A DNA stretch of 41,827 nt from Alphaproteobacteria bacterium (GTDB taxonomy: Bacteria > Pseudomonadota > Alphaproteobacteria > JAQWUY01): the NCBI GenBank assembly GCA_029250225.1, contig JAQWUY010000024.1, positions 1-41,827 on the forward strand, written 5' to 3'. The notes under the pieces were generated by a model that was given only the letters and a program-made list of their open reading frames with translations, was not told where the DNA came from and did not search any database. The position numbers and the translations under genes were made by a program. Of this stretch, positions 1 to 41,827 are shown piece after piece; the stretch's first letter is position 1; each line of letters starts with the position of its first letter.

Positions 1-11
1 AGTAGTTGGGG

Positions 12-605
12 TTATTCTTTTCTATCGTCATTTAGCATATGTTTAATGCCACTTCGCAAATAGTTTTGCCCTGTTACGATAGTAAATATTGCTGAAACCC
101 AAAGCAAGAAAACGCCTATATCGCCTGATGGTATATATTTAGGCGAAGCTTCCGAACCGATAATTAAAAAACCAAGTGAGAATAATTGAAATACTGTTTT
201 CCACTTTGCTAATGATGAAACAGGAACAGAAATTTTTATTTCTGCTAAGTATTCTCGTAATCCTGAAACAGTTATTTCTCTTAGTACAATAATAATCCCA
301 GCAAAAGCATTAAAAGCAGATAGTCCACCCATTTGATCGCCCATAATAATTAAAACAATGATAATTGTTGCAACTAATAATTTATCTGCTATCGGGTCAA
401 GAAAACGCCCCAGAGCAGAAGATTGCCCAGTTTTACGAGCAATATAGCCATCAAAGAAATCTGTTAGTCCAGCAAAGCAATATAACGATAGAGCAATCCA
501 TCTAGATAAATCTGTGTTGATTAATAAAAATAATGCAACTAGGGGAATAATTACAATTCTAATAACTGTTAAATAGTTGGGTGATATATGTTCTAACTTA
601 ATCAT
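12..605 (-). CDS. pgsA: CDP-diacylglycerol-glycerol-3-phosphate 3-phosphatidyltransferase
   Basis: Makes phosphatidylglycerol phosphate from CDP-diacylglycerol and glycerol 3-phosphate in the inner membrane, the committed step to phosphatidylglycerol and cardiolipin. The 197-residue protein has the full CDP-alcohol phosphotransferase signature: D49, D52-G53, A56-R57, G66, D70 and D74 with the expected spacing, and several hydrophobic helices around it. The ATG is preceded by an AGAGGAAG ribosome site about 6 nt away. It lies 71 bp downstream of uvrC on the same strand, and uvrC-pgsA is a common alphaproteobacterial pair. Its length is normal for the family. Phosphatidylserine synthase belongs to the same superfamily, but the size and the uvrC neighbour favour PgsA. 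Confidence 0.93.
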   Translation of the reverse strand: MIKLEHISPNYLTVIRIVIIPLVALFLLINTDLSRWIALSLYCFAGLTDFFDGYIARKTGQSSALGRFLDPIADKLLVATIIIVLIIMGDQMGGLSAFNAFAGIIIVLREITVSGLREYLAEIKISVPVSSLAKWKTVFQLFSLGFLIIGSEASPKYIPSGDIGVFLLWVSAIFTIVTGQNYLRSGIKHMLNDDRKE

Positions 606-676
606 TACTTCCTCTTACTATCAATATAATATATTTTACAATATTTTATAAGTATTTATTTATAAAAAATAAAATA

Positions 677-2512
677 TTAATTATTAAAGTGATTATAAAT
701 TATTTCAGCAGTCTTTCTATTAATTCCCTCTACTTGCATCAAATCCTTTATTCCAGCCCCTGAAATTACAGAAGTTGAACCGAAATATCGCAACAAAGCA
801 TTGCGCTTTACTTTGCCGATTCCAGCAATTTCATCAAGTGGTGATTTTATTAATTCTTTACTACGGCGTTTACGGTGTGCAGTAATTGCAAATCGGTGTG
901 CCTCGTCCCTTATTCGCTCCATAAAATAGTGTAAAGAGCTTGAAACTGGAATATCGGCGGTTCCGGATTTAGTGTAAAAGATTTCGCTTCCATCATTTCG
1001 TTTTTCACCTTTGGCAATAGAAACTATGTTTAAATCAAGACTTAATTCATTTAATACAGATAGTGCTGTATTTAATTGCCCCTTACCGCCATCAACGACG
1101 ATTAAGTCTGGCAAGATTGATTTTTCTTTTATTGCACGATTAAACCTGCGATTAAAAACCTCGCGCATCATTGCATAATCATCACCGGCAATACCTAGAT
1201 TATCTTTTCTTGTCATTTTAGTTTTTATATTCCAACTGCGATAGGATTTTCTATCAAAACCATCTGTTGATACAACTATCATTGCTCCGACTGGGTTTTT
1301 TCCTTGTATATGGCTATTGTCATAAACCTCTATTCGCTTTGGTATTTCTTCTAATTTCAAGACTTGTTTTAGTTGTTTCAATCCTTCGGTATGATTTAAA
1401 ATCGATGATTTATGACGAGAAAGTGCGGATTTTGCATTATCGTAGGCGATATTCATAACGGTAAATCCAAATCCGGCCTTTGGAATAGATATTTTTGTAT
1501 TATATATCTTTTGTAATAATTCTAGGTCTTCAATTTTATCGGATATATATATTTTCTTTACCGGTGATTTGTCTTGATAGAATTGTGGGATAAATTCATT
1601 TAATAACTCTGCTTCGTTTTCCGCCTCAGTCTTTGGAAAAAACAAGGCTGAACCACTAGTTTTTGAATTGCGATAAAACATAACTTGAATACAATAAACA
1701 GAACCGCTTTTACAAACAGCGAATATATCAGCATCGCCAATACCATTGATATGCACACCTTGTGATATTTTTAAATTATTCAAAGATTCTATTCTATTTT
1801 TATAAACCTGTGCTAATTCATAATTTTCATTATTACTTTCACAAATCATTTTATTATTTAATCTGTTTAATAATTCATTATCTCGCCCTGATAAGAACGC
1901 CACAACTTCATTAATATATGAATCCAAATCATCAGTAAGTTTTCCCTCGTCAGGTGCGAATGTACGGAAGAATTGGTGTTTTAATACAGGTAAATATCTT
2001 TGTTTAAAAGATGATTTTTTATTGTTTTTACTTTTATCGCTAAGTTTAAAAACATTGTCTAACATAGCAATTGTATCATTTACTGATTTTGTTGAGGTAA
2101 AGGGTCCGAAATACCTATTGCCTTTTTTGTGTAATCCACGATGTTTTTTTATACAAGGGGAGCCGTCTTGATCAAAAGATATTTCAATTTCTGGATAAGA
2201 TTTATCATCTCTTAACAAAATATTATAATACGGTTTTAATGATTTAATTAAATCAGATTCAAGTAATAATGCTTGGCTTTCAGATGGAGTTTCAACAATT
2301 TCCATTTTATCAGTACGAGCAATCATTCGTTTGATACGGATTGGCTGTTTATCAAATTGAGTATAATTTGTAATTCTTTTTTTGAGATTTTTTGCTTTGC
2401 CTACATATAAAACAGTATCGTTTTTATCAATCATACGATATACACCTGCTTTACCAGAAACAGATTTAACCATATCGCTAATTACTTTTAACCCGTGTTT
2501 TATATCGCTCAT
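677..2512 (-). CDS. uvrC: UvrABC system protein C, excision nuclease subunit
   Basis: Makes the two incisions around bulky DNA lesions in the UvrB-DNA complex. The 611 residues hold an N-terminal GIY-YIG nuclease (GVY at 23-25, YVG at 36-38), a UVR domain near 215-250 that should contact UvrB, an RNase H-like nuclease (YDNSH at 397-401, VVDGGKGQ at 472-479) and a C-terminal helix-hairpin-helix pair (about 555-611). An oddity is that the cysteine motif usual after the GIY-YIG domain is gone. The positions of three family cysteines are V176, T184 and D188, while P175, L177, Q180, R183 and P187 of the same motif remain. The gene starts 11 bp after the glutaredoxin stop and has no clear ribosome site, so coupling to the upstream genes is likely. 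Confidence 0.96.
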   Translation of the reverse strand: MSDIKHGLKVISDMVKSVSGKAGVYRMIDKNDTVLYVGKAKNLKKRITNYTQFDKQPIRIKRMIARTDKMEIVETPSESQALLLESDLIKSLKPYYNILLRDDKSYPEIEISFDQDGSPCIKKHRGLHKKGNRYFGPFTSTKSVNDTIAMLDNVFKLSDKSKNNKKSSFKQRYLPVLKHQFFRTFAPDEGKLTDDLDSYINEVVAFLSGRDNELLNRLNNKMICESNNENYELAQVYKNRIESLNNLKISQGVHINGIGDADIFAVCKSGSVYCIQVMFYRNSKTSGSALFFPKTEAENEAELLNEFIPQFYQDKSPVKKIYISDKIEDLELLQKIYNTKISIPKAGFGFTVMNIAYDNAKSALSRHKSSILNHTEGLKQLKQVLKLEEIPKRIEVYDNSHIQGKNPVGAMIVVSTDGFDRKSYRSWNIKTKMTRKDNLGIAGDDYAMMREVFNRRFNRAIKEKSILPDLIVVDGGKGQLNTALSVLNELSLDLNIVSIAKGEKRNDGSEIFYTKSGTADIPVSSSLHYFMERIRDEAHRFAITAHRKRRSKELIKSPLDEIAGIGKVKRNALLRYFGSTSVISGAGIKDLMQVEGINRKTAEIIYNHFNN

Positions 2513-2523
2513 AAAATATTAAT

Positions 2524-2760
2524 TTAAAATTCTTCTTCTGAATTAAATGCTAACCACTTTTCTAGCTCGTTATACCCACCTATATGTTCACCGTCTATTT
2601 CAATTTGTGGAACTGTTTTAGCATTCGGGAATTTTTCAAAAAATGCATCACGGCTTATATCTTCACCCATTTTAAAAATAGTAGGACTATATTTATCCAT
2701 CAATGCTTTTGCTTTAATACAATTCGGGCAATTTTCTTTTGAATATATTACTACTTTCAT
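2524..2760 (-). CDS. Glutaredoxin, likely electron donor to ribonucleotide reductase
   Basis: Small thiol-disulfide oxidoreductase of the glutaredoxin fold (78 residues). Visible features are the CPNC active site (C11, C14), the cis-proline segment TVPQI (49-53) and a glycine pair (61-62) near the glutathione site. It sits 10 bp after nrdB and 11 bp before uvrC, so it probably reduces the NrdA C-terminal cysteine pair using glutathione. That role is inferred from position. The active site is CPNC rather than the commoner CPYC, and an NrdH-type redoxin is an alternative, although the sequence reads as a glutaredoxin. Confidence 0.85.
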   Translation of the reverse strand: MKVVIYSKENCPNCIKAKALMDKYSPTIFKMGEDISRDAFFEKFPNAKTVPQIEIDGEHIGGYNELEKWLAFNSEEEF

Positions 2761-2770
2761 TTTCTATGTC

Positions 2771-3760
2771 CTAGAATTCCTCGTTAAATGATAATGAACG
2801 ATCCGTTGGGCGTTGATATTCAGTTACTCGTTTTTCAAAGAAGTTCGTAACATTTTGTACATCCAGCGCACGCATAAAATCAAATGGATTTTCTGTATTA
2901 AATACTCGTTCAAATCCAAATAAATCAGCAATTCTATCCGCAACAGCTTCGATATATTCACACATTAAATCTGCATTCATACCGATTAACCCAACAGGAA
3001 GAGCGTCTCTTACAAATTCTTTTTCAAATACAACTGCTTCTTGAACAATGTCTTCAAATTGTTGTTGTGACACATCACCAGTTATTAAATTAGGATCAAG
3101 TAATATTTTATCATCAAGTGTTCCATTATTATATTTTTTTCTTAATGTTTTAAACATTAAGGCCGAAAACGAGAAGTGCATTCCTTCATCTCTTGCAATC
3201 CAATCATTTGATAAGGATAAACCAGGTAATAATCCCCTTTTGCGGAAATAATATATTGCACAGAATGAACCAGCAAAGAATAATCCTTCTACTAAACCGA
3301 AACCAATTAAACGAACTAATAAATTTTGGTCGCCAGATAACCATTTACCAACCCATTCAGCTTTTTTATTAATACAAGGTATATTTTCAATAGCACGGAA
3401 TAATTTATCTTTTTCTTCTTGGTCATCTACATAAGTTTCAATTTGTAATGCATAAGTTTCTGCGTGAATAGATTCATTTAACATTTGCATTGAAATAAAA
3501 CATCTTGCTTCGGGCATTAAAATTTCTTTGTAAAATCTTGATGCAAGATTTTCATTAATCATTGCTTCACTATTAGCGAAAAATGCAAGTATGCGTTGAA
3601 TGAAATGTTTTTCACCGCTGTTAAGTTTTTGTAAATCTCTTATGTCATCTTGAAATGATATCTCTTCTGGCGTCCAAAATGCCTGAACATGAGTCTTATA
3701 CCTATCCCATATCTCTTGATATTGGATTGGAAATATAGAAGTACACCCTTTAGAAATCAT
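2771..3760 (-). CDS. nrdB: Class I ribonucleoside-diphosphate reductase, beta (radical) subunit
   Basis: Houses the dimetal centre and tyrosyl radical that start nucleotide reduction in NrdA. The 329-residue sequence is close in pattern to eukaryote-type R2 (for example VEGLFF, RDEGMH and the NPFDFM stretch). By alignment to remembered mouse R2, the metal ligands are E65, E96, H99, E158, E192 and H195, and the radical tyrosine is Y103. Position 65 is normally Asp in class Ia; Glu there is known from the Mn/Fe class Ic enzyme of Chlamydia, which however has Phe at the tyrosine position. The acidic-aromatic C-terminus should dock into NrdA. The start ATG follows an AGGTAGGA ribosome site. The gene lies 33 bp after nrdA. 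Confidence 0.96.
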   Translation of the reverse strand: MISKGCTSIFPIQYQEIWDRYKTHVQAFWTPEEISFQDDIRDLQKLNSGEKHFIQRILAFFANSEAMINENLASRFYKEILMPEARCFISMQMLNESIHAETYALQIETYVDDQEEKDKLFRAIENIPCINKKAEWVGKWLSGDQNLLVRLIGFGLVEGLFFAGSFCAIYYFRKRGLLPGLSLSNDWIARDEGMHFSFSALMFKTLRKKYNNGTLDDKILLDPNLITGDVSQQQFEDIVQEAVVFEKEFVRDALPVGLIGMNADLMCEYIEAVADRIADLFGFERVFNTENPFDFMRALDVQNVTNFFEKRVTEYQRPTDRSLSFNEEF

Positions 3761-3793
3761 TTTAATCCTACCTTTAAATTTTCGTTATTTAAT

Positions 3794-6481
3794 TTATGCA
3801 CTACAAGTCAAACAATCTTCTGGTTCATTGCCAATAGCTTGTACATTTTCATTTTTATCACCTGATACAGTCATTTGTACCGCCTGCACCGCAGAGCGCG
3901 AGCGTAAATAATACATACCAGTTTTTAAACCTTTTTTCCAAGAATACATATGCATTGAATTTACCATTCCGAATGTAGGTGTTGCAAGCCATAGATTCAT
4001 TGACTGTGTTTGGTCAATAAACGGAGCGCGATCAGCAGCCATATCTATCACTGTTTTTTGTGATGTTTCCCATACAGTTCGGTATACTTGTTTTATATCC
4101 TTTGGAATATTTGCGATATTTTGAACAGAACCCTCTTCCAATATAATATTATTTCGCATTTCACTTGTCCATAATTGTCGTGAAGATAATTCCTCTACTA
4201 AATATTTGTTAACCAGTAAAAACTCACCAGACAATGTTTGTCTTTTATAAATATTAGATGTTTGAACTTGGAATGTTTCCGTGTTACCCAATATAATTCC
4301 TGTTGATGCAGTCGGCATAGAGGCAGTAGTTAATGAATTACGAACCCCATACATTTTTATTTTTTCACGCAGAGAGTCCCAATTCCACATACCACTTGGT
4401 TTTTTATCCCACATATCAAATTGGAATTTTCCTTGCGAAATCGGTGAGCCTTCATAAGTTGAATACGGGCCTTTTTCCTTGGCCAATTCCATTGATGCCT
4501 CAGTCGCACCGAAATAAATAGTTTCAAAAATCTTCTTATTAATTTCTTGCGCCTTTTCACTATCATAAGGAATATTCATTTTAAAGAATACATCAGCTAG
4601 ACCTTGTATACCTAATCCTATTGGACGGTGTCTAGTATTAGAACGCTCTGTCTTTTCAGTAGGGTAATAATTAACATCAATTACTCTATCAAGATTGTAA
4701 GTAGCAATTTTTGCAACTTCATAAAGTTTTTGATAATCATAAAAACCATCTTCGCCAACAAACTTCGGTAATGCAATTGATGCTAAGTTACAAACAGCCG
4801 ATTCATTTTTATCAGAATATTCAACAATTTCAGCACAAAGATTTGATGATTTAATAACACCTATATTCTTTTGATTAGACTTTTCATTAATCGCATCCTT
4901 ATAAAGCATATAAGGTTGTCCTGTTTCAATCTGAGCCTCAATAATTTTAGACATTAATGAACGAGCTTTAATTGTTTTATAACCTCTACCTTCATTTTCA
5001 TAACTTGTATAAAGAGTGTTAAATTCTTCGCCGTAGACTTCACTAAGCCCTGGACATTTGTGTTCTGACATAAGTGTCCAATCACCGTCATCTTCAACCC
5101 TTTGCATAAACAGATCCGGAATCCATAAAGCATAAAATAAATCGCGCGCGCGGAATTCTTCGGCTCCTGTGTTTTTACGAAGCTCTAAAAATGCGTCTAT
5201 ATCAGCGTGCCAAGGTTCTAGATAAATTGCAAACGAACCCTTGCGTTTTCCGCCTCCTTGGTCAACAGATCTTGCCGTTTCGTTAAATATTTTCAAGAAA
5301 GGAATTAAACCATTTGATTTACCATTTGTTGATTTAATTGTCGAACCAGAAGAACGAATATTATGAGCGTGCAAGCCAATCCCACCAGCAGTTTTTGAAA
5401 TTAATGCCGTATCTTTTAAGGTGTTAAATATACCATCAATACTATCATCTTCCATAGCAATCAAGAAACAAGATGATAACTGTTGCATCTTTAATCCTGA
5501 ATTAAATAATGTTGGTGTTGCGTGTGTATAGTAACCTTTTGATAACATATCATATGTTTTTTTAACTTTTTTTGCATCAAATTCACCACAGCCACAAGTA
5601 AGGGCAACACGCATCCATAAACTTTGTGGACGCTCAATGTGTTTATTACCAACTTTTAATAAGTATGCTTTCATTAAAGTTGTTAAAGCAAAATAATCAA
5701 ATGTATAATCACGGTCATAATCGATTATTTTTTCTATCTCTTTAATATTATTTTTTACTTTGTTATAATATTCTTCTCGTAATAATCCATCTCTAAATAG
5801 TATCTCTGTTCCTTCGCCAAAATCAGGAGTTTCCTTGTGTAAAGCATCAGACTTAATTCGTGCCGCAACTAATGAATAATCTGGGTGTTCAACAGTTAAT
5901 GCTGCTGCTGTTTCAGCTAGATAATTATCTATTTCTTCGGTAGTAATTCCGTCATATAAACCAGCCACAGCCTTTTGAGCAACAATAATAGGATTGATTG
6001 CTAAGCCTTTTGACAAAACACTAACCCTATTGGTAATTTTATCCAACGAAACAGATTGGCGCGAACCATCTCGTTTAATAACATTCATTGAAACAATTTT
6101 ATCACCAATTTGATCTTTCAACTTTTGGCTTTTTTGACGAGATCTTTCGCGTTGATCACGATATAAAACATATGCACGGGCAACTTTATGTTCCTCAGCA
6201 CGCATAAGTGCTAATTCAACTTGATCTTGAATATCTTCGATAATTAGAGTTTTATCTTTTTTGATTCGCTTTAATAATGCATTTTCAACTGCATCTGTAA
6301 TTTTTAAAACACGGCTATCAATTTTAATTTCTTCATCCTTAGAAAAAGAAGAATCCATTTCAAATTGAGCTAAAAAAGCTTTTTTGACTGCACTATAAAT
6401 TTTTTGTTTATCAAAAGAGACTTCCGAACCTTCTCTTTTTTTAACAATTATTAACTTAGAATTATTTTTTTCTGCAACCAT
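3794..6481 (-). CDS. nrdA: Class I ribonucleoside-diphosphate reductase, alpha (catalytic) subunit
   Basis: Reduces ribonucleoside diphosphates to deoxyribonucleotides with NrdB. The protein has 895 residues, long for the family because two ATP-cone-like modules precede the barrel (about 10-115 and 131-220); these would sense ATP/dATP and set overall activity. Active-site residues are visible: C338, N547, C549, E551 and C564 (the 549/564 spacing of 15 matches mouse R1 C429/C444), the radical-transfer pair Y857-Y858, and the C-terminal shuttle cysteines C890 and C893. The ATG has a GAGGT ribosome site 7 nt upstream. It is first in the nrdA-nrdB-glutaredoxin-uvrC-pgsA run. NrdR-like sites lie upstream. 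Confidence 0.97.
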   Translation of the reverse strand: MVAEKNNSKLIIVKKREGSEVSFDKQKIYSAVKKAFLAQFEMDSSFSKDEEIKIDSRVLKITDAVENALLKRIKKDKTLIIEDIQDQVELALMRAEEHKVARAYVLYRDQRERSRQKSQKLKDQIGDKIVSMNVIKRDGSRQSVSLDKITNRVSVLSKGLAINPIIVAQKAVAGLYDGITTEEIDNYLAETAAALTVEHPDYSLVAARIKSDALHKETPDFGEGTEILFRDGLLREEYYNKVKNNIKEIEKIIDYDRDYTFDYFALTTLMKAYLLKVGNKHIERPQSLWMRVALTCGCGEFDAKKVKKTYDMLSKGYYTHATPTLFNSGLKMQQLSSCFLIAMEDDSIDGIFNTLKDTALISKTAGGIGLHAHNIRSSGSTIKSTNGKSNGLIPFLKIFNETARSVDQGGGKRKGSFAIYLEPWHADIDAFLELRKNTGAEEFRARDLFYALWIPDLFMQRVEDDGDWTLMSEHKCPGLSEVYGEEFNTLYTSYENEGRGYKTIKARSLMSKIIEAQIETGQPYMLYKDAINEKSNQKNIGVIKSSNLCAEIVEYSDKNESAVCNLASIALPKFVGEDGFYDYQKLYEVAKIATYNLDRVIDVNYYPTEKTERSNTRHRPIGLGIQGLADVFFKMNIPYDSEKAQEINKKIFETIYFGATEASMELAKEKGPYSTYEGSPISQGKFQFDMWDKKPSGMWNWDSLREKIKMYGVRNSLTTASMPTASTGIILGNTETFQVQTSNIYKRQTLSGEFLLVNKYLVEELSSRQLWTSEMRNNIILEEGSVQNIANIPKDIKQVYRTVWETSQKTVIDMAADRAPFIDQTQSMNLWLATPTFGMVNSMHMYSWKKGLKTGMYYLRSRSAVQAVQMTVSGDKNENVQAIGNEPEDCLTCSA

Positions 6482-6502
6482 ACTTTATACCTCAAAGTCG
6501 TT

Positions 6503-6508
6503 ATTATA
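6503..6508 (-). promoter_or_regulatory. Candidate -10 element of the nrdA promoter
   Basis: The minus strand reads TATAAT here, 21 bp before the nrdA start codon region. No good -35 hexamer lies at 16-18 bp, which is compatible with a regulated promoter but leaves the call uncertain in such AT-rich DNA. Confidence 0.35.
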
Positions 6509-6533
6509 TAATATTTTAACCATAATTAAATAA

Positions 6534-6549
6534 ACACAACATATAGTAG
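6534..6549 (-). promoter_or_regulatory. Candidate NrdR box upstream of nrdA
   Basis: The 16-mer ACACAACATATAGTAG matches 13 of 16 positions of the NrdR consensus as I remember it (ACACAATATATAGTGT type). It is about 53 bp upstream of the nrdA start and just upstream of a TATAAT -10 candidate (6503-6508, minus), where a repressor could block RNA polymerase. NrdR boxes normally come in pairs an integral number of helical turns apart. The inverted repeat at 6574-6591 is centred 41 bp away, about four turns, and might be a degenerate partner. Confidence 0.5.
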
Positions 6550-6573
6550 AATTTTACCCAATATCTTAAATAT

Positions 6574-6591
6574 ATATCAACATATTGATAT
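6574..6591. repeat. Short inverted repeat upstream of nrdA
   Basis: Arms ATATCAA (6574-6580) and TTGATAT (6585-6591) flank a 4-nt spacer CATA, giving a 7-bp perfect inverted repeat. Its spacing from the NrdR-like box suggests an operator, possibly the second NrdR site, but the sequence departs from the NrdR consensus. Confidence 0.4.
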
Positions 6592-6726
6592 GAATTCAAT
6601 AGTATTTTAATATTTTTTTACTATTTTTTTTGTATCTCAACGCCATCAACGGATTAAATATTTTTTATGATTTGTGACTATTTTTTAATTATTTTTTTGT
6701 ATATTATTCCCAACGTCATATATTAC

Positions 6727-6755
6727 TTGCCTTAGGAAATAATTTATCGTATTTT
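6727..6755 (+). promoter_or_regulatory. Candidate thiO promoter
   Basis: TTGCCT (6727-6732) and TATTTT (6750-6755) are 17 bp apart and about 40 bp before the thiO ATG, each matching 4 of 6 sigma-70 consensus bases. A TATAAT also occurs at 6760-6765 without a matching -35. Chance matches are frequent in this base composition. Confidence 0.3.
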
Positions 6756-6794
6756 TTAATATAATTATAAAAAAATAACAATAAAAAAATAGAC

Positions 6795-7907
6795 ATGAGA
6801 ATAAAAAAAACTGAAAAAATAATAATTGTCGGTGGTGGAATTTGTGGTCTTGCTTGCGGTTGGGAATTATTAAAATCTGGATACGATGTTGAAATATATG
6901 AAAAACATAAAATCGGTTCTGGGGCAACTAGTAAATCCGGCGGTATGTTAGCAGGTGGTATTGAAAACGAACCAAGCGAAGCAAATCTATGGGAATTAAC
7001 CAGATACAGTCAAATTCTTTGGAAAGATTACCATAAAAACCTAGAAAAAGATTCGAATACCGAAATTGATTATCAAAATCACGGCACAATGATGCTAGCA
7101 ACAACAAAAGATGATTTATCACAAATTGATTTTTTATATAACTATCAAAAAGGAATAGGTGTTGATGTAGAGTGCTTAACATCCCGACAAGTTAATAAAA
7201 TGGAGCCACACCTTAAAACAATAGGTGGAATATGGGTAAAAAATGATCATCAAGTTGATAGTATAAAACTTGCAAAAGCTCTTAAAATTTCTTTTGAAAA
7301 AATGGGTGGTAAAATATTTGAGAACAGTCCTGTAAAAAAAGTAATTCACAATAATAATAAAATATCTGGCATACAGCTAGAATCGGATAAAATTATTAAC
7401 TGTGAAAAAATACTGATGACGACGGGGATTGATACCCCAAATATATTAAATGATATTTGTAAAATTCCAATTCGACCACTTAAAGGACAAATGTTAAGCC
7501 TTGAAATGGATAACCGCCTAATTGAGCGTGTGATATGGGCGCCAAAAACTTATCTTATTCCAAAATCAGATAACACATTATTAATCGGTGCAACAGTCGA
7601 AGAACAAGGAATAGATGAAAGCATAACAGCAGGTGGCATATTGTCATTACTAGAATCAGCGTGGCGAATATTACCAGCCATAGAAGATTTGCCGATAAAA
7701 AATATGTGGGTAGGGTTTAGACCAACCGCACGAGATGATGCACCTATTCTTGGGAAACTACCTATTGAAGGATTGTACATAGCATCAGGACACCACCGTA
7801 ATGGAATCTTGCTAGCCCCTGCCACTGGTAAAATAATTTCTGATTTAATTATCAACGATAAAACACCTGAAATTATTAAAAACTTCACTATTGATAGATT
7901 TAATTAA
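6795..7907 (+). CDS. thiO: Glycine oxidase ThiO (FAD-dependent)
   Basis: Oxidises glycine to the imine (dehydroglycine) used by ThiG in making the thiazole of thiamine. The 370-residue protein has the Rossmann FAD motif G13-G14-G15-x-x-G18 with E36 at the end of strand 2 for the ribose, a DAO-family core and the C-terminal GHHRNGILLAPATG-type motif typical of ThiO. It is first in the thiO-thiS-thiG-thiE set. The chosen ATG has no recognisable Shine-Dalgarno, but it is the only start that keeps the nucleotide-binding strand intact. Other D-amino-acid-oxidase-like enzymes share the fold; the context settles the name. Confidence 0.92.
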   Translation: MRIKKTEKIIIVGGGICGLACGWELLKSGYDVEIYEKHKIGSGATSKSGGMLAGGIENEPSEANLWELTRYSQILWKDYHKNLEKDSNTEIDYQNHGTMMLATTKDDLSQIDFLYNYQKGIGVDVECLTSRQVNKMEPHLKTIGGIWVKNDHQVDSIKLAKALKISFEKMGGKIFENSPVKKVIHNNNKISGIQLESDKIINCEKILMTTGIDTPNILNDICKIPIRPLKGQMLSLEMDNRLIERVIWAPKTYLIPKSDNTLLIGATVEEQGIDESITAGGILSLLESAWRILPAIEDLPIKNMWVGFRPTARDDAPILGKLPIEGLYIASGHHRNGILLAPATGKIISDLIINDKTPEIIKNFTIDRFN

Positions 7908-7950
7908 ATCAAGTTATAATAGAATTAGTACAATAATCAAGGACATAGAA

Positions 7951-8154
7951 ATGAATATCAAAATAAATGGTGAAATAAAAAACACAGATAAAAACACATT
8001 ATGTGATATATTACTAGAAAATGGTTTTTCTGAAAGTACAAAAGCAATAGCTGTGGCATTAAATAAATCTGTCATTACAAAATCACAATGGCAAAATCAA
8101 AATGTAAAAGAAAACGATGAAATAGAAATAGTAAAACCATTTCAAGGCGGATAA
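7951..8154 (+). CDS. thiS: Sulfur carrier protein ThiS
   Basis: Ubiquitin-fold sulfur carrier; its C-terminal glycine is converted to a thiocarboxylate that gives sulfur to ThiG. The 67-residue form starting at 7951 is chosen because AAGGA lies 8 nt upstream and because it begins at the usual MNIKINGE-like first strand; an upstream in-frame start at 7891 would add 20 unrelated residues overlapping thiO. The protein ends in the required Gly-Gly, preceded by PFQ. It is 43 bp after thiO and 4 bp before thiG. The activating ThiF/MoeB enzyme is not in the window. Confidence 0.92.
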   Translation: MNIKINGEIKNTDKNTLCDILLENGFSESTKAIAVALNKSVITKSQWQNQNVKENDEIEIVKPFQGG

Positions 8155-8158
8155 AAAA

Positions 8159-8938
8159 ATGAAAAATCAAACAACTGAAAAATTTAAAATTGGTGATCTT
8201 GAATTATCTAGCAGACTATTAATAGGAACTGCTATGTTTCCCAATCAACAAACTATGTTAAATGCTATCCAAGCAAGCGGATCTGACTTTGTAACTGTGT
8301 CTATTCGTCGCACTAGTTTGGATAAATATCAAGAAAGCCCTATTGATTTATTAAAAGATTATAATATATTACCTAACACAGCGGGATGTGAAACCGTTAA
8401 AGATGTTATTCTTACCGCTCAACTAGCAAGAGAAAGCTTAGAAACTAATTGGATTAAGCTAGAATTAATAGCTTGTCGCCAAACTCTTTATCCAGATGTT
8501 GAGAACTTGGTACAAGTTGCCGAAGAACTTGTAAAAGATAATTTCAATGTATTACCTTATTGCACAGACGACCCAATCATATGCCAAAAACTTGCCGATG
8601 TAGGTTGCGTCGGAGTAATGCCACTAGGCGCCCCTATTGGCACAGGACTTGGAATATGTAATCCTTATAATATAGAATTGATATGTAAAAAATCGTCAGT
8701 CCCTGTAATACTAGATGCTGGTATAGGAACTCCAAGTGATGCAACTCGTGCTATGGAATTGGGTTGTTCTGGGGTGTTGTTAAATACAGCTATTTCAAAA
8801 TCTCAGAATCCTGTTTTAATGGCAGAAGCATTTAAAGATGCGGTTAATGCAGGATATAAAGCACAGAAATCTGGAAGAATGGCTAAAAAATTCCACTCCG
8901 AAGCATCATCGCCGCAAATGGGATTAATCGGGGGATAA
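8159..8938 (+). CDS. thiG: Thiazole synthase ThiG
   Basis: Builds the thiazole phosphate ring from deoxyxylulose 5-phosphate, dehydroglycine (from ThiO) and ThiS thiocarboxylate. The 259-residue TIM barrel keeps the Schiff-base lysine K100 in WIKLELI, NTAGC (73-77), the phosphate loop MPLGAPIGTGLG (154-165) and DAGIGTPSDA (186-195). The start is 4 bp after thiS with AAGGCGG overlapping the thiS stop. The stop codon is directly followed by the next gene's ATG (TAAATG), which suggests coupled translation. Confidence 0.96.
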   Translation: MKNQTTEKFKIGDLELSSRLLIGTAMFPNQQTMLNAIQASGSDFVTVSIRRTSLDKYQESPIDLLKDYNILPNTAGCETVKDVILTAQLARESLETNWIKLELIACRQTLYPDVENLVQVAEELVKDNFNVLPYCTDDPIICQKLADVGCVGVMPLGAPIGTGLGICNPYNIELICKKSSVPVILDAGIGTPSDATRAMELGCSGVLLNTAISKSQNPVLMAEAFKDAVNAGYKAQKSGRMAKKFHSEASSPQMGLIGG

Positions 8939-9544
8939 ATGTTACCTAGTGTGTGCGTACTTAGCGATAGCACAATGTGTGATAATATAACAAACACGCT
9001 GAAACAATGTATCGACGAAGGGGCAAATTGGATTGCAATTCGTGAATATAATATGAATGACAAACAATTATATTCATTATGCGAAGAAATAATTTTATAC
9101 AGTCAAAATAATGGCACTTTAATAAGTATATGGAATAATCCGGAAATTGCTCAGAATTTACAAATCGGCTTACATATGCCAAGTCGTTATATTAATCAAA
9201 ATAAAAATTCATCGTTAAAAAATAACTTAGATTTTGATTGTCCATTAGGTATATCAACACACAATGAAAGTGAAATATTAAAAGCAAATAATCTTGCCAT
9301 AAATGCAGATTACATAACGATTAGTCCAATATTTGATAGTATTTCAAAAGAAAATTATAGTGGTATGAATAAAAATAAATTTATTGATTTATGTGCATAT
9401 TCAGCATTACCAGTTTTTGCAATGGGTGGAATTGATGAAAATAATATATCACAAGCTTTTGAATATGGAGCATACGGAGTAATTATCTGTGGTAGTACAA
9501 TGAAAAATCCAAAAATATTAAATAGTATAACAAAATACATATAA
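8939..9544 (+). CDS. thiE: ThiE/TenI-family protein, probable thiamine-phosphate synthase
   Basis: By position this should couple thiazole phosphate to the pyrimidine pyrophosphate to give thiamine phosphate. The 201-residue sequence has the family outline: IREY near 33-36, GISTHN, ADYITISPIF followed by a lysine, VFAMGGI and a terminal GVIICGS phosphate loop. Several residues usual in ThiE differ. The R-x-K motif reads R-E-Y, the Asn-Asp of the metal/pyrophosphate site is Asn-Asn (WNNPEIA), and the HxGQxD motif reads HMPSRY. It is either a divergent ThiE or a TenI-like thiazole tautomerase. It starts immediately after the thiG stop with a GGGGG ribosome site. Confidence 0.68.
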   Translation: MLPSVCVLSDSTMCDNITNTLKQCIDEGANWIAIREYNMNDKQLYSLCEEIILYSQNNGTLISIWNNPEIAQNLQIGLHMPSRYINQNKNSSLKNNLDFDCPLGISTHNESEILKANNLAINADYITISPIFDSISKENYSGMNKNKFIDLCAYSALPVFAMGGIDENNISQAFEYGAYGVIICGSTMKNPKILNSITKYI

Positions 9545-9614
9545 TTTCTTTTTACTTTCTTTTAATTTTATATTAACTTCATTGTAATTATAAAAAAAAG
9601 AGTCTTACAATTAT

Positions 9615-11021
9615 ATGAAAAAATTAACATTATTACTAACACCAATACTATTATCATTAATTCCAAATACCGCACTAGCTAGATCATCAGGTAACTTTAC
9701 CAATACAACTTCTGGTATTTTTGCAGTTGCTATATTTGTCATCGCATATATCCTAGTTATACTAGAAGAAAAAATAAAATTAAAAAAATCTGTTCCTGTT
9801 ATAACAGCCGCCGGAATTATTTGGTTTATTATTGCAAGTTTACTAAGTCAGGCAGGCGATTATACAACGGCCAATGAAGCTTTTAAGCACGCAATTGTTG
9901 AATTCGCAGAATTATTATTGTTCTTGTTGGTAGCTATGACATTTATTAATTCAATGCAGGTATTTGATGTTTTTGAAGCGATTCGTGCTAAAATTATTCG
10001 TATGGGATTATCACTACGAGGGATTTTTTGGGTAACAGGTTTAATTGCATTCTTTCTATCACCTGTTGCTGATAACTTAACTACTGCTTTGGTAATGGGT
10101 ACTATTGTGCTAACGGTTGCAAAAAACAACAAACAATTTATTTCTATTGCTTGTTTAAATATCGTCGTAGCAGCAAATGCAGGCGGAGCATTTTCACCAT
10201 TTGGTGATATTACAACATTGATGATGTGGCAATCAGGCAAAGTACGGTTTATGGAGTTTATGGCATTATTTATACCTAGTATAGTTAATTGGTTAATTCC
10301 TGCTATAATAATGAGTTTCTTTATTAATAACAAAAAACCAGAAGGTCTTGTAGGTGATGCAAAAATAGCAGATGGTGGTTATATAATTATTGGGTTATTT
10401 ACATTATCAATAATAATGGCTGTTTCAGCTCATAATATTTTCCATATGCCACCAGTACTTGGAATGATGACTGGTCTTGGTTTATTACAAATTTATGCTT
10501 GGTTATACGACCACGACATTAGAATTACAAAATTCAATAAAACAAAAAAATACAAAGAAGAGCGAATTAAAATACGTGAAAAAAGAAAATTCGATATATT
10601 CAAGGAAGTAGAACGAGCTGAATGGGATACATTACTGTTTTTCTATGGTGTTGTTGTTTGTGTTGGCGGTCTTGGTTCATTAGGTTATATGGCATTGTTA
10701 TCAGATGTTATGTATAATCAAATTGGAATATTTCAAGCAAATATATTAATTGGTTTGCTTTCAGCAATCGTCGATAATATTCCTGTAATGTTTGCCGTAT
10801 TAACAATGGATCCACAAATGAATCTTCAACAATGGTTACTAGTTACATTAACTGCTGGTACTGGTGGATCGTTACTGTCAATAGGTTCAGCTGCGGGAGT
10901 AGCAATGATGGGACAAGCTCGCGGATATTACACTTTCTTTTCACATTTAAAATGGAGTTGGGCAATTGCATTGGGATATGGTGCAAGTATATGGGTTCAT
11001 ACTTTAATAAACGGAATTTAA
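9615..11021 (+). CDS. nhaD: Na+/H+ antiporter, NhaD type
   Basis: Predicted inner-membrane sodium/proton exchanger of the ion-transporter superfamily. The 468-residue protein starts with a signal-like segment (about 1-23), has roughly a dozen hydrophobic helices, and carries the NhaD hallmarks NAGGAFSPFGDITTLM (about 188-203) and, earlier, SPVADNLTTAL, which supply acidic and polar residues inside the membrane. A charged cytoplasmic loop lies near 305-340. It follows thiE by 70 bp and converges on glmM. An NhaD exchanger fits a marine or saline habitat, which is inference. Confidence 0.9.
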   Translation: MKKLTLLLTPILLSLIPNTALARSSGNFTNTTSGIFAVAIFVIAYILVILEEKIKLKKSVPVITAAGIIWFIIASLLSQAGDYTTANEAFKHAIVEFAELLLFLLVAMTFINSMQVFDVFEAIRAKIIRMGLSLRGIFWVTGLIAFFLSPVADNLTTALVMGTIVLTVAKNNKQFISIACLNIVVAANAGGAFSPFGDITTLMMWQSGKVRFMEFMALFIPSIVNWLIPAIIMSFFINNKKPEGLVGDAKIADGGYIIIGLFTLSIIMAVSAHNIFHMPPVLGMMTGLGLLQIYAWLYDHDIRITKFNKTKKYKEERIKIREKRKFDIFKEVERAEWDTLLFFYGVVVCVGGLGSLGYMALLSDVMYNQIGIFQANILIGLLSAIVDNIPVMFAVLTMDPQMNLQQWLLVTLTAGTGGSLLSIGSAAGVAMMGQARGYYTFFSHLKWSWAIALGYGASIWVHTLINGI

Positions 11022-11041
11022 TTGTTGTTTAATTTAATATA

Positions 11042-12379
11042 TTAAATATTTTTCTTGATTACAGCGACAATATCATCGACAACTTGCTTAACTAATTTTT
11101 TACTTCGGGCTTCTGCCATTACGCGAATAATTGGCTCTGTCCCGCTTTTACGGATTAGTGTTCTTCCTGTGTCTGCAAGTTTAATGTCAGCTTGTTTGAT
11201 AGCCTCAACAACTTCATCTTTTTTAAGAACTGAAAAATTATTCACACGAACATTTTCTAGTACCTGAGGGTATGGTTTAAATGCTTTACAAAAATCTGAT
11301 GCTAATTTACCGCTTTGAATTAATGCACATAAAACATAAATTCCAGCTAGTATTCCATCGCCTGTTGTTGAAAAATCTGATGCAACAATATGTCCGGATT
11401 GCTCCCCACCTAAGTTTGAATTGCTTTTTTGCATTTCTTGTACAACATAACGATCGCCAACAGCGGTTCTTGTTAATCCAATATTTTTATTACTTAAATA
11501 TTCTTCCAACCCCATATTTGACATAACAGTTGTAACAACATTTCCGCTTAGTTGTTGTTTGTTATTTAAATAATTAGCAATAATTGCGATTATTTGATCA
11601 CCATCTATTACATTACCTTTTTCATCAACAACGATTAACCTATCAGCATCACCATCTAGGGCAAATCCAATATTGGCATTTTCAGCAACAACTAATTTAG
11701 ATAATTTATTTGGTGCAGTTGCACCGACACCATCATTAATATTTTTACCATTAGGATTATCGCCAATTTGAACAATTTCAGCACCAAGTTCTTCAAAAAC
11801 TTTTGGTGCAATTTTATAGCCGGCTCCGTTTGCCGTATCCAGAGCAATTTTAAATCCAGAAATATTTTTTTCCAAAGGAAGTGCATTTTTAATATGTTCA
11901 GCATAACGAACAGCTACATCATCTAATCGCATTGCACGGCCGACTTTTTGCGGAGTTGCATATAATTCATTTATATCGCTATCCATTAATCGTTCGATTT
12001 CTAATTCAACATTATCACTTAATTTATAACCATTAGGGGCAAAAATTTTGATGCCATTATCGTAGTATGGATTATGGCTTGCTGAAATCATTATACCAGC
12101 ATCAGCCCTTAGTGATTTTGTAAGTATAGGTATAGCAGGAGTTGGAACAGGCCCAACCAATACTGCATCCATTCCCGCACTAGTAAGACCAGCAACAAGT
12201 GCATTTTCAACCATATAGCCTGATAACCTTGTATCTTTACCAATAATTACAAGGTGTCGTCCTACCAAAGACTTGAAATAGTGTCCCGATGCAACTCCTA
12301 ATCTTAAAGCGATTTCTGGTGTCATATTACCAGAATTAACCAATCCGCGAATTCCATCTGTGCCGAAATATTTTCTCAT
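11042..12379 (-). CDS. glmM: Phosphoglucosamine mutase
   Basis: Interconverts glucosamine 6-phosphate and glucosamine 1-phosphate on the way to UDP-GlcNAc for peptidoglycan and LPS. The 445 residues show the phosphoserine loop SASHNP (S101), the metal loop DGDADR (242-247), a GGEQSGH sugar-binding loop and the C-terminal phosphate loop RKSGTEP. The length is normal. Synteny with ftsH is alphaproteobacterial, although a lipoprotein gene intervenes here. The start ATG lacks a Shine-Dalgarno, and a terminator-like hairpin ends only 14 nt upstream, leaving no room for a promoter after it. Confidence 0.96.
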   Translation of the reverse strand: MRKYFGTDGIRGLVNSGNMTPEIALRLGVASGHYFKSLVGRHLVIIGKDTRLSGYMVENALVAGLTSAGMDAVLVGPVPTPAIPILTKSLRADAGIMISASHNPYYDNGIKIFAPNGYKLSDNVELEIERLMDSDINELYATPQKVGRAMRLDDVAVRYAEHIKNALPLEKNISGFKIALDTANGAGYKIAPKVFEELGAEIVQIGDNPNGKNINDGVGATAPNKLSKLVVAENANIGFALDGDADRLIVVDEKGNVIDGDQIIAIIANYLNNKQQLSGNVVTTVMSNMGLEEYLSNKNIGLTRTAVGDRYVVQEMQKSNSNLGGEQSGHIVASDFSTTGDGILAGIYVLCALIQSGKLASDFCKAFKPYPQVLENVRVNNFSVLKKDEVVEAIKQADIKLADTGRTLIRKSGTEPIIRVMAEARSKKLVKQVVDDIVAVIKKNI

Positions 12380-12393
12380 TAAGAAATACTAAC

Positions 12394-12420
12394 AAAAAAA
12401 ACAGAGTTTTTCAAACTCTG
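12394..12420 (-). terminator. Intrinsic terminator-like hairpin abutting glmM
   Basis: On the minus strand CAGAGTTT and AAACTCTG form an 8-bp stem around a 3-nt loop, followed by eight T residues. It lies after the lipoprotein gene (stop at 12454) and its U-tract ends 14 nt before the glmM ATG. It is either the end of the ruv-tol-ftsH unit or a leader attenuator of glmM. Confidence 0.8.
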
Positions 12421-12453
12421 CATTATAAATAATTATTAACATTTATTACAAAT

Positions 12454-13062
12454 TTAATTTATTTGTTTATTCAAATTATTATATAAATATTTTATTTCTA
12501 AAATAAGGTTTTTTGTCTTTTCGTTAATAACATATGTACAAGTTCCCTTTTCACCATATAAGGTTAATAAAATATTGCCTTTGTTCGGAATTTCTTTTAC
12601 AAGTTCTACGAAAAATTTATTAGTTGTATCAAACTTTTCTTCTATAAAATCGTCATAATAAACATCTTGTTTTATAAATCCATAAGGAAAATTATATTCT
12701 TTTTTCTTGTTATCCATATAAAATTTAATATTTTTAATAAATAACCACTTATTATTACTATATTTAAATCTTAGCCTTAACCAACCATAATCATCACTTA
12801 ATCCAAGATATGGTGAAAATACAATTGTCCCACAATTTGAATTTAATGAATCAACAGATACTTGTTCAAAATTATTTTGTAGAAAATAAATTTTTTCCAA
12901 CTTGTCATAAGAAATATTAACACCGCTTGGCATTTTTATATCTGACTTAAAAAATCTATCAATATTTTTTTTATAGTATTCATTATGCCCTATATATTCC
13001 GTATTATCTACACAACACGACAAGCAAATAGCCATAATTAATAATATAATTTTCCTAAACAT
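12454..13062 (-). CDS. Hypothetical lipoprotein between ftsH and glmM
   Basis: I do not recognise this protein. The 202 residues begin with a short basic start, a hydrophobic stretch and LSCC (14-17), so it is probably a lipoprotein acylated at C16 or C17; the lipobox is not ideal. The mature part is rich in Tyr, Asn, Lys and Phe, with alternating beta-like strands and two further cysteines (around 77 and 175) that could form a disulfide. It lies 15 bp after ftsH on the same strand and is followed by the hairpin at 12394-12420. Its place between ftsH and glmM looks like a lineage-specific insertion into a conserved pair. Confidence 0.7.
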   Translation of the reverse strand: MFRKIILLIMAICLSCCVDNTEYIGHNEYYKKNIDRFFKSDIKMPSGVNISYDKLEKIYFLQNNFEQVSVDSLNSNCGTIVFSPYLGLSDDYGWLRLRFKYSNNKWLFIKNIKFYMDNKKKEYNFPYGFIKQDVYYDDFIEEKFDTTNKFFVELVKEIPNKGNILLTLYGEKGTCTYVINEKTKNLILEIKYLYNNLNKQIN

Positions 13063-13077
13063 TGTTCTTTTGATTAT

Positions 13078-15018
13078 TTAATCATCGTCTTCATCTACAA
13101 CAGATTTTTTACTAGTCGATTTTTTACTAGTCGATTTTTTAGTACTTGGCACGGATTTAGAAACTTTCTTAATAGATTTTTCTTCGTATTGCTCAGGGGT
13201 TTCGCGTTTTAACTTTTTACCTTTAATGACCAATTTAATTTCATCACCACTAAGTGTTTCATATTCTATCAAAGCATCAGCTAATAAGTGTAATTGTTTG
13301 ATATGTTTTTTCAAGATATTACGACAAGTATCAGTTGCCTCATCAATGATTGCTTTTATTTCTTCGTCGATGACCTTAGAAGTTTGTTCACTTACATTTG
13401 CACGACCAACTGTATTCATACCACGCAAGAATGATTGTTCTTCGCTTTCTACCAATCGCAATGTACCAACTTTTTTAGAATAGCCCCATTCAAGAACCAT
13501 TTTCGATGCCATATCGGTTATCATTTGAATATCAGATGATGCTCCTGTTGTAACTTTTTCTTCACCGAATATTATTTCTTCGGTTACACGACCAGCAACC
13601 CCAACAACAAGATTAGCTTTTAATTTATCATAAGCAATTGAAACGCTATCTCTTTCAGGTAATCGCATTACCATACCCAATGCACGCCCCCTAGGAATAA
13701 TTGTTGCTTTGTGAACAGGATCAGAAGCAGGCGAATAAATAGTTGCAAGTGCGTGTCCAGCTTCGTGATATGCAGTTAATTTCTTTTCTTCATCACTTAA
13801 TGCTAACGAACGACGTTCTGCACCCATCATTACCTTATCTTTTGCATCTTCAAAATCTTTGTGATGAACAACATTATGATTACGGCGAACCGCTAATAAT
13901 GCAGCTTCATTAACTAAGTTAGCTAAATCAGCACCAGAAAACCCAGGAGTCCCCCTTGCAATTAATTTAACATCAACATCTGTTGCCATAGGAATCTTTT
14001 TCATATGTACAGATAATATTTTTTCTCGCCCGTTAATATCTGGATTAGGAACTACAACTTGGCGGTCAAATCGCCCTGGTCTTAGCAATGCCGGATCTAG
14101 TACATCAGGTCTGTTGGTTGCAGCCATAACGATAACACTTTCGTTATCCTCAAAACCGTCCATTTCAACAAGCATTTGATTCAAGGTTTGTTCCCTTTCA
14201 TCATTTCCGCCACCCATACCAGTACCACGACGGCGACCAACTGCATCTAGTTCGTCGACAAATATAATACAAGGAGCTTGTTTTTTTGCTTGTTCGAACA
14301 TATCGCGAACCCTTGCCGCACCAACACCAACAAACATTTCAACAAAATCAGAACCCGAGATCGAGAAAAAAGGCACCGATGCTTCACCAGCAACCGCTCT
14401 TGCTGTTAATGTTTTACCAGTTCCCGGAGGTCCTACTAATAAAACACCCCTAGGTAATTTACCACCTAATCTTTGATATTTCTTTGGATCGCGCAAGAAA
14501 TCAACTGTTTCTTGTAAATCTTCTTTGGCTTCATCAATTCCGGCAACATCATCAAATGTTACTTTTTTAGTGTTTTCGTTTAACAACTTGGCACGAGATT
14601 TTCCCATTCCTAATGCTTTATTGGCACCGCCACCCATACCACGCATAAAGAATATCCAAACTGCAATTAATAATAACATTGGGAACCAATTTAATAATAC
14701 AGCTAGAAAAGCCGGCATTTCATCATCTAGTTCAGAAGCAGAAACAATAACAGATTTATCGATTAATCGTTGTACTAGTGTAGAATCATTAGGTGCAAAT
14801 GTTTTGAAAGTTGAACCGTTGCGTAATTTACCTTTGATGTCATTCCCAACAATAGATACTTTTTCAACATTTCCTTTTTCCACATCACTTATAAATGTGC
14901 TGTAAGGCACTTTTTGAACACCGCCCTTAGAGCCTGGTTTTTGATCAAACCAATTAACCAAGAATCCTATACCAACTGCTATTAGTATCCAAACTAGTAT
15001 ATTTTTATTAACTTTCAT
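13078..15018 (-). CDS. ftsH: ATP-dependent zinc metalloprotease FtsH
   Basis: Membrane-anchored AAA protease that degrades unneeded membrane and regulatory proteins. The ATG at 15018 (646 residues) is preferred to a TTG one codon earlier because AGGA is spaced 7 nt from it. Using numbering from the TTG, the protein has transmembrane segments near 8-24 and 108-126, a periplasmic loop between them, Walker A GPPGTGKT (197-204), Walker B with D256-E257, the second region of homology with RPGRFDR, and the zinc motif HEAGH (419-423). The C-terminal tail is a Lys/Ser/Thr repeat ending in acidic residues. The tilS-ftsH order is typical. Confidence 0.97.
13103..13147. repeat. 15-bp tandem repeat in the 3' end of ftsH
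   Basis: GATTTTTTACTAGTC occurs twice in tandem (13103-13117, 13118-13132), followed by a degenerate third partial copy. In the protein this gives repeated KKSTS-like units in the FtsH tail. The length is in frame, so copy-number change would lengthen or shorten the tail without a frameshift. Confidence 0.8.
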
Positions 15019-15071
15019 CAAATTATCCTAATAAGTTATTTAATTCATTATGTCATAATATAGTTATTTTT

Positions 15072-16334
15072 TTAATAAATAAAAGGGCAAGTATAAAATA
15101 AATTCCATTTATTATCAATTATTTCTAAGTTATGATCATTTATTCCTTTGTCAAGCATAGTATAAATTAATTTTTTACTTTCATAAACACATATTACACT
15201 ATTTAAAATACTTTTTGGAAAATAAATATTATCTAAATTAATGTCATTATTATTTCTTAGTGTAGTAATTGTAAGATTTTTATTATTAGGTTTTACTAAG
15301 TAATATCTGTCCATATAGGGATTTTTTATATTAATTTTTGATAAACAAACATCTTGTTCAATGTGTTTTAATTCCATATAAACCCAAATATTTTTTTGTA
15401 AAATTTTTATACAACAGCCGTTTAAAGTTGCACCACTAAATTTTGGTTTTAATAATTTTGTAACTAAATTATTTAACTTTTCTGTCCTAGGGGGTGTAAA
15501 ATCGCCTCGCACCCACATTATTACTTGACGAATTGTATAAAACACATCTTGTTCTTTCTCGTCTAATAATTTTAAATCAATTTTTACAAATCCACCCGTC
15601 ATTTGCATACAATATTTTTTTTGTAATCTTATCACAGATTTTTCAATGTCCTGACGAATAGGAAGATTTTTATTATGGATATCGATTAATTCCTGTTTGT
15701 AATTTGTATCCTTAGAAATTTTATTACGAATACGAACACGGCTAAAATCTTCGTTCTTGTTACTAGGGTCATTTACATAACAAATATTATTTTGCTCACA
15801 ATACTGAATTAACTGTTCTTTTGTAAAGTGTAATAACGGACGAATCAAAAACCCATTAGCAAGATTTTGTAATGCATTAATTCCGGCTAGTCCAAAAGAC
15901 TTACTAGATTTTTCCAATCTTATCCCTATTGTTTCCAATAAATCATCATAATGATGAGCCGTTGATAAACACTTTACATTATTATCAATGCACCAATTCC
16001 ACATTAATTCATAACGCACTTGACGGGCATAGTTTTGGATTCCGGTATTTGGTTTTTTTGAATCATTGGTTAATATAAAATTTTCTATACCTAATTCATT
16101 TAATCTTTTTTGCACAAGCTCAGCTTCACATTTTGCCTCAGCCCTCAAATTATGATTAACGATTAATGCTGTAATTTTGATTTGTTTATCCTTAGCCCAC
16201 ATATTTAATAGGTGAACTAAGCACATACTATCAGCCCCACCACTTACACCAACAGCGATATAGGGTGGAAAGTTATTATTAAATGAAGAAATTAATCTAT
16301 CAATATTTTGATAAAATTGTTTTACAAAATCCAT
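15072..16334 (-). CDS. tilS: tRNA(Ile)-lysidine synthetase
   Basis: Converts C34 of the CAU-anticodon isoleucine tRNA to lysidine so that it reads AUA and is charged with isoleucine. The N-terminal PP-loop ATPase motif SGGADS is at 31-36 and is followed by the family's N-type ATP pyrophosphatase core (IVNHNLR, TAHHYDDLLET). The C-terminal half (about 210-420) is more divergent and lysine/asparagine-rich. The total of 420 residues is normal. The ATG comes 1 nt after the pal stop codon, so translation is probably coupled. Confidence 0.92.
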   Translation of the reverse strand: MDFVKQFYQNIDRLISSFNNNFPPYIAVGVSGGADSMCLVHLLNMWAKDKQIKITALIVNHNLRAEAKCEAELVQKRLNELGIENFILTNDSKKPNTGIQNYARQVRYELMWNWCIDNNVKCLSTAHHYDDLLETIGIRLEKSSKSFGLAGINALQNLANGFLIRPLLHFTKEQLIQYCEQNNICYVNDPSNKNEDFSRVRIRNKISKDTNYKQELIDIHNKNLPIRQDIEKSVIRLQKKYCMQMTGGFVKIDLKLLDEKEQDVFYTIRQVIMWVRGDFTPPRTEKLNNLVTKLLKPKFSGATLNGCCIKILQKNIWVYMELKHIEQDVCLSKINIKNPYMDRYYLVKPNNKNLTITTLRNNNDINLDNIYFPKSILNSVICVYESKKLIYTMLDKGINDHNLEIIDNKWNLFYTCPFIY

Positions 16335-16335
16335 A

Positions 16336-16833
16336 TTACATTACAATGGTAACACCGCGGCGATTTTTTTTCCAAGCACTTTCTGTATGAGTTTCAACTA
16401 ATGGGCGTTCTTTACCATAAGATATAACTTGAATAAAAAACGGATTTACACCTTTTGCAACAAGGTATTTTTTTACTGAATTTGCTCGTTTTTCACCCAA
16501 TGCAAGATTGTACTCTCTTGTTCCGCGTTCATCAGCATGCCCTTCAATAATTATTTTTCTTATATTATTTTCTTTAATAAATTTAATTTGTGAATCGATA
16601 ATTAATTTTGCTTCATCAGTTAAACCTTCACTATTATATTCAAAAAATATAGTGTCAGATACATTTTCTATGAATTTTTGTCCAACTTCACTTGCAATGT
16701 TTTCATAAAAACCGCTTTCTGTTCGTGGTTCTTGCAATCTAGTTTGTTTTTCTGATAAAGGATCAACATTATTAAAACAACCTGAAAGAATTGTACTAAA
16801 TAACAATAAACTAAATAATGATTTTACTTTCAT
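16336..16833 (-). CDS. pal: Peptidoglycan-associated lipoprotein Pal
   Basis: Outer-membrane lipoprotein that binds peptidoglycan and TolB, completing the Tol-Pal system used for envelope constriction. The start at 16833 (165 residues) is chosen over an in-frame upstream start because it has a very strong AGGGGGGTAGG ribosome site and opens a clean lipoprotein signal with lipobox LSGC (C19). An OmpA-like domain (about 55-165) holds the peptidoglycan-binding motif EGHADERGTREYN and LGEKRA. It follows tolB by 49 bp and abuts tilS. Confidence 0.96.
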   Translation of the reverse strand: MKVKSLFSLLLFSTILSGCFNNVDPLSEKQTRLQEPRTESGFYENIASEVGQKFIENVSDTIFFEYNSEGLTDEAKLIIDSQIKFIKENNIRKIIIEGHADERGTREYNLALGEKRANSVKKYLVAKGVNPFFIQVISYGKERPLVETHTESAWKKNRRGVTIVM

Positions 16834-16882
16834 AATACCTACCCCCCTTTTAAAAATAATACTACAATAATATATACTAAAA

Positions 16883-18196
16883 CTACCTTGTGTTAAGGCC
16901 AGACCAATTTGGATCAGATGCCCCGTGAGGAGTTTCAATTTCGCGCAAATTATAACCCGTAATATCGATAGACATTAATTTAGTTTTTCCCAACTCAATG
17001 TCATTACGGAAAAATATTAGTGTTCTTCCATTCGGTGCAAAAGACGGCCCTTCATCAAGAAAACTGTTTGAAATTAATCTTTCCCCTGTGCCATCAATAT
17101 TCATAACACCAATATAAAATTTACCATTACTTTGTTTAGTAAAGGCTATTAAATCACCCCTTGGTGAAACAACAGGTGTTGTATAAGAACCATCACCAGT
17201 AGTTAACCTTTTAACCTTACCAGAAGATAAGTTCATAATATATATTTGCGGGGAACCATCTCGATTTGATGTAAATACTATATTTTTACCATCAGGAGAA
17301 TAAGCCGGAGATGTATCAATATGATTATTATTAGTAATTTGCTTAAACTTACTATTTGTAATATCCATAGACCAAATATTAGACCTACCACTTATAGCAT
17401 ATGAAAATATTAATTTTTTACCATCAGGTGAAAATCTTGGGGCATATGTCATATTTTTAAATTCACCCAAGAATTTTACTTTACCATTGCGGATATTGTG
17501 TAAATAAACCGCAGGAATTCCTTTTTTATAAGACATATAGGCTATATGTTTTTTATCAGGGGAAAACCTAGGAGTAAGAGCTATATACTTACCGTCGGTA
17601 ATGTACTTAATATTTTCTCCGTCTAAATCCATTATCGCAATTTTCTTTAACTTACGATTTTCTTTTTTTTGTTCTGATACAAATAAAACTCTGCTATCGA
17701 AGTATCCTGTTTCACCTGTAACGCGAGTATAAATATCATCTGACATTAAATGAGAAAGACGACGCCAAGCATTACCACCAATCATATACCTTTTTGAAAA
17801 AATTTGTTTCTGACGAATAATATCCCAAACATACATTTCAATTTTAAACTTGTTATCGATTGGAATTACCTTGCCGGTAACTAATATTTCAACATTTAAT
17901 GGACGCCAATCAGCAAATTTTGGACGAAAACGCATTTCGTTTGGTTTTTGCATAAATGATTGTTTATCATATATTTGAAATAATCCACTGCTCATTAAAT
18001 CATTATTCATAACAGAATTTATTTTTTGAATGATATCAGCAGTTTTATCATTATTTGAAGATTTATAAAATTCAGAAATTGCAATATTAGTCTTTTTAAC
18101 TTCGCCTTCTGTAATACTTATTTCAAGAGGTTCAGAATGTGAAATATTAAAAGTAAAACTGCATAAAGTAATAATAAGTAAGTAAAGTTTTTTCAT
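16883..18196 (-). CDS. tolB: Tol-Pal system periplasmic protein TolB
   Basis: Periplasmic beta-propeller linking TolA and Pal. The 437-residue precursor has a signal peptide (about 1-21, cleavage after SHS), an N-terminal alpha/beta domain (about 25-160) and five to six WD40-like PD40 repeats with recurring FSPDGK or FAPNGR turns (about 190-430). The order tolA-tolB-pal is canonical. It is 12 bp downstream of tolA. Nothing unusual was seen. Confidence 0.96.
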   Translation of the reverse strand: MKKLYLLIITLCSFTFNISHSEPLEISITEGEVKKTNIAISEFYKSSNNDKTADIIQKINSVMNNDLMSSGLFQIYDKQSFMQKPNEMRFRPKFADWRPLNVEILVTGKVIPIDNKFKIEMYVWDIIRQKQIFSKRYMIGGNAWRRLSHLMSDDIYTRVTGETGYFDSRVLFVSEQKKENRKLKKIAIMDLDGENIKYITDGKYIALTPRFSPDKKHIAYMSYKKGIPAVYLHNIRNGKVKFLGEFKNMTYAPRFSPDGKKLIFSYAISGRSNIWSMDITNSKFKQITNNNHIDTSPAYSPDGKNIVFTSNRDGSPQIYIMNLSSGKVKRLTTGDGSYTTPVVSPRGDLIAFTKQSNGKFYIGVMNIDGTGERLISNSFLDEGPSFAPNGRTLIFFRNDIELGKTKLMSIDITGYNLREIETPHGASDPNWSGLNTR

Positions 18197-18208
18197 AATA
18201 GGTTTATA

Positions 18209-19015
18209 CTAATTCAACATTTGCTTTGGGTCAAATGTTATTATTATATTTTTCCACTGTTTATATTTATTTTTTGGTAGTTTTAAAGGGTTGCACGAAT
18301 CGCTTAAAATCGCTCGCAAAGCACTTTCCGACATTGCTTGCATAAAATGATTGGAAATAGAGACTGATGTTTGATAGATTTCTGCATTTATTACTTTACC
18401 TGTGGGGATTAATTCCACCTTTACCTTAGTTACCAAATTACTAGCATTGGAAATACCAGCTGGCACTTTCCAACACTGTTTAATTTGATTTCTTAGAGCT
18501 AACAAATCATCTTTGGTTATTTTTTGGCTAAGGTTTTGTGTGTTTTTTGATTTATTCGGGCTGTGTTTTACTTGATTTATTATTTTACTTTCTTTTTTAT
18601 TTATAAAAGTATTTTTTTTAACATTACTATCGCTAACTATTGTTTTTTTAGGTTTTAAATCTTTTAATACTTTTTTGCTTATAGTTTTATTTTTATTTTG
18701 TTTAATTCTACTAGATTTAATTTTTTTCTGAGCATTTAATTTAATTTTTGGTTTTCTAGAAATATTCTTTTTAACTATTTTTTTCTTAACTATTTTTCTA
18801 TGCTTAACAGCCTTTTTAACAATTTTTCTCTTTTGCTTTTTTTGCTGTTTTACATTACTTTTTTTAGCTTTTACACCTTTATCAGTAATAATTGCGACAT
18901 CAAGTACCACTCGCGGTGGAACCTCAATTTTCTTGGGATAAATAAAATTAACTCCAACAAAAAACAGTAACACGACAATATGCATTACAGAAGATATTAA
19001 AATAGGTTTTTTCAT
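18209..19015 (-). CDS. tolA: TolA, energy-transducing membrane anchor of Tol-Pal
   Basis: Links TolQR in the inner membrane to TolB/Pal in the periplasm. One transmembrane helix (about 5-24) is followed by a very lysine-rich linker (about 45-170) in place of the long Ala/Lys coiled coil of enterobacteria. The C-terminal TonB/TolA-like domain (about 172-268) has LRNQIKQCWKVPAG and a second cysteine near 246, which may form a disulfide. The 268 residues are short relative to E. coli TolA but usual for alphaproteobacteria. It sits 4 bp after tolR. Confidence 0.9.
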   Translation of the reverse strand: MKKPILISSVMHIVVLLFFVGVNFIYPKKIEVPPRVVLDVAIITDKGVKAKKSNVKQQKKQKRKIVKKAVKHRKIVKKKIVKKNISRKPKIKLNAQKKIKSSRIKQNKNKTISKKVLKDLKPKKTIVSDSNVKKNTFINKKESKIINQVKHSPNKSKNTQNLSQKITKDDLLALRNQIKQCWKVPAGISNASNLVTKVKVELIPTGKVINAEIYQTSVSISNHFMQAMSESALRAILSDSCNPLKLPKNKYKQWKNIIITFDPKQMLN

Positions 19016-19019
19016 AATA

Positions 19020-19445
19020 TCAATTCTTTTGTTTTGTAATTAACGATATTTTTTTGAATCCAATATAAGATAAATCAGCCATAGTGTCCATAACATTGCC
19101 GTATAAAACATTATTATCACCGCGAATAAATATAATCATATTAGGATTATTTTTATATATAACTTTCATTCTAGCTAATAATTGTTTTTTATTAACAAGA
19201 GTATTTTGTAAATAAACACCTCCTGTTTTTTTAATAGTAATTGTAAGAGGTTCTTTTGTAGCTTCGATAGATGGTGAGTTTTTTTCTGGCAAGTTAACAT
19301 CTACACCAACTGTCATCATCGGTGCAACAACCATAAATACAATTAACAAAACCAACATTACATCAACAAAAGGGGTAATGTTAATTTCCGAATTCTGTCT
19401 GCGACGACGAGATTTTGTTCTTTTATTTGAAAGGTTAGCACCCAT
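19020..19445 (-). CDS. tolR: TolR, proton-channel subunit of Tol-Pal
   Basis: ExbD/TolR-family inner-membrane protein that, with TolQ, uses the proton gradient to energise TolA. The 141-residue protein has a basic N-terminus, the segment INITPFVDVMLVLLIVFMVV (21-40) with the functional aspartate D28 inside the membrane helix, and a periplasmic domain. It lies between tolQ (34 bp upstream) and tolA (4 bp downstream). A divergence from the family pattern was not noticed. Confidence 0.95.
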   Translation of the reverse strand: MGANLSNKRTKSRRRRQNSEINITPFVDVMLVLLIVFMVVAPMMTVGVDVNLPEKNSPSIEATKEPLTITIKKTGGVYLQNTLVNKKQLLARMKVIYKNNPNMIIFIRGDNNVLYGNVMDTMADLSYIGFKKISLITKQKN

Positions 19446-19479
19446 TATATTAATACCTTATTTAATATAAAAAATATTT

Positions 19480-20157
19480 CTATTTTTTATTACCAATACG
19501 ACGCGACATTATACCAACAAATTCACCCATAAATGTTTCAAGGTTTACATTAATTTTATCAACATCAGATGATAATTTATTATAAGCAATAGTAGCAGGA
19601 ATAGCAGCGAACAGCCCCAAAGCAGTGGCAAACAATGCCTCGGCAATACCAGGGGCAACAACTGTTAAAGATGTTTGTTTTGAAATAGCAATAGCCGTAA
19701 AACTATGCATAATTCCCCAAACTGTTCCAAGTAACCCAATAAAAGGAGAAGCTGATCCAATTGATGCCAAAATTGCCATTCTTGAATCCATATTATCCAT
19801 TTCTTTGTTTAACACTAAGTTCATAGATCTTTCGATTCTTTCAAGTAATCTATTTTCGCTAACTGTTGGTTGTCGCCATTCATTCATCGCTGAAACAAAC
19901 ATAATCGACATAGGGTCATCAAAATTATCTTTTTTTTCCTTTAAGACTTTATCAAGACTAATCCCAGACCAAAAAAGATTTTCAAATTCATTTATATCAC
20001 GACGAATTTTTTTTAATGTAATAGTTTTATCAATAATTATTGCCCAACAAACTATTGATGCAATTATTAATCCAACCATTATAATTTGAACAAATATATC
20101 CGCTCTTAGAAATAATCCAAAAGCACTTAAATCAAGACTAGTATTGGGCAAAGACAT
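19480..20157 (-). CDS. tolQ: TolQ, proton-channel subunit of Tol-Pal
   Basis: MotA/TolQ/ExbB-family protein that forms the stator ring around TolR. The 225 residues contain three membrane helices (about 20-43, 128-152 and 160-190) with the conserved GLLGTVWGIMHSF and APGIAEALFATALGLFAAIPA stretches. It follows ybgC by 17 bp, the usual head of the tol cluster. Confidence 0.96.
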   Translation of the reverse strand: MSLPNTSLDLSAFGLFLRADIFVQIIMVGLIIASIVCWAIIIDKTITLKKIRRDINEFENLFWSGISLDKVLKEKKDNFDDPMSIMFVSAMNEWRQPTVSENRLLERIERSMNLVLNKEMDNMDSRMAILASIGSASPFIGLLGTVWGIMHSFTAIAISKQTSLTVVAPGIAEALFATALGLFAAIPATIAYNKLSSDVDKINVNLETFMGEFVGIMSRRIGNKK

Positions 20158-20174
20158 TTCAACCTCTTGTAAAA

Positions 20175-20585
20175 TTATTTAATTTTTTGTGGTATAGGAA
20201 CTGGTTTTCCGATTCTATTTACACTAACAATTTTGACATTAATTTGCACTAGTTTTTTTTCTGTTTTTTCATTCCAAATCTCTTGTGAGATATCTATACT
20301 GGTAATGCCAACTTTTTCAATTTTACAACTTACCCTTAATATATCATCAAGCTTGGCAGGTGCTAAGTAATCAACATCCATTAATTTAACCACTAAACCA
20401 ACACCCAATTCTTGCATTAACTGTGATTGTGCTATGCCTTTTGTTTGACGCAACCATTCGGTACGAGACCTTTCGGCAAAATTAATATAACTAGAATGAT
20501 ACACTATGCCACCAGCATCTGTATCTTCCCAGTATATTGTAATGGGAATATTAAAAGCAGTTTTATCTATTTCTCTTTTATTCAT
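20175..20585 (-). CDS. ybgC: Acyl-CoA thioesterase YbgC of the Tol-Pal cluster
   Basis: Hot-dog-fold thioesterase (136 residues) encoded with tol-pal in most proteobacteria; it hydrolyses acyl-CoA in vitro and is linked to phospholipid metabolism. The active-site block [15 protein letters not shown] (19-33) contains the Asp residues D21 and D23 and H30, followed by the helix [12 protein letters not shown]. The start overlaps the ruvB stop by 8 bp, indicating coupled translation with ruvB. Confidence 0.92.
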
Positions 20586-21636
20586 CTTTTTCTAATTCTA
20601 TTGAAAATTGATTACTATCAAATTGCTTGGGTATGTCAAGACCTATATATTTCCACGCGTGAATGGTAAGCATACGCCCCCTTGGGGTTCGCTGTAATAA
20701 ACCCTTTTGAATTAAAAATGGTTCAACCACATCTTCCAGGACATCGCGTTCATTACCAATAGCAGATGACAATGTGTCAATACCAGCCGGCCCCCCGCCA
20801 TAATTTTTTGCAAGTGTCATCATATAACTACGATCTATACGATCAAGACCAATTGAATCAATATCTAGTTTTTTTAAAGCAAGATCTGCTTTTTCATTAT
20901 TAACTGAATCATATTCTGCAACTGTGCAAATATCCCTTACTCTACGCAAGATTCGCCCCGCTACCCTAGGAGTTCCACGGCAACGCCTCGCTATCTCGAA
21001 GGCTCCGTCATCAGTAAGGTTAAAGCTAAGTTTTTTTGCACCTCGTTTTATAATACCCGATAATTCTTCGTCTGTGTAATATTGCATATGTAATGGAATA
21101 CCGAATCTTTCCCTAAGTGGTGTTGAAATTAAGCCGGCTCTTGTGGTTGCCGCAACCAAAGTAAATTGTGGCAAATCAATTCTTACTGATTTTGCCGATG
21201 GCCCTTCACCAATAATTAAATCAAGTTGGAAATCTTCCATTGCTGGATATAAAATTTCTTCTACAACAGAGGGTAAACGATGTATTTCATCTATGAATAA
21301 AACATCATTGGGTTGTAGTGATGTTAATATTGCAGCTAAATCACCAGCTTTTGATATAACAGGACCACTAGTTGCTCTAAACCCAACACCCAATTCTTTT
21401 GCTACGATACTTGCCAAAGTTGTTTTACCCAAACCTGGGGGGCCAAAAAATAAAGTATGATCCATTGCCTCACCGCGTTTTTTTGCTGCACTGATAAATA
21501 TAGCAAGGTTTTCTTTTATTTCAACTTGGCCGGTAAAATCTGATAATGATTGAGGGCGTAATGCCTTAGTATCATCTTCTTTTTCATTAGTATTTACAGA
21601 TACTATTCGTTCTTCATTTAAATAATTTTCACTCAT
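20578..21636 (-). CDS. ruvB: Holliday junction branch-migration ATPase RuvB
   Basis: Hexameric AAA+ motor that drives branch migration with RuvA. The 352 residues show Walker A GPPGLGKT (65-72), Walker B with [17 protein letters not shown], and a C-terminal winged helix with TPRGRMLT. The N-terminal 30 residues are a little long compared with E. coli. It is 1 bp after ruvA and overlaps ybgC by 8 bp. Confidence 0.97.
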
Positions 21637-21637
21637 A

Positions 21638-22264
21638 CTAACTCAATTCATTTAATGCTAGTGGAACTATATCAGCAACACTCACTTCTTCCCCATTCAT
21701 ATTTTTAACAACTTTTCCAACCGCTGTAAATGCATTAGAACGATTATATCCTAAATTAATTAATGCGGATATGGTATCTTCGACTACGGAATTATTAACT
21801 GAACTATTATCAATGTTTATAACATTAGGTTCAGGCCTTGTTGTGCTGTTTTGTGCAAAGTTAGTTTTTGCAACTTTATCTTTTAATTCTAATACTATTC
21901 TGTTGGCAAGTTTTGGGCCTACACCATTTGCCTGTGTAAAGGCTGAACTATCAGCACTAGCAACTGCTGTAAATAAACTATCTGATGTATGCACGGATTG
22001 AATCGCAAGACCTACTTTTGCCCCAACTCCTTGCACCGATGTTAGTATTTCAAACCACTGCTTATCAAGTACGCTTGCAAAACCATATAATGTAAATGAA
22101 TCTTCTTTCACCACTGTAATAATATCAAAAACTACTTCTTTACCAATTTGCAATGACGATATTGTGGAAGCCGAACAAAAAACTTGATAACCAACACCAT
22201 TAATATCTATGATAACATTATCTTTATCAATATAATCAATTATTCCTTTTAATCGTGCTATCAT
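21638..22264 (-). CDS. ruvA: Holliday junction recognition protein RuvA
   Basis: Tetramer that binds the junction and loads RuvB. The protein has 208 residues: an N-terminal OB-fold (about 1-63), tandem helix-hairpin-helix motifs ([11 protein letters not shown] near 74-84, [16 protein letters not shown] near 111-126) and a C-terminal domain III (about 155-208) that contacts RuvB, joined by an Asn/Ser-rich linker. It lies 43 bp after ruvC and 1 bp before ruvB. Confidence 0.96.
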
Positions 22265-22307
22265 TTTATTTCCTTTTTTATTTTTATATTACTATGATAA
22301 TTCAATA

Positions 22308-22844
22308 TTAGATATCAGCAACCAATAATTTATTATAATTATTAAAATGTGAATGTGTAATTGCAATTGCAAGCGCATCGCCACTGTGTTCTGAATCTAT
22401 TTCAGCACCATTTAATAATATTTTAACCATTGCTTGAATTTGCTTCTTATCAGATGAACCAGTTCCAGTAATAGATTTTTTTACTTCTCGGTTTTGATAT
22501 TCATAAACATCATAACCATTATTAACAAGACTTAACATAGCAACACCTCTTGCCTGTCCTAATTTTAATGATGTATCAGGATTTTTGTTAACAAATACAT
22601 CTTCTATGCAAGAATCAACAACACTATTTTTATTGAAATACTGTTTACATACATTATCAATTTCACTGTATATGTATTGTAATCTTTTTGCCATATTGTC
22701 TTTGGCATTGGGTTTAATGGTTCCACAAGAAACAAATTGAATGTGATTACCGTTTGTTTTTATAATTCCCCAACCTGTATTTACAAGTCCAGGATCAATC
22801 CCTATTATGTAACTTCCTTTTGTCATATTTTCAATATACAACAT
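22308..22844 (-). CDS. ruvC: Holliday junction resolvase RuvC
   Basis: RNase H-fold endonuclease that cuts Holliday junctions. Catalytic residues fit D17 (IGIDPG), E81 (IEDVF), H153 and D156 (HSGDALA); His at the third position is known from Thermus RuvC, so it is not a defect. Counting is from the first ATG (178 residues). An internal ATG at 22826 (172 residues, MTKGSYIIG) is equally plausible because neither has a Shine-Dalgarno. It heads the ruvCAB-ybgC-tol unit. An SOS-type LexA box sits 10-24 bp upstream. Confidence 0.94.
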   Translation of the reverse strand: MLYIENMTKGSYIIGIDPGLVNTGWGIIKTNGNHIQFVSCGTIKPNAKDNMAKRLQYIYSEIDNVCKQYFNKNSVVDSCIEDVFVNKNPDTSLKLGQARGVAMLSLVNNGYDVYEYQNREVKKSITGTGSSDKKQIQAMVKILLNGAEIDSEHSGDALAIAITHSHFNNYNKLLVADI

Positions 22845-22853
22845 ATATTTTAT

Positions 22854-22868
22854 GTTCGCAATGTGTTC
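22854..22868. promoter_or_regulatory. LexA (SOS) box, alphaproteobacterial type, at ruvC
   Basis: The plus strand reads GTTCGCAATGTGTTC, exactly GTTC-N7-GTTC, the direct-repeat LexA site of Alphaproteobacteria (GAAC-N7-GAAC on the ruvC strand). It lies 10 bp upstream of the ruvC start and downstream of a TATAAT candidate (22884-22889, minus), a place where a repressor would block transcription of ruvCAB. Confidence 0.85.
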
Positions 22869-22883
22869 TTAAAATAAAAAATA

Positions 22884-22889
22884 ATTATA
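22884..22889 (-). promoter_or_regulatory. Candidate -10 element of the ruvC promoter
   Basis: The minus strand reads TATAAT, about 40 bp before the ruvC ATG, with the LexA box between them near the expected start point. No convincing -35 hexamer is present. Confidence 0.35.
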
Positions 22890-22972
22890 AAAAAATAATT
22901 GTTATTTATTTAATATATGTTAATTTTACACTATTATTTTTTATGGAATGTTTTAATTTTAAGGAGTAAATT

Positions 22973-24298
22973 TTGTTTAAATGGAATAAATCACAAATAT
23001 CTTGGGCATTATTTGATTGGGCTAACCAGCCATTCTTTACAGTTATCACAACTTTTATATTTGCTCCTTACTTTACCAATGTTGTAATTGGAAATTCAGT
23101 TGATGGACAAGCAATTTGGGGTTTACTATCAGCAATCAGTGCAGGTATAATTGCAATACTATCACCAATTTTTGGCTCAATGGCCGATGTTAGAGGTCCT
23201 CGTAAACCATGGGTTTTTACATTTAGTTTAATTGGTTCTATATCTTGTCTTGGATTATGGTATGGACAACCTGATCACAATATATATTTGCCGATGATTT
23301 CGTTTATGGTTGCAACTATTGCAATTGAAATTGCAATTATTTTTAATAATGCAATGTTACCTATTATTGTTGAAACAAAAAAAATGGGAAGATTATCTGG
23401 GTTCGCTTGGGGTATTGGATACATAGGCGGATTAGTGCCTTTATTTGTATTAATGTGCTTTTTTATAATACCCGAAAAACCTTTTTTAGGATTAGATAAA
23501 TCATTATATGAACCAGAAAGATTTTCAGCAATCTTAACAAGCATGTGGGTAATATTGTTTATAATACCAATGCTATTTTTTACAAAAGACAAAGATAAAT
23601 CTGTACAAAAAATTCCTCTGCTAGATGTTGTAAAATTTGGTTTTTCAAATTTAAAAGATACTCTTAAAAGTGTTCGTAATTACAAAAACATATGGGTTTA
23701 TTTATTAGCTCGTACTCTTTATAATGATGGTATTCTAGCTGTTATTGCTTTTTCTGGAATTTATGCTGTTGCTATATTTAAATGGGATACAGCTGGTCTT
23801 GGAATATTTGCAATTATTATTAATATTGTGGCATTCGCTGGATGTATGATTGGCGGTTGGTTTGATGATAAATTTACTTCTAGAAAAACTGTAACATTGT
23901 CTGTGTCATTATTATTAATATCATTACTAGGAATAGTTAGCATCAGTGAAAAATCTGTATTATTTGGTATGATTCCTATTACTCCAAAAACAGATAGTTA
24001 TTTCTTAACATCACAAGGTGAATATTGGTTTATGTTCTTTGGAGTTTTACTAGGCTTCGCATTCGGCCCTGCACAATCAGCATCAAGAACATTAATGGCA
24101 CATATAACACCAAAAGAAAAAATGACTGAATTTTTTGGACTGTTCGCATTTTCTGGTAAAGCAACTGGTTTCCTAGCACCTTTATTAATTAGTATAGTAA
24201 CCGTAGCAACAAATTCAAATCGTTGGGGGCTTGCATCGATTTTATTATTTTTCATCAGCGGTTTGATAATTTTACAATTCGTAGAAGACGATAATTAA
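22973..24298 (+). CDS. MFS transporter, UMF1/Atg22-like family
   Basis: A 441-residue membrane protein with about 12 helices and the N-terminal signature WALFDWANQPFFTVI, typical of the UMF1 (Atg22-like) branch of the major facilitator superfamily. The substrate is unknown; eukaryotic Atg22 exports amino acids from vacuoles, but this cannot be transferred. The start is a TTG supported by an AAGGAG ribosome site about 6 nt upstream. It is transcribed away from ruvC and is followed 59 bp later by the tRNA gene. Confidence 0.85.
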   Translation: MFKWNKSQISWALFDWANQPFFTVITTFIFAPYFTNVVIGNSVDGQAIWGLLSAISAGIIAILSPIFGSMADVRGPRKPWVFTFSLIGSISCLGLWYGQPDHNIYLPMISFMVATIAIEIAIIFNNAMLPIIVETKKMGRLSGFAWGIGYIGGLVPLFVLMCFFIIPEKPFLGLDKSLYEPERFSAILTSMWVILFIIPMLFFTKDKDKSVQKIPLLDVVKFGFSNLKDTLKSVRNYKNIWVYLLARTLYNDGILAVIAFSGIYAVAIFKWDTAGLGIFAIIINIVAFAGCMIGGWFDDKFTSRKTVTLSVSLLLISLLGIVSISEKSVLFGMIPITPKTDSYFLTSQGEYWFMFFGVLLGFAFGPAQSASRTLMAHITPKEKMTEFFGLFAFSGKATGFLAPLLISIVTVATNSNRWGLASILLFFISGLIILQFVEDDN

Positions 24299-24312
24299 AA
24301 TATATAATTCCC

Positions 24313-24341
24313 TTGACTTTGTAGGTAAATATAATTATATA
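24313..24341 (+). promoter_or_regulatory. Sigma-70 promoter of the tRNA gene
   Basis: TTGACT (24313-24318) and TATATA (24336-24341) are separated by 17 bp and end 16 nt before the tRNA 5' end, a near-ideal arrangement for a stable RNA gene. Confidence 0.75.
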
Positions 24342-24357
24342 AATATTACTTTTACAA

Positions 24358-24434
24358 GGCTGTATAGCTCAGTTGGTTAGAGCACTCGCTTCATACGTGA
24401 GGGGTCATAAGTTCAAATCTTATTACAGCCACCA
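24358..24434 (+). tRNA. tRNA with CAT anticodon, probably elongator tRNA-Met
   Basis: Folds as a 77-nt cloverleaf. The acceptor stem GGCTGTA pairs with TACAGCC (24424-24430), the D loop is AGTTGGTTAGA, the anticodon stem is CTCGC/GTGAG with loop TTCATAC, the T loop is GTTCAAATC, the discriminator base is A and the CCA end is encoded. The anticodon is CAT. G1-C72 pairing excludes initiator tRNA. The body resembles the E. coli elongator Met tRNA (GGCTACG start). The lysidine-modified tRNA-Ile2, which also has a CAT gene anticodon, cannot be excluded by eye. Confidence 0.9.
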
Positions 24435-24440
24435 TATTTT

Positions 24441-24465
24441 AAAACCACCTTACGGTGGTTTTTTT
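24441..24465 (+). terminator. Intrinsic terminator after the tRNA, probably bidirectional
   Basis: AAAACCACC and GGTGGTTTT form a strong stem around TTAC, followed by a run of T on the plus strand. The reverse strand also has T residues after the stem, so it can also stop transcripts of the converging minus-strand gene at 24495. Confidence 0.88.
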
Positions 24466-24494
24466 ATATTAGACAACAGATTTATTTTTCAAAC

Positions 24495-24794
24495 TTACTT
24501 TGAAACTGATCTTATAATTTGTTCAAGCTTTTCGTTTGTATATTCCGCTTCTAATTGTTTGCCTTTTGCCGTTGCAAGGGATTGTAAATCATCGCCTTCA
24601 ACCTTAACAGGGGTTGACTTAGAAAAGCCCGCAAGATACGAATCTGTATCAATTTCACGCCCGCGCATTGCACAACGATCAATGGCTTTTTCAAATCGTT
24701 CTTCTAAAACATATTTAAATTGTTCACGACGAGATTTTTTCACTATCACCTGCGCCGGAATATCTTTCCACCATAATATTATCATTTCAGCCAT
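24495..24794 (-). CDS. PF13769 'virulence factor' family small protein
   Basis: A 99-residue protein matching the family labelled virulence factor (PF13769) in its order of motifs: WWKDIPAQVIV (8-18), the helix ERFEKAIDRCAMRGREIDTDSYLAGF (about 32-57), and an acidic, lysine-rich C-terminal helix. The name is historical and there is no sign of a role in disease here. In many alphaproteobacteria the gene accompanies a DUF1638 gene and a corrinoid protein, as here (1 bp after DUF1638). Genetic work in roseobacters, as I recall it, ties this set to B12-dependent methionine synthesis, so a helper role in assembling or reactivating the corrinoid protein is the best guess. Confidence 0.75.
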   Translation of the reverse strand: MAEMIILWWKDIPAQVIVKKSRREQFKYVLEERFEKAIDRCAMRGREIDTDSYLAGFSKSTPVKVEGDDLQSLATAKGKQLEAEYTNEKLEQIIRSVSK

Positions 24795-24795
24795 T

Positions 24796-25425
24796 TTACA
24801 CTCCTTGTTTTATAAAAGTTTCTAATTCACCATATCCTGTAATTACTCTTTCATAACTTAATTCTAGAAAATCGGCACAAGATTTAGCTTTTTCATTTAA
24901 ATAATTGTTATCTGTTTGTGCAATATAGACAACCTTTTTATAGTGGTTAAATAACATATTTTTCATTTCTGGTATTTTATCAAGTTTATATGCTTTTATA
25001 ATTAAACTATCAAAGTGGCGAACTAAATAATCTGTTAAATAAAATGTTCCTAGTTCTTGATTTTGAATCTTGTTAAAATTATCTGTTCCACTGAAAAATT
25101 CATAGCAATGACTACCTGTAATTAAACTTACATTATATTTACTACATATTTGTTGAATTTGCCCCGCACTTCCGCAATCGGCATAACCAATCATTATTGT
25201 TTTGTATTGTCCTTGATTTTCAATTATTTTATTTTCTAGTAGTCTAGGTATTTTTTCAGGCCTATTATGCAAGATAGCTGGCAAACATTGAATATCCATT
25301 ATATTTTGCATATTATTAATTTCTCGAATATGAATTATTTCTTTTGCTAATGCACCACAAGCAATAATAAGTATTCTTGAATTTTTATCACAATAAGAAA
25401 TATTTTCTGTTAATGTTTTATCCAT
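24796..25425 (-). CDS. DUF1638 family protein, probable partner of the corrinoid protein
   Basis: A 209-residue soluble protein with the pattern of DUF1638: IACGAL (21-26), LHNRP (52-56), GYADCGSAG (80-88) and GSHCYEFF (104-111). The conserved C23, C84, H106 and C107 could bind a metal or thiol ligand; this is inference. The enzyme activity is not known. It lies 56 bp after the corrinoid protein gene and 1 bp before the PF13769 gene. The family occurs beside corrinoid methyltransferase systems in alphaproteobacteria and methanogens. In the split methionine synthase setting it may serve cobalamin reactivation or homocysteine handling. Confidence 0.78.
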   Translation of the reverse strand: MDKTLTENISYCDKNSRILIIACGALAKEIIHIREINNMQNIMDIQCLPAILHNRPEKIPRLLENKIIENQGQYKTIMIGYADCGSAGQIQQICSKYNVSLITGSHCYEFFSGTDNFNKIQNQELGTFYLTDYLVRHFDSLIIKAYKLDKIPEMKNMLFNHYKKVVYIAQTDNNYLNEKAKSCADFLELSYERVITGYGELETFIKQGV

Positions 25426-25481
25426 AATTTAATAATTTTGTAAAGCAGAGGATTTTAAAAACCGCTGTCTATTTTTTAAAG

Positions 25482-26162
25482 TTAAGCAGCGCGCTTTAAC
25501 ATTAATTCTTTCGCTATTTCTACTGAAACCGCAGCATCACGGCAATAAGCATCAGCGCCAACCTCACGACCAAATTCTTCGTTTAATGGAGCACCGCCGA
25601 CAAGAACTATATAATCATCACGAATACCTTGTTCTTTCATTGTATCAATTACAACTTTCATATACGGCATTGTTGTTGTAAGTAATGCTGACATACCAAA
25701 TATTTCTGGTTTGTGTTCTTCCAAAGATTTAAGATACATATCAACATCAACATTAATACCCAAATCAATTACTTCAAAACCAGCACCTTCCATCATCATA
25801 ACAACAAGGTTTTTACCAATATCGTGAATATCTCCTTTTACTGTGCCAATTACAAACTTACCGAGTATTGGAGCGCCAGATTCAGCGAGTAACGGTCGCA
25901 ATATTGCCATTCCTGCTTTCATTGAATTTGCAGACATTAACACCTCAGGTACAAATAAAATACCATCGCGGAAATCAATACCTACAATCCTCATACCTTC
26001 TACTAATGCTTCGGTTAAAACTTTATACGGCGCCCAACCGCGATCTAGTAAAATTTGAGTTCCTTCGGCTATTTCATCGGCAAGACCATCGTATAAATCA
26101 TCCCACATTTGTTCCATTAACTCTTGGTCATTTAAATCATTTAAATCTAGATCATCAGACAT
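25482..26162 (-). CDS. Corrinoid (B12-binding) protein, likely split methionine synthase component
   Basis: Carries cobalamin between a methyl donor enzyme and an acceptor enzyme. The 226 residues comprise an acidic N-terminal tail, a four-helix cap domain (about 20-95; FVPEVLMSANSMKAG) and a Rossmann-like B12 domain with the base-off signature D111-x-H113-D-I-G (in KGDIHDIGKN), SALLTTTM and VGGAPL. H113 should be the lower cobalt ligand. There is no methyltransferase or reactivation domain, so partners must come from other loci. With DUF1638 and PF13769 downstream, it resembles the B12 subunit of a three-part methionine synthase; a methylamine or betaine demethylation corrinoid protein is the main alternative. 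The ribosome site is AGGGGGAA. Confidence 0.87.
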   Translation of the reverse strand: MSDDLDLNDLNDQELMEQMWDDLYDGLADEIAEGTQILLDRGWAPYKVLTEALVEGMRIVGIDFRDGILFVPEVLMSANSMKAGMAILRPLLAESGAPILGKFVIGTVKGDIHDIGKNLVVMMMEGAGFEVIDLGINVDVDMYLKSLEEHKPEIFGMSALLTTTMPYMKVVIDTMKEQGIRDDYIVLVGGAPLNEEFGREVGADAYCRDAAVSVEIAKELMLKRAA

Positions 26163-26322
26163 AGCAATATTCCCCCTAGTTCATAAATACAAAAATAACT
26201 TTTAGGTATTATTTATAATTTTATCATTAAAAAAAATGTTAGGTTAATACAATTTTTTATCAAATAATTAAATAACGACGACAAAATAATTCAAAACGAC
26301 TAAAATTTTAAAAAAAATATTC

Positions 26323-26352
26323 TTGTTAAGGTTTAATGTTTAAGATTATAAT
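26323..26352 (+). promoter_or_regulatory. Sigma-70 promoter of lgt-pgeF
   Basis: TTGTTA (26323-26328) and a perfect TATAAT (26347-26352) are 18 bp apart, 29 bp before the lgt ATG, with AAGGAAT as ribosome site between them and the start. Confidence 0.6.
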
Positions 26353-26380
26353 AAGTAATCACTAAAAAGGAATAAATTAA

Positions 26381-27166
26381 ATGATTATAGATGTCTCAAA
26401 CATTAACCCAGTAGCATTTAGTATAGGTTTTGTAAAAATACATTGGTATGGTCTTGCTTATGCGGTTGGAATACTATTAGGTTTCAAATTTAGTATGATG
26501 ATGGCTAAAAGATTTAATAAATCGATTACTGCGAAGCAAATTGATGATTTTTTTATTTGGGTAATATTCGGGATTATATTTGGCGGAAGATTTTTTTATG
26601 TATTATTTTATCAACCAAAATACTATTTTTCTAATCCCATAGAAATACTGTATATTATGAACGGTGGTATGTCATTCCACGGTGGTTTAATTGGTGTGGG
26701 TGTTGCAATGTATTTATATTGTCGTAAACACAAAATAAACTTATTATCATTTATGGATACTATCGCTATTTCAGCTCCGATAGGATTATTTTTAGGTCGT
26801 ATTGCAAATTTTATTAATGGTGAATTATGGGGAGTTCCAACAGATGGTTCGTGGGGCTTTATATTTGCTGATGGTATTTTACGCCACCCGAGTCAATTGT
26901 ACGAAGCATTTTTAGAAGGTTTGATATTATTCTTAATATTAAATATAATGGCAGTATATTATAATGCTTTTAAATACAAAGGATTGTTAGTTGGAACATT
27001 TACAATGATGTATGGTATATTCCGCATTTTCATAGAAGGGTTTCGTGAACCAGACTCATTTATTGGGTATTTATCGCATTCAACAACAATGGGGCAATGG
27101 TTATCAGTTCCGATGCTTATATTGGGCGCTAGTTTAATTAGAACATCTGTAAGAGGATTAAAATAA
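26381..27166 (+). CDS. lgt: Prolipoprotein diacylglyceryl transferase Lgt
   Basis: Transfers diacylglycerol from phosphatidylglycerol to the lipobox cysteine of prolipoproteins in the inner membrane; Pal, the DUF3576 protein, LptE and the unknown lipoprotein in this window would be clients. The 261 residues contain about seven membrane helices, the HGG motif (H100-G102), the Lgt signature GRIANFINGELWG (139-151 with R140, N143 and E148) and a late arginine in EGFREPD. The ATG has AAGGA upstream. It is followed after 1 bp by pgeF. Confidence 0.97.
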   Translation: MIIDVSNINPVAFSIGFVKIHWYGLAYAVGILLGFKFSMMMAKRFNKSITAKQIDDFFIWVIFGIIFGGRFFYVLFYQPKYYFSNPIEILYIMNGGMSFHGGLIGVGVAMYLYCRKHKINLLSFMDTIAISAPIGLFLGRIANFINGELWGVPTDGSWGFIFADGILRHPSQLYEAFLEGLILFLILNIMAVYYNAFKYKGLLVGTFTMMYGIFRIFIEGFREPDSFIGYLSHSTTMGQWLSVPMLILGASLIRTSVRGLK

Positions 27167-27167
27167 T

Positions 27168-27935
27168 ATGATACAGCCAATTAGTCATTATTTATTAGAA
27201 GATATTAAACACGGTTTATTCACTAGACAAGGTGGCGTTTCGCAAGGCATTTACAAAGGGTTAAATGTTGGTTTAGGTTCAAATGACGATGTACAACATA
27301 TTTTACAAAATCGTAAACTAGTAGCTGAATTTTTTGGAAGTGATGATATATATTCTTGTTTTCAAATTCATTCAAATAAGGTCACTGTGATAGATTCACA
27401 AGATAAATTATGGGATAGTAAAAACTGTCCTGAATCTGATGCTATTGTATGTAATCAAAAAGGTATCCCAATCAGTTCATTAAGTGCGGATTGTGGAACA
27501 ATATTATTTGCTGATACGAATAATCAAGTAATTGGTTGCGCTCACGCTGGGTGGCGCGGGGCAAAAGATAACATAATAAAAAATGTTATTGATGAAATGA
27601 TTAAACTAGGCGCACAAAAACAAAATATAGTTGCTGTAATTGGTCCCGTTATTTCACAAGATAGTTATGAAGTTGGACAAGAATTTTACGATAATTTTAT
27701 TAATGCTAGTAAAGATTATGATAAATATTTCATAAAAAAGGAAAAGCATCATTTTGACTTGAATCAATTTATTATAAATAAATTACAAGAAACTGAAATT
27801 TCTGCAATTGGTTCATTGTATGAAACACACAAAACAGATACATATAATGATATTGATAATTTTTACAGTTTTAGGCGTTCTGTTCATAACAAAGAAGAAG
27901 ATTACGGCCGACAAGTCTCTGTAATTTGTTTATAA
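27168..27935 (+). CDS. pgeF: Purine nucleoside phosphorylase / laccase-domain protein (YfiH/PgeF)
   Basis: Multicopper-polyphenol-oxidase-like fold, known in E. coli as YfiH/PgeF with peptidoglycan editing and nucleoside phosphorylase activities. The zinc/catalytic triad is visible as H68 (FQIHSN), C109 (SADCGT) and H126 (AHAGWRG) in 255 residues. It starts 1 bp after lgt. In many alphaproteobacteria an S-adenosylmethionine-dependent methyltransferase gene lies between these two; it is absent here. It converges on msrA with only 3 bp between the stop codons. Confidence 0.9.
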   Translation: MIQPISHYLLEDIKHGLFTRQGGVSQGIYKGLNVGLGSNDDVQHILQNRKLVAEFFGSDDIYSCFQIHSNKVTVIDSQDKLWDSKNCPESDAIVCNQKGIPISSLSADCGTILFADTNNQVIGCAHAGWRGAKDNIIKNVIDEMIKLGAQKQNIVAVIGPVISQDSYEVGQEFYDNFINASKDYDKYFIKKEKHHFDLNQFIINKLQETEISAIGSLYETHKTDTYNDIDNFYSFRRSVHNKEEDYGRQVSVICL

Positions 27936-27938
27936 AAA

Positions 27939-28445
27939 TTAATTCGGAAGATTCCAATCACTACGGGGATAATGACAAGAATAACCATTTGGGGTTTTTT
28001 CTAAATATTTTTGATGTTCTTCTTCGGCTTGGAAAAAATTAGTGAAAGGCTTAACCTCAGTAATGATTTTATTGCCCCATAAACCAGTTTCATTGGCATC
28101 TTTTATTGCTTTTTCAACAATTTGTTTTTGTGCATCTGTCATATAAAAAACTGCGGAACGGTATTGAGAACCACTATCATTACCCTGTCTTTCAAAAGTA
28201 GTTGGGTCGTGAATTTTTAAAAACAAGGCTATTAATTGTCTTGTTGTTATAATATTTGTATCATAAGTTACTTCTACGCTTTCGGCGTGTCCGGTTATAC
28301 CTAGCTTTACAAAATCATATGTTTTATACTTATCATCACCACCGGCATATCCCACGCGAGTTTTAATAATACCGTCTTTTTGATCAATCAATGATTGCAT
28401 TCCCCAAAAGCAACCACCGGCAAGAATTATTTTCTCTGTTGCCAT
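27939..28445 (-). CDS. msrA: Peptide methionine sulfoxide reductase MsrA
   Basis: Reduces methionine-S-sulfoxide in proteins. The active-site motif GGCFWG has catalytic C12; GHAESVEV, QGNDSGSQYRS and C-terminal YSCHYPR (a likely resolving cysteine) are all present in 168 residues. The ribosome site AGGA lies about 9 nt before the ATG. It is the last gene of the minus-strand run from the LysR regulator through pgk, 47 bp after pgk. Confidence 0.95.
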   Translation of the reverse strand: MATEKIILAGGCFWGMQSLIDQKDGIIKTRVGYAGGDDKYKTYDFVKLGITGHAESVEVTYDTNIITTRQLIALFLKIHDPTTFERQGNDSGSQYRSAVFYMTDAQKQIVEKAIKDANETGLWGNKIITEVKPFTNFFQAEEEHQKYLEKTPNGYSCHYPRSDWNLPN

Positions 28446-28492
28446 ATTTTAATATCCTCAGCTCATTATTAACATAATAATAGCATCTTTTA

Positions 28493-29683
28493 TTAATTTT
28501 TAATTAATTTTTTTACACCTGGTAATTCTTTGCCTTCCATCCATTCAAGGAAAGCCCCGCCTGCGGTTGAAACATAACTAAGATCGTCTTTTGCATTAGC
28601 CATCGCAAGAGCAGAAACTGTATCGCCCCCACCAGCAACAGATACCAAATCACCAGATTTAGTTAACTTTGCAACTGTTTCAGCTATCTTTTTTGTTCCT
28701 TGTTCAAAAGGTGAAAATTCAAAAGCTCCAACAGGCCCATTCCAAATTAAAGTTTTACAATCTTTAATTTTTTTAATTATATCATTTGTAGATTTAGTTC
28801 CAATATCCAATATCATATCGTTTTCTGATATTTCAGAAATATTTTTTTCAACAGCATTTTTACCATTATTAATATCATCACTTACCATAGCATCACTCGG
28901 CAAGATAATTTCACAATCATTTAATTCAGCCGATGCTATAATTTGTTTAACAGTTTCGGACAAATCTTTTTCACATAATGATTTTCCAATGTTAATACCT
29001 TGCCCATACAAGAAAGTATTAGCCATACCACCACCGATAACAATCTTATCAACTTTTTTAACTAAATTATTTAATACATCAAGTTTAGTTGATACTTTTG
29101 AACCACCAACTATTGCAATTACTGGTGTTTTCGGTTTTTCTAATGAACTTGATAATGCTTCTAATTCGGCTTGCATATTTAATCCCGCATAAGCAGGTAA
29201 TAAATCAGCAATGCCATCTGTTGAAGCGTGAGAACGATGACTTACAGAAAAAGCATCATTTACATAAATATCAAAACCATTTGCTAGTTGTTTTGCAAAC
29301 TCTTTATCGTTTTCTTCTTCGCCTTTATAAAATCTAAGGTTTTCTAGAACTGCTACATCGCCATCTTGTAAATTTGACAATGCAGATGAGACACTTTCAC
29401 CAATACAATCATCGACAAATAAAACATCTTTATTTAATACAACAGATAGCGATTCAGCAATCGGTTTTAATGTCATTTCAATATTTTTCTTGCCCTTTGG
29501 ACGGCCAAAATGTGAAACAACAACAACTTTTGCACCCTTAGAGCTAAGTAATTCAATTGTAGGCTTTAACCTTTCCAACCTAGTTACATCTGATATTTTA
29601 CCATCAGTAATTGGAACATTTAAATCACTCCTTAAAATCACTAGTTTTGATTTTGCTGTCAAAGATTCAATTGTATTAAACAT
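28493..29683 (-). CDS. pgk: Phosphoglycerate kinase
   Basis: Transfers phosphate between 1,3-bisphosphoglycerate and ADP in glycolysis and gluconeogenesis. The 396-residue protein shows RSDLNVPI (18-25), VVSHFGRPKG, the basic patch ENLRFYKGEE, VGGSKVSTK and the nucleotide-binding GGGDTVSAL near the C-terminus, all standard. It follows ppdK by 11 bp, so the two carbon-flow enzymes are probably co-transcribed. Confidence 0.97.
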   Translation of the reverse strand: MFNTIESLTAKSKLVILRSDLNVPITDGKISDVTRLERLKPTIELLSSKGAKVVVVSHFGRPKGKKNIEMTLKPIAESLSVVLNKDVLFVDDCIGESVSSALSNLQDGDVAVLENLRFYKGEEENDKEFAKQLANGFDIYVNDAFSVSHRSHASTDGIADLLPAYAGLNMQAELEALSSSLEKPKTPVIAIVGGSKVSTKLDVLNNLVKKVDKIVIGGGMANTFLYGQGINIGKSLCEKDLSETVKQIIASAELNDCEIILPSDAMVSDDINNGKNAVEKNISEISENDMILDIGTKSTNDIIKKIKDCKTLIWNGPVGAFEFSPFEQGTKKIAETVAKLTKSGDLVSVAGGGDTVSALAMANAKDDLSYVSTAGGAFLEWMEGKELPGVKKLIKN

Positions 29684-29694
29684 ATAAAATGCCT

Positions 29695-32358
29695 TTATTT
29701 TTTTGCTTTAATTGCTGATTGAGCTGCTGATAATCTTGCAATTGGAACACGGAAAGGTGAACAAGAAACATATTGCAAACCAACATTATGACAAAATTCA
29801 ATAGATGCAGGATCACCGCCGTGTTCACCACAAATACCTAACTTAATATCTGGGCGGGTCTTTAATCCTCTTTCTTTTGCTATTTTAATCAATTCACCAA
29901 CACCGGTTGTATCTAGTGTCTGGAATGGGTCATTTGTCATTATTTCACTTTGTTGATAATGTGACAAGAATCTTGATGCATCATCACGAGATAAACCATA
30001 TGTTGTTTGTGTTAAATCATTCGTTCCAAAACTAAAGAATTCCGCATTTTCAGCGATTTCACCAGCACACAATGCCGCCCTTGGCAATTCAATCATTGTA
30101 CCTAACATATATTCAGGGGTAATACCCGTTTCTTGTTCGACAAGTTTAGCGGTTTTATCAATCACTAGTTTTAGATTATCTAGTTCTTTTTTAATACTAA
30201 CCAATGGAATCATAACTTCACACAATACAGTTTCACCTGTTTCTTTTTTAATATTTACAGATGCTTCAAAAATTGCTCGTGCTTGCATCTCACATATTTC
30301 AGGGTATGTGTTTAATAATCGACACCCTCGATGCCCAAGCATTGGGTTAAATTCGTGTAATTCTTCAACTCTTTTTTTAACAAATTCAGTGCTTACACCA
30401 CTTTGTTTTGCCAAGCTGTCAAACTCTTCTTTTGTTGGCAAGAATTCGTGTAATGGTGGATCAAGTAATCTAATTGTTACAGGTAATCCTTTCATTACTT
30501 TAAAAATGCTTTCAAAATCATTTCTTTGCATTGGTAGAATTTTATTCAATGCTTTTTGTCTTGATTGCACATCTTCGGACATAATCATTTGTCGTACAGC
30601 AAGAATTCTATCAGCGTCAAAAAACATATGTTCCGTACGACATAAACCGATACCTTCGGCACCAAATTTAATAGCCGTTTTTGAATCAGTTGGTGTATCC
30701 GCATTAGTACGAATTTTTAATTTTCTTTCTTTGTCAGCCCAACCCATTAAACGAGAAAAATCACCGCTTAATTCCGGTTGTACTGTTTTAACTTTACCTA
30801 GTATAATTTCACCTGTTGTCCCATCAATAGTAACAAAATCACCTTTATTAACAACAACTGAACCCGCACTCATAGTTTCATTTTCATAAGATACAGAAAT
30901 TGAACCCGCACCACTTACACAAGGTCTACCCATACCGCGTGCAACAACGGCTGCGTGTGAAGTCATTCCTCCGCGGGTTGTAAGTATTCCTTTTGCTGCG
31001 TGCATTCCGTGAATATCTTCTGGTGAAGTTTCAATCCTAATTAAAATTGTATCAATACCTTCTTTGGCAAGTTGTTCAGCTTCATCAGAACAAAATACTG
31101 CTTTACCAGTTGCCGCACCTGGTGAAGCAGGTAATCCGGAACCGATAATTTGCTTGGTTGCATTAGGGTCAATCATTGGGTGTAATATTTGATCAAGGCT
31201 GTTTGCATCAACACGGCATATTGCTTCTTGCTTAGTAATTAATTTTTCATCAACCATATCACAAGCAATTTTTATTGCTGATTTTGTTGTTCTTTTACCG
31301 TTTCTTGTTTGCAACATATAAAGTTTACCTTTTTGTACCGTAAATTCGATATCTTGCATATCACGATAATGTTTTTCTAGCTGAATACGAACACCATCAA
31401 GTTGTTTAAATATTTCAGGCATCACTTCTTCCATAGCTGGCATATTTGAACCTTGGGCATTTTTACCTTTAATAGTTAAATGCTGTGGAGTTCGAATTCC
31501 CGCTACTACATCTTCGCCTTGTGCATTAATAAGGTATTCACCGTAAAATATATTTTCGCCGGTTGATGGATCTCGGGTAAAGGCAACACCTGTTGCACAA
31601 TCATCACCCATATTACCAAACACCATTGCTTGTACATTTACCGCCGTACCCCATTCATCAGAAATAGAATTTAATGCACGATAAGTTTTAGCACGAGGGA
31701 TTTGCCAAGATTTAAATACCGCAGATATGGCACCCCATAATTGCTTGTATGGATCTTCTGGAAATTCTTCGCCTAATTCTTTTTTAACTAGTTCTTTATA
31801 ATCTTTAACTAATTCTTGTAAATCGTTAGAACTTAATTCTGTGTCTAGTAGAACGCCTGCAACATCTTTTCTTGCTTCTAGTAATTCTTCGAATAAATGA
31901 TGTTCAACATTTAATACAACATCACCGTACATTTGAATAAAACGACGATATGAATCCCAAGCGAATCTTGCATCACCTGTTTTTTCTTGCATTCCCTTAG
32001 TAGATTTATCATTAAGACCAAGGTTTAAAACCGTGTCCATCATACCAGGCATTGAAACCCTTGCCCCTGAACGCACGGAAAATAACAACGGATCTTTTTC
32101 ATCACCGAATTTGTTACCTGTTATTTTTTCAACTTTTTTAATACCATCTAAAACTTGTTTTTCAAGTTGGCTAGGAAAGGATTTATCGTTACTGTAATAG
32201 TGAGTACAAACTTCGGTGGTTATTGTAAAACCCGGAGGCACTGGTAAACCAATTGATGACATTTCAGCTAAATTAGCACCTTTTCCCCCTAATAATTCGC
32301 GCATATCAACACGACCTTGCGCTTTACCATCACCAAATGAATATACCCATTGTGTCAT
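29695..32358 (-). CDS. ppdK: Pyruvate, phosphate dikinase
   Basis: Interconverts pyruvate, ATP and phosphate with phosphoenolpyruvate, AMP and pyrophosphate. The ATG at 32358 (887 residues) is preferred because AAGGAAA lies upstream; a TTG 36 bp earlier has no ribosome site. The N-terminal ATP-grasp domain (GGKGANLAEM), the swivelling His domain with GGMTSHAAVVARGMG (phospho-His about 468, preceded by the Thr that regulatory kinases target in other organisms) and the PEP/pyruvate barrel with FGTNDLTQ and CGEHGGDP are complete. The glyQ-glyS-ppdK order is alphaproteobacterial; pgk follows. Confidence 0.96.
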   Translation of the reverse strand: MTQWVYSFGDGKAQGRVDMRELLGGKGANLAEMSSIGLPVPPGFTITTEVCTHYYSNDKSFPSQLEKQVLDGIKKVEKITGNKFGDEKDPLLFSVRSGARVSMPGMMDTVLNLGLNDKSTKGMQEKTGDARFAWDSYRRFIQMYGDVVLNVEHHLFEELLEARKDVAGVLLDTELSSNDLQELVKDYKELVKKELGEEFPEDPYKQLWGAISAVFKSWQIPRAKTYRALNSISDEWGTAVNVQAMVFGNMGDDCATGVAFTRDPSTGENIFYGEYLINAQGEDVVAGIRTPQHLTIKGKNAQGSNMPAMEEVMPEIFKQLDGVRIQLEKHYRDMQDIEFTVQKGKLYMLQTRNGKRTTKSAIKIACDMVDEKLITKQEAICRVDANSLDQILHPMIDPNATKQIIGSGLPASPGAATGKAVFCSDEAEQLAKEGIDTILIRIETSPEDIHGMHAAKGILTTRGGMTSHAAVVARGMGRPCVSGAGSISVSYENETMSAGSVVVNKGDFVTIDGTTGEIILGKVKTVQPELSGDFSRLMGWADKERKLKIRTNADTPTDSKTAIKFGAEGIGLCRTEHMFFDADRILAVRQMIMSEDVQSRQKALNKILPMQRNDFESIFKVMKGLPVTIRLLDPPLHEFLPTKEEFDSLAKQSGVSTEFVKKRVEELHEFNPMLGHRGCRLLNTYPEICEMQARAIFEASVNIKKETGETVLCEVMIPLVSIKKELDNLKLVIDKTAKLVEQETGITPEYMLGTMIELPRAALCAGEIAENAEFFSFGTNDLTQTTYGLSRDDASRFLSHYQQSEIMTNDPFQTLDTTGVGELIKIAKERGLKTRPDIKLGICGEHGGDPASIEFCHNVGLQYVSCSPFRVPIARLSAAQSAIKAKK

Positions 32359-32495
32359 TATAATTATTTCCTTTATTAAAAGTTTTTTTAACAATAGGAA
32401 CTTACAATATTATTAGATTAAAAACAATACAAATATACAATTAAACAGTTGGTTAATCAGACATATAACATAACAATAAAAAATTATTTTATTGC

Positions 32496-34550
32496 TTATC
32501 CTTCAATAATATCAAAATTAGCAATAGATGAAGCAGTTTCTATAATTTTACCGAGTATATTCAAGCGATTAGAACGGATTAATTCATTATCATCATTCAC
32601 CATTACATTTTCAAAGAAATTATTTAATGCAGGGGCAAGTGACGCAAGAATTGCAACAGATTCTTTAAAATCTTCGTTTTCTAGTGATTTATTTAAATCT
32701 ATGCTAGATGATTTAAGTAATTCACATAAATTCTTTTCTGAATCATCTTTAAGTAATTTTTCATCAATATCAGAAAGTTCTAAATTTTTGATTTTATCTG
32801 TAATGTTTTTCGCTCTTGTATAGTTTGTTTTTACCTGAGCAACAACATCTGAATTGTTCGATAATTCTTGTGCTAGTTTTACTTTGGCTGGCAAATTATC
32901 TTTTATACCGGTTGCAATAACAGCAGAGATAAAGTCGTGTCGTATACCTTGTGATTTAAGGTGCGATTTTATCCTATCTGAAAAGAACGATAATAAATCA
33001 TTTGTAATATCTTCGGAATTAATTTTTAATTCAGCAAAAGATTTTTGGTGGCCAATTATTAATTGTGATAAATCAATGCGTAAGTTATTTTCCAAAATTA
33101 TACGGATTATACCCAACGCACAACGGCGAAGAGCATAAGGATCTTTTGAACCTGTCGGCTTTTCATTAATTAACCAAAATCCAATCAAGGTATCTAGCTT
33201 TTCAGCAATAGCAACACAAATAGCAACCCCATCTGTTGGAATATCATCATTCAAGCCTTGTGGTTGATAATGTTGTTTTATCGCATTTGCGACAACTTCG
33301 CCTTTGCCTTGTTCTAGCGCATAATACGAACCCATAATACCTTGTAATTCAGGAAATTCAAAAACCATTTCAGATACTAAATCACATTTACATAATTCAC
33401 TAGCAAGCTTAGCATCTTCCTTAGAAACTAATAATTCCTTGGCAATATGTTGTGATAGTGATTTCATTCGGTTGATTCTGTTGTGAAGGGAACCTAATTT
33501 AGCGTGAAAAGTCATTTTTTGCAATTTAGGTAGAAAATCTTCTAGTTTTATTTTTAAATCATTATGATAGAAAAACTCACTATCAGCTAGCCTAGCATTT
33601 AATACTCGTTCATTGCCGGATATAATAGCTTGACCACCATCAGATGCCTTGATATTTGCAACTGTTGCAAAATAAGGGGCAAGATTACCTGAGCCGTCCT
33701 CAAAAACAAAGAATTTTTGATGTTCGCGCATTGATGTAATTAATACTTCTTTTGGTAAGCTCATAAATCTTTGTGCAATATTACCGATCAAGACAACAGG
33801 CATTTCAACTAATCCGACAACTTCGTTTAACAAAGAGTTATCTTGAATAAGAGTGATATTTTTTTTACTAGATAATTTATTTAATTCGCCTAAAATATAT
33901 TCAAGACGAACTTTACGGTTTGGAATTATATCAACTCTTTGTAATTTTTCTTCATAGTTACTAGGATTAACCACAATATCACTATTTGATAAAAATCTAT
34001 GTCCTGTTGTTTTACCAGTGTAATTAATTTCAGTCGTATCATATTTAAATGACGAATTTATTACTTTGCCATCAAAAACCGCAACTATTCTTTTTAGTGG
34101 GCGAACAAATTTAAAGTCGGAATAAGCAAAACGCATCGAATTACCCCAAGAAATCCCGATTATAGAATTATTAATTATTTCAGGTAATATATCTTGTGTC
34201 GGCTGACCTATTTTATTTATAACAGCATAGTAAACTTTGCCTTTATTTGTATCTCTTAGTTCGCAATCTTTTACACTTAAACCAACAGATTTGAAAAATC
34301 CATCTAGTGCTTGTTGCGGAGATTTTTCTTTCGGGCCTTTTATTTCTTTCTTAATGTCTGGTTGTTTTGCAGGCAATCCTTTAATTATAACTGCCAAGCG
34401 ACGAGGTGTAGAATAAGAAAGGGCTTCACTAAAATTTAATGAATTTTCATTTAAACCATTAATTATATTTTTTAAAAAATTACTTTCAGCCGATTCTTGA
34501 AATCTAGCCGGAATTTCCTCAGTAAGTAATTCAACCAATAAATCAGTCAT
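32496..34550 (-). CDS. glyS: Glycyl-tRNA synthetase beta subunit
   Basis: Beta chain of the tetrameric alpha2-beta2 GlyRS, needed for tRNA binding. The 684 residues open with the conserved LLVELLTEEIPARF and carry FEFPELQGIMGSYYA and TGSKDPYALRR, with an anticodon-binding-like helical domain at the C-terminus. Its ATG overlaps the glyQ stop by one base (TAATG), giving translational coupling. A 137-bp gap separates it from ppdK; I see no convincing terminator there. Confidence 0.96.
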   Translation of the reverse strand: MTDLLVELLTEEIPARFQESAESNFLKNIINGLNENSLNFSEALSYSTPRRLAVIIKGLPAKQPDIKKEIKGPKEKSPQQALDGFFKSVGLSVKDCELRDTNKGKVYYAVINKIGQPTQDILPEIINNSIIGISWGNSMRFAYSDFKFVRPLKRIVAVFDGKVINSSFKYDTTEINYTGKTTGHRFLSNSDIVVNPSNYEEKLQRVDIIPNRKVRLEYILGELNKLSSKKNITLIQDNSLLNEVVGLVEMPVVLIGNIAQRFMSLPKEVLITSMREHQKFFVFEDGSGNLAPYFATVANIKASDGGQAIISGNERVLNARLADSEFFYHNDLKIKLEDFLPKLQKMTFHAKLGSLHNRINRMKSLSQHIAKELLVSKEDAKLASELCKCDLVSEMVFEFPELQGIMGSYYALEQGKGEVVANAIKQHYQPQGLNDDIPTDGVAICVAIAEKLDTLIGFWLINEKPTGSKDPYALRRCALGIIRIILENNLRIDLSQLIIGHQKSFAELKINSEDITNDLLSFFSDRIKSHLKSQGIRHDFISAVIATGIKDNLPAKVKLAQELSNNSDVVAQVKTNYTRAKNITDKIKNLELSDIDEKLLKDDSEKNLCELLKSSSIDLNKSLENEDFKESVAILASLAPALNNFFENVMVNDDNELIRSNRLNILGKIIETASSIANFDIIEG

Positions 34551-35407
34551 TATTTATTTTCCAAATTTTTAATATATTGTTCACAACAAGCTTTTGCCAA
34601 GTCGCGTACACGAGCAATATAGCTTTGTCTTTCTGTTACGGATATAACACCCCTTGCATCAAGCAAATTAAACAAATGTGATGCCTTCAAACAATAATCA
34701 TATGCTGGTAAAGCTAGCATTGCTTGTAAAGCATTTTTACATTCTTTTTCTGCATCAACAAAATGGTTAAATAACATATCTGTGTTTGCAACTTCAAAAT
34801 TATATTTCGAATGTTCAATTTCTGACTTATGATAAACTTCACCATATTTCATTGTATCATTAAATTGCAAATCATAAACATTTTCAATACCTTGGACATA
34901 CATTGCAAGTCGTTCCAACCCATAAGTAAGTTCCGTAGATACTGGTTTACAATCAAATCCACCTACTTGTTGGAAATATGTAAACTGAGACACTTCCATA
35001 CCATCAATCCAGACTTCCCAACCTAGACCCCAAGCACCAAGAGTTGGACTTTCCCAATCATCTTCTACGAATCTAATGTCATGTTTTCTAACATCGATAC
35101 CAATTGCTTGTAACGACCCAAGATATAATTCTTGTGAATTTTCAGGTGATGGCTTCATCAATACTTGATATTGATAATAATGTTGTAATCGGTTTGGGTT
35201 TTCGCCGTATCTGCCATCGGTTGGACGACGCGAAGGTTGTACATATGCACACTTCCATTCGTCATTGCCTAGGCTTCGTAAAGTAGTTGCCCAATGAAAA
35301 GTTCCGGCTCCGACTTCCATATCATATGGTTGTAGAATTACACAACCATTATCTGCCCAATATTTATTTAAATTTAGAATAATATCTTGAAATGTATTTT
35401 TAATCAT
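34550..35407 (-). CDS. glyQ: Glycyl-tRNA synthetase alpha subunit
   Basis: Catalytic alpha chain of the alpha2-beta2 glycyl-tRNA synthetase, which activates glycine. It is a class II synthetase core of 285 residues: [15 protein letters not shown] near 24-38, the motif 2 region [18 protein letters not shown] (about 56-73) and a motif 3-like GLERLAMY. The start lies 18 bp after the stop of the LysR-type regulator, which could place glyQS under the same transcript. Confidence 0.97.
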
Positions 35408-35425
35408 TATGAAATAATATACTCA

Positions 35426-36313
35426 TTACCTAGTTTTTTCAACTAAGAAATCTTTAAATAATTGTACTTTTTGAACTTTTCGGTATTCCTCAGGATATAT
35501 AATATATATATCAAATTCTGGCCCTTTTTCCTTGGGTAAAACCCTTTGCAATGTACCAGGTAGATTTTCCATAAATTCAGGTAGGGATACAATTCCAGCC
35601 CCCGAGCGAGCCATTCTGTACATACCGTGTAAATTATTAATTGCTAAATAAGGTCTTAGTTTTGTGTATTCTTGTTCCCCAAGCTTTAAAAGCCAATTAA
35701 AATCAATGTCGTTATCTTCGTACAGAGTTTGATCATATAATATTAAATCGTGTTTAATAAGATCTTGTTTTTTAGTAGGCGTGCCTTTTGTTTCTAGATA
35801 TAATGGTGAAGCATAGGCATAGATATTACCGTGTAATATTTTTTTCTGAACTAATCCCGCCGAAGTCGCTGGGTGATATGATACGGCAACATCGGCTTCT
35901 AGCATTGCTAGATCCATTTGGTTTTCCGTACAAATTACATGACATTCTATATCTGGATATTTTTTCTTGAATTCTTGCATTATCGGGGATAACAAAACAG
36001 AACCGAGGGAAACTGTTGTATTAATTTTTAATATGCCACTTGGTAAATCTTTGTTTTCTACTAGTCTTTCCTGAGTTTTTTTGAGTTTTTCAAATATTTC
36101 CTTGGCTGTACTATATAAAATCATACCCTGTTCAGTTAGTACAATTCCCCTTGCGTGACGATGAAACAAAATTGTGCCTATACTTTCTTCTAACGAAGAA
36201 ATCTGCCTTGATATTGCAGATTGGCTAAGATTTAATTTCTTCATAGCACTGGTAAAGCTACCTGTTTCAGCAACCATATAAAAGGTTTTTAATCTGTCCC
36301 AATCAAAATCCAT
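35426..36313 (-). CDS. LysR-type transcriptional regulator, VtlR/LsrB-like
   Basis: DNA-binding regulator of the LysR family: an N-terminal winged helix-turn-helix (about residues 1-60; FYMVAETGSFTSAMKKLNLSQSAISRQI) and a C-terminal periplasmic-binding-protein-like effector domain (about 90-290). The start at 36313 (295 residues, MDFDWDRLKTF) is chosen because it matches the usual start of this group; the longer form would add 16 unlikely residues. The HRHARG wording and an Lrp gene divergently placed beside it recall the VtlR/LsrB regulators of other alphaproteobacteria, which is inference. The effector is unknown. It lies 18 bp upstream of glyQ. Confidence 0.88.
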   Translation of the reverse strand: MDFDWDRLKTFYMVAETGSFTSAMKKLNLSQSAISRQISSLEESIGTILFHRHARGIVLTEQGMILYSTAKEIFEKLKKTQERLVENKDLPSGILKINTTVSLGSVLLSPIMQEFKKKYPDIECHVICTENQMDLAMLEADVAVSYHPATSAGLVQKKILHGNIYAYASPLYLETKGTPTKKQDLIKHDLILYDQTLYEDNDIDFNWLLKLGEQEYTKLRPYLAINNLHGMYRMARSGAGIVSLPEFMENLPGTLQRVLPKEKGPEFDIYIIYPEEYRKVQKVQLFKDFLVEKTR

Positions 36314-36330
36314 ATTTTTTCTCAATTCAA

Positions 36331-36368
36331 AAATATTGTTATAATATTTTATATAATACACAATATTT
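36331..36368. promoter_or_regulatory. Inverted repeat in the LysR/Lrp divergent region
   Basis: AAATATTGT (36331-36339) and ACAATATTT (36360-36368) form a 9-bp inverted repeat with a 20-nt spacer, 18 bp upstream of the LysR start. A nested 8-bp repeat (36330-36337 with 36043-type partner at 36343-36350, AATATTTT) shares one arm. Dyads upstream of LysR genes often mark autoregulatory sites; in DNA this AT-rich the significance is uncertain. Confidence 0.4.
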
Positions 36369-36488
36369 ATATTTTGTATATACTAACATTTTTCGTTTTG
36401 TAATTAAATTACTTTTATAAATAATATCGTTATTTATTATGGTGATAATGTGTTATAAGAACTAGCATATAAAATTTGAGGTTGTATT

Positions 36489-36977
36489 ATGAAACAAATT
36501 AAAATAGATAATATAGATTTAAAAATACTAGAAATACTACAAAAAAACGGTAGAATTAGTAACTTAGAGTTATCAAAACAGGTTGGATTATCGCCACCAC
36601 CTTGTCTGCGTCGTCTTAAAATACTAGAAGAGTCAGGTTATATAGAATCTTATAAGGCTAATCTATCGGATTCCAAGCTTGGATTTAACATTGTTGTTTT
36701 TGTTTTCATAACATTATCATCACAACAAGAAGAAGTATTAAATCAACTAGAAAAAGATATTTCAAAAATTGAAATGATTAGGGAAAGTTATATTATTTCT
36801 GGTGAGTTTGATTTTATTTTAAAGGTTGTTGCAAGAGACTGGGAACAATATAATAAAATGCTTACTAAACATTTAACAAATAATCCGAATATCGTTAATA
36901 TTCGTTCTTCGTTAATGATAAAAAAAATAAAATCAAATACGGATATAAAAGTTGCAAATTTAATATATAATTATTAA
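36489..36977 (+). CDS. lrp: Lrp/AsnC-family transcriptional regulator
   Basis: Feast/famine regulator: an N-terminal winged helix-turn-helix (about 8-55, with LSPPPCLRRLKILEESGYI at 34-52) and an effector-binding RAM domain (about 65-150; SGEFDFILKVVARD). The 162 residues are normal. It is divergent from the LysR gene. The ATG follows a GAGGT ribosome site. The amino-acid effector cannot be read from sequence; the LSPPPCLRR motif matches the Lrp branch common in alphaproteobacteria. Its TAA overlaps the TAA of convergent holA. Confidence 0.88.
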   Translation: MKQIKIDNIDLKILEILQKNGRISNLELSKQVGLSPPPCLRRLKILEESGYIESYKANLSDSKLGFNIVVFVFITLSSQQEEVLNQLEKDISKIEMIRESYIISGEFDFILKVVARDWEQYNKMLTKHLTNNPNIVNIRSSLMIKKIKSNTDIKVANLIYNY

Positions 36978-37975
36978 CGACTAAGCTTAGCTAGGTTATA
37001 CAAAACTTTACTTAACAATGTATATTCTTTGCTACCTGATTGTTTTAAGCTTTTTTCTGCTTGTTGCAAATATTTAATGCACTTAAATAAATTAACTTCT
37101 GATATTCTTTGAACTTGTTGTTTATATTCATTAACTCTTTTAAAGAAAACACCTCGGCTTATATCTTGTAGTGTTTTGCCATTTTTCATATCAATCTTTG
37201 CTCGGTGCAATTTCATATAATGTGCTGATACAATTCGTAAACAAGCAATTCCGGTATTTCCCTGATTAATAGCATTATATAAATGCTCATCAACCCCTTT
37301 AAAATTACCAGAAGCAACAGAATATACTAAATCATCAATCTTGTATTCAGATGAATCTACCATACATTTTTTTACATCATCGAATGATAATGTTTTATTA
37401 TCACCTGCATATATAATTAATTTTTCAATTTCCATTCTTGTAAGCGCTCTGTCTGAACCCATATTCATAATCGCCCAATTAAAAGCATCTCTATCAATTG
37501 TAATATTATTTTCAATCATCGCTTGTCTTAATAACACAGCAACAGATTTATCATCATCTTTGTAACAAGGCAAGGCAACTAATTTTTTATGCTCTTCAAA
37601 TATTTTTCTTAAAGGCGAAGAAGGTTTTAAATCATCAGCCGTACATATTAAAATTGCATCGGTTTCAACATCAATAAAATTTTTAACAGCATTTACTGAT
37701 TTATCATTAGCATCTGTTAATATAATAAGGTGCCTACCACCAACCAATGAAACTTGCTGAGCAAATCCTGCTATTAATCCATTATCGCCTGATACATCAT
37801 CACCTAATAATCTTGTTGTATTAAAATCATCGTTTTTATTAAGACCCAAACTATTAATAATTTTTTCTTGTCTTTCCTTGCCCATTCCCCTGTCTGGGCC
37901 GTATAATAATACACCTGTTATGTTATTAGGAATGTTTTTTATATAATCATCAACCTTGTAAGATTGTATTTTCAT
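36974..37975 (-). CDS. holA: DNA polymerase III delta subunit
   Basis: Clamp-loader subunit that opens the sliding clamp. The 333-residue protein has the three-domain delta layout, beginning with a degenerate P-loop region (VLLYGPDRGMGKERQEKI, about 21-38), DAILICTADDLKPSSPLRK and a helical C-terminal collar domain. The family is poorly conserved, so the context matters: leuS-lptE-holA is typical in proteobacteria. Its start overlaps the lptE stop by 4 bp (ATGA), and its stop overlaps the lrp stop by 4 bp. Confidence 0.88.
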   Translation of the reverse strand: MKIQSYKVDDYIKNIPNNITGVLLYGPDRGMGKERQEKIINSLGLNKNDDFNTTRLLGDDVSGDNGLIAGFAQQVSLVGGRHLIILTDANDKSVNAVKNFIDVETDAILICTADDLKPSSPLRKIFEEHKKLVALPCYKDDDKSVAVLLRQAMIENNITIDRDAFNWAIMNMGSDRALTRMEIEKLIIYAGDNKTLSFDDVKKCMVDSSEYKIDDLVYSVASGNFKGVDEHLYNAINQGNTGIACLRIVSAHYMKLHRAKIDMKNGKTLQDISRGVFFKRVNEYKQQVQRISEVNLFKCIKYLQQAEKSLKQSGSKEYTLLSKVLYNLAKLSR

Positions 37976-38481
37976 TTTGTTAAGATTCCATTTTCAAAAA
38001 TATAACTTAATCTTAAAATTGCAGATTGTCCGGCTATTGATAAAGCACGGCGAATAGCATCTTTCTTAGAAACTTCTGTTAAATAAGATGTTCCAGATGA
38101 TGAATAGTTAGCAAAACCTATCGTAGAAAAACTAGTTAGCACTTCCCCAGAACCAGTTATATCAACTAAAACAAAATCAACATTAACATCTATTTTTTTG
38201 CGGGTAATTGAACTATCATTACCAATTGCTAGATTTTTTTCTGTATAACTTATATCAGCTTGTAGGCGGTATTTTGGATCATTGCTTGTATCAATACCAG
38301 CTTGTAAAATATTATGTAAATAAACACCTTCTTGTCCATCAATGCTTGCAACATAAACTGAATTTATTTCATTAACAGTCGCTTGGCTATACAACGGAGT
38401 CATTTCTAAGTTATCCATATTGGCACAAGCAGTGCTTAACATTGATAAAATAAATAAAACAAAATATTTTCTAAATAACAA
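37972..38481 (-). CDS. lptE: LPS-assembly lipoprotein LptE
   Basis: Outer-membrane lipoprotein that plugs and supports the LptD LPS translocon. The 169 residues have a lipoprotein signal ending in STAC (C19), then MTPLYS and a small alpha/beta domain of LptE type. The only plausible start is a TTG at 38481 inside the leuS 3' end, an 11-bp overlap, so it may be read by coupling to leuS. The identity rests mainly on size, lipobox and position between leuS and holA. Confidence 0.82.
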
Positions 38482-41023
38482 TATTTACAATCTTTCCCGG
38501 AATTGCGATTACTTTTTTGGGACTACTTTCTCCCATAATTTTTTTTACACTTTCAAGTTCAAGAGCTATGTTAGTCATCGTATCTTTATCCACATCAGGT
38601 GAAATATTTATCTGACCGCGTAATTTACCATTTACCTGAACCCCTACTGATATTTTTGAATCAGAAAGTTTTGACTCATCATAATCAGGATACGAAACTG
38701 ATAGTATTGAAGCTTCGTTACCAATAACCCCCCATAATTCTTCGCATAAATGCGGAGTAATAGGTGATAGCATAATAATAAGGTTTTCCAATGCAAACTT
38801 TAAAATTCGATTATCAGAATCTTTTAATTTTGCCTGTTCAATATCATTTGTCAAAGAACGAATATGAGCAATTGCACGATTAAAACCAAGTTCCTCAATT
38901 GTATCATATACTAATTTAATAGTTTTATGAACTTTTATTTCTAGATCAATACCTGCATCTGATAAATCAGTATTTTCATCAACATCTTTAATCTTTTGTA
39001 AATTATTTTGAACTAAGCGCCAAACTCTTGATACATAACGCCAACAACCCTCAATTCCTGATTCCGTCCATTCCAAATCTCTTTCCGGTGGACTATCTGA
39101 AATCATAAATAATCTTGCCGTATCTGCACCATATGTATTTATTATATCATCTGGATCTATAACATTTTTCTTTGATTTAGACATTTTAATTGAACGGCCA
39201 ACTTTAATTTCTTCGTTTGTATCTTTATGATATGCCTTATTACCATTTTTTATAATATCATTCGTATTAACCCATTCACCATTTTTATTTTGATATGTTT
39301 CGTGACAAACCATACCCTGTGTAAATAATCCTTCAAATGGTTCAGAAATATCGTGATAACCACATTTTTTTAAGGCACGATTAAAGAACCTTGCATATAA
39401 CAAATGTAATACAGCGTGTTCAATGCCACCTATATATTGGTCAACAGGCAACCACTTATTAACTTTTTCCTTGCTAAATGCTTCATTTTTGTTATTTGCA
39501 TCAACAAACCTTGCATAATACCAACTACTTTCAAAAAATGTATCAAATGTATCAGTTTCACGCACAGCATCTTTATCACAATTTGGACATTTTGTTTTTT
39601 TCCACGATGGATGATGTTCAAGCTGATTACCAAGTTTATCAAATTTTACATCTTGTGGTAATGTAATCGGTAAATCAGACTCTTTTACAGGAACAACTCC
39701 GCAACTATCACAATGAACAATAGGTATAGGACAACCCCAATACCTTTGCCTTGAAATACCCCAATCCCTAAGTCTATAAACTGTTTCAGATTTACCTTTG
39801 TTTAACTCAACTAACTTTGAAATAGCCTTTTGTTTTGCTTGCACTGAATCAAGACCATTTAAAAAATCCGAATTGAACATAATTCCATCACCTGTCCAAG
39901 CTTCATCGGCAATTTTAAATATATCTGGATTTTCGTCTTTAGGTAAAACAACAGGTTTTACACTTAAATCATAAACTCGGGCGAAATCTAAATCTCTTTG
40001 GTCGTGGGCTGGGCAACCAAATACCGCCCCTGTTCCATAATCCATAAACACGAAATTCGCAACAAACACAGGTATCTTAATATTTTTATTAAATGGATGA
40101 TAAACAAATATACCAGTATTAAACCCTTTTTTATCGCCTTTTTCTATTTCAGCCTCAGATGTACCTGTTGCATTACATTGTTTTATAAACTCTTGTAATT
40201 GTACATTATCTTTACTAATTTTTTCTGTTAGTGGGTGACCTATGGCAAGCCCAATAAAACTAGCCCCAAACAAAGTATCAGGTCTTGTTGTAAAAACATC
40301 AATTATATCACCCGTATCTGTTTCAAAGTTTACTATTGCACCTGTTGATTTGTTAATCCAGTTTTCTTGCATAATACGGACTTTTTCAGGCCAACGATCT
40401 AATGTTTTTAACCCTTGTAATAAATCATCGGAAAAATCTGTAATTCGTAAAAACCATTGTGAAAGCTTTCTTTTTTCAACAACCGCACCAGTTCGCCAAC
40501 CTTTTCCATCAACAACTTGTTCATTAGCTAGAACTGTATTATCAACAGGATCCCAATTTACAACCGCTTCTTTACGGTAAGCTAAATCATTTTTAAGAAA
40601 ATCCAAGAACATTTTTTGTTCAAATTTATAATAATCTGGCTCACAAGTTGAAATTTCACTATTCCAATCAACACTTAATCCCAGTTTTTTAAGCTGTTTT
40701 TTCATTGTGGCAATGTTTTCTCTGGTCCAAACTTGTGGATGAACATTATTTTCAATAGCTGCATTTTCCGCAGGCAAACCAAAGCTGTCCCAACCCATAG
40801 GATGTAAAACATCAAAACCTTTTAACCTTTTGAATCTTGCTACAACATCACCCATAGTATAGTTACGAACATGCCCCATGTGTATTCTTCCCGATGGGTA
40901 TGGAAACATTTCCAAAACAAAATACTTTTGACTATTATCATCTTTTACGGCGAAAGAATTATTTTCTTCCCATTTCTTTTGATATTTTTGTTCTATTTCC
41001 AGAAAATTATAACGACTAGACAT
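38471..41023 (-). CDS. leuS: Leucyl-tRNA synthetase
   Basis: Class I synthetase charging tRNA-Leu. The ATG at 41023 (850 residues) is preferred to a TTG two codons earlier. It has [11 protein letters not shown] (HIGH-type motif, about 42-51), a CP1 editing domain (about 220-420), a zinc-like [13 protein letters not shown] knuckle, KMSKSKKN for ATP and a C-terminal domain ending in [11 protein letters not shown] and an unspecific tail. The length is typical. It lies 20 bp after the DUF3576 lipoprotein gene and overlaps lptE. Confidence 0.97.
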
Positions 41024-41043
41024 ATTCAATAACCATATACCTA

Positions 41044-41544
41044 TTAATTTTTGTTATCTTCTTGATACAATTCTCTTGCTCTTTGTAATATAGCATCAGA
41101 AATTGTTTTTACCGTTTTGTTTGAAACAGTTTGATTAACCCATTCTCCGTTTTGTTTTTTTCGTTTATAAACATTAACACGAACACCCGTTACACTTAAA
41201 TCAGAAGAAAGTACAACAGCCGATATTTTAGTTTGTTCAGTAGAACTGTCATCCATACTAACCCACTCAGTTTGTAGGATTCCAGATTCTGTTACAATTT
41301 TTTCCAACGGATGAACCGATAATGTATCAAGTGCAGCACGCCATAAATAAGTATTGATTTTAATATTATTATCTTTTAAATCAGTTTTTTTACCACCCAA
41401 AATATTCCCCAAACCAAACAAAGAACCGTGTTCATCAGTTTGTTTTTGTGCTTTTGTTCTGCTATCGACAGGTTTTACATCAACACCATCTGTACAAGCA
41501 GATACTAAGAATATAGTGATGATTAACGGCAATATTTTTTTCAT
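41044..41544 (-). CDS. DUF3576 lipoprotein
   Basis: A 166-residue lipoprotein found just upstream of leuS in many alphaproteobacteria, which is the main reason for the call. The signal ends in the lipobox VSAC (C17). The mature part has a linker rich in Lys, Asp and Gly, then a domain with [15 protein letters not shown] and [10 protein letters not shown]. This resembles lipoproteins thought to act in outer-membrane assembly, but no function is established. AAAGGAAAC precedes the ATG. Confidence 0.82.
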
Positions 41545-41715
41545 TTTTTTTGTTTCCTTTATTAAAGAATGAATAATTTTTTTTATAATAAAACATATTC
41601 ACTAAAATACAACAACAGAATAATAATAATCAAGCCAATTATTTAAATATATTATTTCACTTAAGTAATTATTCATATTTAATAATTTATCAATAATATC
41701 AAATATAAAGATAAT

Positions 41716-41745
41716 AAAAAAAAGGAGGATAGTTTCCTATCCCCC
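41716..41745 (-). terminator. Intrinsic terminator of the right-edge beta-barrel gene
   Basis: On the minus strand GGGGGATAG and CTATCCTCC form a 9-bp stem (one G-U pair) closed by a GAAA tetraloop and followed by eight T residues. It lies about 40 bp after the stop codon at 41787-41789. Confidence 0.92.
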
Positions 41746-41786
41746 AATTTTTTAACTGATTAAGTCAGTAAAAACAATCATTCAAA

Positions 41787-41827
41787 TTAGAATGAGATGT
41801 TTGTACCAATTAATTGAGTTTTTACAT
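41787..41827 (-). CDS. C-terminal end of an outer-membrane beta-barrel protein (partial)
   Basis: Only the last 12 codons are in the window, reading VKTQLIGTNISF then TAA on the minus strand. Alternating polar and hydrophobic residues ending in a C-terminal Phe form the BAM recognition signal of porins and other outer-membrane barrels, and a strong terminator follows. The gene continues past the right edge, so the type of barrel cannot be told. AT-rich DNA produces short open frames by chance, so the call rests on the Phe ending plus the terminator. Confidence 0.55.
   Translation of the reverse strand, partial: VKTQLIGTNISF

Follow-up and report, generated by a model that had tools for sequence, protein, structure and literature searches.

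A UvrC protein with all four cysteines of the iron-sulfur cluster site replaced

Introduction

In other UvrC proteins, a small module between the GIY-YIG domain and the UvrB-binding motif is held together by four cysteines and a cluster. The role of Fe-S clusters in DNA-repair enzymes is debated, the candidates being structure, DNA binding, or charge-transport signalling, and mutants of repair enzymes that lose their cluster often lose stability too. In nucleotide excision repair, lesion finding and UvrB loading are independent of the UvrC cluster. For UvrC itself, original work cited in PMC9426483 is reported to show that the cluster loop takes part in binding duplex DNA when the cofactor is bound.

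UvrC variants in which the cysteine-rich region is deleted have been described from Mycoplasma (Dunin-Horkawicz et al. 2006, PMC1564403), and in the UvrC of Mycoplasmopsis cynos we found the whole module deleted. A "clusterless" MutY is mentioned in PMC11078426. Here we analyze the uvrC gene in a stretch of 41,827 bases (hereafter the window) from a small alphaproteobacterial genome. Its product is a known enzyme in a new form, for which the Mycoplasma deletions and clusterless MutY are partial precedents. It has the domain order, the catalytic residues, and the pgsA neighbor (E. coli record) in common with orthodox UvrC such as that of E. coli; however, the orthodox enzyme has four cysteines in its C4 region, whereas the window protein has replaced them all, and its module has gained four residues and lost one. 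Like the Mycoplasma variants, it is presumably unable to hold a cluster at this site and keeps the other domains, but there the module is deleted from a diverged UvrC in a reduced genome, while here it persists (71 versus 68 residues) with substitutions, and the remainder of this alphaproteobacterial UvrC is well conserved. Clusterless MutY is likewise a repair enzyme of a cluster-bearing family without the four ligand cysteines, although of another family (HhH glycosylase). The UvrC-like 3' nuclease Cho is without the RNase H half, which the window protein has (172.9 bits). Two UvrCs on phage-collection contigs (L136 and L480; recorded hosts Enterococcus and Listeria) have likewise lost the fourth cysteine; this part of both is HLGQCLCPY, in which Tyr takes the fourth site, with three ligands kept and an extra cysteine nearby (CLCPY), a partial change compared with the full loss in the window.

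Results

The gene and its family

The AT-rich genome comprises 1.197 Mb in 48 contigs and is rated 100% complete; the window is its contig 18 (32% G+C). Its placement in the Alphaproteobacteria follows from the best UvrC matches and from which genes it has. The uvrC frame is uninterrupted, pgsA is next after it (Table 1), and no second UvrC match was found in the genome. The product matched the NCBIfam uvrC equivalog model TIGR00194 with 477.9 bits (cut-off 285.45) over residues 14 to 588, and Pfam assigned the domains GIY-YIG, UvrC_RNaseH, UvrC_RNaseH_dom, and HHH_5, the order along the protein being GIY-YIG, UVR, RNase H, HhH. A column check found every GIY-YIG and RNase H catalytic residue present, with each member of the RNase H-like triad in an invariant alignment column. 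With its full-length TIGR00194 match, GIY-YIG residues, RNase H triad, UVR motif, and C-terminal HhH domain, the protein is, judged from its sequence, a UvrC orthologue that stands outside the cluster-bearing [4Fe-4S] form, the four-cysteine feature being absent.

Table 1. Features of the window, with positions numbered from its first base.
Feature	Positions	Strand	Evidence or remark
pgsA	12..605		next after uvrC
uvrC, excinuclease ABC subunit C, 611 aa	677..2512	-	TIGR00194 478 bits (cut-off 285) and Pfam domains
Helix-hairpin-helix DNA-binding domain, residues 559-607	692..838	-	PF14520 31.5 bits
RNase H 5'-incision nuclease domain, residues 382-543	884..1369	-	PF08459 172.9 bits; D398, D474, H539 kept
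UVR (UvrB-binding) motif, residues 213-246	1775..1876	-	PF02151 20.6 bits, E 0.00035; slightly below the Pfam gathering score of 21.5
Former Cys/cluster module, residues 156-192, all four Cys substituted	1937..2047	-	alignment of 174 alphaproteobacterial UvrCs
D188, fourth Cys column	1949..1951	-	alignment
T184, third Cys column	1961..1963	-	alignment
V176, second Cys column	1985..1987	-	alignment
N164, first Cys column (hinges on placing of the insertion)	2021..2023	-	alignment
Four-residue insertion, about residues 158-161	2030..2041	-	in 0/174 alphaproteobacteria; 9 residues versus 5 in 174/174
GIY-YIG 3'-incision nuclease domain, residues 22-96	2225..2449	-	PF01541; Y25, Y36, R46, E78, N97 kept (alignment columns)
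NrdB	2771..3760	-	resembles eukaryotic R2
MtgC-like corrinoid protein beside DUF1638 protein	24796..26162	-	

Loss of the four cysteines

An earlier note on this DNA had proposed, from the letters alone, that all four cluster cysteines are lost, and alignment with homologues bears this out. The window protein carries N164, V176, T184, and D188 where cysteines stand in 174 of 174 distinct alphaproteobacterial UvrCs and in 94 of 96 distinct UvrC-like proteins from elsewhere, the remaining two being CCCY. The alphaproteobacterial sequences were the best-, middle-, and worst-scoring matches from a survey of 385 genomes. They come from at least about 110 family groups, and small genomes are well represented among them. 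The 96 others came from E. coli, Legionella, Neisseria, Clostridia, Bacteroidota, Fusobacteriota, Actinomycetota, Omnitrophota, and virus- or phage-collection contigs, with many short phage-type UvrCs among them; M. cynos UvrC was left out of this count. Apart from the Mycoplasma deletions and the two CCCY proteins, the loss was thus found in the window UvrC alone rather than widely across unrelated UvrCs.

The assignment of V176, T184, and D188 to the last three sites, framed by the conserved P175, L177, Q180, R183, and P187, holds with the length differences allowed for and is firm, while that of N164 depends on where the insertion directly before the first cysteine site is placed. The ungapped alignment and the unchanged distance from FGPF to FLSG claimed in the earlier note did not hold: this span is 71 residues in the window protein versus 68 in 170 of the 174 alphaproteobacteria and 69 in E. 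coli, with four residues more before P175 (40 versus 36 from FGPF) and one fewer after P187 (19 versus 20 to FLSG). The change is therefore in the main a substitution, as proposed, with a four-residue insertion and a one-residue deletion besides.

Three other origins of the missing motif were rejected. The motif has not moved elsewhere in the protein, whose only cysteines (C120, C224, C267, and C274) do not make it up; the C274 column is Cys in 174 of 271 aligned proteins. A frameshift or sequencing error is contradicted by a three-frame reading, which restores the motif in no frame, and by the in-frame P175, L177, Q180, R183, and P187. Horizontal gain from a cluster-free donor does not fit best matches that are alphaproteobacterial UvrCs (45% identity) versus about 34% for gammaproteobacterial ones; the tree gave the window protein no supported sister. 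One scan of genome contigs returned only a distant Omnitrophota match. The loss of the cluster site is real and specific and apparently very rare.

Change limited to the module

The alteration is restricted to the cluster module. Among 72 near-invariant columns (those with conservation of 95% or more across the first 118 alphaproteobacterial sequences), the window protein departs at 7 of the 13 in the module (R162K, C164N, D166K, C176V, C184T, C188D, and Y196L) versus 2 of the 59 elsewhere (Fisher p = 3.5e-5, or p = 0.015 with the four cysteine columns taken out). The module is better conserved than the remaining protein in all 174 alphaproteobacterial UvrCs, and the reverse is true here: the ratio of module identity to that of the rest is 0.745, compared with a minimum of 1.10 and a median of 1.33 among the 174. 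General fast evolution does not explain the loss, because all four cysteines are retained in a group of UvrCs (L059-L065) whose other parts have diverged further, most of them showing 8-12 departures. The replacement linker, SDKSKNNKKSSFKQRYLPVLKHQFFRTFAPDE, is lysine-rich, with a net charge of +5 versus an alphaproteobacterial mean of +3.9 and inside the alphaproteobacterial range.

Predicted structure

Structure modeling, which the earlier note had suggested as a way to see what fills the cluster site, was done with AlphaFold2 and gave no confident structure there. The pLDDT fell below 50 at residues 161-178 and 189-192 (about 39-53 in the blocks covering 161-190), with two more short dips at 100-103 and 252-254, while the other domains were confident. 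A four-cysteine control UvrC (L139) scored 62-86 across the equivalent stretch, both runs using the same shallow alignment of 28 sequences, in which the window protein is an outlier row. The GIY-YIG and RNase H parts of the model match solved UvrC domains, the RNase H fold matching 2nrt and 8b0q; the module lies outside every solved UvrC chain that was matched. The former cluster module is thus predicted to be loosely folded, a result that is supporting and not decisive.

Iron-sulfur and repair enzymes in the genome

No convincing radical-SAM or ferredoxin motif was seen in a 344-kb sample (29% of the genome); the whole-genome search returned a normal radical-SAM number, with 6 matches (5 above cut-off) versus 3-8 in 15 small-genome alphaproteobacterial controls. 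This ordinary count removes a general loss of Fe-S enzymes from consideration and weakens the iron-saving reading.

Endonuclease III (Nth; G000:C14:186789-187436, minus strand, loci L126/L266) lacks the final one of the five cysteines kept in its subfamily. Its C-terminal loop reads ..CSARACYGLECEICTTIYPN, while the four members examined (L267, L268, L269, and L337) have five cysteines in the pattern C-x3-C-x4-C-x2-C-x2-C; the subfamily is also found in three other family groups at 59-66% identity. This pattern is unlike the usual C-x6-C-x2-C-x5-C. For MutY, no match above cut-off was found in the whole genome, as in 4 of 17 control alphaproteobacteria. A UDG family 4 homologue (L332; G000:C14:5149-5652, minus strand) scored 104 bits, below the cut-off, and is without the GEAPGxxED and HPxYLLR motifs and the Cys at EI..C, so that it is possibly a decayed or repurposed glycosylase; control alphaproteobacterial UDG4s mostly have Trp at the third cluster cysteine.

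Discussion

We propose that the window UvrC most likely still works as a nuclease making both incisions and has given up binding of a [4Fe-4S] cluster, because no ligand set is left, the catalytic residues are kept, the rest of the protein is conserved as in other alphaproteobacteria, and UvrA, UvrB, and Mfd are present. The functional, cluster-free enzyme suggested in the earlier note is thus well supported. UvrB was found at 991 bits, UvrA (941 aa) was named from its signature motifs, and Mfd (1151 aa) was named from signature motifs and a match to the UvrB model, so the excision pathway of this genome looks whole. Since neither lesion finding nor the loading of UvrB depends on a UvrC cluster, incision can plausibly proceed. 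Lesion finding and UvrB loading would remain the task of UvrA, UvrB, and Mfd; the UVR motif would dock UvrC, whose GIY-YIG domain would cut 3' and whose RNase H domain would cut 5'. The part of the cluster module in DNA contact would be taken over by the HhH domain, the RNase H surface, and perhaps the basic linker that replaces the module. We infer the absence of metal, the retained activity, and the DNA-binding role of the linker. Given the reported tie between duplex binding and the cluster (work cited in PMC9426483), the loss could lower UvrC activity. The host is the sole genome of its genus, family, and order among those compared, and uvrC may have lost its function recently.

A broader alternative is that the lineage has largely given up Fe-S clusters in DNA repair, so that repair runs without redox-active clusters. 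UvrC lacks four ligands, Nth one of the subfamily's five cysteines, and the UDG family 4 homologue one cysteine together with its catalytic motifs, and MutY was not found, all of which point this way; however, the Nth loop still has four cysteines and may bind a cluster, MutY is missing from some controls too, control UDG4s mostly retain just two of the family's four cysteines, and the genome overall is not poor in Fe-S enzymes. We consider such a retreat rather doubtful. The survey behind it covered UvrC, Nth, MutY, and UDG4, and it is unlikely that in this deep-branching lineage excision repair of both nucleotides and bases lacks every canonical Fe-S cluster. If it did, cluster-less excision repair would be a natural counter-example to models in which damage is found by charge passage between clusters through DNA.

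Selection might instead have removed the cluster as an O2-labile liability in an aerobic, light-exposed cell. The restriction of the change to the cluster module fits this, as does the O2 sensitivity of the UvrC cluster reported in the title of Silva et al. 2020 (cited in PMC9266487), but every other sampled alphaproteobacterium keeps the cluster, many of them presumably aerobic, and the window holds nothing that links the change to oxygen or light, making this explanation improbable. It is less probable still that uvrC is in early decay, starting with its cysteine module: such decay would fit a loss seen in a single lineage without close relatives in the comparison, yet the 611-aa frame is free of stops, departures outside the module number just 2 in 59, and the catalytic residues and partner genes are intact. 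The iron-saving change that the earlier note considered, in which the cell gives up clusters so as to need less iron, is very improbable, for although the small AT-rich genome (1.2 Mb) and an NhaD Na+/H+ antiporter gene are compatible with a putative marine, iron-poor habitat, and the origin of the CCCY contigs in a phage collection was also counted in its favor, the radical-SAM count is ordinary, the ETF-quinone oxidoreductase keeps its cluster motif, no other alphaproteobacterium in the sample, with its many small genomes, has lost the UvrC cysteines, and one cluster from a usually low-copy enzyme would save little iron.

Under the preferred reading, a working cluster-free nuclease, a natural UvrC with four ligands replaced and both active sites kept offers a cluster-free scaffold open to testing. 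Normal incision of damaged DNA by this protein would mean that the cluster is dispensable for UvrC chemistry and that the residues of the module show possible substitutes; nature has probably already made a cluster-free UvrC useful for asking what the cluster is for.

Some observations lie to the side of this argument. Viral contigs (L146-L208) hold a large set of UvrC-like proteins of about 430 aa with GIY-YIG, four-Cys module, and RNase H, whose aligned members keep all four cysteines. In the NrdB that adjoins the uvrC region, the position of the first metal-ligand Asp is Glu (ANSEAMINENL versus AASDGIVNENL), and the radical tyrosine is kept, on which account a judgment of iron saving from this protein was dropped; in the plasmid collection, the DNA closest to nrdAB comes from Vibrio and Photobacterium. 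Farther along the window, the pairing of an MtgC-like corrinoid protein with a DUF1638 protein suggests methyl transfer by a corrinoid-dependent route, with glycine betaine as one conceivable donor.
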